A DNA stretch of 64,000 nt, taken from NCBI RefSeq assembly GCF_002934365.1, contig NZ_PTIY01000002.1, forward strand, positions 248,001 through 312,000, given 5' to 3'. Numbering within the stretch: position 1 is the stretch's first letter; every line of letters begins with the position of its first letter. This stretch comes from Methylobacter tundripaludum (lineage in GTDB: Bacteria > Pseudomonadota > Gammaproteobacteria > Methylococcales > Methylomonadaceae). This document shows, piece after piece, positions 1 through 64,000 of this stretch. A program made the position numbers and the translations under genes. The notes under the pieces are model-generated. The model was given only the letters and a program-made list of their open reading frames with translations, had not been told where the DNA came from and searched no databases.

Positions 1-1029
1 GAAGGCGATGCGGGCAAAGTTTATTCCGGTATTCTCGGTTTCGACATTAAAACCACTGATCTGTCGGAGCTGCAACGCCCGAAAACCAAAATCATGCTCA
101 ATATCGGGAATCCCGAACTGGCCTTTAAAACCAGCTTCCTGCCGAATGACGGTGTGGGATTGGCTCGGATGGAGTTCATCATCACCGAATACATCAAGGC
201 GCACCCTATGGCGCTGATACACCCGGAGCGAGTGCAGGATGCCGGTGAGCGGGAACAGTTGGCCCGATTAACGCGCAATTATGCCGGCGCTGAAGATTAC
301 TTTGTCCAGAAACTGTCGGAAGGCGTCGGAACCATTGCCGCCGCGTTTTATCCCAAACCTGTCGTCGTGCGCATGTCTGATTTTAAAACCAACGAATACG
401 CTACCTTGCTCGGCGGGCGCTGGTTTGAATTCGATGAAGCCAATCCGATGATTGGTTTTCGAGGCGCATCGCGTTACATCCACCCCGCTTACGCAGAAGG
501 TTTTGCGTTGGAATGTAAGGCCATGAAGCGGGTGCGCGAGCAGATGGGGTTAAGCAATGTGATTTTGATGATCCCATTTTGCCGCCGCGTACAGGAAGCC
601 GAACGAGTGCTCGATTACATGGCGCAGCTCGGTTTGAAACGCGGCGAACAGGGGCTGGAAATTTACGTGATGTGTGAGATTCCCAATAACGTCATTCAAA
701 TCGATGCTTTTTCCAAGTGTTTTGACGGTTTTTCTATCGGTTCCAATGACTTGACCCAGCTTACCTTGGGTGTAGACCGCGACTCCGCAATCATCGCCGA
801 AGATTTTGACGAGCGCGACCCCGGCGTTAAGGAAATGATCCGTCTTGCCGTTGACGGTTCGCGGCGCAACGGCCGGCATTGCGGTCTTTGCGGACAGGCG
901 CCGTCCGACTATCCCGAGATGGCGGAGTTTTTGGTGGAGGTCGGCATAGACTCTATGAGTCTGAATCCAGATACCGTGCTACAGACGACGCAACGGGTGT
1001 TGGAAACTGAACGGCGTTTGGGACGATAG
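1..1029 (+). CDS. ppsA: Phosphoenolpyruvate synthase, C-terminal part (5' truncated by window edge)
   Basis: The reading frame is open from base 1, so the gene starts outside the window; about 342 of the usual ~790-800 residues are visible. PEP synthase converts pyruvate, ATP and water to PEP, AMP and phosphate for gluconeogenesis. The visible part is the PEP-binding TIM barrel of the PEP-utilising family. It contains the motifs IGFRGASRY, EIPNNVIQ, the metal/PEP-binding stretch IGSNDLTQLTLG, and GLCGQAPSDYP with the catalytic-loop cysteine. It ends in the family-typical MSLNPDTV and a short helix. A T-rich stretch follows the stop codon. In a methylotroph the enzyme would link C1-derived pyruvate to sugar synthesis; that role is inference. 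Product identity is secure; regulation cannot be seen. Confidence 0.95.
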   Translation, partial: EGDAGKVYSGILGFDIKTTDLSELQRPKTKIMLNIGNPELAFKTSFLPNDGVGLARMEFIITEYIKAHPMALIHPERVQDAGEREQLARLTRNYAGAEDYFVQKLSEGVGTIAAAFYPKPVVVRMSDFKTNEYATLLGGRWFEFDEANPMIGFRGASRYIHPAYAEGFALECKAMKRVREQMGLSNVILMIPFCRRVQEAERVLDYMAQLGLKRGEQGLEIYVMCEIPNNVIQIDAFSKCFDGFSIGSNDLTQLTLGVDRDSAIIAEDFDERDPGVKEMIRLAVDGSRRNGRHCGLCGQAPSDYPEMAEFLVEVGIDSMSLNPDTVLQTTQRVLETERRLGR

Positions 1030-1206
1030 TGATTTTTTTTCTGGGTCGGCCACATACTGAGTTTGTCTATGCGTTTAGTTTTGATGCGAACGTCCAAACG
1101 GATACTTTGGAGTTTTAAACGCCTCTAGCGGCTGGAGAATCGTTCTCAACCTAAAACATTGGATTTGGGCGCTGTTGATTCATACTGAAAGTCGTCGGCG
1201 TTGCTG

Positions 1207-3201
1207 TTATTTTTTGTCGGACAGCAGAACAACTCTGTTCCTGCCTTCATTTTTTGCCCGGTACATAGCTTGGTCGGCGGCTTCGATCATGTCGGCGTAT
1301 CGACCATAGCGCGGGCTATACATGGCCACGCCGATGCTGACCGTCATTATTTGACCATGAAACCGCTGACTTAGAATCTTGCCGCGACGCTCAATTTCCG
1401 ATCGGATGCGTTCGGCGTAACCTTTGGCCCCGGCCTCATTGGTATTTTTAAGTACGAATAAAAATTCTTCTCCTCCATAGCGGCCGATGAAATCTCCTGG
1501 GCGGATTGAATGGCGCAAAATATCGGCAACAATCTTTAATGCATCATCCCCAGCCTGATGTCCGCAGTTGTCATTAAGCAGCTTGAACTTGTCTATATCG
1601 ATAAAGCCAACGGCGATATTTGCCAGAATGGACGCATCCTCTTGAAAAGTCTCGACCAGGAAATTGTTGACCATTCGTTTATTGAACAATTGCGTTAAGT
1701 GATCGAGTTGCGCGTGCTTTTTCTCCTGGCCATATTGTTTGGCATTAAACATCGCAATCCCCAATTCATAGGCAATGGGCATGATTTCCGGCAGTAATTG
1801 TTCATGCATCGGTTTTTCTGACAGTGAATTATCGGCGTAAAGCAAACCGACCAGATTGTTATGATGTAACACGGGTATAGCGATAAACTCAGTAGTCTTC
1901 AAGCGTTGAATGATGGAATTACCAGGCTCTGTTTTGGCATCGATGATGACGGCTTTTTTTGCGCGTAAACAATTTAACAACAAACCGGAAATGCCGCTAA
2001 TGTCGACTTCAAAGGGTTGCAGTTCCGCCGGCAATATTGATTTCGGCCACCAGTATGATGCAATCAGACAGCGGCGCTTAGGATCGATCATGAACATCAT
2101 GCTGCGATCAAAAGAAAACTCGTCCTGTAATGCTTCTAACGTTCGGGGTATAAAGTCCTTAGGGTTAAGGCTGTGATGGGGCGCTGTCAAACAGGATGAT
2201 TTCCTGTTGGATGTGTCGGCGGTAAAAGCTTTAGCCTCGCTTATCTGGCTTAGATTAATGGTTGCTTTGACCAGTGTGGCCCGTAACGTGGTTAAACCGG
2301 GCAGATGGGTATCATAGAATTCTTGAGTGCTTTGCATGTCCTGATCTACCTGTTGCAGTAGCGTTTCAAGATTCAGCCGGTCAATGCCAAGGGTTTGGAG
2401 CAAAGCGCTCTGTAATGTCGGGTGGCTATCGTAGTTAGCCGAGCCAATGCCCTGTATCCAGGCTATATAGTTTGCAAAGGCAACGATGGCGATTTCCGTT
2501 TTAAATTCTGCGAACTGTGAGGTTTCAGTCGGCTGGTTATGGTGACAGGCAACGATTGCGGTGACGGATGCCGGCAATTGCCATTCCAGACAAAAAACAT
2601 GGCCCATGTCGGTATGCGTTATTCCGAAAAAGCTGCGTTCTTGTTCTTGGGTCGAATGTTTGTTATTGCCAATCGAAGCAATAAAATCACTGTAAGTCAC
2701 GCGTCCATGGTTTTCCAGAACCACTTTGCCAATATCGTGGATAAGTCCTCCCGTGTAAACCAGATCCGGGTCAGGGTACTTAAGTGCGACGGCTATTCTC
2801 CTGCTCAATAAGGCTACATACAGGCAATGTTGCCAGAAAAATAATAAATCGAATGATTTTGTTGAGTTTTGTTGTGTCAGCTTGCTGTGAAATTGCAGGG
2901 TTAGTGCGAGTTGGCGCACGGTAGAAAATCCCAGCATGCTGACTGCGCGGTTAATCGAGGTTATTTTAGTAGGAAGGGCGTATGCAACGGAATTAACCTG
3001 ATTTAGAATTTTTGCGGCCAACACCGGTTCTGTTTCTATCAGCTGGGATAAGCTCTCGATCTTGGTGTTGTCGTCATTGCTTAGCCTTAATAGCTTAAGG
3101 GCGACAGGAGATACAATGTTAAGGTGTTTGATTTCATCCTTCAGAATTGATTGAGCCGCTTTTTTTATGAGTTTGATATCGTCCTTGTCTTTGTCGGTCA
3201 T
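1207..3201 (-). CDS. HDOD-GAF-GGDEF signalling protein (probable diguanylate cyclase)
   Basis: A 664-residue cytoplasmic protein with three parts. Residues ~20-225 form an HDOD domain with an HD-like HDIGK motif, ~345-480 a GAF-like sensor, and ~495-660 a GGDEF domain. The active-site loop is GGEEF at about residues 576-580. RPGD lies five residues upstream and fits the RxxD product-inhibition site. The domain should therefore make c-di-GMP from two GTP and be feedback-inhibited. HDOD domains usually act as signalling or protein-interaction modules. The start is supported by an AGGAAGA ribosome site before ATG. No membrane segment or signal peptide is visible. The gene stands alone, tail to tail with ppsA and head to head with gnnA, so its partner is unknown. 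Confidence 0.88.
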   Translation of the reverse strand: MTDKDKDDIKLIKKAAQSILKDEIKHLNIVSPVALKLLRLSNDDNTKIESLSQLIETEPVLAAKILNQVNSVAYALPTKITSINRAVSMLGFSTVRQLALTLQFHSKLTQQNSTKSFDLLFFWQHCLYVALLSRRIAVALKYPDPDLVYTGGLIHDIGKVVLENHGRVTYSDFIASIGNNKHSTQEQERSFFGITHTDMGHVFCLEWQLPASVTAIVACHHNQPTETSQFAEFKTEIAIVAFANYIAWIQGIGSANYDSHPTLQSALLQTLGIDRLNLETLLQQVDQDMQSTQEFYDTHLPGLTTLRATLVKATINLSQISEAKAFTADTSNRKSSCLTAPHHSLNPKDFIPRTLEALQDEFSFDRSMMFMIDPKRRCLIASYWWPKSILPAELQPFEVDISGISGLLLNCLRAKKAVIIDAKTEPGNSIIQRLKTTEFIAIPVLHHNNLVGLLYADNSLSEKPMHEQLLPEIMPIAYELGIAMFNAKQYGQEKKHAQLDHLTQLFNKRMVNNFLVETFQEDASILANIAVGFIDIDKFKLLNDNCGHQAGDDALKIVADILRHSIRPGDFIGRYGGEEFLFVLKNTNEAGAKGYAERIRSEIERRGKILSQRFHGQIMTVSIGVAMYSPRYGRYADMIEAADQAMYRAKNEGRNRVVLLSDKK

Positions 3202-3440
3202 GACATCTTCCTTATAGGCTGCGGTTTTATTGGTATGATGTAAGCGAAATCTGATGAATATTCAGGAAGATGCTGAGAGCGGCCGGTCAAATTTGAATGT
3301 TGGTTTGATCATAACATCAAAAACCAATTGCGATAACTGCCAAGTACAAAATTTTCTGAATACATAGCGATAGTTTACAATACTGACGATTATGTGGCCC
3401 TTACCGCTGGGGCGTAAGTAGAACGGATATAAATAATCGT

Positions 3441-4376
3441 ATGAGAAAATTAAAATGCGCTGTTATCGGTACGGGTTACCTGGGCAAGTTTCACGCACAA
3501 AAATATGCGTCGCTGCCTGACTGTGAGCTGGTTGCCGTGGTCGATATAAATGAGGCGGCAGCGAAGGAAGTCGCCGAACAGTACGGTGCGACAGCGTTGA
3601 CAGACTATCAGTCTCTGTTAGGTAAAGTCGATGCAGTCAGCATCGTTGTCCCTACGACGCTGCACCACAAGGTATCCAGGGATTTTCTGAATGCGGGCGC
3701 TCATGTGCTGGTTGAAAAACCGATTACCGTGACGGTTGCAGAAGCCGACGAATTGATCGCCATTGCCAAGGAAAAGAATCTGATTTTGCAGGTGGGGCAT
3801 CTGGAACGCTTTAATCCGGCGGTATTGGGCCTGGACAAAGAAGAAAAGCCGCTGTTTATTGAATCCCACCGGTTGTCGCCGTTTAATCCGCGCGCCAACG
3901 ATGTCAGCGTCGTGCTGGATTTAATGATCCATGACATCGACATTATTTTGGCCTTGGTCGATTCCGAGGTGGAACGCATCGACGCCAGCGGCACCGCGGT
4001 ATTAACGCAAGGCACCGATATTGCGAACGCCAGGCTGCTGTTTAAAAACGGTTGTGTGGCCAATGTGACGGCCAGCCGGATCAGCATGAAGATGGAGCGC
4101 AAAATGCGCATGTTCAGGCCGTCTTCCTACGTCTCGGTGGATTTCCAGAACCGTATTTTAACCAAACACCGCACCGGTAAAGGCGAAATGTTCCCCGGTA
4201 TTCCTGAAATAGAAACCGAAGAGTCGGTTTTTGAAAGCGGCGACGCCCTGCTCGAAGAAATCAAGCATTTCGTTAACTGCATTCATACCGGCGACAATCC
4301 GCTGGTTTCCGGTGAGGCGGGAAAAAGAGCGCTGGAAACAGCGATAGCCATTACCCGGTTATTAGGCGATAAATAA
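3441..4376 (+). CDS. gnnA: UDP-N-acetylglucosamine 3-dehydrogenase-like Gfo/Idh/MocA oxidoreductase
   Basis: A 311-residue NAD-dependent oxidoreductase. The N-terminal Rossmann fold shows AVIGTGYLGKFHAQKY, the family EKP motif sits at residues ~94-96, and the catalytic-domain signature GHLERFNPA follows. GnnA oxidises the 3-hydroxyl of UDP-GlcNAc. GnnB then transaminates the ketone, giving the UDP-GlcNAc3N precursor that yields lipid A with amide-linked rather than ester-linked acyl chains at position 3. The specific call rests on the family resemblance plus the neighbours: an aminotransferase of the matching type and lpxB lie directly downstream on the same strand. In Acidithiobacillus ferrooxidans gnnA and gnnB also sit among lpx genes. 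Other sugar-nucleotide dehydrogenases of this fold cannot be excluded from sequence alone. Confidence 0.82.
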   Translation: MRKLKCAVIGTGYLGKFHAQKYASLPDCELVAVVDINEAAAKEVAEQYGATALTDYQSLLGKVDAVSIVVPTTLHHKVSRDFLNAGAHVLVEKPITVTVAEADELIAIAKEKNLILQVGHLERFNPAVLGLDKEEKPLFIESHRLSPFNPRANDVSVVLDLMIHDIDIILALVDSEVERIDASGTAVLTQGTDIANARLLFKNGCVANVTASRISMKMERKMRMFRPSSYVSVDFQNRILTKHRTGKGEMFPGIPEIETEESVFESGDALLEEIKHFVNCIHTGDNPLVSGEAGKRALETAIAITRLLGDK

Positions 4377-4408
4377 CCAATTATAAAATTCTGTAACATG
4401 TTTTGTTA

Positions 4409-4476
4409 ACCACGAAGAACACGAAGAACACGAAGTTTTATATTTCATTTTTCGTGGACTCTGTGCTCTTCGTGAT
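4409..4476. repeat. Palindromic CACGAAG-type intergenic repeat, copy 1
   Basis: The left arm holds tandem CACGAAGAA units (4411-4435). The right arm is the imperfect reverse complement ending in CTCTTCGTG (4451-4475), and the centre is AT-rich. It lies between gnnA and gnnB. It belongs to the same family as the elements at 5734, 15789, 45593 and 50559. Its arms are less perfect than those of copies 3 and 4, as if decayed. It could form a hairpin in the gnnA-gnnB transcript. Confidence 0.75.
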
Positions 4477-4532
4477 AAATATATAGAACATATCAACGTA
4501 AGATTTCAAAAATAGATAATAGGCAACGAAAC

Positions 4533-5633
4533 ATGATACCAATGGTAAATCTTAAGGCTCAATATGCCGAAATTAAAGACGAAATTGAGAGCGGGCTGGC
4601 TGAAACAATCGAAAATTGTTCGTTTATATTAGGCCCTAATGTTCAAGCCTTTGAAAAAGAAACAGCCGAGTATCTGGGTGTTAAACATGCGATAGCCGTG
4701 GCGTCGGGAACCGATGCGCTGCATCTGGCATTGATTGCCGAAGGCATCGGTGCAGGCGATGAAGTGATTACTACAGCCTTCACCTTTATTGCTACCGCGG
4801 AAGCCATTAAATATGTCGGTGCGATTCCCGTTTTCGTCGATATAGATCCCAAGACTTTCAATATCTCACCGGAAGCCATAGAAAAAGCCATTACGCCAAA
4901 AACCAAAGCGGTCATGCCGGTGCATTTGTTCGGCCAACCGGCGGACATGACCGCGATTAAGCAACTATGCGACCAATACAGCTTGAAACTGATTGAAGAT
5001 TGCTGCCAGTCGTTCGGCGCAAGCATCGACGGCAAACAGACAGGTTCTATCGGTCATACGGCTGGTTTCAGTTTTTTTCCGAGCAAGAATCTGGGCGCAT
5101 TCGGCGATGGCGGGCTGGTCGTCACCAACTCCGATGAGACCGCAAAGAAACTTAAAATGCTGCACAACCATGGTTCGGATGTCCGTTATTACCATGACGT
5201 GATCGGCTATAACAGCCGCCTAGATGAGATGCAGGCGGTGATATTAAGGGCCAAATTAAAACGCATCGACCAATACAATCAAGGCCGCCGTCATGTCGGG
5301 CGTCTTTATTCGGAGTTGATGGCCGACTTGCCGCTGACCACGCCGTTTGAAGACGGGCTGGGCGAGCATGTTTATCATCAATACACCTTGCTGTGCGAGC
5401 GTCGCGACGAGGTGATGAAAGCCTTGCAGGATAAGCAAATCGGCTGCGCCGTGTATTATCCGGTGCCTTTGCACCGGCAGAATGTGTTTAAACAGGAATA
5501 TGCCAACGTCAGCTTACCGGTGACCGAATTTGTTGCGGCCAACTGCATGTCATTACCGATTTGCCCGTTCCTTGAGGATGATTCAATCAAAGAGATTGTG
5601 AGTGTTATTCGGGATGTTTTGACGGCAGCGTAA
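4533..5633 (+). CDS. gnnB: DegT/DnrJ/EryC1-type sugar aminotransferase, probable GnnB
   Basis: A 366-residue PLP-dependent aminotransferase of the sugar-nucleotide (DegT/DnrJ/EryC1) family. Visible hallmarks are ASGTDALHLAL near residue 57, HLFGQPADM near 132, the EDCCQSFGA cofactor-contact segment, and GFSFFPSKNLGAFGDGG with the Schiff-base lysine. GnnB would transfer an amino group from glutamate to the 3-keto sugar made by GnnA. That gives the 2,3-diamino sugar nucleotide used by LpxA. The gene follows gnnA after a 156-base gap that holds a palindromic repeat, and precedes lpxB. The family is certain. The exact sugar substrate follows from the neighbours; O-antigen amino-sugar synthesis is the main alternative. 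Confidence 0.82.
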   Translation: MIPMVNLKAQYAEIKDEIESGLAETIENCSFILGPNVQAFEKETAEYLGVKHAIAVASGTDALHLALIAEGIGAGDEVITTAFTFIATAEAIKYVGAIPVFVDIDPKTFNISPEAIEKAITPKTKAVMPVHLFGQPADMTAIKQLCDQYSLKLIEDCCQSFGASIDGKQTGSIGHTAGFSFFPSKNLGAFGDGGLVVTNSDETAKKLKMLHNHGSDVRYYHDVIGYNSRLDEMQAVILRAKLKRIDQYNQGRRHVGRLYSELMADLPLTTPFEDGLGEHVYHQYTLLCERRDEVMKALQDKQIGCAVYYPVPLHRQNVFKQEYANVSLPVTEFVAANCMSLPICPFLEDDSIKEIVSVIRDVLTAA

Positions 5634-5733
5634 TAACAGTTGTCAACGAAAGACGCATAAAAACACGAAAACTAGGGTTGCAAAACAGTCAATCGCCATT
5701 CGGGTGCTGATTCCCAAAATGTTATTTATTTTT

Positions 5734-5899
5734 ACCATGAAGATCATGAAGGACTTGAAGATATATGTATTTGCTTCAGATGTTATATTGAAACGAATTC
5801 ATAAAAACTAAGCTTTGCTTTGAGCAAGACACATAACCAATCGTCTTATACGAAAAATCGATTGGTCTCTTTCTTCATTATCTTCATGTCCTTCATGGT
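5734..5899. repeat. Palindromic ATGAAG-type repeat, copy 2, with long central insert
   Basis: The left arm (5734-5763) starts ACCATGAAGATCATGAAGG. The right arm (5879-5899) is TATCTTCATG followed by TCCTTCATGGT. The arms pair with the ATGAAG variant of the repeat family and match copy 3 at 15789 closely. Here they are separated by about 115 bases. The 348-base gap between gnnB and lpxB holds no other recognisable gene. Confidence 0.65.
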
Positions 5900-5981
5900 A
5901 ATTAAGAATAAGTCATAAATTCTAATTCGTGCTTTTTGTGTCTGTCGTGGACGAAATGATTTTTCATATGAGCCTTGAACC

Positions 5982-7127
5982 TTGAATCCTTTAAAAATCC
6001 TATTCAGCGCCGGAGAGTCATCCGGCGACCAGCATGCCGCCAATATGTTCCTCGAACTGAAAAAACGGCAGCCGGACATTAAAGGTATCGGCATGGGCGG
6101 CGCAAAAATGGCTCAGGCGGGCATCGATATTCGCTATGACTCAGCCAATATCGCCGTCATCGGCGTGGTTGAAGTCATCAAGCATTATGCCGAAATCCGC
6201 CGCGCGTTAAAATTGATGCAACAACTGGTTGCAAGCGAACGCCCCGACTTGCTGGTTTGCGTGGATTACAAGGAATTCAACTTCAAACTGGCGCGTTACG
6301 CCAAACAGCAGGGCATTAAAGTCTTATTTTACGTCAGTCCCCAGATATGGGCATGGCGTCCGGGGCGGGTAGTGGCTTACGGCAAAGTTATCGATATGAT
6401 GGCGGTGATCTTCCCGTTCGAGACGGCTTATTACGACGCCGAAAAGGTGCCGGTGCGCTACGTGGGACATCCCTCGGTAGATAAAGTCCATGCCCAATAC
6501 GGCAAAGATGAAGATTTAACCCGTTTCGGGCTGGACAAAAACAAGCCGATAGTCGGTTTGTTGCCCGGCAGCCGCGCCAACGAAATCAAGCGCATGTTGC
6601 CGGTCATGCTGGCGGCTGCCGAAAAAGTGCAGTCCGGTTTACCCGGATGCCAGTTTATCTTGCCGCAAGCCGATTCAATCAGCGATGCGTTGCTTGAAGA
6701 CTACATTCGCCAGTCTCCGCTTAAAATCACGGTAATAAAAAATCAGCCTTACGACGTCATTCAATGCTGCGACGCGGTGATGACGACCTCAGGTACCGCG
6801 ACGTTGGAAATTGCGTTGTTGACCGTTCCGATGGTCATTGCCTATAAGCTGTCTTCGATCACCTACTGGTTGGGCCGATGGCTGGTGAATACGCCTTTTA
6901 TAGGCCTGCCGAATATCGTGTCGGGCAAAAGCATCATCAAAGAACTGATCCAGCACGATGCAACAGCCGAAAACCTGTCGGTTGAAGTGTTGCGAATCCT
7001 GACCGATAAAGCCTATGCCGATCAAATGCGCGAAAACCTGAATCAGGTTAAACGGCAGTTAGGGCAGGGCGGCGGTTCGAAAAACATGGCGCTGTTGGCC
7101 TTGGAGATGCTTTCGGTATCGGATTAA
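5982..7127 (+). CDS. lpxB: Lipid-A-disaccharide synthase
   Basis: A 381-residue family 19 glycosyltransferase. It joins UDP-diacylglucosamine and lipid X into the tetraacyl disaccharide of lipid A at the inner face of the cytoplasmic membrane. The N-terminus carries the canonical GESSGD-type motif (residues ~11-16). CVDYKEFNFKLA, YVSPQIWAWRPGR and LPGSRANEIKRMLP are also diagnostic. The start is TTG at 5982: an in-frame stop at 5976 leaves no room for an earlier start, and the GESSGD motif requires translation from about here. No clear ribosome site precedes it, so expression may be weak or coupled. With gnnAB upstream the substrates are probably amide-linked analogues; this is inference. Confidence 0.93.
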   Translation: MNPLKILFSAGESSGDQHAANMFLELKKRQPDIKGIGMGGAKMAQAGIDIRYDSANIAVIGVVEVIKHYAEIRRALKLMQQLVASERPDLLVCVDYKEFNFKLARYAKQQGIKVLFYVSPQIWAWRPGRVVAYGKVIDMMAVIFPFETAYYDAEKVPVRYVGHPSVDKVHAQYGKDEDLTRFGLDKNKPIVGLLPGSRANEIKRMLPVMLAAAEKVQSGLPGCQFILPQADSISDALLEDYIRQSPLKITVIKNQPYDVIQCCDAVMTTSGTATLEIALLTVPMVIAYKLSSITYWLGRWLVNTPFIGLPNIVSGKSIIKELIQHDATAENLSVEVLRILTDKAYADQMRENLNQVKRQLGQGGGSKNMALLALEMLSVSD

Positions 7128-7241
7128 CGAGGGAGTGCAAGGTTTTTGCGATGCGCTGCCCGCAGGCCAGGCAAAGTTTGGAATCCAAAATATGACAAAG
7201 TGCGAGCAAGCAAAATATAGAACAAAACGAGGGGGGTAACT

Positions 7242-7376
7242 ATGGAAATTTGGACGGCATTGAAATTGCTGGGCTATATGTTTTGGCCGTTTTTGCTGAT
7301 TTTTTTATACTACCTGTTTGATAGGAAAGGCTTTAAGAAGCAATTGGAGAAGTTCAAGCAAGACGGTTTTAAATAA
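7242..7376 (+). CDS. 44-residue single-span membrane peptide
   Basis: A short gene with a strong purine-rich ribosome site (GAGGGGGG, 7229-7236) before ATG. The product starts MEIWTALKLLGYMF. Residues ~7-26 form one hydrophobic helix rich in aromatic residues, followed by a basic tail (FDRKGFKKQLEKFK). A topology with the charged tail in the cytoplasm is expected. The ribosome site, the TM-plus-basic-tail pattern and a hairpin just downstream all argue for a real gene. Function is unknown; I do not recognise the family. Confidence 0.6.
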   Translation: MEIWTALKLLGYMFWPFLLIFLYYLFDRKGFKKQLEKFKQDGFK

Positions 7377-7387
7377 ACCGCTAAACG

Positions 7388-7417
7388 ACGCATCGGACGG
7401 TTTTATCTCTGATGCGT
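7388..7417. terminator. Hairpin after the 44-residue peptide gene
   Basis: The seven-base arms ACGCATC (7388-7394) and GATGCGT (7411-7417) can pair. There is no long T-run. The hairpin lies between convergent genes, so a weak terminator serving one or both is likely. Confidence 0.35.
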
Positions 7418-7426
7418 TGCCGTTAT

Positions 7427-7756
7427 CTAATATCGGGGTACTGAGCTGTCGCAATCGCAAGACCAGGCATCGATTCCGCCGGTCAAATTTGCAATATTCT
7501 TAAATCCTGAATGGGAAAGATACATGCAGGCCTGTTGGCTGCGCACGCCATGATGGCAAATCACCACAATTTCCTGTTGTGGGTTCAACTCCCCCAGTCT
7601 TTGCGGAATTTGATTAAGCGGAATTAAAACGCTGTTTTTTATCCTGGCGTATTCAAACTCATTGGGTTCCCTGACATCCAGCAAAAACAGATGCGGTTCA
7701 TTTTCGATTCGGGTTTTTAATTCTGATGCTGATACTTGTCTTATGGACATAGTCAT
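7427..7756 (-). CDS. Rhodanese-like sulfurtransferase, single domain
   Basis: A 109-residue single rhodanese domain. It shows LFLLDVREPNEFEYARI and the active-site loop CHHGVRS, whose cysteine would carry a persulfide. The C-terminus has NLTGGIDAWS, typical of the fold. No signal peptide is seen, so it is probably cytoplasmic and close in type to GlpE or other single-domain rhodaneses. Its ATG overlaps the stop of the upstream aminotransferase gene by four bases (7753-7756), which implies co-transcription and translational coupling. The pairing with a PLP enzyme hints at sulfur amino-acid chemistry, but no specific substrate can be named. Confidence 0.88.
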   Translation of the reverse strand: MTMSIRQVSASELKTRIENEPHLFLLDVREPNEFEYARIKNSVLIPLNQIPQRLGELNPQQEIVVICHHGVRSQQACMYLSHSGFKNIANLTGGIDAWSCDCDSSVPRY

Positions 7757-8919
7757 CCCTTGTTAATAAATTTTTCTAAACGTTGCATGGCAACGGACAT
7801 TCTATCGATAGACGTCGTATAAGCAAACCGGATATGGTGGTTTGCTTCATTGAGGCCGAAATCTTTCCCCGGCGTTACGGCAACGCCTTCAGCTTCCAGC
7901 AGATCCAGCGCGAACTGATAGCTGTCATCGGTAAATTTGGCGCAATTGGCGTAAATATAAAATGCGCCATCGGGTTTGATCGGGATTTCAAAGCCCAGGC
8001 GCAACAAGGCGTCATACAGAAAATCACGCCGCATTTCAAATTCGGCGCGTCTATGCTCCAACTCGGCCTGCGTGTGCTTGTCAAACGCCGCTAATGCGGC
8101 ATATTGCGAATGGGTGGCGGTGGCGATAAATATATTCTGCGCCAACTTCTCCGTCGCGCAGGCAAACTCCTCCGGCACGATCAACCAGCCGACCCGCCAG
8201 CCGGTCATGCCGAAATACTTGGAGAAACTGTTGATCACAAACACATTGTCACTAAATTCCAGCGCCGATGAAGCATTTTCATCATAAACCAGGCCATGAT
8301 AAATCTCATCGGAATAAAAGCAGCCGCCTAACTCGTTCACGGTGTGTACGGCCTGTTTCAATTGATCTGGAGCAATCAGCGTGCCGGTCGGGTTTGACGG
8401 CGATGCAATCAACGCACCTTTGGTGGCTTTGGTCCAATGCTGTTTGATCTGTGCCGCGGTCAGTTGATAACGGCTAGCCGCATCGACCGGAATGGTTTTG
8501 GCTTGGCCGCCGAACAACTTAATAAAATTGCTGTTACAGGGGTAACAGGGGTCGGCCATCAACAGTTCTTCTGCCGGATTAAGGCTTGTTCCCAGCGCCA
8601 ACAGAAACGCCCCTGAGGCGCCTGGCGTTACGAAAATGCGTTCCTTGTCTACAGCGGCTGAATAACGCTGCCGATAAAACTCGGCTATTTTTTCACGCAG
8701 CTCGGACAATCCTGCCGCCGGCGTATATTTCACCTCGCCGGTTTTAAGTTGCCTGACGCCCGCTTCAACAATGGCCTGCGGCGTAGCAAAATCAGGTTCG
8801 CCGATTTCCATGTGAATGACATCCTTACCCTGTGCCTCCAATTGTTTTGCGCGCCGCAACAGCGCCATCACATAAAAGGGGGTGATCTCCTGAGTCCGCT
8901 TCGCTAGCCGTAAGTTCAT
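7753..8919 (-). CDS. PLP-dependent class I/II aminotransferase
   Basis: About 388 residues with the aspartate-aminotransferase fold. Visible are EIGEPDF near the N-terminus, SPSNPTGT (cofactor/substrate contact) and NSFSKYFGMTGWRVGW with the PLP lysine. A late segment, HHIRFAYTTS, carries the carboxylate-binding arginine. I place the start at ATG 8919 (MNLRLAKRTQ), where relatives begin. A GTG four codons earlier (8931) is also possible, and neither has a strong ribosome site. The gene is the first of a two-gene unit with the rhodanese. Substrate specificity (aspartate, alanine or other amino acids) cannot be read from the sequence. Confidence 0.88.
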   Translation of the reverse strand: MNLRLAKRTQEITPFYVMALLRRAKQLEAQGKDVIHMEIGEPDFATPQAIVEAGVRQLKTGEVKYTPAAGLSELREKIAEFYRQRYSAAVDKERIFVTPGASGAFLLALGTSLNPAEELLMADPCYPCNSNFIKLFGGQAKTIPVDAASRYQLTAAQIKQHWTKATKGALIASPSNPTGTLIAPDQLKQAVHTVNELGGCFYSDEIYHGLVYDENASSALEFSDNVFVINSFSKYFGMTGWRVGWLIVPEEFACATEKLAQNIFIATATHSQYAALAAFDKHTQAELEHRRAEFEMRRDFLYDALLRLGFEIPIKPDGAFYIYANCAKFTDDSYQFALDLLEAEGVAVTPGKDFGLNEANHHIRFAYTTSIDRMSVAMQRLEKFINKG

Positions 8920-9032
8920 TATAATTGACACTAATCACAAAAGAGGTGGATCATACCAATAAACCTTGCTATCCGGTTGCTATTCTGCTAAAAATGCGCG
9001 GTTTTATTTAATCTTGTCTTAGGAGTTAATGG

Positions 9033-9467
9033 ATGACCGATAGTTCTAAAACTGGCGCATCACCTTTCAGTTTTAAGCCTTACCAAGAAACAGGGGGCGA
9101 AGAATATATGAATAGCGCTCAATTGAAACATTTTGAGACTATTCTTAAAAACTGGAAAGCTGAGTTAATGCACGAAGTAGACCGTACCGTGCATCACATG
9201 CAGGACGATGCTTCTAATTTTCCTGACCCTAATGACCGTGCGTCCCAGGAATCGGAATTCAGTCTGGAATTAAGGACCCGTGATCGCGAGCGTAGGCTGA
9301 TCAAGAAAATTGACGAAGCCCTTAAAGAAATTGAATCGGGAGATTACGGTTATTGTGAGTCTTGCGGCATTGAAATCGGCATACGCCGTCTGGAAGCCAG
9401 ACCTACCGCCACGTTGTGCATCGATTGCAAAACACTCGATGAAATCCGCGAAAAACAAATGGGTTAA
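9033..9467 (+). CDS. dksA: RNA polymerase-binding transcription factor DksA
   Basis: A 144-residue DksA. It has a long N-terminal coiled coil with the tip residues DPNDRASQE and a C-terminal zinc finger (CESCG...CIDCK, four cysteines). The protein binds the secondary channel of RNA polymerase and works with ppGpp to tune rRNA and amino-acid promoters. The start at 9033 is supported by AGGAG seven bases upstream. The length is close to the 151 residues of the E. coli protein. It is followed directly by gluQ, the order found in enterobacteria, which indicates a conserved operon. Confidence 0.96.
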
Positions 9468-9469
9468 GT

Positions 9470-10384
9470 CTGGATAAACAACCCATCATCGGCCGGTTTG
9501 CGCCTTCGCCTACCGGCCCTTTACACCTCGGTTCTCTTTACACGGCTCTTGCCGGTTTTCTTCAAGCCCGCTCACAACAAGGCCAGTGGCTTTTGCGCAT
9601 TGATGATCTCGATACCCCCAGAAATGTACAAGGTTCCGCCGATGCGATTTTGGAAACTCTGGAAATCTTTGGTTTGCATTGGGACGGTACGGTTTATTAC
9701 CAAAGCCGGTATATCGATATTTATAACGACATTATCAGCGACTTACAAAAAAACAAGCTGATCTATCCTTGTACATGCAGCAGAAAAGCACTGACAACCG
9801 GCGGTAGAGAGCAGGCGCGGCCCGATATTTACCCCGGCATTTGCCGAGACCGGCAAGCCCCGCCCGATGTCCCTCACGCATTGCGTATTAAGGCTGACAG
9901 CCGCATCATTACGTTTCAGGATGAGCTGCAAGGCCTGATTTCCCATAACCTTGCCGAGCAGGACGGCGATTTCATCGTAAAGCGCAAAGACCGGATTATC
10001 GCCTATCAATTCGCCGTAGTGATTGACGATGACCTGCAACGCGTTAACCATATCGTCCGCGGTTTCGATTTGCTGGATGCAACACCCAAACAGATCTACT
10101 TGCAGCAATTACTGGGGCTTTCCACGCCAGGCTATATGCATGTCCCGGTTATTGTCGACGAGCAAGGCTATAAGCTCAGCAAGCAGACGCAGGCAACGGC
10201 AGTCGACTTAACTGCTCCTCATCGCGTTATCTTTAAGTTGTTGGGCTTATTAAAGCAAAATCCGCCGGTTGAACTGCAACAAGCTCCGCTAACCGACCAG
10301 CTTGGCTGGGCAATTGCGCATTGGAATCCTGATTTATTGAAACATGTTCATGCCGTTACTTCGGCTCCGCACAGGGCAGTTTAG
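9470..10384 (+). CDS. gluQ: Glutamyl-Q tRNA(Asp) synthetase with a non-canonical start
   Basis: A paralogue of the glutamyl-tRNA synthetase catalytic domain. It glutamylates queuosine in tRNA-Asp. Diagnostic features are GRFAPSPTGPLHLGSLYTAL (HIGH-type motif), RIDDLDTPR, the zinc-site cysteines in YPCTCSRK and YPGICR, and YKLSKQTQAT (KMSKS-type). The essential N-terminal motif starts at about 9491. The frame upstream back to the stop at 9440 has no ATG, GTG or TTG; the only near-cognate codon is CTG at 9470, two bases after the dksA stop. A later TTG at 9593 would cut off the ATP-binding motif and is rejected. With CTG the protein has 304 residues, a normal length. Translation probably depends on coupling to dksA. 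Confidence 0.88.
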   Translation: MDKQPIIGRFAPSPTGPLHLGSLYTALAGFLQARSQQGQWLLRIDDLDTPRNVQGSADAILETLEIFGLHWDGTVYYQSRYIDIYNDIISDLQKNKLIYPCTCSRKALTTGGREQARPDIYPGICRDRQAPPDVPHALRIKADSRIITFQDELQGLISHNLAEQDGDFIVKRKDRIIAYQFAVVIDDDLQRVNHIVRGFDLLDATPKQIYLQQLLGLSTPGYMHVPVIVDEQGYKLSKQTQATAVDLTAPHRVIFKLLGLLKQNPPVELQQAPLTDQLGWAIAHWNPDLLKHVHAVTSAPHRAV

Positions 10385-10430
10385 CGGGAGAACAATATCT
10401 AATTTAGGTTATGTGTGGATAGGACGGTAG

Positions 10431-10452
10431 AAGCCAATCGAGCGGCTTTTTT
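10431..10452 (+). terminator. Probable intrinsic terminator of dksA-gluQ
   Basis: Arms AAGCC (10431-10435) and GGCTT (10444-10448) pair around a short loop, and the right arm runs into six T residues (10447-10452). It lies between two convergent genes, 47 bases after the gluQ stop. Confidence 0.5.
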
Positions 10453-10474
10453 ATAGGATTGAGGCGCCGCAATA

Positions 10475-11650
10475 CTAAACAAATAAATAAGCAGAATACA
10501 TCATAACCCGATTGCGGCCTTCCTGTTTGGCCCGGTACATTGCCTGGTCGGCGGCGGCTACCAGCGCGGTGAATTCCAATCCGGCATGAGTTGAATCAGC
10601 CACACCGATACTGATGGTGCTGCGCAAAATCTCGCCGCCGAATTCCATCACCATTCCTGCATAAGTTTGGCGGAGGCGGTCAGCCAATATCCAGGCATCT
10701 TTTTCGATGGTGGACGGCAGCAGAATGCAGAATTCCTCGCCTCCGTAGCGGGCGAAGTAGTCGTCGCTGCGGATCGTTTTTTGCGCCACCGCAGCCAGAC
10801 GTCTCAATACCTCGTCGCCCGTCTGATGGCCGTAGCGGTCATTGATGGACTTAAAATGATCGACATCGATCATCATGATAGCCAGCGAATCGCCGGTACG
10901 GGTACAACGCGCCGACAGGCGAACAGCTTCCTGTTCCAGGCTGCGCCGATTCAGCGCTCCGGTCAGCGCATCGCTTGCCGCCAGTTTTTGCAGGTCCGCG
11001 GAAAGCCGGTAATTCAGCATCAGCACGAATCCGAAAGCCAAGCACATTTGCGCCATGCTGCCGATAAAAAACGATATCGGATTGATCGGAGTTTGCAAAT
11101 AAAGGCCGTAGCTATTCGGGGGGGAGAAAAAAACTATTATCGCTCTGATCAAAAACAATGTTGAAAGTATCGCGAATGTCGCGCCGGTAAACCAATACGC
11201 GGTACGCAACGGTTGTTCTATGCGGATCAGCAAGGCATGGGCGCAGGCTGCGTTGCACAAACCGAAAATCAAAGAATTGGCGACGGCGCGGGCTTGAATG
11301 TCGGGATGGAGAACAACGAACCAGATGCCCAGGATAAGCGCCAGTCCGGCCAGCAACCACGGAAGGTATCCATTGCATCGTCCCGTCTTGAATGTCTGGA
11401 TGCCGTTGAATTGCAAGCCTACTCCCGCCATCGGCAATGTGGCGCCAAGCACCAGAGCCCAAGCGTCGCCGGGCGGTTCCATCTGGCTATAGGAAAAGCT
11501 TAGCCCCAACCCGATGCATAGGCTCCCCATTGCCCAGTGCTGTACTCCGCGGACGTTGCCGGCATGTAATCCCGCCAGGGTCAGCAGGCCGGAAAACATC
11601 AGGGCGAGTGCCGACATCATCACCATCATTGTGCGGATGTCGAGATTCAT
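10475..11650 (-). CDS. Membrane-bound GGDEF diguanylate cyclase
   Basis: 391 residues. The first ~215 residues are hydrophobic, with about seven membrane-spanning segments. The C-terminal GGDEF domain (~220-385) has GGEEF at 303-307. The RSDD motif just upstream matches the RxxD inhibition site, so this should be an active, product-inhibited c-di-GMP synthase. The membrane part looks like a sensor module but carries no ligand motif I recognise. The gene is convergent with gluQ. It diverges from the permease/P-ATPase fusion gene, sharing a 327-base upstream region with it. A common control signal there is possible. Confidence 0.87.
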   Translation of the reverse strand: MNLDIRTMMVMMSALALMFSGLLTLAGLHAGNVRGVQHWAMGSLCIGLGLSFSYSQMEPPGDAWALVLGATLPMAGVGLQFNGIQTFKTGRCNGYLPWLLAGLALILGIWFVVLHPDIQARAVANSLIFGLCNAACAHALLIRIEQPLRTAYWFTGATFAILSTLFLIRAIIVFFSPPNSYGLYLQTPINPISFFIGSMAQMCLAFGFVLMLNYRLSADLQKLAASDALTGALNRRSLEQEAVRLSARCTRTGDSLAIMMIDVDHFKSINDRYGHQTGDEVLRRLAAVAQKTIRSDDYFARYGGEEFCILLPSTIEKDAWILADRLRQTYAGMVMEFGGEILRSTISIGVADSTHAGLEFTALVAAADQAMYRAKQEGRNRVMMYSAYLFV

Positions 11651-11786
11651 TGAGTTATCCGATAGACGGTGGAAATCCTAAATTGAGTATGCACAATATT
11701 CCTGATTACGCCCGTATTACAGGGCTTATGTTTCTGTGAAAGTTGTCGGCCCATTGATGCCCGGCGATGCGGGACGACATACCCAA

Positions 11787-11864
11787 ATGACAGTAGGTTT
11801 GCCGTGTACATGACAGTTTCATTATATAGCAGGCGATTCATAATGACATGACAGAATAATGACA
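11787..11864 (+). promoter_or_regulatory. Cluster of five ATGACA hexamers in a divergent upstream region
   Basis: ATGACA occurs at 11787, 11810, 11843, 11848 and 11859, all on the same strand, within 78 bases of a non-coding stretch. Three copies continue as ATGACAG. The 327-base region between the GGDEF gene and the fusion gene holds no other gene. Clustered direct repeats suggest binding sites for a regulator. They lie about 70-150 bases upstream of a possible sigma-54 element at 11932, the usual position of activator sites. This is inference. Confidence 0.35.
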
Positions 11865-11931
11865 ATGTGTAGGTATTAAAGCACATCTCGCATATTGCTG
11901 AGAATTAAACGGCTATAGCATACAATGATGT

Positions 11932-11948
11932 TTGGCATCGGGTTGGCG
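11932..11948 (+). promoter_or_regulatory. Possible sigma-54 (-24/-12) element before the fusion gene
   Basis: TTGGCATCG starts at 11932. The GG (11934-11935) and GC (11946-11947) are separated by exactly ten bases, the core spacing of sigma-54 promoters. The match outside the core is moderate (TTGG is good; the -12 block is TTGGCG rather than TTGCA). Transcription would start near 11959, 19 bases before the ATG. Confidence 0.3.
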
Positions 11949-11977
11949 CTTACTTTTTACTTTTTTGAGTCACGGGC

Positions 11978-14900
11978 ATGAATGATTATTTAGGAAGTAC
12001 ACCGATACGTCGGCTGATTCCCGGTATTTTACTGGCCGGCCTGTTATGGCTGGGCTTTATGGTGCTGCGCGAGTTTTTGCTGACTCTGATCTGGGCGTTG
12101 ATTATCGCCTATGTGGCATGGCCGCCATATCGCTATCTAAGACATAAGTTCAAAGATAATGCCGCGCTCAGTGCGGCGGTAATGACGGCGATTATTGCGA
12201 CAGTGATCTTACTGGCCGTTTATTGGCTGGTCGCCATGTTGCAGAATGAACTAACAATTGCTTATCAAACCCTGGTCGACGGCTTTAACCAGGATGCTTA
12301 CCGCCTGCCGGATTTTATCAGACGCATTCCGGGACTGGGCGGCACGGCGCAGGAATGGTTGGACCGGGTGGCTGGCGACAGGGCGGCCGTGCTGGCGCAA
12401 TTTGCCGCATGGGCGCAGCAGTGGTCGGGCGAATTCGCCAAATTCCTCGGCGGTATCGGCCGTTACGTTATAAAGTTAGGCGTCATCCTGGTTACGGTGT
12501 TTTTTTGCTTCCGTGACGGCGACGAGGTTGTTAAGCAGCTGCAACAAGGCCTGGTGCGGTTTTTGGGGGCATATCAGCACGTCTATCTGCAAGCCGCCGG
12601 ACAGACGACCCGAGCCGTGGTTTACGGTTTGGTGCTTGCCGCGCTGGGGCAGGGTGCGCTGGCCGGATTGGGTTATTATGTCGCCGGAGTCCAGGCGCCG
12701 GTATTGTTTGGCGCGATGACCGCGCTGTTGGCTATGGTTCCGATGGGGGCGACACTGGTATGGATGCCGCTAAGCGTCATGCTGATATTGACAGAGCAGC
12801 ATTGGCAGGGAATAGGATTGTTTCTCTGGGGATTCCTGGTGGTCAGTACGGTGGATAATGTGATCCGGCCGTTGGTCATTAGCGGCGCGGGCCGGATACC
12901 TTTTCTGGTGGTGTTGTTCGGCGTTCTTGGTGGGCTCACGACCTTCGGCGCAGTCGGGCTCTTTTTGGGGCCGGTGATTTTAGCCGTCCTGCTGGCCGTG
13001 TGGCACGCCTGGTTGAAGCAACAACAGACTGAAGAGGGGAAACAGGACGCGCCAGCTTCCCCGGATAGGGATGTTCGGCCCAACTGGCATACCCTGTCGG
13101 TTGAAAAAGCGCTCTCAACACAGGCTTCGGACGCCGCGGTCGGCTTGAGTTCAGGCGTAGCGGCCGACCGGCAAAAGCGTTACGGGTTCAACCGGCTGGC
13201 CGAAAAACCGCCGCGCTCCGCCTGGTATGTATTGCTGGCCCAGTTTAAAAGCTTTCTTATTGTGGTACTGATAGCGGCGGCTGTCTTGGCCGCCGCTATC
13301 GGTGACTTAACGGACGGCATAGTGATTCTGGCCGTTGTGGTCATTAACGCATTGCTGGGGTTTTATCAGGAGTTCCAGGCCGAAAAATCGCTGGCGGCGC
13401 TTAAGAGCATGCTCGCATTGCGTGCCGAGGTGCGCCGTGACGGACGCACCGTTGAATTGCCGGCCGACCAGCTGGTGCCGGGCGATATAGTCATTCTGGA
13501 ACCCGGCGACAAGATCCCGGCAGACGGCCGTATTATTTCCTGCCAAACGCTGGAAGTCGACGAGTCTTCATTGACAGGCGAGTCGGTGCCCGTTGGCAAA
13601 TACGAGCAGGCGCTCGAACAGGCAACGATGCCGTTGGCCGAGCGCGGCAACATGCTTTATATGAACAATACCGTTACCCGCGGCCGAGCCAAAATGTTGG
13701 TGACCGCAATCGGGATGGATACCGAGATCGGCAAATTGGCGGGCCTGTTGTCGGAAGAAAAAGACGGCGAGACTCCGTTGCAAATACAGCTCGACAGCCT
13801 GGGCAAGCGGCTGGCCTTGATTGCGCTGGGGATCATCGGGCTCCTGATTGTGGCAGCCTTGTGGCGCGGGGAAGCGTTGGTGCGGATAGCATTCGACGCG
13901 ATTGCATTGGCCGTGGCGGCGATCCCCGAGGGCTTGCCCGCGGTAGTCACCGTCACCCTGGCTTTGGGGATGCATCGCATGGCCCGCCAACGCGCTATCG
14001 TCAAGCGTCTGGCCGCTGTGGAAACCTTGGGCTGCACCACGGTGATCTGCACCGACAAAACCGGAACCTTGACCGTCAACCAGATGACTGCACGGTCAAT
14101 TTTCTATAAAGGCCGAAGCTATAAGGTCAGCGGCGAAGGCTATGAAACGGCCGGCCGGATTTTACCGGTTGCCGACGGCAATGCGGCCGACGATTTAGCC
14201 GATTTACTACTGCCGTTAGCGTTATGCAACAACAGCCGTTTGCAGGGCAAGCAGGTGGTGGGCGATCCGATGGAAAGCGCATTATTGGTGCTCGCGGCCA
14301 AAGGCGGTATCGACAAGAAACAGGCTCACTTGCAACTGCCGCGCATCGCCGAACTCCCTTTTGATGCCGAACATAAATTCATGGCGACCTTCCATCAAGA
14401 CGGCGACCGGGTCAAAGTATTTATTAAGGGCGCGCCGGAAGTCTTGCTCAAACTGTGTAACTCGGTTGTTGATAGCAGCGGTAACCCGTCGCCGGTTGAG
14501 CCCGAGACATTGCCGGCCCAAAATCAAATCATGGCGGGCACCGGTTTGCGGGTGCTGGGCGTCGCTGTTCGCACATTACCAGCGGGCGAGTTTAACCAGG
14601 ATAATGACCTGTTCCAATATGTTCGGGAGCTTAGCTTTGTCGCGCTGGTCGGTTTAATGGACCCGCCAAGGGCCGAAGCCCGCGAGGCCATCAAGCTCTG
14701 CCAACAGGCCGGTATCGCGGTCAAAATGATTACCGGCGATCAGAAAGTGACGGCTTTTGCGATTGCGCAGGAACTGGGCTTGGCCGGTGAGGTGATCGAA
14801 GGCGAAGAACTGGCTCGGATGGACGACGGCGCTCTGGCGGCGCGTATCAATGCGATCGCCGTGTTTGCCCGCACCGCGCCGGAGCAGAAAGTACGGATCA

Positions 14901-15748
14901 TCAAAGCCCTGAAAGCCGACGGTCACGTTGTGGCGATGACCGGGGACGGCGTCAACGATGCGCCCGCGTTAAAGAGCGCCGATATAGGCATTGCGATGGG
15001 CGTCACCGGCACCGACGTCGCCAGGGAAGCCGCGTCGATGATACTGACCGATGACAATTTCGCCACCATCGTCAAGGCGGTCAAAGAAGGGCGGGGCATT
15101 TACGACAACATGATCAAATTCGTCCGCTTCCAGCTGTCTACCAATATCGGCGCGATACTGACCGTCGTCGGCGCGCCGCTGCTGGGCATGCCGGTGCCGT
15201 TTACCGCCGTGCAATTGCTGTGGATCAACATCATCATGGACGGTCCTCCGGCCATGTCGCTGGGCGTCGATCCGGTTCGCGCCGGCGGCATGGACGAAGC
15301 GCCGCGCGACCCCGACGCGCGGATACTGTCATTACGGCGTTTCGGCAATCTGCTCGGTTATGGGCTGACCATGGCTGCCGGTACCTTAGGGATTTTGTAT
15401 TACGGCCTGCAAACCGGTGAAAGCCAGCATGCGGCGACTTTGGCGTTCACCACCTTCGTGCTGTTCCAGGTGTTCAACGTGTTTAACGCCCGGTCGGAAA
15501 AAGGCACGAGCTTCAATCGGCATTTTTGCGCCAACCGATGGCTCTGGCTGGCATTATTCGGGGTGATTCTGCTGCAAATACTGGTCATACACTGGCCGCC
15601 CGCGCAGCTGATATTCCATACCACGGCATTGACGCAGACGGATTGGCTGATGGCGACCGGTGTTGCCGCGTCAATACTGGTGCTTGAAGAACTGCGCAAA
15701 ATGTTGCGCGCTAGGAGCGTTATGCGCGGACTGCAAATCCGTTCCTAA
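11978..15748 (+). CDS. Fusion of AI-2E/PerM-family permease and P-type (calcium-type) ATPase
   Basis: One uninterrupted 1256-residue frame. Residues ~1-345 match the AI-2E/PerM permease family: seven to eight hydrophobic segments ending in LFGVLGGLTTFGAVGLFLGP. A short hydrophilic linker follows. From ~369 comes a complete P-type ATPase with the N-terminal cation-ATPase segment, TGES at 533-536, the phosphorylated DKTGT at 693-697, and TGDGVND at 988-994. Membrane helices carry PEGLPAV (M4) and NIIMDGPPA (M6), as in P2A calcium pumps. Each domain is full length with all catalytic residues. The pump part should export a divalent cation, probably calcium. AI-2E/PerM relatives include antiporters and small-molecule exporters. 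What the fusion transports together is unknown. It is monocistronic. Confidence 0.88.
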   Translation: MNDYLGSTPIRRLIPGILLAGLLWLGFMVLREFLLTLIWALIIAYVAWPPYRYLRHKFKDNAALSAAVMTAIIATVILLAVYWLVAMLQNELTIAYQTLVDGFNQDAYRLPDFIRRIPGLGGTAQEWLDRVAGDRAAVLAQFAAWAQQWSGEFAKFLGGIGRYVIKLGVILVTVFFCFRDGDEVVKQLQQGLVRFLGAYQHVYLQAAGQTTRAVVYGLVLAALGQGALAGLGYYVAGVQAPVLFGAMTALLAMVPMGATLVWMPLSVMLILTEQHWQGIGLFLWGFLVVSTVDNVIRPLVISGAGRIPFLVVLFGVLGGLTTFGAVGLFLGPVILAVLLAVWHAWLKQQQTEEGKQDAPASPDRDVRPNWHTLSVEKALSTQASDAAVGLSSGVAADRQKRYGFNRLAEKPPRSAWYVLLAQFKSFLIVVLIAAAVLAAAIGDLTDGIVILAVVVINALLGFYQEFQAEKSLAALKSMLALRAEVRRDGRTVELPADQLVPGDIVILEPGDKIPADGRIISCQTLEVDESSLTGESVPVGKYEQALEQATMPLAERGNMLYMNNTVTRGRAKMLVTAIGMDTEIGKLAGLLSEEKDGETPLQIQLDSLGKRLALIALGIIGLLIVAALWRGEALVRIAFDAIALAVAAIPEGLPAVVTVTLALGMHRMARQRAIVKRLAAVETLGCTTVICTDKTGTLTVNQMTARSIFYKGRSYKVSGEGYETAGRILPVADGNAADDLADLLLPLALCNNSRLQGKQVVGDPMESALLVLAAKGGIDKKQAHLQLPRIAELPFDAEHKFMATFHQDGDRVKVFIKGAPEVLLKLCNSVVDSSGNPSPVEPETLPAQNQIMAGTGLRVLGVAVRTLPAGEFNQDNDLFQYVRELSFVALVGLMDPPRAEAREAIKLCQQAGIAVKMITGDQKVTAFAIAQELGLAGEVIEGEELARMDDGALAARINAIAVFARTAPEQKVRIIKALKADGHVVAMTGDGVNDAPALKSADIGIAMGVTGTDVAREAASMILTDDNFATIVKAVKEGRGIYDNMIKFVRFQLSTNIGAILTVVGAPLLGMPVPFTAVQLLWINIIMDGPPAMSLGVDPVRAGGMDEAPRDPDARILSLRRFGNLLGYGLTMAAGTLGILYYGLQTGESQHAATLAFTTFVLFQVFNVFNARSEKGTSFNRHFCANRWLWLALFGVILLQILVIHWPPAQLIFHTTALTQTDWLMATGVAASILVLEELRKMLRARSVMRGLQIRS

Positions 15749-15788
15749 GGATCGTGCATGAAATAACTTGAGCAAATTTTATTTTTAA

Positions 15789-15842
15789 ACCATGAAGCGC
15801 ATGAAGGATTTAAGTCGTCATGTCCTTCATGCGCTTCATGGT
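15789..15842. repeat. Palindromic ATGAAG-type repeat, copy 3 (perfect arms)
   Basis: Arms ACCATGAAGCGCATGAAGGA (15789-15808) and its exact reverse complement (15823-15842) are separated by 14 bases. The perfect 20-base arms suggest recent formation or selection. It lies 41 bases after the fusion gene and could act as a terminator or mRNA 3'-end stabiliser. The rest of this 316-base gap shows no gene. Confidence 0.8.
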
Positions 15843-16064
15843 GATTGCTTAAATTAATTTATGCATGTTCCTAAGTTTTTTGCGGGTCTTGGTAAGGCTT
15901 ATCTTTTTGCTCATGCAGTGTAAGCAATGGACTACATTATTTTCCTTAAAAAACAGTATGATGCTTGATGTTTGTTTGCTATAACATTCCGGCTGCCGGG
16001 TCGGTTTTTGTAAGCGTTATATTGACCGCCGGGACCATCAACCACTGACACTAAGGAACTCACT

Positions 16065-17036
16065 ATGAATCCATATCGCACACTCCTGCTGAATCTCGGC
16101 AGTACCGCTTTGCTGCTGGCCTCTGTAACCGCATTCGCGGACCAGAACGCATTGCCGTCCGGCGGCTCGCCCACTAGCGTGTCGATCACCAATAGTTCAA
16201 ACGCGCCGGTATACGCCAATATCGTGCTTGGACAACCGCCGGCCACATTGCCGCCGAATTGCAGCAACCTCGGCACGCAAATCCAAAGCCTTACCGACAG
16301 CAACCTGGTGTTCACTTCCAGCGTTGCCGGCAAGACTGTCAGCTTTACCCTGGTACCCGGCGTCAACGACAAAGGCTCGTACCAAATGGCTGCCGGCGAG
16401 ACGATTACCTATACGCCGCAGACCATCAGTTGCGGCAGCGCAAGTTGCAGTCCAGCCGTGACGTTCAACTATTTCTTTACCCCGACCGACGTGGGCTTCA
16501 AAGACAACAACGGTTGCAGCAACAGCACTTTCCCGAACGCCACTAACTTGGCCGAGGCTTCGATCAACTTCGGCGTCAACGGTTCTGTCGGCGCCGGTTG
16601 CGCCAATGCCGACGACACCGACATCAGCGCCGTCAATGGCGTCAACTCAATTCTGCAAGTCTCCACCCAGGATGCCGGGGGCAATCCGCAAACCGGCTGG
16701 CCCGCGTCCACCAGTCTTGCGAAGAACGCAGTGCTCGGCAAGAATGCCAATCTCCCCGGTGTGTTCGGATGGGCCGCCACCAACTGTAGCGGCAATCTGG
16801 CCAACTCCGGCTACCCCAATCCGACCAAGGCCTGCGCCGCACCCAAAATGGCGCCGCGCGCATCGAAAAAACATACCTGTACCACGCCAAACGGCACTCA
16901 GTACAAGGCGATCATTGGGCCCAAGAAAACTTACTACTGCGATGAACGCAGCGACGCGGGCACCTGCAACAACCAACGTCAAGCTTACGTCACCGGCGGC
17001 ACTGTGCAAATCCTTTACATCGGGCCGGCTTATTGA
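16065..17036 (+). CDS. Secreted cysteine-rich protein, distantly thaumatin-like
   Basis: 323 residues. The signal peptide ends near AFA/DQ (residue ~25). The mature part is rich in Asn, Ser, Thr and Gly, with about 14 cysteines that could form disulfides. A stretch near residue 187 (DTDISAVNGVN) recalls the core motif of thaumatin-like proteins, and VSITNSSNAPVYANI near the N-terminus fits the beta-strand opening of that fold. The C-terminal part has closely spaced Cys residues (KHTCTTPNG, TYYCDERSDAGTC). ATG follows AAGGAA. Fate is periplasmic or extracellular. No enzyme motif is seen; the thaumatin link is tentative. It is a single gene followed by strong hairpins. Confidence 0.75.
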   Translation: MNPYRTLLLNLGSTALLLASVTAFADQNALPSGGSPTSVSITNSSNAPVYANIVLGQPPATLPPNCSNLGTQIQSLTDSNLVFTSSVAGKTVSFTLVPGVNDKGSYQMAAGETITYTPQTISCGSASCSPAVTFNYFFTPTDVGFKDNNGCSNSTFPNATNLAEASINFGVNGSVGAGCANADDTDISAVNGVNSILQVSTQDAGGNPQTGWPASTSLAKNAVLGKNANLPGVFGWAATNCSGNLANSGYPNPTKACAAPKMAPRASKKHTCTTPNGTQYKAIIGPKKTYYCDERSDAGTCNNQRQAYVTGGTVQILYIGPAY

Positions 17037-17047
17037 GTTAGCCTAGC

Positions 17048-17117
17048 CGGGCATGCTGTTTATGCCCGACATTCCCATGTTCCGAACATGGCGGCGGGCG
17101 TTCGCTTTTGCCCGCCG
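17048..17117 (+). terminator. Three consecutive hairpins after the secreted-protein gene
   Basis: Three dyads lie in a row. CGGGCAT/ATGCCCG (17048-17054 and 17062-17068) is followed by a 15-base palindrome, CATGTTCCGAACATG (17076-17090). CGGCGGGC/GCCCGCCG (17092-17099 and 17110-17117) completes the set. None has a long T-run. They separate this gene from the convergent Spy-like gene and probably end or stabilise both transcripts. Confidence 0.55.
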
Positions 17118-17150
17118 TCCCACGAAGCAATCAATCAGACAGTCCTACCG

Positions 17151-17540
17151 TCATAGCGGCGATCGATGCTCCAGATCCTGTTGCAGGGTTTGCTTCAATT
17201 CGTCTTTGGCATTTGTGTAGACATCAAACTGTCCGGGCGTCAGAACGCTGCGCAAGGCATCATCTTTCTGTTCCAAAATGGCTTTGATGTCACGCATTTT
17301 AAGGAAACTGATGCCTGATCCTTTCAATACGGGTTCTATTTTTTCCGCATATTCCCGGTTGATTTCCTGTATCTTGGTAACCTCATCCTGAGAGAGGTTC
17401 AGCTTTGTTTTCATGAAGCGAGTTTGTGAGGCCGCTCTTTCTGTCGGCGTGGAGTTGAGCAGGAATGCCATATCTTCGGCATTTGCAATGGGAATGAACA
17501 GCGAAAGAAATAACGCAGTTGCCAGTTTTGATGTGCGCAT
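17151..17540 (-). CDS. Small periplasmic Spy/CpxP-like (LTXXQ) protein
   Basis: About 129 residues, starting MRTSKLATALFLSLF. The signal peptide is cleaved after IANA. The mature part is helical and charged. It carries the repeated family signature twice: LNLSQDEV near the middle and LTPGQF further on. Spy/CpxP proteins act as periplasmic chaperones and stress sensors, and related proteins (CnrX-type) sense metals. The start is chosen from GGAG five bases before the second of two adjacent ATG codons; a longer reading from 17600 would bury the signal peptide. It lies 114 bases downstream of acr3 on the same strand. It may be an envelope-stress companion of the arsenic operon, but this is not shown. 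Confidence 0.75.
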   Translation of the reverse strand: MRTSKLATALFLSLFIPIANAEDMAFLLNSTPTERAASQTRFMKTKLNLSQDEVTKIQEINREYAEKIEPVLKGSGISFLKMRDIKAILEQKDDALRSVLTPGQFDVYTNAKDELKQTLQQDLEHRSPL

Positions 17541-17654
17541 CATGTCTCCGGGTAGTTGATATTTATGGAAAAATATTAATGTATCATTAGGAATATCCAA
17601 GACAATCGAGTTTGGCTTCTAATCAGCTTGTGACGATGAGCTTAAAAATTATTT

Positions 17655-18713
17655 TTACTGCGCCGTATAAAACCGTTTCCTGAAGAAAAACGCCACATTC
17701 ACCAATGCAATCATCGCCGGCACCTCGATCAACGGCCCGATCACAGCCGCGAACGCCGCGCCGCTGTTGATGCCGAACACAGCCACGGCGACCGCAATCG
17801 CCAGTTCAAAATTGTTGCTGGCGGCGGTAAACGCCAGCGTGGCGCTCTTGCCGTAATCCGCGCCGATGGCTTTGCCCATCAGAAAGCTGACCAAAAACAT
17901 CACCACAAAGTAAATCAGCAGCGGGATGGCGATTCTCACAACATCCAGCGGTAATTGCACGATCAAATCGCCTTTCAAGGAAAACATCACGACTATCGTA
18001 AACAACAGGGCGATCAGGGTTAGAGGGCTGATTTTCGGCACGAAACGCTGGTGATACCAATCCTTGCCTTTGGCCTTGATCAACACGAAACGGGTGGTGA
18101 AGCCGGCAATAAACGGAATGCCCAGATAGATGAACACGCTTTCGGCAATCTCAGCGATCGTGATGCTGACCATGCTACCCTGCATGCCGAATAACGGAGG
18201 CAACACGGTGATGAACAGCCAGGCATAAACACTGTAAAACAGCACCTGGAACACGCTGTTAAACGCCACCAAGCCTGCCGCATATTCGTTGTCGCCGCGC
18301 GCCAGTTCGTTCCAGACGATCACCATCGCGATGCAACGGGCCAGGCCGATCAGGATCAGGCCGGTCATATAGTCCGGGTAATCGCGCAAAAACACGATAG
18401 CCAGTGCGAACATTAATACCGGGCCGATAACCCAGTTTTGTAGCAGCGACAGCGACAATATCCGCCAATTGCGAAACACATCGCCCAGTTCTTCGTAATG
18501 CACTTTGGCCAGCGGCGGATACATCATCAGGATCAAGCCGACGGCAATCGGGATATTGGTGGCGCCGACCGACACGGCGTTATTGACCTCGACGACCTCG
18601 GCCGGAAACAGAAAACCGATGCCGACGCCGATCGCCATCGCGATAAAAATCCATAGCGTCAGGTAGCGGTCAAGAAAAGATAAGCGGGCATTGGGGCAGT
18701 TGGGTGGGTTCAT
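17655..18713 (-). CDS. acr3: ACR3-family arsenite efflux permease
   Basis: 352 residues with about ten membrane segments. The start [16 protein letters not shown] and the segment [16 protein letters not shown], with the conserved functional cysteine, are typical of ACR3. A late segment has [17 protein letters not shown]. It exports arsenite using the proton motive force or the ArsA ATPase. I use ATG 18713 because GGAG lies six bases upstream. An upstream extension to 18911 would run into arsI and adds a non-family sequence. It is the last gene of the ars operon. Having arsA and arsD with acr3, not arsB, is a less common but known arrangement. Confidence 0.95.
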
Positions 18714-18768
18714 CAGGGTCTCCGAATAATGTGGCTTGCGCTTTGCTTTTGCAAGGGGTTGTTTGGTG

Positions 18769-19194
18769 TCATGCCGGTTTGCAACAGGCCGGGGCCGGTT
18801 CAAGTTGTACGACCTGATCTTCGCCAAACATCGGAATGGCATCCAATGAGTGGAAAGCTTCCCAGGCGATGCCTTGCGGATCAACCGTCCAGTATTTATC
18901 GGATTGCGCATAACAGCAGGCGGCTTGCATTTGGGCGGCGACAGGTAAGGCCGCTGCGGTTAAGCTTTGTTCCACGCTATCCAGTTCAGCGCTCGATTCT
19001 ACCTGTATGCCCAAATGATCCAGTCCCGGTTTCCGTCCCCTGCTGGAAATGGCGAAGTTGATGCGCGGATCGTCCAGCATCCATTTGGCGTAATCGGTTT
19101 CTAAAATGCCGGGCTCAGTTTGGAATAACGCCGTGTAGAAACGGATGTTCTCTTCAAGATCATTAACGGCGATGTGTATATGGAATCGTTTCAT
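18769..19194 (-). CDS. arsI: ArsI/CadI-type VOC-family protein (probable C-As lyase)
   Basis: A 141-residue vicinal-oxygen-chelate protein. Candidate Fe(II) ligands are a His in FHIHIAV at the N-terminus, the His in LDHLGIQV and the Glu in GIAWEAFHS. The adjacent cysteine pair in [13 protein letters not shown] matches the trivalent-arsenic site of ArsI, which cleaves the C-As bond of methylarsenite and aromatic arsenicals with oxygen. An additional CC pair lies at the C-terminus (PACCKPA). It sits between arsC and acr3, so resistance to organoarsenicals is likely part of the operon. CadI (cadmium-induced) is the family's older name, and the substrate is inferred. Confidence 0.88.
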
Positions 19195-19234
19195 AGCGAA
19201 TGCTCCGGGAAATTAAATTTGTAGGCTGCCGATT

Positions 19235-19744
19235 TTAGACGCCTGTTTCATGCACAAGACCGATGTCGTCGATGTGACGTTTCATGGTTATCGCGTCCAA
19301 TTTGTCGATCGGCAGGCTGCAAAATAGCGATATACGCCGCTTGAGCAATAAATAAGTAATAAAGAAGGCTTTTTGTTGTTGCTCGACAGATCTAAAGAAT
19401 CTTACAGGATCCTCGACACCCCATTGGGCCGGCATTGGCTGACCGGGCCAATCCGGGCAAGGTTCGCCGGCGGTCTTGTCGCAGACCGTGAAAACGAAAT
19501 CAAAGTGGGGCGCACCGTCGGAGATGAATTCATCCCAATGTTTACTGCGCAGGCCGACTGTATCGTAATTAAGGCTTTGCAGTAGATGGATGGATAACGG
19601 ATTGACTTCACCGATGGGGTGACTGCCGGCGCTAAACGCTCGAAAATATCCGTTGCCCATCTGATTGAGGATAGCTTCAGCCATGATGCTGCGAGCCGAA
19701 TTCCATGTACAGATAAACAGAACGTTGTAGCTTTTTTGAGTCAT
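19235..19744 (-). CDS. arsC: Arsenate reductase-like LMW-phosphatase-fold protein, second copy
   Basis: A 169-residue protein of the low-molecular-weight tyrosine phosphatase fold. The P-loop reads CTWNSARS: the catalytic Cys and Arg are kept, but the second P-loop cysteine found in classic thioredoxin-linked ArsC is Ala. The redox pair further on is present (VCDKTAGEPCPDWPG), as is WGVEDP. It could reduce arsenate by a modified cysteine relay, or process another arsenical. Its ATG starts one base before the arsA stop region ends, in a tight operon. A second, more classic ArsC is encoded in the same operon, so this one is a diverged partner. Confidence 0.87.
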   Translation of the reverse strand: MTQKSYNVLFICTWNSARSIMAEAILNQMGNGYFRAFSAGSHPIGEVNPLSIHLLQSLNYDTVGLRSKHWDEFISDGAPHFDFVFTVCDKTAGEPCPDWPGQPMPAQWGVEDPVRFFRSVEQQQKAFFITYLLLKRRISLFCSLPIDKLDAITMKRHIDDIGLVHETGV

Positions 19745-19745
19745 G

Positions 19746-21530
19746 TCAGCGTTCAGGATCGATTCGATTGTTACTGATCAATTCAAGCAAGCGTGCAACA
19801 CCTACAGGTTCTTCTCTAAGCAGCGGCACGACGGCGTAGCGCGGGGCATATTTGTCGGCTACGTCCTCGATTTCCCGCAATTCATTGGCGGCGCGTTGGC
19901 GCAGTAGCGGCGAATGCACGGTCGTAGCCGCAACGCTGCTGTTGACCACCCAGGCCCAAGGTTCGATTCCTGCCCGGCGCAAGTCGGCTTGCAGGTTGGC
20001 GGCTTCCAGCACCGGCGTGGTTTCCGCCAAGGTGACAATCAGCACCTTGGTTTGCTTAGCGTCCTGCAATTTCATCATCGGCGTGCTGTAATGCAGACCG
20101 GAGTCGCCGATCTGGCGCGACACTTCGCGATGATACGCGCCGGTGGCGTCCAGCAGCAGTAAGGTATGGCCGGTCGGTGCGGTGTCCATTACCACGAACT
20201 TATGGCCGGCCTCGCGAATGATGCGGGAGAAAGCCTGGAAGACGGCGATTTCCTCGGTGCAGGGCGAACGCAAGTCTTCTTCCAGCAACGCTCGGCCGTG
20301 GTCGTCGAGCCGTTTGCCCTTGGTCTCCAGTACGTGTTGGCGGTAATGTTCGGTTTCGACGTGCGGGTCGATCCGGCTGACGGTTAGATTATCCAATGCG
20401 CCGTTCAGGGTTTCGCTCAAATGCGCGGCCGGATCGGAGGTGGTCAGATGCACCGGCAGTCCCCGACGCGCCAATTCAACGGCCAGCGCGGCGGCCAGCG
20501 TCGTTTTGCCGACGCCGCCTTTGCCCATCAGCATGATCAGGCCGTGGCCGTCGACCGCTATGTCATCGACCAGCGCTGAAAGACTGGGTTGGTTAATCTC
20601 GATCGGAGAATCGACAATGATTTGCCCTTGGACCGGCGCGTCAGACAGCAGTTGGCGAAGGGCGTCCACGCCCATCAGGTTAAACGGCTTCAACATGACT
20701 TTGTCGCAAGGCAAGGCCTGCAAGACTTCGGGGATGGCTTGCAGTGCGGATTGTTCGCGCTGGTAAATAGCCGCGGCCAACGGGTCGTTGGCGGTTTCGA
20801 TATGAGGCAGGATGCCGTTGATGACCAGATACTGGCGCTGAAAGCCGATCGACGCCAGTTCTTCATGCGTGCGTGCGACTTCGCGCAAGGTCGCTTGCTG
20901 GGCGCGGGCCACAAGAATCAGCCGGGTGCATGTCTCATCCGCCAGCGTATCGACGGCGGACTTGTACTGTGCGCGCTGTTTTTCAAGTCCGGCCAGCGGG
21001 CCAAGGCAAGAGGCGTCGCCTTTGCCTTCTTCCAGAAAGCCGCTCCAGGCGCCGGGCAGTTGCAGGAGCCGGATGGTGTGGCCTGTCGGCGCGGTATCGA
21101 AAACGATATGATCGTAAGCGGCGGTTAGCGTTGAATCGGTCAATAGCGCGGTAAACTCGTCGAACGCCGCTATCTCGGTAGTGCAAGCGCCGGACAGCTG
21201 TTCTTCAATGCCTTTAACGACCGAGTCCGGCAATATCCCCCGCACCGGGCCGACGATACGGTCACGGTAGGCTTGCGCGGCCGCTTGAGGATCGATTTCC
21301 AGTGCCGCCAGCCCCGGCACCGACGTAATGGCGGTGATCTTGTTGCCGATGCTGACGCCGAATACCTGGCCGACATTGGACGCCGGGTCGGTGCTGACCA
21401 GCAGTACCTGTCGTCCGGCATCCGCCAGTTGTATGGCCGTGGCGCAGGCGATTGATGTCTTTCCGACGCCGCCCTTGCCGGTAAAAAACAGAAAGCGGGG
21501 CGGTTGTTCGAGAAATTTGCAATCGCTCAT
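19746..21530 (-). CDS. arsA: Arsenical pump-driving ATPase ArsA
   Basis: 594 residues in two homologous ATPase halves. Each half has a P-loop: TGKGGVGKTS near residue 17 and MGKGGVGKTT near residue 333. Each also has the signature DTAPTGHT. The metalloid-site cysteines known from E. coli ArsA are visible in GACTTEIAAF, ASCLGPL and PCTEEIAVF. ArsA is a soluble ATPase that receives As(III) from ArsD and energises the membrane permease. The permease here is of ACR3 type. The gene lies 21 bases after arsD and overlaps nothing. Confidence 0.96.
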   Translation of the reverse strand: MSDCKFLEQPPRFLFFTGKGGVGKTSIACATAIQLADAGRQVLLVSTDPASNVGQVFGVSIGNKITAITSVPGLAALEIDPQAAAQAYRDRIVGPVRGILPDSVVKGIEEQLSGACTTEIAAFDEFTALLTDSTLTAAYDHIVFDTAPTGHTIRLLQLPGAWSGFLEEGKGDASCLGPLAGLEKQRAQYKSAVDTLADETCTRLILVARAQQATLREVARTHEELASIGFQRQYLVINGILPHIETANDPLAAAIYQREQSALQAIPEVLQALPCDKVMLKPFNLMGVDALRQLLSDAPVQGQIIVDSPIEINQPSLSALVDDIAVDGHGLIMLMGKGGVGKTTLAAALAVELARRGLPVHLTTSDPAAHLSETLNGALDNLTVSRIDPHVETEHYRQHVLETKGKRLDDHGRALLEEDLRSPCTEEIAVFQAFSRIIREAGHKFVVMDTAPTGHTLLLLDATGAYHREVSRQIGDSGLHYSTPMMKLQDAKQTKVLIVTLAETTPVLEAANLQADLRRAGIEPWAWVVNSSVAATTVHSPLLRQRAANELREIEDVADKYAPRYAVVPLLREEPVGVARLLELISNNRIDPER

Positions 21531-21551
21531 CGGAGCATCCCCAATAATGAG

Positions 21552-21905
21552 TTAACAGCAGCTACTGCCGCTGCAACAACCGGACTGGCTTTTTTCTTCC
21601 ACGGTGATGGCGGCCCAGCGGGCCAGTTCGGTACGGTTGGGATAGCGGCCGGCTAACGCGACTTCGCCATCGACCAGAATCAACGGTAAGGCCTCGGCGC
21701 CCGAACGCTCCAAAAATCCTTTGACTACGGAATTTTCGGCAAAGGCCATAGGTTGCTGCGCCAGATTGTAGCGCTCGATATTTGCGCCATTTTGCCTGGC
21801 CCAGTCCACATCGGCGGAAAAGCCGACTAACTGTTGATCGACGTCCACGCCGCAGACGCCGGTGCTGCAACACAATGCAGGGTCAAATACTTGAATTGTC
21901 GCCAT
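21552..21905 (-). CDS. arsD: Arsenic metallochaperone ArsD
   Basis: 117 residues with a thioredoxin-like fold. The As(III)-binding cysteines Cys12, Cys13 and Cys18 are in ALCCSTGVCG. Two further vicinal pairs occur at the C-terminus (GCCSGSSCC), as in plasmid R773 ArsD. It hands arsenite to ArsA. ATG is preceded by AAGGAG (reverse strand). It is the third gene of the operon, between arsC and arsA. Confidence 0.95.
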   Translation of the reverse strand: MATIQVFDPALCCSTGVCGVDVDQQLVGFSADVDWARQNGANIERYNLAQQPMAFAENSVVKGFLERSGAEALPLILVDGEVALAGRYPNRTELARWAAITVEEKSQSGCCSGSSCC

Positions 21906-21921
21906 GACAAACTCCTTAAAA

Positions 21922-22401
21922 TTAGGGTAGAAGGGTGCCGATACGGTCCAGCTCGGCTTTCAGGCGCTCGCGGTCTTGCTGCAATTCATCCAGCGGTAAG
22001 GCCAGAAATTGCTCGATGCGATGACGCAGGATGCGGTAAGCGGTCATGAACGAAGCGTTGATTTCGTCTTCGCTGCCGGTAACGTGGGCGGGGTCTTCGA
22101 CGCCCCAATGGCTGCGCAGCACCGGGCCCAGATAGGTCGGGCAGGTCTCGTTGGCGGCGTTGCCGCAGACGCTGATCACGATGTCGGGCGTTACCGGCAG
22201 GTCGTTCCATGATTTGCTGTAATAGCCTTCGGTCGAGATGCCTTCCCGGTTTAGCAGTGCCAGCGAACGCGGATGCACCTGTCCGGTGGGCTTGCTGCCG
22301 GCGCTCATCGCCCGCCAGCCTTCAGGCGCCAGATGGTTGAAGGTGGCCTCGCCGAGGATGGAACGGCAGGAGTTGCCGGTACAAAGAAATAGGACGTTCA
22401 T
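21922..22401 (-). CDS. arsC: Thioredoxin-type arsenate reductase ArsC, first copy
   Basis: 159 residues with the complete cysteine relay of the S. aureus-type enzyme. The P-loop is CTGNSCRS (nucleophile plus resolving Cys) and the second pair is in VCGNAANETC. It reduces arsenate to arsenite with electrons from thioredoxin. I choose ATG 22401 (MNVLFLCTG); a longer frame to 22470 runs into arsR and adds a non-family tail. It lies 31 bases downstream of arsR. It differs from the second ArsC in this operon by the intact P-loop cysteine. Confidence 0.93.
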   Translation of the reverse strand: MNVLFLCTGNSCRSILGEATFNHLAPEGWRAMSAGSKPTGQVHPRSLALLNREGISTEGYYSKSWNDLPVTPDIVISVCGNAANETCPTYLGPVLRSHWGVEDPAHVTGSEDEINASFMTAYRILRHRIEQFLALPLDELQQDRERLKAELDRIGTLLP

Positions 22402-22432
22402 AGTGGTTGGTTCATGTAGTGGATCAAAGAAA

Positions 22433-22771
22433 TTAGTCGGTGTCGCAGCAGGTTGACGCCGAACCGGCATCGAAACAATGCTCGGGATGACCGGTGCAGC
22501 ATTCGGCGGTCAGATAATCGATCAGCGTCTGCATCACGGTTAAATTGGCCCGGTAACGCTGGTAGCGTCCTTCCTGGGTGACGTTGATCAAGCCGGCATG
22601 GGTCATCGCTTTCAGGTGAAACGACAGGTTGGTTGACGGCAGGGCCAATAACGAGGCGATTTCTCCGGCAACCAGACCGTCGGGCGCATGTTTAACCAGC
22701 AGCCGGAAGACATCCAGCCGGATGCCGGAGGCCAGCGATTCAAAAAGTGTTGTAGCAAGTTGTTTATCCAT
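22433..22771 (-). CDS. arsR: Arsenic-responsive repressor ArsR
   Basis: A 112-residue ArsR/SmtB winged-helix repressor. The recognition helix region reads LPSTNLSFHLKAMTHAGL. It lacks the helix-3 ELCVCDL metal site of E. coli ArsR. Instead it has C-terminal cysteines (AECCTGHPEHC), like the Acidithiobacillus ferrooxidans type, where As(III) binds near the end of the protein. CC and CD residues follow at the tail (STCCDTD). As the first gene of the operon it presumably represses itself and all downstream ars genes. Confidence 0.94.
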   Translation of the reverse strand: MDKQLATTLFESLASGIRLDVFRLLVKHAPDGLVAGEIASLLALPSTNLSFHLKAMTHAGLINVTQEGRYQRYRANLTVMQTLIDYLTAECCTGHPEHCFDAGSASTCCDTD

Positions 22772-22797
22772 AGGTTAACTATACAACAATGTTTGAA

Positions 22798-22815
22798 ATA
22801 TTAAAATAATAATAT
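22798..22815. promoter_or_regulatory. AT-rich dyad upstream of arsR, candidate operator
   Basis: ATATTA (22798-22803) and TAATAT (22810-22815) form a perfect dyad around six A/T bases, about 27 bases before the arsR start. The position fits an ArsR operator or overlaps the promoter. AT-rich dyads arise easily by chance, so confidence is limited. Confidence 0.35.
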
Positions 22816-22968
22816 TTTGGCAGGGCTGTAAGCGATCTGAGTGGTTTACAAAAGAAGGAGAGGGTGCAGAGCGAGCCAATGCCTCAGAGTGATTAGGCTG
22901 TGCCGTTTACAGGAAGATCGCGGAGAAGCCGGCATTGCGCTGACTTTTTTGGCTATCAATTAAAAGAA

Positions 22969-23622
22969 TCAACCGGGGGCGGACAACTCCAAAAGATTCA
23001 GCACATTCAATTTAATCGCCAGCCGCGTCAATTCAATATCGCTGGCAACGCCGAGTTTGCGCTTGATCAGGTAATGGCAATTACCCGCGGTTTTTGGGCT
23101 GATGTTCAGGGTTTGGGCAATTTCATCGTTGCTCCGCCCGTCGACCAGCAAACGCAGTATCTCGAATTCACGCACCGTCAATGTTTCCAGCGCGATACGT
23201 TCGCTGCCGAGTTTTTCCAGGGCCAAGGCCTGGGCGATGTCGGCGCTCAAGGCGTGCCGGCCGGCATATACCTCGTGTATCGCGCGTAACAACTCCTCGG
23301 GCGGGCTGCTTTTGGTCACGTAGCCCAAGGCCCCGGCCCGCATGGCCTGCCCAGCAAAACCGGGGTTTTGATGCATGCTGAACACCAGGATTTTGGCATC
23401 GGCGCGGCGTTGCCTGATACGGGCAATCAGTTCCAGGCCGCTGCTGCCGGGCAGGGAAATGTCGGTAATTACCAGATCCGGCTGGAATTCCTTGAACAAC
23501 CGATAAGCCTGAGCGCTATCGCCCGCTTCCGCAACCACTTGCAAACCGGGCTGCTTTGCCAGCAAAGAGCGGTAGCCTTCGCGGACGATGGCGTGGTCGT
23601 CGACCAGCAGAATGCTGATCAT
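22969..23622 (-). CDS. NarL/LuxR-type response regulator (MoxX-like)
   Basis: 217 residues. The receiver domain has DD at 8-9, the phosphoacceptor Asp54 in LVITDISLPG, and a Lys in VTKSSPPEE. The C-terminal LuxR-type helix-turn-helix (~150-210) contains LTVREFEILRLLVDG. Its ATG overlaps the kinase stop by four bases, so the pair is co-translated. The paired kinase resembles MoxY. By analogy this is a MoxX-type regulator of C1 or alcohol metabolism genes, but no target is visible here. The gene ends 197 bases from arsR, with which it diverges in sense of function but not strand. Confidence 0.9.
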   Translation of the reverse strand: MISILLVDDHAIVREGYRSLLAKQPGLQVVAEAGDSAQAYRLFKEFQPDLVITDISLPGSSGLELIARIRQRRADAKILVFSMHQNPGFAGQAMRAGALGYVTKSSPPEELLRAIHEVYAGRHALSADIAQALALEKLGSERIALETLTVREFEILRLLVDGRSNDEIAQTLNISPKTAGNCHYLIKRKLGVASDIELTRLAIKLNVLNLLELSAPG

Positions 23623-24971
23623 ATGCTCGCCTCAGTCATCGGCAACCGGACTTCAACGATCAGGCCGTGAGGCTCTGCAATCGCCAAGTTCAGTCGTCCG
23701 TGCAAAGCGGCGGCCCGTTCACGGATGCCCAATAAGCCGATGCCGCCGGTATCGGTAAACGGTAATTCCGTGGCGATGCCATCGTCTTTGACGGTCAAAA
23801 CCGCCGCCTCCGGGCTGATAGTTACGCCAATGCCGACGCCGGATGCCGCCGCATGTTTGGAAATATTGGTCAGGCATTCCTGGGTGATCCTAAACAAGGT
23901 TACCGCCTGGGCTTCCGGCAATGCTGCGCAATTGCCGTCGATGCTTAAACGGTAGCGGGTCTTGCCGCCGCCACGCCCATTCCAGCCTGCAACCAGGCTG
24001 TTGAGGCTGGCGGCCAAGCCTAACTCGTCGAACTCGGCCGGACGCAGCCGGCCGAGCAAGTCGCGCACGCTACCCAGCATATGCGCGGTGATGCGGCTGA
24101 TGTGATCGGCTTCATCGACCAAGTCTGGGCATTGCTGTGCCGCCGTTTGTTTGATGGACGCAGCAACGGCGTTGATAGCCGCCAGACATTGGCCGAACTC
24201 ATCGTGCAGTTCCCTGGCCAAATAACGGCGCTCTTCTTCCTGAACATTGATTGATTTCACGACCAGCTTTTGCCGCTCTTCCAGCAGCTGTTGCTGACTG
24301 GCCGCCAACTGGTTGATCGCTGAGCCAATACGTTGCCATTCATTCAGTTCAAACGGCGGCAGGCGGTAAGCCAGACGGCCTGTTTCCATGTCTTCCAAAC
24401 CGGCGACGATGGTTTGCGCCGGTTTCAAGGCCCTGCTGATACTCAGATAGACCAGCAGGCAGACCGCCGAAACCGTAACGGTGGACAGCGTCATCAGGTT
24501 GCGGGTTTTGTTCCAGGCTTCCGCTATTTCCAGCTCGGCGCTAGGCGTCACCGTTAGCGAGCCGTAGACCCTGCCACGCAGCATAATCGAGCGCAGCGCC
24601 GGCCGGCCGGGATTAAAAATCCGCCGGTAAATCGTTTCAAAGCCTGCCGGCCAATCGGCATCCACCGTTTTTGCGCCGTTGCATACGCTGTGCGACGCCG
24701 CACTGACGGCAGCCGCATAAGCTACGCAAATGCCGGGCTGGCTGCCGTTTTGCTTCCATAACTCGAAATCGGGAAACGGATTGGTGCGGCCAATGCCGGC
24801 CTCGATCAGCATCAATTGGGACTCCAGCTGCCTGCCCAGACCTTCGGCCATCTGCTTTGTCGCTTGTTCGGCCTGCCGGTGGCTTTGGTACAGCGAATAG
24901 GATGCGATCACCAGCAGGCACAGCAAGGCAACCATCGCGATACGGTACAGCAAATGCAGTTGTAGATTCAT
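23619..24971 (-). CDS. Sensor histidine kinase with LapD/MoxY-like periplasmic domain
   Basis: 450 residues from ATG 24971. TM1 (~8-28) is followed by a periplasmic domain (~30-165) resembling the LapD/MoxY N-terminal module. It shows a C...SVC pattern, a W-x-F-type segment and IMLRGRVYGSLTVTP. TM2 (~175-195), a HAMP-like linker, a HisKA_3 box (YLARELHDEFGQ) with the phosphorylated His, and an ATPase domain (DDGIA, GIGLLGIRERA) follow. MoxY in Paracoccus controls methanol oxidation. A reading from 25109 would add 46 residues before TM1 without support. It is divergent from the cupin gene, so that protein may be a target or a modulator. Confidence 0.87.
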   Translation of the reverse strand: MNLQLHLLYRIAMVALLCLLVIASYSLYQSHRQAEQATKQMAEGLGRQLESQLMLIEAGIGRTNPFPDFELWKQNGSQPGICVAYAAAVSAASHSVCNGAKTVDADWPAGFETIYRRIFNPGRPALRSIMLRGRVYGSLTVTPSAELEIAEAWNKTRNLMTLSTVTVSAVCLLVYLSISRALKPAQTIVAGLEDMETGRLAYRLPPFELNEWQRIGSAINQLAASQQQLLEERQKLVVKSINVQEEERRYLARELHDEFGQCLAAINAVAASIKQTAAQQCPDLVDEADHISRITAHMLGSVRDLLGRLRPAEFDELGLAASLNSLVAGWNGRGGGKTRYRLSIDGNCAALPEAQAVTLFRITQECLTNISKHAAASGVGIGVTISPEAAVLTVKDDGIATELPFTDTGGIGLLGIRERAAALHGRLNLAIAEPHGLIVEVRLPMTEASI

Positions 24972-25177
24972 GGTATGCCTGTGTGAGTGAAGCCCGGAGC
25001 GTTGCATTCTAATGGTCGGCAACCCCGCTGAAAAGCATCGTCCGACAAGCGGGCAAATTGCCCGTGTTTTTCGGGCAAATGTCTGCTTACGACAAACCGG
25101 ATAGTGCATAAGCTGTAGTTGTCTGATCAGTTCGGCAAAAACTACCTATTTACAACTTCTTTCAAGAGGACGCACAC

Positions 25178-25615
25178 ATGCCCAAACATTTTTTCGACGA
25201 CAGCCACATCCAATGGCAAAGCCTGGCGGGTTTCGACCATTTGCACTATTCGATTCTGGATATCGACGAACATAACAAAATCATCGACGCGCTGTTTAAG
25301 TTTGCCGCGGGTCAGCAGATCGTCTTGCACAGGCATAAAGCCCTGAATAATCTCTTCGTAATCCAGGGAGAACATCGCATTTACAAAGCCGATGGAGAGC
25401 TCAAGGAAATACGGGCGGTCGGCAGTTACACCGTCAGCTTGCCCAGCGATGAACCGCATCGGGAGGGCGGCGGCGATATCGATGTTATCGTCTTTTTCAG
25501 CATTCGCGGCAGCGACGGCGTTCTCTACGAGATTCTTGACGACGAGCTGAATGTCATTGCGACGCTCGGCATGCAGGACTTTATCGGCTTACACAAAAAC
25601 CAAATTCAGGGGTAA
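25178..25615 (+). CDS. Cupin-fold protein of unknown function
   Basis: 145 residues with a beta-barrel pattern. HRHKALNNLFVIQGEHRIY near the middle and SLPSDEPHREGGGDIDVIVFF resemble the two cupin motifs with His/Glu metal ligands. It is similar in type to ChrR-like anti-sigma cupins or small dioxygenases, but lacks a diagnostic motif for either. The ribosome site AGAGGA precedes ATG. It diverges from the MoxY-like kinase operon with a 206-base shared upstream region, so joint control is likely. Downstream lies the MITE-like copy A. Function is not known. Confidence 0.75.
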   Translation: MPKHFFDDSHIQWQSLAGFDHLHYSILDIDEHNKIIDALFKFAAGQQIVLHRHKALNNLFVIQGEHRIYKADGELKEIRAVGSYTVSLPSDEPHREGGGDIDVIVFFSIRGSDGVLYEILDDELNVIATLGMQDFIGLHKNQIQG

Positions 25616-25660
25616 GCATTCAAGCGCTATCGATAGGGTTGCAACATTGTATGTAACTAA

Positions 25661-25874
25661 GGATTTGGTTAAAAATAACTTCCCGAAATCACTGTCTTCT
25701 ATCGTCAAGCCGTTCGTGCTGACCCTTCGACTACGCTCAGGACTAAAGGCCTTGTCGAAGCATGGTCGGCTTGACGCGGTAGGTCGAAATTTTTCCGTCC
25801 ACCCTTCGACAAGCTCAGGGCGAACGGAAAAATTTTACCCGATCCATATCGGGAAGTTATTAATGACCGTATCC
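25661..25874. repeat. MITE-like element, copy A
   Basis: A 214-base non-coding element with imperfect terminal inverted repeats of about 26 bases. The inner part is perfect: AATAACTTCCCGA (25674-25686) against TCGGGAAGTTATT (25849-25861). The outer ends read GGATTTGGTT and the complement of GGATACGGTC. The interior holds REP-like segments: CCCTTCGAC at 25727 and 25802, the latter continuing AAGCTCAGGGCGAACGG. The same element recurs inverted at 31089. No transposase is encoded. It fills most of the 357-base gap after the cupin gene. Confidence 0.75.
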
Positions 25875-25972
25875 TAAAACCATTAGCCAAAGAGATAAGG
25901 CACGGCTGGCAATCGCTCAAATCGGCGGCCTTGAATGCGATTTAACCGCTCATTAAATAGAGGAGTTCGCTC

Positions 25973-26485
25973 ATGAACATCAATAAATTGGTTCTTTTCA
26001 TTCTAGTCTTTAGCGTCTTGTTAACCGATGCGGCGACTGCTGCGACACGGATTGCCGTGCTTGATTTCGAGCTAAACGACATCACCTCCTTGCCCAATGC
26101 GCCGGCGGAACTGAAACGGACCGCATCGATGGCCCCCTTGTTGAGCAAGGCGTTAAGCCAAATAGATGCTTACGAGATCGTTCCTGTCGAAACCGGCATG
26201 CAAAAAGCCGCAAATGACAGTTTTGGCTATCTATTCCGTTTTCATGATCTGGCTGCGCAATTAGGCCGGCGACTCGGCGCAGACTGGATAATCGTCAGCC
26301 AGCACAGCAAACCCAGCTTTCTATTTTCTTATTTATGGGTTTATTTAATAGACGTTAAAAAACAGACGGCCGTTGCCCGCTATGACATTGAGCTGAAAGG
26401 CAGTCATGAAAAAGTGACAGAACATGCGGTTGCGTCATTAGCCGGGAAAATCCAGGCGACGGTTTCCGGTATTGACAAAAGATAG
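25973..26485 (+). CDS. Secreted DUF2380/DUF3280-like periplasmic protein
   Basis: 170 residues. A signal peptide ends near ATA/ATRIAV. The mature part opens with IAVLDFELNDITSLPN, continues with TASMAPLLSKALSQ, and later has GRRLGADWIIVSQHSKPSFLF. This is the pattern of a family of small predicted periplasmic proteins (DUF2380 or DUF3280; I cannot separate them by eye) often seen in methylotrophs. The AVLDF opening is shared with proteins that bind or assemble lipoprotein or curli-like partners. No catalytic residues are visible. GAGG lies before ATG. It stands alone, inside the interval flanked by the two MITE copies. Confidence 0.7.
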   Translation: MNINKLVLFILVFSVLLTDAATAATRIAVLDFELNDITSLPNAPAELKRTASMAPLLSKALSQIDAYEIVPVETGMQKAANDSFGYLFRFHDLAAQLGRRLGADWIIVSQHSKPSFLFSYLWVYLIDVKKQTAVARYDIELKGSHEKVTEHAVASLAGKIQATVSGIDKR

Positions 26486-26727
26486 ATCGAAACAAATTTT
26501 CAGGAAAGCGTGTTTAAAGGGTTTTCGCAAAGGAGATTGCAGATAAACAAGGCTGGCGCTATCGCTCACTGCGATCAACAAAGTCCGTAGCGGTCTTGGC
26601 GGCGATTTCGTAAGGCGCTAATGTAGAAAAGCGCTCAATCAAACCGCCTAAGTTGATTGACGAAACTTCTGGTGACGGCGATTTGCAACTGCTAATCTAA
26701 ATTCACTATCTGCTACTGGAGAATGTG

Positions 26728-27348
26728 ATGTTTAGCGCCCCCGAGTTTACTCCCGATCCCGTGCGTGAACGGCTGCTCAAAGCCGCTCTCGACAGTTTTT
26801 TGTCCGACGAATATCACAAGGTCACGACCCGCCTGATCGCAGAAAAGGCCGACGCCAATATTTCGATGATCCGTTACTACTTTGGCAACAAGGAAGGCCT
26901 GTACGAAGAGATGATCCGCGATACCCTGAATCCGCTGCTTAAGGCCTTGGACGGACAAATGCTGGACTCCGTTAATGGGTTTGAAGACTTCTTCAGGCTG
27001 TATTACGAAACGATGTCCAAATACCCTGAGTTTCCGAAGCTGATTCTGAAAATTCTGGCGCTTAACCAAGGACCGGGGAGGCGCTTTATCCAGCAGCTAT
27101 TGGAGCGCGGGCGCACACGCGGCGCCCAGAAAGTGCAAGACCTGAAATCCGCCGGGCATGTCACCGCTTCATTAGACCCGGACATTGTGAGGATGGCGTT
27201 TGTCAGTCTGGCTATGATGCCCATGCTGCTGAAAGATGTTTTTGAAGAGCAGAGGGGGAAAGCAATGGATGCAGCATTTCTTGAAGAATTGGCTGGGTTC
27301 AATGGCCGTCTGTTTTTTGCCGGCTTGATGCCGACAACGACGGAATAA
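26728..27348 (+). CDS. TetR-family transcriptional regulator
   Basis: 206 residues. The N-terminal helix-turn-helix (~12-58) shows VRERLLKAALDSF, TTRLIAEKADANISMIRYYF and NKEGLYEEM, the TetR pattern. The C-terminal ligand domain is unassigned. I start at ATG 26728, which has GGAG six bases upstream, rather than the GTG just before it. The gene lies 13 bases before an O-methyltransferase gene in the same direction. It probably regulates that gene and itself in response to a small hydrophobic molecule. Confidence 0.88.
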   Translation: MFSAPEFTPDPVRERLLKAALDSFLSDEYHKVTTRLIAEKADANISMIRYYFGNKEGLYEEMIRDTLNPLLKALDGQMLDSVNGFEDFFRLYYETMSKYPEFPKLILKILALNQGPGRRFIQQLLERGRTRGAQKVQDLKSAGHVTASLDPDIVRMAFVSLAMMPMLLKDVFEEQRGKAMDAAFLEELAGFNGRLFFAGLMPTTTE

Positions 27349-27361
27349 CGGGAGACTTCCG

Positions 27362-28495
27362 ATGTCGTTACAAAAAAATTCAGGTGCGGTTCGCCGCTTT
27401 GCAAAACTGATGAAGCTTGCGGCCTGGCTACAGAATATTCCCAACAAGATCACGCCGCCGCCATTCCGGCTCATCCAGATCGGTTCGGCGTTTTGGCAGT
27501 CTCGGGTGCTTTATGTCGCCACACGCCTGGACATAGCATCCGTGCTGGCGGATGAGTCTCTGGCCGTTGAAGCGGTTGCGGCGCGCGTCTTTGCACAACC
27601 GGACGCGCTTTACCGTTTGCTGCGCATGCTGGCGTCCATGGGGATATTTGATGAAGTGTCGCCGCGGGTCTTCAAAAACAATGCGCTTTCCGCTTATTTG
27701 CGGGAAGACAACCCGAAGAATGTCAGAGCCATGATCCTGATGCACAACTCGATTGAGATGAGCGGGCCCTGGTATGAGCAACTGGAGCATGGAGTGCGTA
27801 GCGGGGACGTTCCGTTCCAGCTTTCTCACGGCCGGGAACTTTATGCCTACATGGACGACCATGCCGAATTCGATGCGCTGTTTGCCCGCGCCATGGACAG
27901 TGTTGGCGCATTGACCGGCGACAGTTTCGCTACCGACTTCGATTGGCGGCGGTTTGATCGAATCATCGATGTTGGCGGCTCGAACGGAAGTAAATCATTG
28001 GCCCTGTTAAAGCGGTATCCGCATCTCACGGCTTTGGTGTTTGACCGGAACCGGGTTGTTCAAACGGCGGCAAGCCATTGGATTGGCAAAGAATCGCCGA
28101 CTCTTCTGTCCCGGTTAACCTTCCAAGCCGGGAACTTGCTCGATTCGGCTCCCGCAGCCAAAAGCGATAAAGACATCTACTTGCTGAGCGCCGTTCTGCA
28201 TGGGATGGATGACGCGAACTGCGTCAAAGTGCTGCGCAATCTGAGCACTGCAAGTGCCGGTACCGGTGCCCGCATTGCACTGATGGAACTGGTTGTTTCG
28301 GAATTGAGCGCCGACTTTTCCAGTACGGCTTTCGATATGCAGATGTTCATGGCTACCCGAGGTAGGGAAAGAACGCTTTCTGAATGGCAAAGCCTTTTCG
28401 ATCAATCAGGATTGGCGCTTGAGGAGTTGGTAAGGCTCCAATCGCTTGGCAAGATACTGGTGCTGAGACCGAAGAATGGAATCAGCGCTTTCTAG
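27362..28495 (+). CDS. SAM-dependent O-methyltransferase (ASMT/PF00891-like)
   Basis: 377 residues. The N-terminal ~110 residues form a winged-helix dimerisation domain (SVLADESLAVEAVAARV, LYRLLRMLASMGIF). The C-terminal Rossmann domain has the SAM motif IIDVGGSNGSKS (usually DVGGGxG) and a late segment, LMELVVSELSADF. It would methylate a hydroxyl or similar group of a small aromatic or polyketide-like molecule. GGGAG precedes ATG. It forms a two-gene unit with the TetR regulator, which fits an inducible detoxification or secondary-metabolite step. The substrate is unknown. Confidence 0.85.
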   Translation: MSLQKNSGAVRRFAKLMKLAAWLQNIPNKITPPPFRLIQIGSAFWQSRVLYVATRLDIASVLADESLAVEAVAARVFAQPDALYRLLRMLASMGIFDEVSPRVFKNNALSAYLREDNPKNVRAMILMHNSIEMSGPWYEQLEHGVRSGDVPFQLSHGRELYAYMDDHAEFDALFARAMDSVGALTGDSFATDFDWRRFDRIIDVGGSNGSKSLALLKRYPHLTALVFDRNRVVQTAASHWIGKESPTLLSRLTFQAGNLLDSAPAAKSDKDIYLLSAVLHGMDDANCVKVLRNLSTASAGTGARIALMELVVSELSADFSSTAFDMQMFMATRGRERTLSEWQSLFDQSGLALEELVRLQSLGKILVLRPKNGISAF

Positions 28496-28523
28496 GCATG
28501 GACCAACCGGCTTTTCCGGCTTG

Positions 28524-29315
28524 TCAATCAAGCAGGCTGACTTTATCGCCGACTTGGATTTGACCTCCCGCGCCGCAGGGAATCATCGCGATTGCGAAAG
28601 TCGGCTTGTCCTGATTAAAAGCACGGGTCAGGGTTTTAAGGATCGGCAAGTCCCGTTTGCCGGAGCTGGGATTCGCCTGGGTAGCAAGACATCGGGTCTT
28701 CGGCATCGCAACGACGAAGTCAACTTGGCCGATACGAATCTTGCGCTCCGTCCAGCTTTGCTCTTCCCAGGCAGCCAGGCCGTCGATAACGATGTTTGAG
28801 CGGAAACGAAGCTCGCTGAGATCGTGGTCGCCGACGGCGTCGCCGACAGCCGCCAAGCTCGCGCGGCTGTGCAGCGTTATCTGGCCCGCCTCGCTGTCCT
28901 GATAGCGGGGCGTAACGCCGTTGCCGACCAATCGCAACGGCAGCCGGTCCGGGTGAGCGGAAAGCGGATTTTCGTCCAGCTTGAGCACATACTTTTCGAT
29001 AGCGGCGGCAATGTTCTTGCGGCCTTGTTGATCCAGAACGTCATTGACCAAAACGGTGTTATCCAAGCCGATGCTTAATCTGAGCGCCTTATGGTCAAAG
29101 CGGAGTCGAAGGCGAGCTATGCCGGGCGTGTTTACCAGGGCAATGAATTCGTGCTTTTTACTCCAGGCGTCATCCGTTGCGGTTGAATTGGCGAAGCGGA
29201 AGCCGAGAACCCGGTCGACGGCGATTCGGCCTTCATCGAGGACGTCGACAACGTTGCACGCTTCGGGCGTGAAACCTTTTACTGGATAACGATATAAGGC
29301 AACGACACGGGGCAT
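28524..29315 (-). CDS. MOSC-domain protein (YcbX/mARC-like N-terminal barrel)
   Basis: 263 residues. The N-terminal beta-barrel domain starts VVALYRYPVKGFTPEA, the opening of MOSC_N proteins. The C-terminal MOSC domain contains FRSNIVIDGLAAWEEQ, IRIGQVDFVVAMPKTRCLATQ and KRDLPILKTL. The cysteine in KTRCLATQ is the expected molybdenum-cofactor ligand. Such proteins reduce N-hydroxylated compounds (YcbX, mARC) when supplied with electrons by a ferredoxin- or flavin-type reductase. A ferredoxin-reductase gene lies 750 bases upstream on the same strand, separated by the recombinase gene. Cooperation is a guess. Confidence 0.85.
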   Translation of the reverse strand: MPRVVALYRYPVKGFTPEACNVVDVLDEGRIAVDRVLGFRFANSTATDDAWSKKHEFIALVNTPGIARLRLRFDHKALRLSIGLDNTVLVNDVLDQQGRKNIAAAIEKYVLKLDENPLSAHPDRLPLRLVGNGVTPRYQDSEAGQITLHSRASLAAVGDAVGDHDLSELRFRSNIVIDGLAAWEEQSWTERKIRIGQVDFVVAMPKTRCLATQANPSSGKRDLPILKTLTRAFNQDKPTFAIAMIPCGAGGQIQVGDKVSLLD

Positions 29316-29362
29316 AAGCCGGTTCCAGGGAGAGTAGTGTAGGTTGTGATAAACGAAGGATG

Positions 29363-30016
29363 CTAGGATTTAGAAAACCGGCTGATTTTTGTCTTCTTCA
29401 AGCCGTGTTTTTTCATCCAATTAGACAAATTAGCCCCGGTGGTGTTGTAGCGCTCCGCGATGGCTTTCTTGGTCATGCCGTTTTCCAGCAGGCGCTCTAT
29501 TTCCGCCCGAAAGGCGTCCAGTTTACTCTTGCCGGGACCTTTCGGGCGGCCAATCTTGATCCCTTGTGCTTTTTTTCTACACAAGCCTTTCTTGATTTTA
29601 TAGGAAATCAAATCCCGCTCAATCTCTGTCGCCATCGAAAATGCCAGTGATATTTTGCTTTGAAGGCTTTGATCGAGTTGCCAATTGCCTTTGACGGAAT
29701 AGACGTAGATTCCTTTGAATGTTACCAGCGATAAAATTTCCATGCATTCAAGCATGCTGCGGCCCAATCGAGAGAGTTCGGTCACGATGATGACATCGTT
29801 GGCTTGCAATTCGCCCAACAATCTGGCGATTTGGCGTTCCCGCCAAGGGATGCCGCCCGCGACAATCTCTTCAGTAAAATGTACTTTCCCAAGATCGTGT
29901 TGATTGGCAAAGTGGAGGATGTCCGTTTTGTTTTTTTCGAGGTTTTGAGCGCACGTCGATACCTGAGGCAAATAAGCAACAGTCTTCCGTGCTGATGATG
30001 CGGTCTGGCTTGGCAT
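29363..30016 (-). CDS. Serine recombinase (resolvase/invertase family) with altered active site
   Basis: 217 residues. The N-terminal resolvase domain has the nucleophile Ser20 in VSTCAQN, ELSRLGRS with the two arginines of the active site, and the E-helix region. The C-terminal DNA-binding part (~150-210) carries GRPKGPGKSK and a helix-turn-helix (KKAIAERYNTTGANLSNWM). In active members the segment reads YxRVST; here it is YLPQVST. The conserved Arg two residues before Ser is missing and Pro-Gln is present instead. The protein may be impaired or may use another arginine. It lies between MOSC and the ferredoxin reductase genes, inside the MITE-flanked interval. Confidence 0.85.
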   Translation of the reverse strand: MPSQTASSARKTVAYLPQVSTCAQNLEKNKTDILHFANQHDLGKVHFTEEIVAGGIPWRERQIARLLGELQANDVIIVTELSRLGRSMLECMEILSLVTFKGIYVYSVKGNWQLDQSLQSKISLAFSMATEIERDLISYKIKKGLCRKKAQGIKIGRPKGPGKSKLDAFRAEIERLLENGMTKKAIAERYNTTGANLSNWMKKHGLKKTKISRFSKS

Positions 30017-30069
30017 GTTTCACCTGATTCTCTTGTTGTTCATTCGATCGTTTCCGGTCAACTAAACAG

Positions 30070-31056
30070 TCAGGTCGAAGACTGACTGACATTGAACGCA
30101 TCGGCATAAATATCCTTCATCGATGCGCCGGCCATAAAGGCGTTCCGCTTGGCGGTTTTGACCATTTCAGGATGCCCGCAAAGAAACACACGCCAGTTCT
30201 TCAGGTTGGGGATGTGCCGAAAAGCCACGTCATGAACCCGGCCGGCAGCAAAATGATGGGCTACGTCTCCGCCTGAAAGGCAGGGGATATAATCGAAATT
30301 CGGGTATTGCCTGACCAGATCGCGCAGCTCTCCGGTCAGGTAGAGTCCGTTTTGGTCGCGGCTGCCGTGGAATAATCGGATAGGGCCGGTATGACCCTGG
30401 CTGAAAGCGTCGCGGATGATGCCGTAGAGCGGCGCAAGCCCGGAACCGGTGCCGATCAGAACCAGGCCCTGTTCGGCATTGCCGGGCGTGTAAAAACAGT
30501 CGCCGCCGGGACCGCGAATCTGGACCGTCTGGCCGGGACGCAATTCCTCATGTATCCAGCCGCTTACCCGGCCTTGCGGCAGGCGGCGGACATGGAGGTG
30601 AAGGTGGTCGTCTTCATGCGGCACGCTGGCCAGCGAGTAACTGCGGCCAACCGACTGATCCTGGAACAGGTTGATGAATTGACCGGCCCGGTAATCGATC
30701 GGCGCATGGCATTCGAGAGCGACATACATGATTTCCGAATTGAGCAATTTCAGGCTTTTGACGGTGGCCGGAATAACCGCCTGGATGTCATCGTCGTCAG
30801 GCAGCGCGACTTCAAGATCCGTGTCAGGATGACAAACGCAAGCGAGAAAATAGTTCTGGAGCTTCAGCGTATCTTTCAAGCCTTGCTGCGAAGCCTCAGG
30901 CGGCTTAGTGCCTCCGGTGGCGCGCATCAGGCAGGTCTGGCAGACGCCGCTGCGGCAGGAAAAAGGAACGGGTACACCGCGGTCGGTTAAACAATCCAGA
31001 ACGGATTGGTTTTCACCCAGTTCGAAGTTGTCTTTTGCATAACGAATATTAGCCAT
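30070..31056 (-). CDS. Ferredoxin-NAD(P)H reductase (2Fe-2S / FAD / NAD domains)
   Basis: 328 residues. The N-terminal plant-type 2Fe-2S domain has CRSGVCQTC plus a later Cys. It is followed by a FAD domain (GRSYSLASVP) and an NAD domain (GTGSGLAPLYGIIRD, FLCGHPEMV). The architecture matches reductase components of oxygenases (MmoC-like) and of CDP-6-deoxy-glucoseen reductase relatives. Electrons pass NADH-FAD-2Fe-2S to a partner. The partner is unproven; the trHb gene lies upstream on the same strand after the MITE copy B, so a haemoglobin reductase is attractive. A MOSC protein downstream is another candidate acceptor. Confidence 0.88.
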   Translation of the reverse strand: MANIRYAKDNFELGENQSVLDCLTDRGVPVPFSCRSGVCQTCLMRATGGTKPPEASQQGLKDTLKLQNYFLACVCHPDTDLEVALPDDDDIQAVIPATVKSLKLLNSEIMYVALECHAPIDYRAGQFINLFQDQSVGRSYSLASVPHEDDHLHLHVRRLPQGRVSGWIHEELRPGQTVQIRGPGGDCFYTPGNAEQGLVLIGTGSGLAPLYGIIRDAFSQGHTGPIRLFHGSRDQNGLYLTGELRDLVRQYPNFDYIPCLSGGDVAHHFAAGRVHDVAFRHIPNLKNWRVFLCGHPEMVKTAKRNAFMAGASMKDIYADAFNVSQSST

Positions 31057-31088
31057 GGCGGCGCACCTGTTTCTAGGGTCAAGACTTA

Positions 31089-31234
31089 GGATTTGGTTAG
31101 TTCATTTCCCGACATCGGGCGGGTAAAATTTTTCCGTTCGCCCTTCGATAAGGCTCTCCTGAACGTAGTCTAAGGGTTCAGCACGAACGGTTTAGGCCGA
31201 AAATAGTGATTTCGGGAGGTTTTTAACCAAGTCC
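31089..31234. repeat. MITE-like element, copy B (inverted relative to copy A)
   Basis: 146 bases. The ends are GGATTTGGTTA (31089-31099) and TAACCAAGTCC (31224-31234), 10 of 11 inverted. The interior TAAAATTTTTCCGTTCGCCC (31133) matches the reverse complement of copy A near 25820. The right end, AGTGATTTCGGGAGG, matches the reverse complement of copy A's left end. It is shorter than copy A by an internal deletion. It lies directly between the reductase gene and the last base of the trHb stop codon, so trHb's 3' end abuts the element. Confidence 0.75.
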
Positions 31235-31609
31235 TTAACGGTTCAGCACGTCGTTTCGTGTGCTTTCGGCGATGGCGGCAACCTGGGCTATCAGCTCCTC
31301 TTTTACGCCCAACTCGCGAAGCGTCGCGCCGAGGTCTTCGATCACCGCATCGACATGGCTGTCATTCAGGCCGCGCTCGACCAAGTGGGCATGACCGCGA
31401 CGCATATCCAGGCCGCTGTAATTGTGCGGTCCGCCGAAAGCCATGGTCAGGAATGATTTTTGTTTTGCTGCCTGAGTTTCCATATTCACGCCTTCGAAAA
31501 AAGAGCTGATGCGGTCGTCGCTCAACACTTTGCGGTAAAAAATATCGACGGCGGCATTGACGGCGGCTTCGCCGCCCAATTTCTCGTACAAGGATTCTTG
31601 TTGTGACAT
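31235..31609 (-). CDS. Group I truncated haemoglobin
   Basis: 124 residues. It opens SLYEKLGGEAAV, the family start. FYRKVLSD holds the B10 tyrosine (Tyr25), and RRGHAHLV holds the proximal His (His73). Truncated haemoglobins of group I dioxygenate NO to nitrate or bind oxygen. The start at 31609 has GGAG six bases upstream; a reading from 31669 would run through the NsrR box. Two NsrR boxes lie in front, so it is very likely derepressed by nitric oxide. The divergent gene is nsrR itself. An electron-donating reductase is encoded downstream. Confidence 0.93.
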   Translation of the reverse strand: MSQQESLYEKLGGEAAVNAAVDIFYRKVLSDDRISSFFEGVNMETQAAKQKSFLTMAFGGPHNYSGLDMRRGHAHLVERGLNDSHVDAVIEDLGATLRELGVKEELIAQVAAIAESTRNDVLNR

Positions 31610-31628
31610 ATTTTTCTCCAAATAATTA

Positions 31629-31651
31629 AAAAGGTGTTTAAAATGCATCTT
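31629..31651. promoter_or_regulatory. NsrR operator 2 (imperfect), upstream of trHb
   Basis: The right half AAATGCATCTT (31641-31651) is a perfect inverted NsrR half-site. The left half AAAAGGTGTTT (31629-31639) matches 8 of 11. The 11-1-11 spacing is kept. It lies 20 bases before the trHb start codon, in a position to block RNA polymerase or elongation. Confidence 0.7.
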
Positions 31652-31694
31652 AAAAGTCACAGCTTGCAAAGGCGCTGTGGCAACTTGTGGATAT

Positions 31695-31717
31695 AAGATG
31701 TATTTATAATGTATCTT
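31695..31717. promoter_or_regulatory. NsrR operator 1, between trHb and nsrR
   Basis: AAGATGTATTT (31695-31705), one base, then TAATGTATCTT (31707-31717). This is a near-perfect 11-1-11 NsrR box. It lies between the divergent trHb and nsrR genes and may control both. Confidence 0.85.
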
Positions 31718-31806
31718 ATTGTCCGATTATTAAATCGTCAAGCTCTATCTTTCAGTTTTTTTAAGCATTAACTGAAAAGCGGGCTTGATTTGAAGGAGTA
31801 TCAACT

Positions 31807-32265
31807 ATGCAGCTTACGCAATTCACCGATCTTTCACTACGCCTGCTGATTTATCTTGCCCGCCTGCCGGAACCGGGTATGGCGACGATTTCAGAGATCG
31901 CCGAGTATTATCAAATTTCCCGCAACCATTTGGTGAAGGTGGCGAATAGCCTGGCCAACCAGGGATTCATTATGACGACCCGGGGCAAGGGCGGCGGTAT
32001 CCAGTTGGCCCGGCCCGCGTACACGATAGGCGTGGGCGAAGTGGTGCGGTTGACGGAACTGAACATGAATCTGGTGGAGTGCTTCGACGCCACGACCAAC
32101 CAGTGCCGGCTCACCCGCAATTGTTTCCTCAAGGCTACTTTATATGAGGCGCAGCGCGCATTCATGGCTGTGCTGGACAAATACACATTGGCTGACGCGG
32201 CCCGTTTCGGCTTCAACGTCGATCTATCAATGCTGTCCGGCGATACGCCGCCATCATCCGCCTGA
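31807..32265 (+). CDS. nsrR: Nitric-oxide-sensing Rrf2-family repressor NsrR
   Basis: 152 residues. The N-terminal winged helix shows TDLSLRLLIYLARLP and ISRNHLVKVANSLANQG. Three cysteines, Cys92, Cys100 and Cys106 (VECF...QCRLTRNCFLK), match the iron-sulfur ligands of NsrR. NO destroys the cluster and releases DNA. Two NsrR boxes in the adjoining upstream region confirm the assignment by context. ATG follows GAAGGAG. It is convergent with the efflux operon end, ten bases from the stop of the fusion-protein gene. Confidence 0.93.
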   Translation: MQLTQFTDLSLRLLIYLARLPEPGMATISEIAEYYQISRNHLVKVANSLANQGFIMTTRGKGGGIQLARPAYTIGVGEVVRLTELNMNLVECFDATTNQCRLTRNCFLKATLYEAQRAFMAVLDKYTLADAARFGFNVDLSMLSGDTPPSSA

Positions 32266-32274
32266 CGCGCAGTA

Positions 32275-33531
32275 TTATTGCGGCGCGTTAGCATTTTTAG
32301 CGCTTACTGATTCGGGAGCTTTGCAATTTGGCTCAACCGTATCGTTGTTTTGAACTAAATTGTTCCTAATGATCTCTTCAGCCTCGGCTTGCGCATCGGC
32401 CAGTTCATCATTGTAGATGTCGGTCCGGTATTCTTGGGTGGAAATTGCTGCAAGCGACGCGCCCGGAGGCTGCTCCGATTTTCTGACGTCGATTGAGGTC
32501 GTGGTTGAAAGTCCGGGTCGAATCGGATTTTTTACTATCTCGTCTTCCCTCAATGCGATGCGCACGGGGATGCGTTCGACGATATGGATAAAATTTCCGG
32601 CGGCGTTGTTCGGGGGTAATAAGGCGAAAACACTGCCGGTACCGGGTACCAAACCTTCTACCGTTCCATGATAGATCTGGCTCTTTCCGTACAGGTCGAC
32701 GGTAATCTCCGCCGGTTGGCCGGGACGCACCTTCGCTATTTCGGTCTCCCGCAAGTTCGCCTCTACCCAAAGGTGTTCGAGCGGCACAAGCGTCATTAAC
32801 GGATCGCCGGGCTGAACCCGGTTGCCGACCTGGACCTTGCGCATGGACACATAGCCTGAAACCGGAGCATGGATTTGCTGCCGCGAATAGTCAAGATAGG
32901 CGCTGATGTATTTATATTTGGCCGCTTCTACGTCGGGGTGCAGGGTCCTGTCAGTCCCTCCCACTTTGGCTTCCACGGATTTGAGCTCGGCCTCGGCCTC
33001 CCGCATCTCGGCTTCCAGAGCCGCCATCTGGTCCTCGGCATTTTGCATGGCCTGCTCGGATACGGAACCGCTTGGCAGCGCCTGCCGTAATCGAAGCACA
33101 TCGTGGCGTACTTTGGTCAGCCGGGCCGAATGAGCGATCAATTTTTGACACATTTGCCGGTGTGTCGCAAAAACAGCGCCTATCTTGCGCACTGCCTGCC
33201 CCAGTTCGCCGCGGCTTTGGCCTAAAACGGTCTGCGCGCGATGCTCATCGAGACGGACCAGTAGATCGCCTTTGTTCACATATTGGCTTTCCTCGACCAG
33301 GACCTGGGTGACGATACCCGTCGCATCAGCCTCCACAGGAATAAGGTTGCCGCTGATGAACGCATTATTGCTTACAACCCGGAAGCGGCAGTAGCGCCAC
33401 CAATAACCGGTATAAATTAAAGCGCATACAGCCGTTACCAGCGCAACGGATAATAAATAACGGTTGCGGCGGGTACGAATAGTCTTGGGATGATTTTTCA
33501 TAGGTGTTGTCGTGAAAGTTGTAAAATCCAT
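32275..33531 (-). CDS. emrA: EmrA/HlyD-type membrane fusion protein of efflux pump
   Basis: 418 residues. One N-terminal membrane helix (~25-45) is followed by an HlyD-type periplasmic part: barrel-sandwich segments (IVTQVLVEESQYVNKGDLLVRL and APVSGYVSMRKVQVGNRVQPGDPL) around a coiled-coil hairpin. It joins the inner MFS pump to the outer-membrane channel. Start at ATG 33531 with GGA upstream; a TTG at 33552 is less likely. It is the last gene of the lipoprotein-MFS-OMF-MFP operon. EmrA is meant as a family label; the exact drug is unknown. Confidence 0.9.
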   Translation of the reverse strand: MDFTTFTTTPMKNHPKTIRTRRNRYLLSVALVTAVCALIYTGYWWRYCRFRVVSNNAFISGNLIPVEADATGIVTQVLVEESQYVNKGDLLVRLDEHRAQTVLGQSRGELGQAVRKIGAVFATHRQMCQKLIAHSARLTKVRHDVLRLRQALPSGSVSEQAMQNAEDQMAALEAEMREAEAELKSVEAKVGGTDRTLHPDVEAAKYKYISAYLDYSRQQIHAPVSGYVSMRKVQVGNRVQPGDPLMTLVPLEHLWVEANLRETEIAKVRPGQPAEITVDLYGKSQIYHGTVEGLVPGTGSVFALLPPNNAAGNFIHIVERIPVRIALREDEIVKNPIRPGLSTTTSIDVRKSEQPPGASLAAISTQEYRTDIYNDELADAQAEAEEIIRNNLVQNNDTVEPNCKAPESVSAKNANAPQ

Positions 33532-33697
33532 CTCGTTTCCGCTCCGGGGCAAGCCATGATGACTTGAACACGGTTATTGCCGCCGGAGTGCAAGCTTTGC
33601 TTGCGCTTGCAGGCGAAGCCTACATTCCACAGTCTTTGCGTTGCCCCTTCTTCACGAGGCGTGGGTGTCTTAAAGATAGAATCACCCACGACTTCGA

Positions 33698-35224
33698 TTA
33701 AATCCGCCATGGCAACCAGCCGGACTGTTTTGGCTCGGGTGTCTGTTCGGGCGTTTTAAGGTCGTTCACGTACCCGCCGCCTAAGGCTTCCACCAAATCG
33801 ACGACAGCGGCCCGCTGGTCCGCTTCCAGAGCCTTCAAGGCGTATTCCTGGCTCAGTACGGCATGTTGATGCGCCAACAACGCCCGGCGATCATCCAGGC
33901 CGCTACGAAACCGTTGTTGAGCAAGATCCAGGTTTTCGTGTTGCGCAGACAGCAAGCGGCCTTGCGCTTCGAGGATGGCCTGCGTCTGCCGCCAACGGCT
34001 CAGGCTGTCGGCCGCCTCCTGTACCGCATGCAGCAGAGTTTCATTGTATAGTTCGACCGCGCCGTCGTATTCCGCCCGTTGCGCGGATAATTCGCCGCGC
34101 AGGCGCCCGCCTTCGAACCAGGGCAGGCGCAGGCCCGGCGCGATTCCGTAGGAAAAACTGGAGCCGGAGAACAGCAGGTTGGCCAGAGAACTTGCCCCTT
34201 GCGTTGTAAACCTGAGGGCGTTGACGCCGACGAACGCCGTCAGGTCGATTGTCGGCAGGAAGGCGGCTTTGCCGGCCTTGATCCGTTGCGCCGATGCCTC
34301 GGCCCGGTACAGGGCCGAAGCAAGGTCCGGCCGATGACGAAGCAACTCCAACGGCAGCTTCGCCGGAAGCTGCATTTTTTCCGCTTTGATCGCTGTGTCG
34401 CCGAACAAGTTTTTAGCCGAATCCGGGCCGCCGCCGATCAGCCGGGCCAGCAGGTTGCGCTGAATATTCAACTGATCCCGTAATCCGGCTTCTCGTTTGT
34501 TGGCCTGTTCCAATTCAATGGCCGCCTGCTTCGCTTGATCGGCCGAATCCAGTCCCAGCCGCAGTCTGGTCTCGTCGATATCGAGCAAGCCGCGCCGTAA
34601 CTCAACCATGGCATGCGCCAGATCGAGCTGCTGCCGTAACGCTATGCCATGGATGTAGGATCGCGCAATCGAGCCGGTCAGTTGAAGCAGGACTCCGGCT
34701 TGTTCCACTTTCTCGGCGTCCGCCTCGCCCAGCGCCGCTTCCAGTAGAGCGCGGTTTTTCCCCCAGAAATCAAACTGGTAGCGTAAGCTTAAGGGCGTGA
34801 TGAAAGCCGCAACGATATTCTCTCCACGCAGGGCCACGTTGTAACCGTTACCCGAAAAGCGCCCTGTTTCCACGCCCGCCGCCGCATCCAGGAACGGCAG
34901 CAGCCTCGCGCCCTCGACGCGCACCAATGCCTGCGCCTGGCGTAAGCGGGCTGCCGCCGCTTTCAGGCTGGGACTCTCCTTTAGAGCGGTAGCCATCAGG
35001 TTGTTGAGTTCGGCGTTGCCGAATTCCCGCCACCAGCATTCATGCGGCCAATGTCCGAGTTCACTCCGGCCTGCATGGGATAACGCGTGTTCCATCGATG
35101 GGGTATTCAGGAATTCGGCAGGCTTGTCTCCTTCGGGTATCCAGGCGCAACCGGATATCATGAGTGTAAGCCCAGCGTAACACCCAATAAGAAACGATTG
35201 AGTAGGCATGAATCGACGCGTCAT
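33698..35224 (-). CDS. Outer-membrane efflux lipoprotein (NodT/OprM family)
   Basis: 508 residues from ATG 35224. The signal ends in the lipobox LMISGC (Cys at ~25). Two OEP repeats of coiled coil and strands follow: SPSLKAAAARLRQAQAL, LRYQFDFWGKNRALLEA and RPDLASALYRAEASAQRIKA. It is a trimeric TolC-like channel. The start overlaps the MFS stop by four bases (ATGA) and has GAGG four bases upstream. The longer frame to 35314 lacks support. Order in the operon: third gene, between the MFS pump and the MFP. The 166-base gap before emrA has no gene. Confidence 0.92.
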   Translation of the reverse strand: MTRRFMPTQSFLIGCYAGLTLMISGCAWIPEGDKPAEFLNTPSMEHALSHAGRSELGHWPHECWWREFGNAELNNLMATALKESPSLKAAAARLRQAQALVRVEGARLLPFLDAAAGVETGRFSGNGYNVALRGENIVAAFITPLSLRYQFDFWGKNRALLEAALGEADAEKVEQAGVLLQLTGSIARSYIHGIALRQQLDLAHAMVELRRGLLDIDETRLRLGLDSADQAKQAAIELEQANKREAGLRDQLNIQRNLLARLIGGGPDSAKNLFGDTAIKAEKMQLPAKLPLELLRHRPDLASALYRAEASAQRIKAGKAAFLPTIDLTAFVGVNALRFTTQGASSLANLLFSGSSFSYGIAPGLRLPWFEGGRLRGELSAQRAEYDGAVELYNETLLHAVQEAADSLSRWRQTQAILEAQGRLLSAQHENLDLAQQRFRSGLDDRRALLAHQHAVLSQEYALKALEADQRAAVVDLVEALGGGYVNDLKTPEQTPEPKQSGWLPWRI

Positions 35225-36816
35225 AAATCCTCGATTATTTCTTCGGACCGGATGTCGGCCTGTTCCTGCTTCGGCGTTGGATGAGGCGCTTGGTAGGTGG
35301 GGGAAGCCAGCCACACCAGCCCAGCCAGTCCGATGAACAGGTAGCTTGCCAGCAGAAAAGCATCGTTTAATGCCAGCAGGGTCGATTGTTGCTTGATGAC
35401 GGCCATAAGCTCGCCGTTGACCCTGCTTTTATCGAGGCCTGCGGTGGCCAGCCGCGAAGAAAATCCTTGCATCGCATCGATGGAGGCGAACTGCCGCCCG
35501 CCGAAATGATCCGCAAGATCAAGACGATGAAAAGGCGTGCGGCGAAACAGCACGACCCCTTGCAGAGTGATGCCGATTGCACCGGCGGCAAGCCGCAGGA
35601 ATCCCGCTTCTTCGGCCGCGCGTATCTGTTTATCGCCATGCAGCCCGTGCAGTGTTAGTTTGGTCAGCGGGGTGAAAAACCAGCCCAGAAAAAAGCCGAG
35701 CAGCAACATGGGCCAAAAAAGCCGGTCGAATGAGCCGGGATCATCGAACAGGCCTATCCAGAAAAAGGTAGCAGAGAACCCCAGAAGATTGAGGCAGGCC
35801 AAAAGGCGGGCATCCAGGCCTTGGGGCAGCTTGTGCATCAACAGATTTACCGGAACCGCAAGCAGGATCATCGGCAGGTAAGCCATGCCGGCCAGGAATG
35901 AAGAATAGCCCAGCAACACTTGCAGTTGGACGATGAACACCGACATAAGTCCCTGGATGGACAGGAATCCCATGAACAGGCAAATCACGCCTATCGTAAA
36001 ATTACGGTGGGCGAAAAGACTCAGGTTGAAGACGGGATGGGCTTCATCGAGCTCCCAGATAATGAAACAGGGCGCTGCCACGAGCAGGACGATCAACAGC
36101 GTGGACAGCAGCGGCGAATCCAGCCAGTCGACATCATTGCCCTGGTTCAGAATGGTCTGCACGCCGCCGAGAATCAATGCCAACAGCGCAAAGCCGATGC
36201 CGTCGAAATACGCGGGTTTGTGTTCAAATCCGCGCCCGGCAAGCAATGAGCCGGTAATCCCGGCGATAGCCAGGGCAAGCGGGACATTCAGGTAAAACAG
36301 GTAACGCCAGCCCAGTTCGTCGGCGATAAGGCCGCCTATCGGAAAGCTGATCGTAAAAGGCATCAGCGTAACCAGGCCCCATATTCCCAAGCCCAACATT
36401 TTCAGCTGATCGGAATATTCTTTCAGCAGCAGGGACTGTCCGGTATAGAGCGTAACGCCGCCTGAAAATCCGAGCAGAATGCGGGCCGGAACAAACAATC
36501 CTAGGGTATCGCTGACGGCGCACAGATAAGAAGCGAAGGCATAGACGACAAACGCCGCGACAAACAGGCGGTAGCCGCCGACAAAGCCTGACAGCCAGCG
36601 GGCGATGGGAAAGGCCAGGGCCAAAGCAATGATGAAATAGGTCTGGCCCCAGGTGGTAAAACTAAATAATACCCCGCCCAGGTCGCCGGCAACATGAGGC
36701 AGCAGCGCAATATAGGCGCCGACATTGAACAGCACGATCATGTGTCCGAGGCTGAGCACGACATTAAACAGGATGAAACGCCAACCGCGCAGGCGTTTAG
36801 CGTAAGCGATGGTCAT
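35221..36816 (-). CDS. emrB: MFS drug-efflux permease, DHA2 (EmrB-like, 14 TM)
   Basis: 531 residues, fourteen predicted membrane helices. The DHA2 features include PARILLGFSGGVTLYTGQSL and SFPIGGLIADELGWRYLFYLNVPLALA (motif C/EmrB type). It would export hydrophobic compounds with protons through MFP and OMF partners encoded downstream. The ATG lies within the end of the upstream lipoprotein gene (20-base overlap), and its stop overlaps the OMF start. The operon is therefore tightly coupled. Confidence 0.92.
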   Translation of the reverse strand: MTIAYAKRLRGWRFILFNVVLSLGHMIVLFNVGAYIALLPHVAGDLGGVLFSFTTWGQTYFIIALALAFPIARWLSGFVGGYRLFVAAFVVYAFASYLCAVSDTLGLFVPARILLGFSGGVTLYTGQSLLLKEYSDQLKMLGLGIWGLVTLMPFTISFPIGGLIADELGWRYLFYLNVPLALAIAGITGSLLAGRGFEHKPAYFDGIGFALLALILGGVQTILNQGNDVDWLDSPLLSTLLIVLLVAAPCFIIWELDEAHPVFNLSLFAHRNFTIGVICLFMGFLSIQGLMSVFIVQLQVLLGYSSFLAGMAYLPMILLAVPVNLLMHKLPQGLDARLLACLNLLGFSATFFWIGLFDDPGSFDRLFWPMLLLGFFLGWFFTPLTKLTLHGLHGDKQIRAAEEAGFLRLAAGAIGITLQGVVLFRRTPFHRLDLADHFGGRQFASIDAMQGFSSRLATAGLDKSRVNGELMAVIKQQSTLLALNDAFLLASYLFIGLAGLVWLASPTYQAPHPTPKQEQADIRSEEIIEDL

Positions 36817-37786
36817 GGGGCGAATCCGCGACGGTTGGTTGGACAGGCATGTTCAGCGGTAGACCGAGTTCGTTGAAATCCTGGGAAATCAGTTGCGCGC
36901 CCATCAGGGTGACGAGCCGCTTGAACTTTTCGGCGTCATGGTCGAGCAAGGTTTGCGGCGAGTCCTCGACAGAATAGGTTTTGGCGTTGATTCTTCCGAT
37001 GACTTGCCGGGTGTTCGGGTCGACCAGTTTGACCAACACCTGCAAAGAGGTTTGGGCGTCAAAAATTCTATAGTTACCGATGCCCACTTCCAATACCGCA
37101 TCGACATGTTCCGGGGCAAGCCGCCGGTAATCAACGGACGATATGTCCTGGTTGTACCATTGTCCAATCGCGTTATGCCAGTTGGCGGGCGTTGCGTCAC
37201 GGTCTTTTTCCGCGATAGGAAGGGGGTAGTAATGATCGCTGATAACCGCCTTGGCCTGTTTTGCCTTTAGCTGCGACACGGCTTCCTGCGCCAGCGCCAG
37301 AGTCGGCGACCAGTCGCCTTGGGCTGAGGTTACCGGTGCCAAGTGAGTTGCATCCAACGCCGGGTGGGAATCCGCGACGGGCATGCCGTCGTCATTGCCG
37401 ACATAGCCGGCGATTGCCACGCCTCCGGGATTCCGGTAAATCTTTTTCTCCAGCAGCAAGGGTAAAGGCATGCTTTGAAACGGGAACTGCTCGTAAACGG
37501 GGCTCCGGGTTTCAATCAGGTCGGGAATGACCTCAAGGGGCGGCGATTCTACCGGCATCACCAGGAACGAGTGAATTTTCTGCAAATCAGTTGCCGGCGG
37601 TTTGATTGCTGCGGCAAGGCAACCGCTCAATGCCAAAACCAATACCGGCAATACGCCGTAACTTATTAAATGCGTTATGCGAGGCTCAGGAAGCGGTAAA
37701 AAGGGTCGTCCAAAAATATGTTCATCGTCCGGGCTGATGGAAATAACGTCATGCTTGTTAGACAAGGATTGCTGAACATGAAACAT
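36797..37786 (-). CDS. Uncharacterised lipoprotein at the head of the efflux operon
   Basis: 329 residues. GGAG five bases before ATG 37786 fixes the start. The first 40 residues are polar. Then comes a hydrophobic stretch ending in a lipobox (VLALSGC, Cys ~56), so the leader is unusually long. The mature part has no motif I know; it contains HAPVT-like and YDVDAVLEVGIGNYRIFD-type strand patterns, and resembles a family of surface or periplasmic accessory lipoproteins. It overlaps the MFS gene by 20 bases. It may help assemble or gate the pump, or be the substrate receptor. It is divergent from the LysR gene. Confidence 0.7.
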   Translation of the reverse strand: MFHVQQSLSNKHDVISISPDDEHIFGRPFLPLPEPRITHLISYGVLPVLVLALSGCLAAAIKPPATDLQKIHSFLVMPVESPPLEVIPDLIETRSPVYEQFPFQSMPLPLLLEKKIYRNPGGVAIAGYVGNDDGMPVADSHPALDATHLAPVTSAQGDWSPTLALAQEAVSQLKAKQAKAVISDHYYPLPIAEKDRDATPANWHNAIGQWYNQDISSVDYRRLAPEHVDAVLEVGIGNYRIFDAQTSLQVLVKLVDPNTRQVIGRINAKTYSVEDSPQTLLDHDAEKFKRLVTLMGAQLISQDFNELGLPLNMPVQPTVADSPHDHRLR

Positions 37787-37925
37787 TTTTTCTCCAGGCG
37801 GCTTAAGAGCGCCGGCATTTAAAGTAATAGGAATGATTTACCGACAGCTTTTTTTCAGGGCATCGGTTTCGATGCGGCTAATATTGGAACTTAGTCGAGT
37901 ATTAGACAAACGATTTTTATTGGAC

Positions 37926-37952
37926 ATTAATATCGATATATCCGATATTAAT
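37926..37952. promoter_or_regulatory. Perfect 10-7-10 palindrome, LysR operator candidate
   Basis: ATTAATATCG (37926-37935) and CGATATTAAT (37943-37952) are exact inverted copies with seven bases between. It lies between the efflux operon and the LysR gene, three bases before ATG 37956. LysR regulators bind such dyads and commonly control a divergent target. If the LysR protein starts earlier, the site is inside the coding region. Confidence 0.65.
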
Positions 37953-37955
37953 GGG

Positions 37956-38810
37956 ATGGACATAGATCAGATTAAAACTTTTTTGAGCGTGGTCGCCAAT
38001 GGCAGCTTTCTGGAAGCGGCCGGCAGGCTGTATGTCACCCAATCGACCGTGAGCACCCGAATACAGAGATTGGAGGCCTATCTTGGCGTTACCCTGTTTG
38101 TGCGCAATCGCTCCGGCGCGGTATTAACGCTCTCAGGACATCGTTTTTTGCGCCATGCCAAATCCCTGCTGTTGACATTGGAACAGGCGCGGCATGATAT
38201 TGGCTTGCCCAGCCGTTTTCGCGCCAGTATTACCGTGGGGACACGGATCGCCTTATGGGAAGAGCTGATGCCCAGATGGGTTGGGGAGATGCGCAAGCAG
38301 GCGCCGGATATTTCCATTCGCAGCGAAATCGGCTTTGAAGAAGATTTAATGCGCTCACTGGTTGAGGGCAGGATGGATGTCGGCATCATGTACACGCCGC
38401 AACATAGCCCCGGCCTTCAGATTGAGCATTTATTCGATGAAACGCTGGCGCTGTTCACGACCGACCCCGACAAACCCTGGCCGAATGACGATTACATTTA
38501 CGTGGAGTGGGGACCGGCGTTTTACGCGCTGCACAGCAGCAGGTATCCCGATCTGGAAAGTCCTCCCCAAACGGTTAATATCGGCTGGCTGGGCGTGCAG
38601 TTGATCCTCTGCAACGGCGGTTCATGTTTCCTGCCTACGCGCATGGCCGAGCCTTTAGTCCAGGCCGGAAAATTGTTTCATGTAGCTGACAGTCCGCAAT
38701 TCAGATTGCCGACTTATATGGTTTTTCCACGCAATAGCGACTCTATTGTGTTGCAGCAGGTGCTGGATAGCTTACGTTTATTGGCCGGGCGACAAAAGGC
38801 TATGAATTGA
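37956..38810 (+). CDS. LysR-type transcriptional regulator of the efflux operon
   Basis: 284 residues from ATG 37956 (MDIDQIKTFLSVV). The helix-turn-helix (~13-40) reads GSFLEAAGRLYVTQSTVSTRIQRLE. The effector domain follows. Most family members begin exactly here, but no clear ribosome site exists, and a longer frame to 37833 is possible. The perfect dyad lying just upstream fits autoregulation and control of the divergent pump. The inducer is unknown. Confidence 0.88.
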   Translation: MDIDQIKTFLSVVANGSFLEAAGRLYVTQSTVSTRIQRLEAYLGVTLFVRNRSGAVLTLSGHRFLRHAKSLLLTLEQARHDIGLPSRFRASITVGTRIALWEELMPRWVGEMRKQAPDISIRSEIGFEEDLMRSLVEGRMDVGIMYTPQHSPGLQIEHLFDETLALFTTDPDKPWPNDDYIYVEWGPAFYALHSSRYPDLESPPQTVNIGWLGVQLILCNGGSCFLPTRMAEPLVQAGKLFHVADSPQFRLPTYMVFPRNSDSIVLQQVLDSLRLLAGRQKAMN

Positions 38811-39077
38811 ATCCAGTCCGGCCGATGGCGTCGGGGTTTGGCTCGTAAGATAAAACGGATTAGCCGGCTCCGGTACATAAAATGTCGCCTTATATTAAAG
38901 TGTAAAGATACGCGGAAAAACCAAGGTAAAAAGCCCGTTTACACTAATTTAGATTACAAAGTTGTGAAAACCGGAAAAATTCCACTAGAATTGTCGGCTA
39001 GTAAAAGACGGGACGGACTAGAATAATAAAAAACCGCGTCCTGATGTGTTATTTCACCCAGATAAGGAGATTTTCCT

Positions 39078-40772
39078 TTGCAAATTTCAAACGGATTTTT
39101 TATTCAATTCATTCGGTTAGCCGGGCCTTTTTGGCATTCTGAAAACAAGTCCACTATTCGCAGTCTGGCTCTGGCTTTATTGATGCTCACCGTGATGCAG
39201 ATCGGCATTGCCGTCGTTATCACAATTTGGAGCGCGGATCTTTTCAATGCGCTTGAGCAGCGATCCATGAGCAGGTTATTTACCCAGATCGCTCTTATCG
39301 TGCTGATTTTTGCAGCCAATATAGCGGTTACCACCGCGCACTTTAAAGTTAAGCGGCGCTTGCAACTCGATTGGCGAAGCTGGTTAACACATCGCTTGAT
39401 TAGCCAGTGGATGACCGATGGCCGTCATTACTTGGTTACACACATTCAGGGGGAGGGGGCGCACGATAATCCTGACGGCAGGATTGCCGAAGATATACGC
39501 ATTGCGACCGAAGCCGCTATCGATCTTTGCCACTCCTTAATCTATTCTGTATTACTCCTTATCAGTTTTACCAAAATTCTTTGGACGCTTTCCGGTACCG
39601 TTACGCTTGATCTGCTGTTCTTTGAAATTCCCATTTATGGGCATTTGGTCTGGCTGGCTATGTTCTATGCGGCTTGTGCTTCTTCATTGGGTTGGTGGCT
39701 GGGCCGCCCCTATACCCTGGCGACGGACGCCCGGCAAACCGTAGAAGCCAATTTCAGGTTTGGTTTGGTCAGTGCGCGGGAAAACTCTCTGGCGATTGCG
39801 CTGGTGCATGGTGAAGCCAATGAAAGGACCAGATTTATCGCGCTTTTTAAGGATATTGTTCACGCTTGGCAGCGGCAAACCCATGCGTGGTCGCACCTGT
39901 TCATGCTCACTTCCGGTTATTCGGTGTTGTCGATGGCGTTCCCGATTCTGGTGTCTGCGCCGCGCTATATTCTGGGGGGGATCACGCTCGGTGCTTTGAT
40001 GCAATCGGCCCAGGCATTTCAGCAAGCGGCTGGGGCCATGTCCTGGCCGGTCGATAATATGGCCAAGGTTGCAGAATGGCGGGCTTCGGTTGAGCGGGTG
40101 TTGGGGTTGGTTAATGGGTTGAGCCGTCTGGAGCAGGAAATCGCCCGCTATGATCCGCATCGCATTATTTTGAAAAAAACCGAACAGGATATTTTGCGTT
40201 TATGTGATCTGTGTATTATCCGGCTCGACGGCGTGGTGTGTGTATCGTCGATCAATACCGAAATCAGGCCGGGAGAGCGCGTATTGATTACAGGCAATGC
40301 TTTTACCGGTTCCAAATTGTTCAAGGCGATAGTCGGGCTCTGGCCGTGGGGGGAAGGCTCTATCGAGCTGCCGCGCGAGCCGGTGTTTTTTATGCCGCCG
40401 CGGCCTTATTTGCCGACTGGAACCTTGCGGGCGGCGATCTGTTATCCGTCGACCCATGCAGAATATACCGAAGCTGCGATTGCAGAAGCGCTTGAACTGG
40501 TCGGCCTGGAAGAATTGAAAGAGCAGCTCGATCACGAGGATAACTGGGCTGCTGCGCTTTCGCGCGAACAACAGCAGCGTTTGGGCGTGGTTCGTTTGTT
40601 GTTGCAGCGACCTAGTTGGATTCTGCTGCAAGAGGCAATGGACTCGCTGGATTCATCATGGGAAATGAAAATGCTGCGTTTGATAGCCCAAAGACTTCCT
40701 GAAGCCGCGATATTGACGATTACCAACGAACCGATGGCTGAGGACTTCCATCAGCGGCGGATTGCGTTGTAA
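39078..40772 (+). CDS. YddA/ABCD-type ABC protein with degenerate ATPase site
   Basis: 564 residues. It starts at TTG 39078 with AAGGAG eight bases upstream. An N-terminal six-helix membrane domain (~1-330, ABC_membrane_2 type: DWRSWLTHRLISQWM) is fused to a C-terminal ATPase domain (~365-564). That domain lacks key residues. The Walker A stretch is GNAFTGSK (406-413), without the normal GK[ST]. The signature is LSREQ (LSGGQ-like). Walker B has LLQE (Gln518 in place of Asp), keeping Glu519. Energy use is doubtful, or the fold has another role. Related proteins import peptides or fatty-acyl compounds. The 267-base gap upstream shows nothing. Confidence 0.85.
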   Translation: MQISNGFFIQFIRLAGPFWHSENKSTIRSLALALLMLTVMQIGIAVVITIWSADLFNALEQRSMSRLFTQIALIVLIFAANIAVTTAHFKVKRRLQLDWRSWLTHRLISQWMTDGRHYLVTHIQGEGAHDNPDGRIAEDIRIATEAAIDLCHSLIYSVLLLISFTKILWTLSGTVTLDLLFFEIPIYGHLVWLAMFYAACASSLGWWLGRPYTLATDARQTVEANFRFGLVSARENSLAIALVHGEANERTRFIALFKDIVHAWQRQTHAWSHLFMLTSGYSVLSMAFPILVSAPRYILGGITLGALMQSAQAFQQAAGAMSWPVDNMAKVAEWRASVERVLGLVNGLSRLEQEIARYDPHRIILKKTEQDILRLCDLCIIRLDGVVCVSSINTEIRPGERVLITGNAFTGSKLFKAIVGLWPWGEGSIELPREPVFFMPPRPYLPTGTLRAAICYPSTHAEYTEAAIAEALELVGLEELKEQLDHEDNWAAALSREQQQRLGVVRLLLQRPSWILLQEAMDSLDSSWEMKMLRLIAQRLPEAAILTITNEPMAEDFHQRRIAL

Positions 40773-40854
40773 TTCTCCTGTCTTGTGTCCGGTTTAATGT
40801 AGCTACATCACCATACAGCTGAGCCGTTCGGAATTTAGCTAAATCTGGTTAAGT

Positions 40855-40880
40855 CTATGCTTACCGAAAGTTAAGCATAG
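40855..40880. other. Perfect hairpin in a non-coding gap
   Basis: CTATGCTTA (40855-40863) and TAAGCATAG (40872-40880) form a nine-base stem with an eight-base loop. It lies 83 bases after the ABC gene and 200 before the patatin gene. There is no T-tract. It could be a terminator or a regulator site. Nothing else is recognisable in the 307-base gap (40773-41079). Confidence 0.4.
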
Positions 40881-41079
40881 GCTGACATACAGTGGACGCT
40901 TTTTTTGCCACAATCATTCCGCCACTCAATACAAAACCGGTAACTTGTGTTAGATATGAACTAGCCCCCTGGATAACGCCAAGCGCTTTAAACAGACTCT
41001 CAACAGACAAGTTATAGGTTAGCCAGTCGCCGTCAGAGCGATGTATGTTGGCTCCATTTAACTTTCAGAGGGGAATAAC

Positions 41080-42831
41080 ATGTCAGAACAAACTACACAG
41101 GAAAGGCTGGGCCTCGGGCTCTCAGGAGGCGGTCTTCGCGCCTCGTTTTTCCATATCGGCGTTTTAGCGCAAATGGCGGAACTCAATCTGCTGCGCCATG
41201 TAGAAGTTATTTCTACGGTTTCCGGCGGCTCGATTATCGGCGCGTTATATTACCTGCATCTCAAAAAACTGCTGGAGAGTAAAGCGGATGCGGATATTAC
41301 CGATCGGGATTATGTGGAAATCGTTCGCAGCATAGAAAAGGATTTTTTGGCGGCGACGGAAAAGAATATCCGCATGGCGACGTTTTCCAGTTTCGCCGCC
41401 AACTTCAGGATGCGCTTTCTGAACTATTCGCGTAGTGACCGCATCGGCGAGCTGTACAATGAATGGCTGTACCAAAACGTTCTGCAAAATGTGGGGAAGC
41501 CGGTAGAGATGCGAAACCTGAAAATACATCCCGGCGGCCGGATGGATTTTCACCCCAATAAGCACAATGCAGGCAGATCCGCAAAAGTTCCCATCCTGGT
41601 GCTCAATGCGACGGCCTTAAACACCGGACGCAACTGGCAGTTTACCGCCCAGACGATGGGCAAGCCTCCGATTCCCCCGAATGATCCTATCGATACAAAA
41701 CCCATTCGTCTGCTCCAGGCGGAAGCTTATGACGACATCGTACCCCACCAACAAGACTTCCCGTTAGGTCTTGCGGTGGCGGCCTCGGCCTGCGTACCCG
41801 GACTATTCGATCCTATGGCCGTCAGCGGCCTGTACAATGATTTGCTGGAGAAGCAGGAAATACGCGCTCAGTTGGTCGATGGCGGCGTAAACGACAATCA
41901 GGGTATAAACGGTTTAATAACTAACGGTTGCACCTGCTTTGTGATCAGTGATGCTTCTGGGCAAATGGGCATTAAAAATAACCCGGATACCGGCGCTGTT
42001 TCAGTGCTGTTGCGTGTCTCCAGTATTCTGCAAGATCGTGTGCGTATCGAAGGTCTGCGACACCTGATGGACAGTCGAGGTACGCACAACGTTGCCTTCA
42101 TGAATTTACGCAAGGGCGTAGAGATTAGGGAGATTCATTGGGTCGATCAGGATAGCAAGCAAGCGCCGGACACGGTGATCGAATCAACGTCTCCGGGTTT
42201 TGGCGTTGACCCCGGTGTGCAGGACAGCTTGTCGCAAATGCGCACCGATTTGGACGCGTTTACCGAGGTGGAAGCGTACTCCTTGATGTTGGATGGCTAT
42301 CGCATGAGCCGGGAAGATTTAGAGCATTTTAAAAATAATGCACACTGCATGCGCGCCGCAAACCCCGGCAGTAACAGAACGCTGCCGGAAACACCGTGGA
42401 AATTCATGGAAATAGATCCTTGGATCAAAAATCCGACGCCCGATTATTGTCGGCAGCTGGAAATTGCCCAGTCCACCTTTGGTAAGGCTTTGATGTGCTT
42501 TGTTTGGCTTAGGATTGCGCTGTTGCTGTTTGTCGCCGGCGCGTTGTATTTCTGTTGGCCGTACCTTAAAGAGCTGCTGTCCATCACCGTTTCGGTATCC
42601 GCTCTGGTAGGTGTTTTTATTGTCTGGTTAATCAATAACCTGGCGCCCAAACTGGCGAGCACGTTTAGTTTTCTGGAGACGTTGCGTCCTTGGGCGGAAA
42701 TATTCAAATCAGCCGTCAAAGCCGCTGCGCTGCTGTTGGGTACCATTTTCATCAAGTTTTATTTGTTATTTATTAACCCCTTGTATGTTGAGCAAGGGCG
42801 GGTCAGCAAACTTACCAAGCCCGGCAGCTGA
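41080..42831 (+). CDS. Patatin-like phospholipase with C-terminal membrane segments
   Basis: 583 residues. The catalytic patatin domain (~8-400) has the oxyanion loop SGGGLRA (15-21), the nucleophile Ser51 in STVSGGSIIGA, and the catalytic Asp in DGGVNDNQG (Asp267). The C-terminal quarter has three or four hydrophobic segments (~470-565), for example IALLLFVAGALYFCW and VSALVGVFIVWLI. It should hydrolyse ester bonds of membrane lipids, with its catalytic part on the cytoplasmic side. GGGG precedes ATG. It stands alone, followed by a terminator hairpin. Whether it remodels or attacks membranes is open. Confidence 0.85.
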   Translation: MSEQTTQERLGLGLSGGGLRASFFHIGVLAQMAELNLLRHVEVISTVSGGSIIGALYYLHLKKLLESKADADITDRDYVEIVRSIEKDFLAATEKNIRMATFSSFAANFRMRFLNYSRSDRIGELYNEWLYQNVLQNVGKPVEMRNLKIHPGGRMDFHPNKHNAGRSAKVPILVLNATALNTGRNWQFTAQTMGKPPIPPNDPIDTKPIRLLQAEAYDDIVPHQQDFPLGLAVAASACVPGLFDPMAVSGLYNDLLEKQEIRAQLVDGGVNDNQGINGLITNGCTCFVISDASGQMGIKNNPDTGAVSVLLRVSSILQDRVRIEGLRHLMDSRGTHNVAFMNLRKGVEIREIHWVDQDSKQAPDTVIESTSPGFGVDPGVQDSLSQMRTDLDAFTEVEAYSLMLDGYRMSREDLEHFKNNAHCMRAANPGSNRTLPETPWKFMEIDPWIKNPTPDYCRQLEIAQSTFGKALMCFVWLRIALLLFVAGALYFCWPYLKELLSITVSVSALVGVFIVWLINNLAPKLASTFSFLETLRPWAEIFKSAVKAAALLLGTIFIKFYLLFINPLYVEQGRVSKLTKPGS

Positions 42832-42939
42832 TTTCTCACCGCAAGTTGCCCCGTTCTCACGCGGTGCGTGGAGCGGGGACGCCATCAATACTTTTCCCCG
42901 TCTTTGTGCTCTAAGGTTTGACGATATATTCGTTATAAC

Positions 42940-42975
42940 GTCTAATGTAGCCTTTCGCTTACATTAGACTTTATT
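42940..42975 (+). terminator. Hairpin terminator after the patatin gene
   Basis: GTCTAATGTA (42940-42949) and TACATTAGAC (42960-42969) make a perfect ten-base stem followed by TTTATT. It lies 109 bases after the patatin stop and 50 before the next gene. Confidence 0.6.
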
Positions 42976-43025
42976 CACGGCGTCGTTTTTACGCTATTTT
43001 CCCGCCAAGTCAGAGAGATTTAGAA

Positions 43026-43661
43026 ATGAAAACACAGTTTCTATCAACTTTAGCCAATAACCCTCAAAACAAAAACAACAAAGGTTCGGCAACGCGAATA
43101 TTCCGGTTTTGGACTGTTTTATCAGTATTGTTTTTAAGCATGTCGTTTTCTGCGCCCGGCTACAGCCACAGAGGCGCGCTTGATGAGGTTGATGTTTGCC
43201 GTATCCGGGTCGGTACCGAAAAAATCCACTTTACCGCTTATACACCGACATTTACCCAAAGCGAGGGTTATTGCCGGTTTATTCCCAATGTAGGTCTGAC
43301 TAATCTGATTTTCGATTATGAAGGCAAGAAGCTCAGGGACGTGTCCGTAGAGTTTGAAGTGACTAAAGAGCCCGAAGGCACGCGCATTTTTTACCTGGAG
43401 CCGCAAAAAACCAAATCAGGATCGGTCAAGGCGGATATTGATTTTTCCAAATACGGCGCCGGCGATTATCTTGCCCATGTGACTATCCTTCATGACGGCG
43501 AAAAACTGGATACGCATTTGCCGTTTGTGGTCGGCGCCGAAGAAGACAAAACGCATTGGAAGCGGTATTTGTATATGCTGGTAGCCGTAGTGATATTGGT
43601 CGCTATAGGTATTACCGTATTAACTCGCAAATACGGGGATAAAGAAAATACCGGCCTTTGA
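43026..43661 (+). CDS. Periplasmic Ig-like protein anchored by a C-terminal TM helix
   Basis: 211 residues. A long signal peptide (~48 residues) ends near YSH. The mature part begins with His (SHRGALDEVD) and forms a beta-rich domain with two cysteines (EVDVCRIR, GYCRFIP). A C-terminal TM helix (~180-200) and a short basic tail follow. The layout resembles periplasmic copper-handling proteins (CopC-like domain on a membrane anchor, PmoD-like), but I see no clear metal-binding cluster. It could equally be a cupredoxin-fold partner. It is convergent with the DinB gene and not in an operon. Function is unknown. Confidence 0.7.
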   Translation: MKTQFLSTLANNPQNKNNKGSATRIFRFWTVLSVLFLSMSFSAPGYSHRGALDEVDVCRIRVGTEKIHFTAYTPTFTQSEGYCRFIPNVGLTNLIFDYEGKKLRDVSVEFEVTKEPEGTRIFYLEPQKTKSGSVKADIDFSKYGAGDYLAHVTILHDGEKLDTHLPFVVGAEEDKTHWKRYLYMLVAVVILVAIGITVLTRKYGDKENTGL

Positions 43662-43668
43662 TAACCCG

Positions 43669-44196
43669 TCATTCCGATGCGATTAGCGTCACCAAATCGG
43701 TGACGCCCACGTCCAATCCCTGTTGCGACAGCAAGGTAGTCGCTTGGCCTCTGTGATGGGTCTGGTGGTTAAAAAAATGCAGCATCAGGCTGGCCAGGTT
43801 TTTGACCGCCGCTTCGCCTTTCATGTTGCGATAGGCGAGCTTATATTCCAGGTCTGATGTGTTGAGTTGTTCGCACCAGCCTATGATTGTGGTGTCCAAG
43901 TTCCGGCGTTCCGCGCTTAACGCCGTAAAATCGTCGAACAGTGTTTGCGCCAGGGCTTGCGGTTTTGGCATTGCGCGAATCTGATCCAGAGCGGGATGTT
44001 GCGCTGGATGTTCGGAAAAACGTTGCAGCCAGATAATGTCCGCCACCATGATATGGTTCAAGGTACCCAGCAGCGAACCGAAAAACGCCCCCCGGTCCCT
44101 GCCCAGCTCGTCGGCTGGCAATTGCGCGGCGGTGCTGTAGAGTTTGTCGTTCATCCATTGGTTGTAACGGCTCAATAAGCGTAAATGTTCAAGCAT
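43669..44196 (-). CDS. DinB-family metal-binding helical protein
   Basis: 175 residues. The start MLEHLRLLSRYNQWMNDKL, GTLNHIMVADIIWLQRF, and FNHQTHHRGQATTLL near the end supply the three His ligands of the DinB four-helix bundle. AGGAG precedes ATG 44196. Members act as thiol-dependent or metal-dependent transferases. The role is unknown here. It is convergent with the Ig-like gene. Confidence 0.85.
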   Translation of the reverse strand: MLEHLRLLSRYNQWMNDKLYSTAAQLPADELGRDRGAFFGSLLGTLNHIMVADIIWLQRFSEHPAQHPALDQIRAMPKPQALAQTLFDDFTALSAERRNLDTTIIGWCEQLNTSDLEYKLAYRNMKGEAAVKNLASLMLHFFNHQTHHRGQATTLLSQQGLDVGVTDLVTLIASE

Positions 44197-44408
44197 GGTT
44201 TTGCTCCTGTTGGTAAGTTCTGCAAAGGGTTTTTGCGGTTTCCCAATCTTCAGAGACGGTGAAAGTATTAAGAATTGGGCGTGCAAACCTAGGTTTTTAC
44301 TCCAGTACTCATTTTAAAATCAATGGCTTAAAAATAATGGGGTGATTCTTAAGGCGGTTTTCACAGTCTTTTCAGATTGGGAGCTAGCGAAAGCGATGAA
44401 TACTTGGC

Positions 44409-45554
<1,146 letters not shown>

Positions 45555-45592
45555 TTATCGGTTTTCGGCAAGCATCAACAACTTAAAACATA

Positions 45593-45664
45593 TCACCACG
45601 AAGACACGAAGAACACGAAGAAAAACAAGCTAAAAACTTCGTGTTCTTCGTGTCTTCGTGGTGA
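45593..45664. repeat. Palindromic CACGAAG-type repeat, copy 4 (28-base perfect arms)
   Basis: Left arm 45593-45620 starts TCACCACGAAGACACGAAG. The right arm 45637-45664 is its exact reverse complement. The loop of 16 bases reads AAAAACAAGCTAAAAA. This is the longest and cleanest member of the family. It lies between yffB and dapE, inside the likely transcript. Confidence 0.85.
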
Positions 45665-45695
45665 ATTTATATGTTATTGAGCCGTAAGCCATATC

Positions 45696-46076
45696 CTATG
45701 GTTTTTTGTGCGTGGGAAGGCTTGCGGCATACCCATCATCCTTGGCGCTAAACCCCAGGATTAGCTTGTCGCCGGCGTCTAAAACCGGGCGTTTAATCAG
45801 GGTAGGGGTTTCCAGCATCAGCTGCATGGCTTTTTCTTGGGTCAAGTCGCTTTGCTGTTCTGCGCTGAGCTGACGCCAACTGGTGCTGCTGCGGTTGAGC
45901 AGTTTGGTCCAGTCTAAATGCTCGGCGAAATGCTGTAACAGCTCAGGCGTCAAGCCATCGGTTCTAAAATCGTGGAACCGGTAAGCTATCCCGTTTTGAT
46001 CCAGCCAGGTGCGCGCTTTTTTAACGGTGTCGCAGTTTTTTATACCGTAAAGAGTGTGGGTTTTTAGGCTTTGCAA
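45696..46076 (-). CDS. yffB: ArsC/Spx-fold protein of the YffB type
   Basis: 126 residues. LYGIKNCDTVKKARTWL at the N-terminus holds the active-site cysteine. The middle has KLLNRSSTSWRQLS, and TPTLIKRPVL is the typical late motif of the fold. It resembles E. coli YffB, a glutathione-linked thiol protein, encoded beside dapE in many gammaproteobacteria. Arsenate is not established as its substrate; the gene is not in the ars operon. Its start overlaps the end of the FMN reductase gene by 13 bases. Confidence 0.9.
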   Translation of the reverse strand: MQSLKTHTLYGIKNCDTVKKARTWLDQNGIAYRFHDFRTDGLTPELLQHFAEHLDWTKLLNRSSTSWRQLSAEQQSDLTQEKAMQLMLETPTLIKRPVLDAGDKLILGFSAKDDGYAASLPTHKKP

Positions 46077-46603
46077 TTTACAATCTCCATGCGGAAGGCG
46101 CGTAACGCCTCACGAATTGCTGTTGTAATAGACGGATCGGCAATAATCCCGTGTTCATCGAGGTGTGAGCCGATAATGGGTAAGGTAATCGAGGCGGCTT
46201 CAACGACCTGAGCCGACATGACGGTCAACGTTTCCTTTAGCGATGCCTGGGCGATAGTTGCTCGCGGAGACGCATTAAGCAAAGCAACCGGCTTGCCGAC
46301 AAAAGCCTCGCTACCGACCATCCAGTCCAAGGCATTCTTCATGACTCCCGTTACGCCGTGAGCGTATTCCGGGCTGGCGATAATAACGCCGTCGGCTTCG
46401 AGCAGGCGGGCGTGAAAATCCGCAACCGGGGACGCATCGGTTATTTCAATATCGGGGTTGAATAGCGGCAGACTGTTCAGTCCGGTATAGAGTTCGACGC
46501 GAATATCGGCAGGCGCCAAGCAAACAACGGCTCTCAGCAGTGCGGAGTTCAACGATGCGGCGCGTAAGCTACCTGAAATAGCCAAGACTCTGACAATCGG
46601 CAT
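46064..46603 (-). CDS. NADPH-dependent FMN reductase (chromate-reductase-like)
   Basis: 179 residues of the flavodoxin-like fold. VLAISGSLRAASLNSALLR is the FMN phosphate loop. ASPEYAHGVTGVMKNALDWM is the FMN-ring-binding motif, and KPVALLNASPRA follows. It transfers electrons from NAD(P)H to quinones, chromate or flavins. I use ATG 46603 since GGAG lies six bases upstream; ATG 46615 is an alternative. It is in the dap cluster between the acidic gene and yffB, overlapping yffB by 13 bases. Confidence 0.88.
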   Translation of the reverse strand: MPIVRVLAISGSLRAASLNSALLRAVVCLAPADIRVELYTGLNSLPLFNPDIEITDASPVADFHARLLEADGVIIASPEYAHGVTGVMKNALDWMVGSEAFVGKPVALLNASPRATIAQASLKETLTVMSAQVVEAASITLPIIGSHLDEHGIIADPSITTAIREALRAFRMEIVNCKA

Positions 46604-46622
46604 CGCTGACTCCATAGGGATT

Positions 46623-46865
46623 TTACAATTGGCTGTTCAGTAATTCGTCAATGCTGGGCAACTGTTTGTCGGACTTGCAGCGGTTTTTATAAAGATCGAC
46701 AAATTCCATAAAGGCTTGTTCCAGATCGGCCAGGATTTCTTCTTCGTTTTCACGCTCATCTTCGGGAACATCGGGCGAATCCAGATACTCGTGTTGCAGG
46801 GCGACTTCGCTGTTTAAAGACAGCAAGGCGTAAATGACGGCATTGTTTGATATTTGTTCGCTCAT
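46623..46865 (-). CDS. Small acidic protein of unknown function
   Basis: 80 residues, strongly acidic in the middle (SPDVPEDERENEEEILADLE), predicted all-helical, with no signal or membrane segment. I do not recognise a family. It lies seven bases upstream of the FMN reductase in the same direction and is probably co-transcribed. Confidence 0.6.
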   Translation of the reverse strand: MSEQISNNAVIYALLSLNSEVALQHEYLDSPDVPEDERENEEEILADLEQAFMEFVDLYKNRCKSDKQLPSIDELLNSQL

Positions 46866-46946
46866 AGTATGGGGCCTAGTTAAGTTATGGGTGGAAGTGT
46901 GCAGGTTAGCGTAGCGTAACCCAACATTTTGTTAAGTGATGCAGTT

Positions 46947-47426
46947 TTAATCTGACGCGTTAGGATCTCTAAAACGAATGGTAAGGCCTTGTAAAAAGTT
47001 TCTTAAAATCTGGTCGCCGCATTCCCGGTGGTGTTTATGGCCTTTTTGCCGGAAAAAAGAGCTGAGCTCGCCTTTGGACAATTCAAAATCGGCCAACTTC
47101 AATGTGCTGAGCATGTCCTCTTCTTTAAATTCCAGCGCGATACGCAGTTTTTTGAGTATCGCGTTATTGGTTAACGGCTCCGGTTTTTTCACTTGTGCAG
47201 GCGGATTCTCCTGCTTGCCTCTTCGATAGATAATCAGGCCGTCTAAAAACTGCTCCATCAGCTTATTGTTAAGCGGAACGTAATCGGCTTCATTGTCTTT
47301 TTTGAGCAGCTTGAGCAACTCGTCCCGGCTTATCTCAGCGCCGCTTAAGGCGAAGATTTCGATCATGGTCTGGTCTTTAAGCTCTAAAGCGTAGCGTACC
47401 CGGCGTAATACATCGTTGTTAATCAT
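46947..47426 (-). CDS. DUF1456 (YehS-like) protein
   Basis: 159 residues formed by two homologous ~65-residue repeats, each opening with NNDVLRRVRYALELKD or NNAILKKLRIALEFKE and ending in a helix that carries Leu-Gly-rich contacts (LDGLIIYRRG, LQGLTIRFRD). This matches DUF1456. E. coli YehS is the named member; its function is unknown. It sits between dapD and the acidic gene on the same strand. Confidence 0.88.
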   Translation of the reverse strand: MINNDVLRRVRYALELKDQTMIEIFALSGAEISRDELLKLLKKDNEADYVPLNNKLMEQFLDGLIIYRRGKQENPPAQVKKPEPLTNNAILKKLRIALEFKEEDMLSTLKLADFELSKGELSSFFRQKGHKHHRECGDQILRNFLQGLTIRFRDPNASD

Positions 47427-47537
47427 GGTTTGTTATCGGTGGGTTGTGTCGGTTGGGACGGCGGAAAGGATATTTGAGCCATCCGCGAGATGAACAGGGA
47501 AGGGTGCATGACGCAAAGGCGCATGCACCCGACACAA

Positions 47538-48356
47538 TTAATCCCTCAACAACTCATTGATGCCTGTTTTACTGCGGGTTTTTTCATCAACCTGTTTGAT
47601 GATAACCGCGCAGTACAGGCTGTATTTGCCGTCCGCAGAAGGCAGGTTGCCCGAGACGACGACCGAGCCGGCCGGAATGCGGCCGTAGCTGATTTCGCCG
47701 GTCATGCGGTTGTAGATTTTGGTGCTTTGGCCGATGTAAACGCCCATCGAAATGACCGAGCCTTCTTCGACGACCACGCCTTCGACGATCTCGGAACGCG
47801 CGCCGATAAAGCAGTTGTCTTCGATGATGGTCGGGCCGGCTTGCAAGGGTTCCAATACGCCGCCGATGCCGACGCCGCCGGACAGGTGAACGTTCTTGCC
47901 GATTTGCGCGCAAGAGCCGACTGTAACCCAGGTATCGACCATCGTGCCGCTATCGACATAGCCGCCGATGTTCACGTAGGACGGCATCAAGATAGCGCCG
48001 GGTGCGATGTAGGAACCGCGTCGTGCAACCGCGTTCGGTACGACTCGCACACCGGCCTTGGCGAAATCTTCTTCGCTGTAGTTGGCGAATTTGCTGTCGA
48101 CCTTGTCGTAATAACGCGTGTTGCCGCCGTCCATCAGCCTGTTTTCGTTGATCCTGAACGACAACAACACGGCTTTTTTCAGCCATTGGTTGGTGACCCA
48201 ATCGCCGCTGGTTTTTTCGGCGACGCGGGCCTTGCCGCTGTCCAATAAGTTGATTGCTTCTTCAACGGCAGAGCGCACTTCACTGGAAACAGTCGCTGGC
48301 GTAATGTCGGCACGGTTTTCAAAGGCGTCGTTAATGATTTGTTCTAGTTGTGACAT
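47538..48356 (-). CDS. dapD: Tetrahydrodipicolinate N-succinyltransferase
   Basis: 272 residues. N-terminal helical domain ([14 protein letters not shown]), then a left-handed beta-helix of hexapeptide repeats ([20 protein letters not shown]) with the active-site segment [12 protein letters not shown]. It succinylates tetrahydrodipicolinate, the first step of the succinylase branch. It lies eight bases after dapC. The C-terminus ends in a normal position. Confidence 0.96.
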
Positions 48357-48364
48357 GGTTCTTC

Positions 48365-49564
48365 TTATAAAGAGTTAAGGAAATTTTTGATGCGCTGCGC
48401 GGCTTCTATGCATTCATCCAGAGGCGCAACCAGTGCAATCCTGACATGGTTTAGGCCGGGATTAACGCCGTCGCAATCGCGGGATAAATAGCTGCCGGGC
48501 AGTACGGTGATGTTTTGCCTAGCAAACAGCTGTTTGGCGAATTCGGTATCGGAAATCGGTGTTTTCAACCAAACATAGAAACTGGCCGGCGGCTGGGTGA
48601 CGGTGCAAACGTCGCCGAGAATATCGATGAAAGCCGCGAATTTTTCGCGGTACAAGCGACGGTTTTCGACGACGTGCCGCTCATCCTGCCAGGCTTGGAT
48701 GCTGGCGTGCTGGGTAGGCAAAGGCATCGCGCAGCCGTGATAAGTCCGGTATTGGAAATAGTGTTTCAATAGCTCGGCGTCGCCTGCGACAAAACCCGAG
48801 CGCAAACCCGGCGCGTTGGAGCGCTTGGACAAGCTGTGGAAAATGACGCAGCGCTTAAATGCCGTATTGCCCATGTTGTAGGCCGTTTGCAGCAAGCCCG
48901 GCGGCGGGTTGCTTTCGTCGTCGTAGATTTCGGTATAGCACTCGTCGGAAGCAATCACGAAGTCATGCTTTTCCGCCAGCTTCAGCAGCTTTTCGTGACT
49001 GGCCTGATCAATCACCGAGCCGGTCGGGTTGCCGGGCGAGCAAATGTAAATCAGCTGGCAGCGTTGCCATATCTCATCCGGCACCGCGTCAAAATCCGGC
49101 AAATAACCGGAGTCTTCCAACGTGTTCAGATAATAGGGTTCAGCCCCTGCCAGCAAGGCCGCGCCTTCATAAATCTGGTAAAAAGGGTTCGGCATGACGA
49201 CCACGGGCGCAACCTTAGTCGAATCGATCAGGCACTGGGCAAAGGAAAACAACGCTTCACGCGTACCGTTGACCGGCAAAACCTGAGTTTCAGCATTAAC
49301 CGCATCGGCCGGGATCTGGAAGCGTCGGCTGATCCATCCGGCAATCGCCTGCCGGAGTTCCGGTATGCCTTTGGTGGTCGGATAGTTAGCCAAACCGTGC
49401 AAATGGGTTAACAGCGCTTCCTGGATTAAATGCGGCGTGGCATGGGTCGGCTCGCCCATAGACAGGGCGATATGCGACTTGTCTTTAGGCGGAACGACGC
49501 CTTGTTTAAGTTGCGCCAGTTTCTCGAACGGATAGGGATGTAAATGTTTTAAGTTTGGAGTCAT
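48365..49564 (-). CDS. dapC: Succinyldiaminopimelate transaminase
   Basis: 399 residues of a class I PLP aminotransferase. Motifs: [22 protein letters not shown], and [19 protein letters not shown] with the PLP Lys. The match with DapC of Pseudomonas is better than with AstC/ArgD types. It makes N-succinyl-LL-DAP from the keto acid made by DapD. ATG 49564 lies four bases after the M48 gene. A frame start at 49666 would overlap that gene and adds a poor leader. Confidence 0.93.
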
Positions 49565-49568
49565 CAAC

Positions 49569-50348
49569 TTAGTTGCAATGCGGTTGTTTGCCTTGTGATT
49601 GGGCTTGCTGGAATAGTCCCATGGCTTGCGGCATGTGTTTTTCCAAGTCCTGAATGCGCGTGGCATGCGAAGGGTGAGTGGACATGAATTCTAGCGGTTG
49701 CCGGCCTTGCGATGCCTGTTCCATTTTTTGCCACAAGTTGATGCTTTGCCTTGGATCAAAACCCGCTTTGGCCATTAAATCGACGCCGATCATATCGGCT
49801 TCGCTTTCATGGGTGCGGCTGTAAGGCATCAGTATGCCGTATTGCGCGCCGAGGCCCAGCATACCGAGCGCCGTTTGGCCTAAGGCGGTTTGCGGTGCGC
49901 TAACTGCCTGGATGATGCCCATGCCTTGGCTAACCGCGAATTCCTGCGAGGCGCGTTCATTACTGTGCCGGGCGAGCACATGGCCGATTTCATGGCCGAT
50001 GACCGCCGCCAATTGGTCCTGATTGTCGACCAGCGTGAGCATTCCGGTATGAACGCCGATTTTGTTGCCGGGCAGGGCGAAAGCGTTAGGCGAGGCGTCT
50101 TCAAACACCACGATTTCCCAGTTGCCGCCGGTTTCCTGGGTAATTGCCCCGGCAATGCAGTTCGCCAGTTGATTGTATTTACTGCTGGTGCTGATAGGTT
50201 TTTGTTTCTTCAGGTTATCGAAAGCCTGCAAGCCCATTTGATTGATTTGCGCATCAGGCATGAAAACAAGTTGGCTTCTGCCTGTAGGGCTGGTGACACA
50301 GGCGCTTAGTAAACAGGTAGCCAGAACGTGGAGTATTTTTTTGAACAT
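49569..50348 (-). CDS. M48-family lipoprotein metallopeptidase
   Basis: 259 residues. The signal with lipobox (LLSAC, Cys17) suggests outer-membrane attachment. The zinc site HEIGHVLARHSNERAS and a later ESEADMIGVDLM segment with the third ligand are clear. It is close to E. coli LoiP/YcaL, which degrade misfolded outer-membrane proteins. The C-terminal part has STHPSHATRI. It is the first gene of the dapC-dapD-dapE cluster by order, four bases before dapC, so its expression is coupled to lysine/DAP synthesis. Confidence 0.92.
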   Translation of the reverse strand: MFKKILHVLATCLLSACVTSPTGRSQLVFMPDAQINQMGLQAFDNLKKQKPISTSSKYNQLANCIAGAITQETGGNWEIVVFEDASPNAFALPGNKIGVHTGMLTLVDNQDQLAAVIGHEIGHVLARHSNERASQEFAVSQGMGIIQAVSAPQTALGQTALGMLGLGAQYGILMPYSRTHESEADMIGVDLMAKAGFDPRQSINLWQKMEQASQGRQPLEFMSTHPSHATRIQDLEKHMPQAMGLFQQAQSQGKQPHCN

Positions 50349-50558
50349 AAAAAATGACCGGTAGTTTCTGATATAGCGGCCATTTTAACGTAAGTTTTTA
50401 TCCGGGGTTTAAAAATGTAACTTCCCGTTAAGAAAAGCTTATCACCACGAACGACTACATGGGCAGATATTTTGCTCCATGCAAAATCTGCATTCTCCAC
50501 ATCCCTCTGGGTTATGCAGGAGGTAGAGCACCAACAGTAGGCGCTTTAGACGATACAG

Positions 50559-50602
50559 GACACGAAGGACACGAAGAAATAAAACTTCGTGTCCTTCGTG
50601 TC
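50559..50602. repeat. Palindromic CACGAAG-type repeat, copy 5
   Basis: Arms GACACGAAGGACACGAAG (50559-50576) and its exact complement (50585-50602) have an eight-base loop. The right arm continues with TTCGTGGTG, which the left arm lacks, so the left end is truncated. It lies in the 291-base gap between the M48 gene and the thioredoxin-like gene. Confidence 0.8.
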
Positions 50603-50639
50603 TTCGTGGTGAATGATAAAAATCCGGTTGGTTAAAGAC

Positions 50640-51125
50640 TTATTTCAGAATTTTGGCGAACATCGCATCATAATCTTCTTTCGACAACACACCGCTGACG
50701 CCTGTGCGTTGATGGGCCTTGTCGAAGAAATAGGTTCTGGGCAGTTCGCCATACCATTTAGGATCGATTTCAAATTGCAGTTTTTGGGTGTTTTCCTCGG
50801 CATAGACCCAGTTTTCAATCTCGGATAATTGGTTTTTTTCCAGGATTTGCTGAATCTGCTCGCTTGCTGATAATTCATCCGCCGCCAGCATGATCATTTT
50901 AAGTTCGGGTCTGCTTTTATGGATGCTGCTTAACAGCTCCATGTCTTTCAGGCAGGAAGGGCAGTTGATGGACCAGACCACCAGCATGAACGGCTGGTTG
51001 GCGTTGCTGACCAATATTTGCTGATAACTTCCCGAGGTAAATGCAGCCGGAGCGGCTTGCGCCTGAATATTAAAAACGGTTAATAAAATAAACGCCAAGC
51101 CAGGGAAAAGTTTTTTTAAAGTCAT
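50640..51125 (-). CDS. Periplasmic thioredoxin-like (TlpA/redoxin) protein
   Basis: 161 residues. A signal peptide ends at AQA/AP. The redox motif is WSINCPSCLKDM, with Cys-Pro-Ser-Cys. The rest matches the thioredoxin fold (VSGVLSKEDYDAMF at the end). It would handle disulfide or cytochrome-maturation redox steps in the periplasm. It stands alone between a repeat and hicAB. Confidence 0.85.
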   Translation of the reverse strand: MTLKKLFPGLAFILLTVFNIQAQAAPAAFTSGSYQQILVSNANQPFMLVVWSINCPSCLKDMELLSSIHKSRPELKMIMLAADELSASEQIQQILEKNQLSEIENWVYAEENTQKLQFEIDPKWYGELPRTYFFDKAHQRTGVSGVLSKEDYDAMFAKILK

Positions 51126-51185
51126 GATTTGATTCCATGTGTCCAGATGAAAGAGTCTTTTTCGTAACTGATCATTTTTTGCCCT

Positions 51186-51524
51186 TTAAGCGTGCGATTC
51201 GGTATCTTTCTTGACGATGTCTTTGATGTAATCGTTCAGGGATTTTCCTATTTCACCGGCTCGTTTTACCGCTTTTTCGTGTAGCTCTTCGCCTATCCGC
51301 ACGTTGAAAGAACCTTTAAAGGTTTTTTTGGGTTCCATGCCGGTTTCTTTGCAGGTTTCCAGATAGCTGTCCACGGCAAGCCTGAATTCTTTTTCCAATT
51401 GATCAACTGTTTCGGCTTCGTAATTCACCAAGTCGCTTATGAATTCAATTTTGCCATGTAAACAACTGTCTTCTACGCTTACTTTGACGCTGCCTTGATA
51501 GCCTTTGTACTTAAAGTATTTCAT
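51186..51524 (-). CDS. hicB: HicB-family antitoxin
   Basis: 112 residues. The N-terminal partial RNase H-like fold (KYKGYQGSVKVSVEDSCLHGKI) is followed by a C-terminal ribbon-helix-helix (GSFNVRIGEELHEKAVKRAGEIGKSLNDYI). It neutralises HicA and represses the operon. Order is toxin first: hicA (51769-51521) then hicB, with four overlapping bases. Confidence 0.88.
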   Translation of the reverse strand: MKYFKYKGYQGSVKVSVEDSCLHGKIEFISDLVNYEAETVDQLEKEFRLAVDSYLETCKETGMEPKKTFKGSFNVRIGEELHEKAVKRAGEIGKSLNDYIKDIVKKDTESHA

Positions 51525-51769
51525 TTGATAACCCCTTGCTCTTTTAACTTTTTGATGATGTCTTTCTTGATATATGTTTTTATGGTGTTCTGTGGGTGCG
51601 GACGGTGTAATTCGATGATTATTTTCTTTTCAAGATTTACGAATTTTATTCTGGAGCCATCGCCTTCAAGTTTTTTGTAACCCAGTCTCTTCAATAGGGT
51701 TAAAACCTCGCTCCATTTTGGAAATGGCGTATTGATGAATTGTTCTAATAGTTTTTCTAATTGGCTCAT
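51521..51769 (-). CDS. hicA: HicA-family mRNA interferase toxin
   Basis: 82 residues, a double-stranded RNA-binding-like fold. GDGSRIKFVN and the catalytic His in ELHRPHPQNTIKTY are family features. It cleaves mRNA when free. With hicB it forms a complete type II toxin-antitoxin module between two housekeeping blocks. The presence of the catalytic His suggests it is intact. Confidence 0.87.
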   Translation of the reverse strand: MSQLEKLLEQFINTPFPKWSEVLTLLKRLGYKKLEGDGSRIKFVNLEKKIIIELHRPHPQNTIKTYIKKDIIKKLKEQGVIK

Positions 51770-52053
51770 GTTTTAAGTTCGCAACTAAATTTTAGTTGCA
51801 AATATAGCATTTATTTTGACTGTCATCAAAATTCGATCTTGACTCTGATATAAGCATTGGTGTGTTTTGCCCGTGCTGTTTGTCTTTCATGTTGAAATAT
51901 TCTTCCGGCTTTTTACCTCAGCGGGCATCGGCAATATGTGGTACAACATAATTCGACTGATTCTACCCGCTATGGCGGTTGGAAACAGAGCGTCTATTGC
52001 ATCGAATTTTGATTTGGAAGATCATTGGGTAAACACAACCACCGGATAACACT

Positions 52054-52443
52054 ATGGCGATAAATACCAACAGACCCACATCCCCGCATTTGCAAGTCTA
52101 CCGACTGCCGTTAACCGGCATTATTTCCATCACTCACCGCATAACCGGGGTCATGCTCTCAGCCGGTTTAATTTTGTTCGTTTATGTTATTTCGGCGCTG
52201 GCGGGCGGCGCGGATTCATACGCCGCAATGCAAGCTGTAATGAATCTGTGGTTGCTTAAACTGGTATGTTGGGGATTTGTTTACGCGCTGTTTTTCCACT
52301 TGTGTCACGGCGTCCGCCATTTGATTTGGGATGCCGGCAGTAGCTTTGACCTGGATACGCTAAACCGCTACGCCGTGATTGAACTGGTCGCTTCGCTGGT
52401 ACTGACTTCGATAACTTTGGCGTGGGGGGCTTATGGACACTAG
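52054..52443 (+). CDS. sdhC: Succinate dehydrogenase cytochrome b556 subunit
   Basis: 129 residues, three membrane helices. The start RPTSPHLQVYRLPLTGIISITHRITGV is diagnostic, with a Ser/Arg quinone-site region. HLCHGVRHLIWD has the haem-ligand His. It anchors SdhAB and carries the quinone site together with SdhD. It is the first gene of sdhCDAB-sdhE. Confidence 0.95.
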   Translation: MAINTNRPTSPHLQVYRLPLTGIISITHRITGVMLSAGLILFVYVISALAGGADSYAAMQAVMNLWLLKLVCWGFVYALFFHLCHGVRHLIWDAGSSFDLDTLNRYAVIELVASLVLTSITLAWGAYGH

Positions 52444-52813
52444 AACGCCTTTATCCAGGGTTCGGGGCTTGGGTTCTGCAAAAAGCGGAACCGCTCATTG
52501 GTGGATGCAGCGCGTCACCGCCGTGGCGTTGATTCCGCTGTCTTTTTGGCTGATCACGTTTCTGGGTTTGAGTTTGACCGCTCCTTATCAACAAACCGTA
52601 GACTGGCTGGCGTCGCCCGTTAACAGCGTCTGTATCGTGGCGTGGATTATCGCCGCTTTTTACCACGCCGCGTTGGGCTTGCAGGTCGTTATCGAAGATT
52701 ATGTCGCCGCCGAAGGCCCCAAGATTATCTCGATCTGGGCCGTCAATCTGGCTTTCTTGTTTTTGGCGATTGCGGCCTTGCTGGCCGTGTTTCGCATCGT
52801 ATCGGTAGGGTGA
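52433..52813 (+). CDS. sdhD: Succinate dehydrogenase membrane anchor subunit
   Basis: 126 residues with three membrane helices. RVRGLGSAKSGTAHWWMQRVTAVALIPLSFW is the family opening, and AFYHAALGLQVVIEDYV carries the second haem-b ligand and Tyr. It overlaps sdhC by 11 bases and lies three bases before sdhA. It completes the membrane half of complex II. Confidence 0.95.
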   Translation: MDTRTPLSRVRGLGSAKSGTAHWWMQRVTAVALIPLSFWLITFLGLSLTAPYQQTVDWLASPVNSVCIVAWIIAAFYHAALGLQVVIEDYVAAEGPKIISIWAVNLAFLFLAIAALLAVFRIVSVG

Positions 52814-52816
52814 TTC

Positions 52817-54601
52817 ATGGCCGCAGATTATAAAATTATTGAACATGCTTACGATGTCGTCGTGGTCGGTGCAGGCGGCGCGGGACTTCGGGCTACCTTA
52901 GGTATGGCGGAAAGGGGCCTTAAAACCGCCTGCATCACCAAAGTATTTCCCACCCGCAGTCATACCGTCGCCGCGCAAGGCGGCATCAGCGCCGCACTGG
53001 GCAATATGGGCGAAGACGACTGGCGCTTTCACATGTACGACACCGTCAAAGGCTCCGATTGGCTGGGCGATCAGGATGCTATCGAGTATATGTGCCGCGA
53101 AGCCATTCCCGCCGTGATCGAGCTGGAGCATTACGGCGTACCGTTTTCGCGCACCGCCGACGGTAAAATCTATCAGCGCGCGTTCGGCGGCATGACCACG
53201 CATTACGGCAAAGGACGGGCGCAACGCACTTGCGCTGCGGCCGATAAAACCGGCCATGCTATCCTGCATACCTTGTACCAACAGTCCCTAAAACATAAGG
53301 CCGAATTCTTCGTCGAATATATCGCGCTGGATTTGATCATGGAAGACGGCGAATGCCGAGGCATCCTGGCTTGGTGTCTGGACGACGGCTCGCTGCATTT
53401 GTTCAAATCGCAGATGACCGTGCTGGCGACCGGCGGTTACGGGCGCACGTTTTTTTCCTGCACCTCGGCGCATACCGTGACCGGCGACGGCAACGCGATG
53501 GCCTTGCGCGCGGGTTTGCCGTTGCAGGATATGGAGTTCATTCAGTTTCACCCGACCGGCATTTACGGCGCAGGTTGTTTGATTACCGAAGGCGTAAGAG
53601 GCGAGGGCGGTTACCTGACCAATTCGGAAGGCGAGCGCTTCATGGAACGCTATGCGCCGTCCGCCAAAGACTTGGCTTCGCGCGATGTGGTCAGCCGCGC
53701 GATGACCATTGAAATTGCAGAAGGCCGGGGCGTAGGGCGGCTGAAAGATCACATTTATTTACATATCGAGCATCTTGACCCGGCTATTATTCACGAACGC
53801 TTGCCGGGCATATCGGAAACTTCGAAGATTTTCGCCAATGTCGATGTGACCAAACAGCCGATTCCGGTGTTGCCGACCGTACATTACAACATGGGCGGCA
53901 TTCCGACCAATTACAAAGCCGAAGTCGTAACCCTGAAAGACGGCGATCCCGATGCGGTGGTGCCGGGCCTGATGGCGATCGGCGAGGCGGCTTGCGTTTC
54001 CGTGCATGGCGCGAACCGCTTGGGTTCGAACTCGCTGCTCGATCTGGTGGTGTTCGGCCGCTCCGCCGCGATACGCTGTGCGGAATTGATCAAACCGGGC
54101 TCAAGGCAGAAACCGTTGGCGAGCAATGCCTGCGACAAAGCCATCGCCCGTTTCGATAAAATCCGCAATGCGAACGGCAGCCGCTCGACCTCCGACATTC
54201 GCCTGGACATGCAAAAAGTCATGCAAGCCAAGGCGGCGGTGTTCAGGACCGGTTCCACGCTGACCGAAGGCATCAACGCGATGGCGGAAGTCAGAAAAAC
54301 CTTTGCCGATGTCAAAATAACCGATAAATCGTTGATCTGGAATACCGATTTGGTCGAAACGCTGGAGTTGGATAACCTGCTGAGCCAAGCCACCGTGGCA
54401 ATCAACGCCGCAGGCAACCGCACCGAAAGCCGGGGCGGCCATGCACGGGAAGATTACCCGAAACGCGACGACGAAAACTGGCTGAAGCATACCCTGACCT
54501 GGCTGGACGGCGATCAGGTCAAAATCGATTACAGGCCGGTGCATATGTACACCTTGACCGACGAAATCGACGTAATTCCACCAAAAGAGAGGGTGTACTA
54601 A
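52817..54601 (+). CDS. sdhA: Succinate dehydrogenase flavoprotein subunit
   Basis: 594 residues. [17 protein letters not shown] binds FAD, and [16 protein letters not shown] holds the His that links FAD covalently. [15 protein letters not shown] and [13 protein letters not shown] are the active-site segments. [17 protein letters not shown] is the late FAD contact. It oxidises succinate to fumarate. Its stop overlaps the sdhB ATG by one base. Confidence 0.97.
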
Positions 54602-55386
54602 TGGCTGAATTTACCCTGCCCAAAAACTCGGTGTTAATCAAAGGCAAAATCTTTAAAGCGCCGGAAGGTGCAACCAACATCCGCCGCTTTGAAGTGTACC
54701 GTTGGGACCCCGAATCGGGCGAAAACCCGCGCATCGATGCGTTCGAACTGGACATGGACAGCTGCGGCCCGATGGTGCTGGACGCGATCCTGAAAATCAA
54801 GAATGAAGTCGACAGCACCTTAACCTTCCGGCGCTCCTGCCGCGAAGGCGTGTGCGGCTCCTGCGCGATGACTATCAACGGTAAAAACTCGCTGGCCTGC
54901 ACCAAAGCCATCGACTCCTATTCCGGCACGGTCAAAATTTACCCGCTGCCGCATTTGCAAGTCGTTAAAGACCTGGTGCCGGATCTGAACCATTTTTATG
55001 CGCAATACGCCTCGATCAAACCGTGGATAGAAACCCAAACCCCAGCGCCTGCCGATTCCGAGCGTCTGCAAAGCAAGGAAGACCGGGAAAAACTCGATGG
55101 TTTATACGACTGCGTGCTGTGCGCCTGTTGCTCGACCAGCTGCCCCAGTTATTGGTGGAACAGCGAGCGTTACCTGGGCCCTGCTATTTTGCTGCAAGCC
55201 TACCGCTGGCTGGTCGACAGCCGCGACGAAAGCACCGGCGAACGGCTGGACGAACTGGAAGACCCGTTTAAATTGTACCGATGCCATACGATTATGAATT
55301 GCACCGATACCTGTCCTAAGGGCTTGAATCCGGCTAAGGCGATTGCCGAAACCAAGAAGCTGTTGGTGCAGAGAAAATTGGGCTGA
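54601..55386 (+). CDS. sdhB: Succinate dehydrogenase iron-sulfur subunit
   Basis: 261 residues. The 2Fe-2S cluster has [21 protein letters not shown] in the N-terminal half. The 4Fe-4S and 3Fe-4S clusters are in [16 protein letters not shown] and [20 protein letters not shown]. All cluster cysteines are present. It relays electrons from FAD to quinone. The stop overlaps the sdhE ATG by one base. Confidence 0.97.
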
Positions 55387-55619
55387 TGGACGAGCTGGCT
55401 CGATTAAAGTGGCAATGCCGGCGGGGGACTAAGGAGCTGGATTTTTTGCTGAACCGGTATTTGGAAACGGGGTATTTGGTTGCGGATCAGGCGGAGAAGG
55501 CTTTGTTTGTTGAGTTGTTGGGATTTGAAGATGATGAACTGTCCGCAGTTTTAATGGCTGAGGCGGAAGTGCCGGAAGAAATGGAGGTTTTGGTTGGGAA
55601 GATACATAGTCAACCCTGA
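55386..55619 (+). CDS. sdhE: FAD assembly factor SdhE
   Basis: 77 residues of the CptB/SdhE family. RRGTKELDFLLNRYLE contains the RGxxE motif that promotes covalent flavinylation of SdhA. It follows sdhB without a gap. The position as fifth gene of the sdh operon fits its role. Confidence 0.93.
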   Translation: MDELARLKWQCRRGTKELDFLLNRYLETGYLVADQAEKALFVELLGFEDDELSAVLMAEAEVPEEMEVLVGKIHSQP

Positions 55620-55805
55620 AAAAAGCGCCCCAACCATGCTTACAGACACCGAGACTCCGATCTCAGCCGGTAACAAGCTGTTAAACGGAAGCCATCTCAA
55701 CGTCATGCATTTTACGTTCGGCTTCAGGATCGAATAGCGGTTTTAAGTAACAAATTTCATGCAAATGTTTTGATCGATGCCGAAGCTAAAATAGAGATTT
55801 ATACT

Positions 55806-56213
55806 ATGTCTGAAACCCTTATAGAAAAAATAACATCTGAAGTTTCCTCTTATTACGCCGCCGTTACTCAGTATCGTCCAAATAATGATCTTGCATTTCG
55901 AACTAAACTTCGCAGGACACTCCAAGCAAAGCTCGAACCTTACTTAGACGGCAAATTAATAGATTCGTTTACAGTTATCTGTGATGAAACTAATAACGAT
56001 ACGCGAGATGTAAAGCAACCTGTAAAGCTGGATGTTATCGTAAGAATATCCAAATCTTCGCCAAAACATATCATTTCGTTGCCTTCCGGGAAACCGAATC
56101 AGCAGGATCAAATGGCACTGAAAAAACGTAGTTCGTTATGGTACAAATCAATAGATAGCGGGGAATCATTATGGAATAAATTATTCGGTAAACCGGCGGA
56201 AAAAAAGAGTTAA
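55806..56213 (+). CDS. Orphan protein resembling the C-terminal part of phage tail sheaths
   Basis: 135 residues from ATG 55806 (MSETLIEKITS); a TTG 36 bases earlier would give 147. Residues ~25-85 resemble the C-terminal domain of contractile-tail sheath proteins: FRTKLRRTLQAKLEPY, then DSFTVICDETNND, the sheath-like CDETNN motif, and strands after it. No sheath body, tube, baseplate or other phage gene is near. It may be a domesticated remnant or an independent small protein of this fold. The tail is basic. The 186-base gap upstream shows nothing. Confidence 0.6.
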   Translation: MSETLIEKITSEVSSYYAAVTQYRPNNDLAFRTKLRRTLQAKLEPYLDGKLIDSFTVICDETNNDTRDVKQPVKLDVIVRISKSSPKHIISLPSGKPNQQDQMALKKRSSLWYKSIDSGESLWNKLFGKPAEKKS

Positions 56214-56229
56214 TATGGATTACCGGGTA

Positions 56230-56244
56230 GGGCGCATCGCGCCC
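56230..56244 (+). terminator. Small GC-rich hairpin after the sheath-like gene
   Basis: GGGCGC (56230-56235) and GCGCCC (56239-56244) form a six-base stem with a three-base loop, 16 bases after the stop. There is no T-run, so it may be a weak or Rho-assisted terminator. Confidence 0.4.
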
Positions 56245-56433
56245 CATTTCGAAGCTTAACCGTACTGGGGATGTTGATCCCCGACATGGATTGTTCGTTG
56301 GAATATTTTAAAATAACCTGTTGATTCTGGTATTTGTAAATGAAGCAGCAAAAAGGGTCTTGCGCATTTTCGTGACCGTTCAGGCTGTTCGGTAAGCATT
56401 GAACGTGAATTACACATTAAATTAGGTACTTAT

Positions 56434-56964
56434 ATGCAAACATTAAAAAAACAATTAAAACAAAATATGGCGTTGATTTTTATCAGTATTCTGCTTCCTG
56501 CTAATATTGCAATGGCGGCGACAGACCAAGCAGACCAAGAAAAACTGCTTAGGGCGCGCGTAAAGAACCTTGAGCAAGATACCGATCACTCAGCTCATGT
56601 AATGCCTATCGATAAGAAGCTGGAGTTTCATGGCGTTTTTTACGGTTATCTTCCTTGCAAAGACTGCGACGGCATTAAAGCGACACTGTCGTTAAAACAA
56701 AATAACAATTATCTGTTGGTGACTCAGCCGGCAAAAGAATCCTCAAGGGAATTTTATGAGAAAGGAAAATACACTTGGGATGAGGAAACCCATACCGTTG
56801 TTTTAACGCCGCGCACAGAGTCAACCATACGGCAATATCGTATTGAAAACGAAGGAACGCTGGTTCAGCTTAACAGCGATGGAACGAAGGTGGCAGGAGA
56901 GACAGATCGCTACACTTTACGCAGAAGCGATACGGTGAAGTCACGTGAGGTGCATATTCACTAA
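56434..56964 (+). CDS. NlpE-like protein with ordinary signal peptide
   Basis: 176 residues. Signal peptide cleaved near AMA/ATDQ; no lipobox Cys. The NlpE N-terminal domain is visible with FHGVFYGYLPCKDCDGIKATL, the CxxC pair and beta strands that follow (YEKGKYTWDEETHTVVL). NlpE senses copper and redox state and activates Cpx stress signalling as an outer-membrane lipoprotein. The missing anchor means this one is probably soluble in the periplasm. It lies 91 bases before the GNAT gene in the same direction, without a clear link. Confidence 0.82.
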   Translation: MQTLKKQLKQNMALIFISILLPANIAMAATDQADQEKLLRARVKNLEQDTDHSAHVMPIDKKLEFHGVFYGYLPCKDCDGIKATLSLKQNNNYLLVTQPAKESSREFYEKGKYTWDEETHTVVLTPRTESTIRQYRIENEGTLVQLNSDGTKVAGETDRYTLRRSDTVKSREVHIH

Positions 56965-57055
56965 GATCAATATAGCTTGTTCCAGCCCGGCGCGAGGGAA
57001 CAAGAAAAACGCCTCTATAGCCGAACAACAAGCCGGATAGGGAAGGCAGGAAATT

Positions 57056-57907
57056 ATGCAAAAAAACAGCTACACAATAAGAACAATGGCCCGGCAAGAA
57101 CTCGACATCGCGCTCGACTGGGCTGCCGAGGAAGGATGGAATCCGGGGTTGTACGATGCCGATTGCTTCTATGCCGCCGATCCAGACGGTTTCCTGGTTG
57201 GATTGCTCGACGATGAACCGATTGCAACGATTTCAGTCGTGAAATACGGCAGTTCGTTCGGCTTTCTCGGGTTATATATAGTCAAGCCGGAGTATCGCGG
57301 CAAAGGCTACGGCATGCAGATATGGGATGCCGGGCTGGCGTTGCTTAGCGGCCGCACTATCGGCCTTGATGGCGTGCTCGCCCAGCAGGACAATTACAAA
57401 AAGTCGGGATTTACATTGGCCTATAGCAACGTTCGCTATCAGGGAGCCGGCGGCGGCCATTATCCGGCTGCTTCCGGTATTGCGCCGTTGTCCGCGCTGG
57501 CTTTTGATGATATTTGCGCATACGACCAGGCTTTTTTTCCGGGCAACCGCAGGGAATTCCTGAAGTGCTGGATAGCCCAGCCGCAAAGTACGGCGTTAGG
57601 CATTCTGCGCGACAACAAGCTGGCCGGTTACGGGGTTTTGCGTAGCTGCCGTTCAGGATACAAGGTGGGGCCGCTGTTTGCAGACAGCCCCGAGTATGCT
57701 GAACAGCTGTTCCTGGCTTTAAAATCACATGCCCCGGAAAACGCTCAGGTTTTTCTGGACATACCGGCAATCAATGCGGCGGCAGTCGATTTGGTGAAGC
57801 GGCATCAGATGGTTGTCTCGTTCGAGACGGCGCGCATGTATACAGGGCAAAGCCCAGATTTGCCGATAAATCGGCTGTTCGGCGTGACCACTTTTGAGCT
57901 TGGCTGA
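57056..57907 (+). CDS. GNAT acetyltransferase with C-terminal second domain
   Basis: 283 residues. The N-terminal GNAT fold (~1-145) shows FGFLGLYIVKPEYRGKGYGMQIWD, the acetyl-CoA-binding motif. The C-terminal half (YDQAFFPGNRREFLKCWI, GYGVLRSCRSGYKVGPLFAD) belongs to a second GNAT-like domain (Acetyltransf_18 type). It would N-acetylate a small amine or protein. The substrate is unknown. AGGA precedes ATG. Confidence 0.87.
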   Translation: MQKNSYTIRTMARQELDIALDWAAEEGWNPGLYDADCFYAADPDGFLVGLLDDEPIATISVVKYGSSFGFLGLYIVKPEYRGKGYGMQIWDAGLALLSGRTIGLDGVLAQQDNYKKSGFTLAYSNVRYQGAGGGHYPAASGIAPLSALAFDDICAYDQAFFPGNRREFLKCWIAQPQSTALGILRDNKLAGYGVLRSCRSGYKVGPLFADSPEYAEQLFLALKSHAPENAQVFLDIPAINAAAVDLVKRHQMVVSFETARMYTGQSPDLPINRLFGVTTFELG

Positions 57908-57967
57908 GCGCAATTAGCAAAAATAGCCAGATCGGGTTTGTAAAATGCAGGGTTTCGCGGCAATGGC

Positions 57968-58393
57968 CTAATCGGTTCCTCTATCTGTATCTTCCTGTGC
58001 CAAGCTCTCGGCTTCCGCGTTTTCGGCTTTGAACAGTTCGGAGATCAGCTCAATTTCAGCCGCGAATTGAGGCAGTGCGGGAATTTTCCAGGCTTTCCCT
58101 GAAATGCGGGATAGCAAGTTATTCAACCAGAGCCGGTTCGATCTCGCTTGTTGAATGATCAGTTTGCGGGATGCCTCGTCGTCGCTGACAATGGCAAAAT
58201 CTTCCAGCCAGACTTCAATCGCTTCCGCTTCGCCGAGAAGCAGGATTTGAACATAAGCTGTTCGCGCGTCGAGGTCGAAATTAAAATCCTTTAATTCTGC
58301 AATGCCCTTAAGAATGATATTGGCTACCCATATGATCATCATGTTGGGTGTCCATTTTATGGCTATTTTTATTAAACCGGCTTTAAAACTCAT
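57968..58393 (-). CDS. Uncharacterised helical protein
   Basis: 141 residues. The N-terminal ~30 residues include a weak hydrophobic patch (MMIIWVANIILKGIA) on a basic leader; the middle has alternating strands (RTAYVQILLLGEAEAIEVWLEDFAI), and the C-terminus is acidic. No signal peptide. I do not recognise a family. It is convergent with the GNAT gene and divergent from the EAL gene. Confidence 0.6.
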   Translation of the reverse strand: MSFKAGLIKIAIKWTPNMMIIWVANIILKGIAELKDFNFDLDARTAYVQILLLGEAEAIEVWLEDFAIVSDDEASRKLIIQQARSNRLWLNNLLSRISGKAWKIPALPQFAAEIELISELFKAENAEAESLAQEDTDRGTD

Positions 58394-58757
58394 TTTTATC
58401 CTTTATCAGTTGCGTGTTAAGTTCTATAAGAAAGCGCTTCCCCAAGCAGCGTTCTGTGATTCGGCCGCTAAGCATAACTTAAAAAAGACTCATTGCAATC
58501 CTGCGAATGAACTTGCCAAAATCCGGGGTTACAGGCAATCGATTCCTTTCTTTGAAAACAAAGAAAAGTTTTAAGCAGGGCGCTTTTCTTCAGTCCGCCG
58601 GCGCATCGCATCATGTTCCGATTCAGGCGCAGAGCCGCAGTGTATACGGCGTCAGGCAGTTATTTAAGTCAAGATTGGCATTTTGCGGGCCGTCATATTC
58701 CTGTAATGAATATGTCATATTCTGGAGCAATACCTATCCGAACAGTCAGAATAGCAC
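58394..58757. other. 364-base intergenic region with no gene seen
   Basis: The gap between the uncharacterised helical protein and the EAL gene has short frames only. A small dyad TTTCTTTG/CAAAGAAA (58547-58566, four-base loop) is the one structure I find. A promoter for the EAL gene must lie here but no strong match is visible. Confidence 0.5.
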
Positions 58758-60554
58758 ATGTCAATATTGCATAACGAACTCACCAAAATTCTCGACGGTA
58801 AGCAATTAACCCCCCATTTCCAGCCTATTGTTTCTTTATCCCAAAAGAAAATAATGGGTTACGAAGCGTTGATTCGCGGCCCCTCCGATAGCCCGCTGCA
58901 CAGTCCGTTTAATTTGTTTGATACGGCTGAACGTTTTGATTGCAGCATAAAACTCGAATACATCTGCCGCGAGCTGACTATAAAGCGCTACGCCGCTTTA
59001 AATATTAAAGAGAAGCTGTTTATTAATGTAAGTCCTTCCGTTCTGCTGCAACCGGATTTCAAAAAAGGAGAAACACTTAAGTTTCTGGATCAATTCGGCG
59101 TCGATCCCCGCTTTGTGGTTATTGAGTTGACAGAGCATCAGCCGACTGATGATTTTCAATTAATGCGCGAAGCGGTCACCCATTACAGGAAAATGGGTTT
59201 TGAAATAGCCATTGACGATCTGGGCGCCGGCTACTCGGGATTAAGGCTCTGGTCGGAGTTACAACCTGAATATGTAAAGATAGATATGCATTTTATTCAA
59301 GGTATCAATAACGACCCGGTCAAGCTTAATTTTGTTCGATCTATTCAAAACATCGCCAGTTCTTTGAATTGCAATGTGATAGCCGAAGGCATCGAAACGG
59401 AAGAGGAATTTAAAGCGGTGGAACAACTCGGCATTACTCATGCCCAAGGCTATTATTTTGCCAGACCCACGGCGATTCCATTGGAAAAAGTCGATGAATC
59501 GTTATTTGTTGTCAGCACCCAACCCAGTCAGCTTAACGCGACTAAAGCCTCTCATATCGCCCAATACATAAGGCCGGTTTCAGCGGAAACGGCCATCAGC
59601 GAAGTGATGAGTTTGTTTCATAACGAGAGCGACTTAACGATCTTACCCTTGGTTGATGACAATGTGGCGGCCGGCATTATTTTTCGCGACCACTTTCTAT
59701 TCAAATTGTTTTCCAGCCGCTATGGCATAGAGTTGTACGGCAAAAAACCGATAAAAACATTCATAGAAAAAACGCCGTTAAGTTTCGACCAAAACACGCC
59801 GATTGAGTCGGTCAGTAAACAACTGACCGACTCAATGCGCAACGATCAGGCTTTTATTATCAGCAGTGACGGGAAATACATTGGCGTAGGAACGATACTG
59901 AAACTGCTTGAAGAAATTACCCGTCAGCAGATCCGCAATGCCAGACACGCTAATCCGCTGACCCTGTTGCCGGGCAGCGTACCGATCAATGAGCAGATCG
60001 ACCAATTACTGGCCGCCAACATTCCGTTCAGTTTCGGCTATTTCGATCTTGATCACTTCAAGCCGTTTAACGACGTTTACGGCTACAGCGCAGGCGATAA
60101 CATCATTAAGGCGGTTGCCGACACGCTGACTCGATACATACCCGCAGAGAGCGGTATGGTCGGACACATCGGCGGAGATGATTTTATCGTCATTTTCATG
60201 GGGCATGACTGGTTAACGCGTTGTGAAAATATTCTGGAGTCATTTGAAAACACGGTTCCTGCTTACTACACCGATGCCGATGTCAGAGCGGGCGGAATTC
60301 ACGCTGAAAACAGGGCCGGAGAAAGCTGTTTTTTCCCGTTGATAAGCCTCTCAGTCGGCTTAGTCGACTCTATGTCAACCGCTCAGTGCCAATCCCATGT
60401 CGATATAGCCGATCTGGCGTCCGAAGCGAAAAAACAGGCCAAAAAAATTGATGGCAACAGTTACTTTATCAATCATCGCATAGCGCCAAAAACGCCGGAA
60501 AACCCTGAATCCTTTGCGCATAACCCCGTCGTAAAACTACATGTTGTCGGTTAA
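58758..60554 (+). CDS. EAL-CBS-GGDEF dual c-di-GMP enzyme
   Basis: 598 residues in the order EAL (~10-255), a CBS-pair region (~270-400) and GGDEF (~415-580). EAL residues are all present: YEALIRG, INVSP, VVIELTE, IDDLGAGYSG, YVKIDM, EGIET and AQGYYFARP. GGDEF has GHIGGDDFIVIF and FDLDHFKPFNDVYG. Both enzyme activities are possible. The CBS pair may bind adenine nucleotides and switch the balance. It lies 69 bases before the MCP gene on the same strand, so motility output is likely. Confidence 0.9.
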   Translation: MSILHNELTKILDGKQLTPHFQPIVSLSQKKIMGYEALIRGPSDSPLHSPFNLFDTAERFDCSIKLEYICRELTIKRYAALNIKEKLFINVSPSVLLQPDFKKGETLKFLDQFGVDPRFVVIELTEHQPTDDFQLMREAVTHYRKMGFEIAIDDLGAGYSGLRLWSELQPEYVKIDMHFIQGINNDPVKLNFVRSIQNIASSLNCNVIAEGIETEEEFKAVEQLGITHAQGYYFARPTAIPLEKVDESLFVVSTQPSQLNATKASHIAQYIRPVSAETAISEVMSLFHNESDLTILPLVDDNVAAGIIFRDHFLFKLFSSRYGIELYGKKPIKTFIEKTPLSFDQNTPIESVSKQLTDSMRNDQAFIISSDGKYIGVGTILKLLEEITRQQIRNARHANPLTLLPGSVPINEQIDQLLAANIPFSFGYFDLDHFKPFNDVYGYSAGDNIIKAVADTLTRYIPAESGMVGHIGGDDFIVIFMGHDWLTRCENILESFENTVPAYYTDADVRAGGIHAENRAGESCFFPLISLSVGLVDSMSTAQCQSHVDIADLASEAKKQAKKIDGNSYFINHRIAPKTPENPESFAHNPVVKLHVVG

Positions 60555-60623
60555 CCCTGAAAACGCTTAAGTTCCGCACCAAGGTGTGGGAGCAGGTAAT
60601 AATATTTAACAAAGGATCTTAAA

Positions 60624-63008
60624 ATGTCTGGTCATATCAGTTTTAAAGTTCGCATCTTATTCGGTTTTCTTGCCATCATCGGTTTGATGGCCATCATTGT
60701 TGCAGTAGGTTTGTTTAATTTCTCGCAGACTCAGCGCGACGTGGCGAGAGTCGATGAGGTTTTTCTGCCCAATGCGTTGCTGGCTGAACGAATGGCGATT
60801 TATACCGTACAGGTACAACAACTGTTCACGCAGATTTCAATTAACCAGGATCCCGATGGATACCGGGATGCGGAGAGGGCGGCCGAAGACTTTAAGCAGG
60901 GTATCGCCCAGTTCCGTGAGCGTCTGGCCGGAGAAAACCCGGCAAAAACAGCGAAACCGGCGGCTGATGTAAGCGTCCAGGCTACAACTCTGAATAACGT
61001 CGCCTCAATTGAAGCAAAAATGAAAGAATTGGCGGCTCTTGAGGCCGCCTTCGACTGGTATTACAGTGAAGGCAAGCGTATGAGTACGGTTTACGCTACC
61101 GAGGGAACCGATGCCGGCAATCTGGTCATGAAAGATTTCAATAAATTGGCGAAAAACTTACGAACGCAGCTGAACAGAATTAAAAACCAGGGTGTAAACG
61201 ACGCAAAAAACAACGCCCATGCGATCACCGAATCAACCCGGCATGCGTCCACGATCATGCTGGTCATATCTTTGGCCGGTATCGGCCTGGGGTTGGGCAT
61301 TACTTTCTACCTAACGCATTATCTGGACAAGCGGCTGGGCATAGATCCTTATTTTGCCAAAGGAATTGCTTTGGAAATCGCCGAAGGTAACTTAACTCGG
61401 GATATTCAGCTTAATCAGAAAGACAACAGCAGTTTGTTATATGCAATGAAGCACATGCAGCAGCAACTGTTGGACCGCATTACGGCGGAGCGTAAAGCGG
61501 CCGACGAAACCCTGCGGGTCAAGATTGCGTTGGACAGCGTCAGCACCGGGGTCATGATTGCCGATAATGACCGCAACATCATTTATGTCAATAAGTCGGT
61601 AATCGAAATTCTAGATAAATCCGAAACGGGAACTGACCGGCAGGCTTCAAAATTTTCTATCGATAAGCTGGTCGGCGCCAATATCGATGATTTCCATAAC
61701 GATCCGTCCAGTCAGGCAAAAATGCTCGGTTCCTTAGCCGGAACCTATGAGGCCGAAATAATGATGGGCGGCCGTTCAATGGTCGTGATAGCCAACCCGG
61801 TCATCAATGAGCAAGGCCAGAGGTTGGGTACGGTGGCTGAATGGCATGACCGCACCGACGAGATCATGGCGGAAAATGACGTCGCCGCGATTGTCGGAGC
61901 CGCAGCGAGCGGTGACTTCAGTCAGCGCTTCGATCTGGAAGGCAAGGAAGGCTTTTTCCTCCATTTGGGCGAAGATATTAACCGTCTGATGCAGACCAGC
62001 GAAGCCGGACTCAACGAAATCGCGCGAGTATTGGGGGCGCTGTCCCGCGGCGACTTGACTGAAACTATCACCAGCGATTATTCGGGGACTTTCGGGCAAC
62101 TTAAGGATGACGCCAACACCACAGTAGAAAAACTCAAAGACATTATCAGCCAAATCAAGGACGCGGCTGACGGCATTAACACCGGGGCCAAAGAAATCGC
62201 TTCAGGCAATAACGATTTGTCGCACCGCACCGAACAGCAAGCCGCCAGTCTGGAGCAAACCGCCGCCAGCATGGAAGAATTGACTTCCGCCGTTCGACAT
62301 AATGCGCAAAACGCCCAGCATGCCAACCGGCTTGCCGTCGATGCATCCGATATCGCGGGAAAAGGCGTTGAAGTGGTTGATCGAGTCGTTGTGACGATGA
62401 ATGACATCAATGAATCGTCGCACAAAATCGGGGATATTATTTCGGTCATCGACGACATTGCGTTCCAGACCAATATACTCGCCCTCAATGCCGCGGTAGA
62501 AGCGGCTCGTGCCGGCGAACAGGGCAGGGGCTTTGCCGTTGTGGCGGTGGAGGTGCGCAATCTTGCGCAACGCGCCGCGACCGCCGCCGGAGAAATTAAA
62601 GACTTGATTCACGATTCGGTAGACAAGGTTTCAGACGGCAGCAAGCTGGTTACCCAGGCGGGAACAACCATGAAAGAAATCGTTGCATCTATCAGCGGCG
62701 TTACAGACATGATGGCCGAAATTACCGCAGCCTCCGCGGAACAAGGTTCCGGCATCGAACAGGTCAATCAGGCTATCGCCCAAATGGACGACGTAACCCA
62801 GCAAAACGCCGCCTTGGTGGAACAAGCCGCGGCGGCAGCGGAATCGCTGGATGAGCAGGCGCAAAACCTGGTGGAAACAGTGAGCAGCTTTAAAGTGGAT
62901 CATAGCTTCAGCAGTTCTTACCGGCTTATCGCTCATCCGGCTCCCGTCGCGACAAGCCGTAAAACGCCGCTGTTAACCACGGATGCCGATGTCTGGGAAG
63001 AATTTTAA
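60624..63008 (+). CDS. Methyl-accepting chemotaxis protein with internal PAS domain
   Basis: 794 residues. TM1 (~10-30), a helical periplasmic domain (~35-205), TM2 (~210-232), HAMP, a PAS-like domain (~295-400), a second HAMP-type region (~425-490), and the MCP signalling domain (~500-765). Its core hairpin contains [31 protein letters not shown]. The C-terminus ends in VWEEF, a tether of the xWxxF type for CheR/CheB. Ligand unknown; PAS may sense redox or oxygen. AAAGGA precedes ATG. Confidence 0.93.
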
Positions 63009-63111
63009 GGAAAGACTGCAAATTGCTGCAAACAGGATTAGACCTGGGAATATCGGTCATCAGCCAGCCTGCTTCAAAGAAGCAAGAACGATAAGGGTAT
63101 GTAGCATCTTT

Positions 63112-63142
63112 ATATTAGATATTTTTATCTAATATTATCGTT
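63112..63142 (+). terminator. Hairpin terminator after the MCP gene
   Basis: ATATTAGATA (63112-63121) and TATCTAATAT (63126-63135) form a perfect ten-base AT-rich stem with a TTTT loop, followed by a T-rich stretch. It lies 104 bases after the stop. Confidence 0.4.
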
Positions 63143-63450
63143 TTATTGAATGTTGAGCCCTGTTTAAACTTTGCTCCGAGGTAAGCGATACGATTCAGGA
63201 GCCTTTGCACTGTGCGTAAATAGCCGTATCACAATTCAAGAAACGCATTAACGTAACTTCGCCGTGTTTTTTCCAAGGCTGAGGGGATTAGTAAAAAGAG
63301 TCTTGTTGGTGCAAGTTAACGAACATGCGCACAAAAACGAATTGCACGTATCAGCCAAATGTAAGCAATCGCACACGTTTAATTTCATGGTAATGTTTAT
63401 AACTAATTGTAATTTTTAGATAAATTTGAATGTTATTCTTGCCGGTTCTT

Positions 63451-63467
63451 TTGGCACAATATTCGCT
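63451..63467 (+). promoter_or_regulatory. Sigma-54 (-24/-12) promoter
   Basis: TTGGCAC (63451-63457) and TTCGC/T (63463-63467) keep GG and GC exactly ten bases apart. The match is the best of its kind in the window: the -24 block is perfect and only two of the consensus positions differ. Transcription would begin near 63478, at the ribosome site GGAGG and before the two small frames. It implies activation by a nitrogen- or motility-type enhancer-binding protein. Confidence 0.6.
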
Positions 63468-63492
63468 TTAAATACTACGGAGGTTCCTGGAA

Positions 63493-63579
63493 ATTGAATC
63501 GCGGCCTTATGAAATCCAGCAGCTTGAGGATGCAAACCGGCTCGAATCAGAAGAACCCTATGTTGTCATGAAACCTTAA
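63493..63579 (+). CDS. Possible 28-residue leader peptide with non-standard start
   Basis: Starting at ATT 63493 (or CTG 63487) behind GGAGG (63479-63483), the frame reads ESRPYEIQQLEDANRLESEE and ends in a short tail before TAA. The polar, helical composition looks protein-like, and the ribosome site is the strongest in the region, but no regular start codon exists in this frame. TTG 63494 opens a different frame of 25 codons. It is doubtful. Confidence 0.25.
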   Translation: MESRPYEIQQLEDANRLESEEPYVVMKP

Positions 63580-63692
63580 ACAGACGTTCATGCCTTTGTT
63601 ATGTCGATAAGTTCTAATTTGTATTTGAAAACCCAACGCCATTTAAACGGAAAAGATATGTTTTCTATATGGCTTTCTCTAGGAGAATAAAA

Positions 63693-63881
63693 ATGAACCT
63701 ACTCAATTTTATCCAAAAAGAGCTGCATGCAGCATGGTATGAAGCGACTTATCCGTTATTTTCGGTCGACTCTGTGGATGACTGTTTTTATACGGAGCTG
63801 TCTAACTACTACCAGTCGATCAAGGGGAAAACTATCGATACCAATAGCGGCGAGTCGCTATTTTCAGCAACAACCGGTTGA
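63693..63881 (+). CDS. Small protein of unknown function, possibly frameshifted
   Basis: 62 residues from ATG 63693, with AGGAG upstream. It starts MNLLNFIQKELHAAWYEA and is polar thereafter, with no motif that I recognise. It lies about 215 bases downstream of the sigma-54 promoter. Past its stop, the +1 frame continues with a protein-like tail (SKIRRQWVLSTGPGRRFSV to a stop at 63960), so the gene may be a truncated or frameshifted form of a longer one. The alternative is that it ends naturally and the hairpin at 63913 is its terminator. Confidence 0.5.
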   Translation: MNLLNFIQKELHAAWYEATYPLFSVDSVDDCFYTELSNYYQSIKGKTIDTNSGESLFSATTG

Positions 63882-63912
63882 CTCAAAGATCCGGCGTCAA
63901 TGGGTCCTAAGC

Positions 63913-63934
63913 ACCGGTCCCGGTCGCCGGTTTT
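63913..63934 (+). terminator. Hairpin with T-run after the small gene
   Basis: ACCGG (63913-63917) and CCGGT (63927-63931) pair around a nine-base loop and run into TTTT (63931-63934), 32 bases after the 62-residue gene. It overlaps the alternative +1 frame. Confidence 0.35.
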
Positions 63935-64000
63935 CAGTTAAGGACTTGGCTGCCGTTTAAATCTATAAGAATCAGGCGTCCGCATTAAAGCGGGGTCCTG

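Follow-up and report, generated by a model that had tools for sequence, protein, structure and literature searches.

A permease of the AI-2E family fused to an SPCA/PMR1-like cation pump in Methylobacter tundripaludum and other Methylococcales

Fused gene and its recurrence

A single gene joining a complete AI-2E-family permease to a complete P2A-type ATPase (1256 aa) was identified at 11978–15748 on the forward strand of the window, the 64,000-nucleotide stretch of Methylobacter tundripaludum DNA that was analyzed, and the permease stood in a similarly long frame in about 40 Methylococcales genomes of eight genera. We read the protein as a tethered pair, in which a one-site efflux pump for Ca2+ (perhaps Mn2+) would be held beside the permease and coupled to it by proximity, not rigidly; we give this reading a probability of about one half.

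The frame of 1256 codons carried no internal stop. The permease domain (YdiK/PerM-type; AI-2E_transport, PF01594) covered residues 14–345 (12017–13012, + strand; 1.8e-42 for the whole protein), and the permease half scored 146 bits against a cut-off of 34.3, with profile positions 4–326 of 327 covered. A variable linker at residues ~349–369 (13022–13084, +) led into a complete P2A/SPCA-like cation ATPase at residues 370–1243 (13085–15706, +), comprising the Pfam domains Cation_ATPase_N (370–437), E1-E2_ATPase (478–671), Cation_ATPase (748–829), Hydrolase (878–1002), and Cation_ATPase_C (1072–1243). The original prediction of one frame joining two complete proteins, of families that usually stand apart, was confirmed by the open frame and the Pfam matches, and the junction that it had placed at about 13010–13085 agreed with the linker found here. 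The linker held no start codon, and neither ATG, GTG, nor TTG occurred between residues 347 and 389; thus, there was no sign that the pump is also made separately.

A search of 61 relatives retrieved the full-length fusion at 74–84% identity and without stops in many genomes. The permease half was present in 133 of 311 Methylococcales genomes, and in 41 of the 133, which represented eight genera, it lay in a frame whose length far exceeded that of a lone permease; these 41 were counted by frame length, and the identity of the pump was taken from the loci that were read, in which a pump stood behind the permease and belonged to the same subfamily in all but two. Named carriers were M. tundripaludum SV96, M. 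psychrophilus, Methylovulum miyakonense, and Crenothrix polyspora; the genome records compared were drafts for the most part, and large isolate scaffolds (SV96 and M. miyakonense) were among the independent carriers. The recurrence excluded a sequencing error at the junction, which the original prediction had named as something that would refute it. For the window, where nothing spoke for it, an assembly or sequencing artefact was refuted by the independent genomes, large isolate scaffolds included, and the chance that the fusion is such an artefact is vanishingly small; an artefact is possible for one short contig (L048, see below).

The two halves also diverged together, which again speaks against an artefact: the pairwise distances of the permease and pump halves were strongly correlated (Mantel r = 0.92, with 0 of 2000 permutations as high), as expected under joint inheritance. 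Both halves were under purifying selection (dN/dS 0.05–0.18). In the linker, constraint was relaxed in most pairs compared, and its length was estimated at 12–29 aa in 31 homologues; this lack of conservation argues against mechanical coupling. One otherwise intact fusion (L086:5605, genome G273) had an in-frame stop in the pump half, representing either an error or early decay.

Outside Methylococcales, the fusion was found in none of 399 Pseudomonadota genomes, the window's own apart, and in none of 72,556 plasmids. No description of this combination was found in the open literature, with subscription papers and TCDB lying outside the search.

No riboswitch or other Rfam element of weight was found at the locus. 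Downstream of the fusion, positions 16065–17036 encode a 323 aa protein whose start resembles a secretion signal by eye and which matched no Pfam family. An arsenic-type cluster follows on the reverse strand (17655–21530), with an SBF-family carrier (ACR3-like by eye), a glyoxalase-fold protein (ArsI/CadI-like by eye), a low-molecular-weight phosphatase fold (ArsC-like), and a tandem ArsA ATPase.

Ion site of the pump and family of the permease

The catalytic motifs of the ATPase were complete, as predicted from the sequence: TGES in the actuator domain (residues 533–536; 13574–13585, +; invariant in 32 aligned fusions), the DKTGT phosphorylation motif (residues 693–697; 14054–14068, +; invariant in the fusion alignment), and the TGDGVND hinge motif (residues 988–994; 14939–14959, +; fusion alignment). 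Together with the Cation_ATPase_N and Cation_ATPase_C domains, they place the pump in the P2 (cation) class. The ion-binding residues were identified by alignment and comparison with SERCA. The PEGL of M4 (13925–13936, +) supplies the ion-site Glu (E309); in M5, NIGA (15143–15154, +) keeps N768 and replaces E771 with A; in M6, NIIMD (15227–15241, +) keeps N796 and D800 and replaces T799 with M; and in M8, a Q stands in place of E908 (15467–15469, +). One ion site (E309/N768/N796/D800) was invariant in all subfamily members compared, and the changes E771→A, T799→M, and E908→Q were shared by them. The description of the ATPase as calcium-type therefore held by family, but of the two SERCA ion sites just one is retained.

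This arrangement, with E in M4, N and D in M6, and no M5 E771, is the single-site pattern of PMR1/SPCA pumps. The PMR1-type equivalog model of NCBIfam (TIGR01522) was the best-scoring class at 760.6 bits, under its cut-off of 798.3, so the pump is labeled SPCA/PMR1-like and not a certified member; the PMCA-type model (TIGR01517), for which the threshold is lower (507.05), was passed with 515.2 bits. The closest solved relatives were SPCA1 (E = 2e-187) and the bacterial LMCA1 (PDB match), from which the fused pump differs by its N-terminal permease. SPCA1 likewise has one ion site, and its M4 and M6 are nearly identical to those of the fused pump. Where SPCA1/PMR1 have a Gln in M6, the fused pump subfamily has M, L, or I. 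Mutants of yeast PMR1 have shown that this Gln (Q783) matters for Mn2+, and its replacement would make Ca2+ the likelier ion. The pump half, as judged from these residues, is probably a one-site SPCA/PMR1-like pump that moves Ca2+, and possibly Mn2+, out of the cytoplasm.

In the fold comparison, the permease half significantly matched TqsA (YdgG) and YdiK of E. coli and no other protein; both are stand-alone proteins, unlike the fused permease. YdiK (7ot9) was the sole significant PDB sequence match (E = 1.1e-27) and shares the DNVIRP motif found at residues 293–298 (12854–12871, +), in which D, N, R, and P were invariant in both permease alignments. Three further AI-2E genes were present in the window's genome. 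To our knowledge, few physiological substrates of AI-2E proteins have been established.

Two candidate functions of the permease were considered. LuxS (PF02664) was absent from 18 of 18 fusion-bearing genomes searched, with positive controls, so AI-2 export, the function of TqsA, is unlikely. The other was antiport, since the Na+(Li+)/H+ antiporter UPF0118 of Halobacillus also belongs to the AI-2E family (PMC5379678, PMC7221264). Its proposed signature is E179-R182-K215-Q217-D251-R292-R293-E296-K298-S307 (PMC7221264). The comparison covered motifs C and D, in which the fused permease has other residues (D251→A252, R292→D293, R293→N294, E296→R297, and K298→L299, in a by-eye alignment on the shared Pro). 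The Na+/H+/Ca2+ circuit that had been proposed, if it ran through the permease, was not borne out by these residues. The sequences thus support neither AI-2 export nor Na+/H+ antiport as the permease function.

The N-terminus of a P-type ATPase has to lie on the cytoplasmic side, and permeases of this type are thus most simply taken to have a cytoplasmic C-terminus. In contrast, a periplasmic C-terminus was reported for UPF0118 from a PhoA result (PMC7221264); either the AI-2E subgroups differ in topology or one of the assignments is wrong. The fusion can serve as a natural topology reporter for this permease type. The solved relatives 7ot9 (YdiK) and 7nb6 (TqsA) comprise five chains each, and one entry in the reference list of PMC10070488 calls TqsA a pentamer in its title. 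The AlphaFold model of the fusion (residues 57–1256) had a mean pLDDT of 72.6 with a poor permease end, compared with 67.6 for the permease alone, and no domain arrangement was drawn from it.

Loss of the pump and further joinings

Fused and unfused forms interleaved on the pump tree. When both trees were free, the main fusion needed five changes on that of the pump and 12 on that of the permease. For the pump, however, the AU test did not reject a single fused clade (p-AU 0.32), so despite these numbers, one old origin followed by repeated losses is the simplest reading of the trees; more origins are possible.

One chromosomal slot was informative about the losses. Beside aminotransferase, dksA-like, gluQ-like, and GGDEF genes, the fusion was found in the window and at two other loci (L050 and L185), and the permease without the pump was found in three Methylobacter-group genomes (L034, L037, and L039). 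At L034:1–520 (−), a stop in the linker ends an intact permease, and the linker and pump start are still readable (DRKLQTDWHTLSVEEALWAQASD) before the sequence decays. A linker-like tail was retained on the permease at two further loci (L033 and L036), and a decayed pump gene lay upstream of the permease at another (L118). Close relatives that are unfused, with a stop between the halves, had been named as evidence against a genuine fusion; such relatives do exist, but at the slot read in detail, the remnant marks the absence of the pump as a secondary loss. Retention of the permease after pump loss implies that it has a function independent of the pump. The permease and the pump were each also found without the other, which does not support the coupled transport that had been suggested as an obligate one.

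By our reading of the loci, a transporter and such a pump have come together on at least three further occasions. In three genomes, Methylomicrobium sp. wino1 among them (L160–L162 and L250), the pump subfamily of the main fusion carried another AI-2E permease, 32–34% identical to that of the window, and these pumps lay elsewhere on the pump tree. A KefB/KefC-type exchanger, of a transporter family unrelated to AI-2E, occupied the same N-terminal position on this pump subfamily in two genomes from another family of Methylococcales, one of them a Methylothermaceae record (L045:4937–9247 and L163:2295–6230); its TrkA_N domain was present in the former and largely missing in the latter. In genome G121, on a contig of 5.2 Mb, the permease type of the window was joined to another kind of P2 pump, with 41% identity (L082:2435–6238). 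A further locus (L048:1053–4862) had a linker and pump start like those of the main fusion, but continued into the body of this second P2 pump type. This mosaic may be a product of recombination or, given the short contig, an assembly chimera, and it was left out of the count of separate joinings. Unfused pumps of the second type that were compared had A or S at the M6 ion-site Asp (D800) and kept E771 and E908; thus, their ion may differ.

Adjacent genes were observed as well. AI-2E and pump genes lay side by side, in both orders, at five loci (L206, L216, L233, L251, and L256). Such neighbors occurred in several other Proteobacteria, in some cases accompanied by PsiE, TerC, or UPF0114 genes; these loci came from a search favoring linked pairs, and their frequency is uninformative. 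A control set of 16 pump loci, drawn irrespective of what lay next to them and with some on short contigs, showed no AI-2E gene in the flanking sequence available. General linkage of the two genes was thus rejected, and the partnership is lineage-specific. PsiE genes lay near the pump at L242, L247, L256, and L257, some with TerC or SulP, a possible membrane-stress gene group.

These observations bear on the main rival to tethering, a neutral fusion, in which operon neighbors merged by stop loss, the halves work independently, and the link amounts to co-expression only. Adjacent genes in the same orientation at related loci, the variable linker, and decay of the pump half with the permease kept are in keeping with such a merger. 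It sits poorly with the long retention of the fusion across genera and with at least three further joinings, one to an unrelated exchanger family. We regard a neutral fusion as possible, though it is not the explanation we favor. The separate joinings suggest that the partners work side by side.

Tethering and its meaning

Most unfused Methylococcales pumps of this subfamily have one extra N-terminal helix where the permease stands. In the tethered pair that we favor, the YdiK/PerM-type permease would take the place of this helix in one polypeptide, and the flexible linker would hold the two together in a fixed ratio. The pump, exporting Ca2+ or possibly Mn2+, would sit beside a permease that may be pentameric, as in its solved relatives. 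It may set local ion conditions for the permease, or it may merely be delivered with it; the benefit would come from proximity or from the fixed ratio. The occurrence of each partner alone, including the three permease-only loci of the Methylobacter group, one with a pump remnant, counts against tethering, as do the lineage-specific partnership and the unconserved linker.

The helix at this position also raises the reading that the permease half is a mere multi-helix anchor or regulatory subunit, a role consistent with the fact that the permease and KefB can each occupy that place. Strong selection on the permease within the fusion and its survival alone after pump loss point to a function of its own, and the anchor reading is very improbable.

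A tighter association, in which ATP-driven cation cycling powers or gates export of a second solute by the permease, would account for the repeated covalent pairing of the pump with transporters of different families. We consider such an energetically coupled machine unlikely, because the linker is flexible, with no rigid form conserved, and the permease was kept when the pump was lost; it also has no known substrate, and the motif C and D residues of the Na+/H+ antiporter signature are replaced. Its specific form, with a P2A pump on each subunit of a pentameric permease driving or gating second-solute export, is quite unlikely. If a directly energized or gated permease were true, it would represent an ATP-driven transporter class formed by fusion of a primary pump and a secondary transporter.

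Among the relatives, the fused, adjacent, separate, and decayed forms provide ready comparisons for experiment. That AI-2E permeases and a KefB exchanger have repeatedly been joined to one pump subfamily or to its relative offers a gene-fusion clue to the function of the AI-2E family in hosts that lack LuxS.
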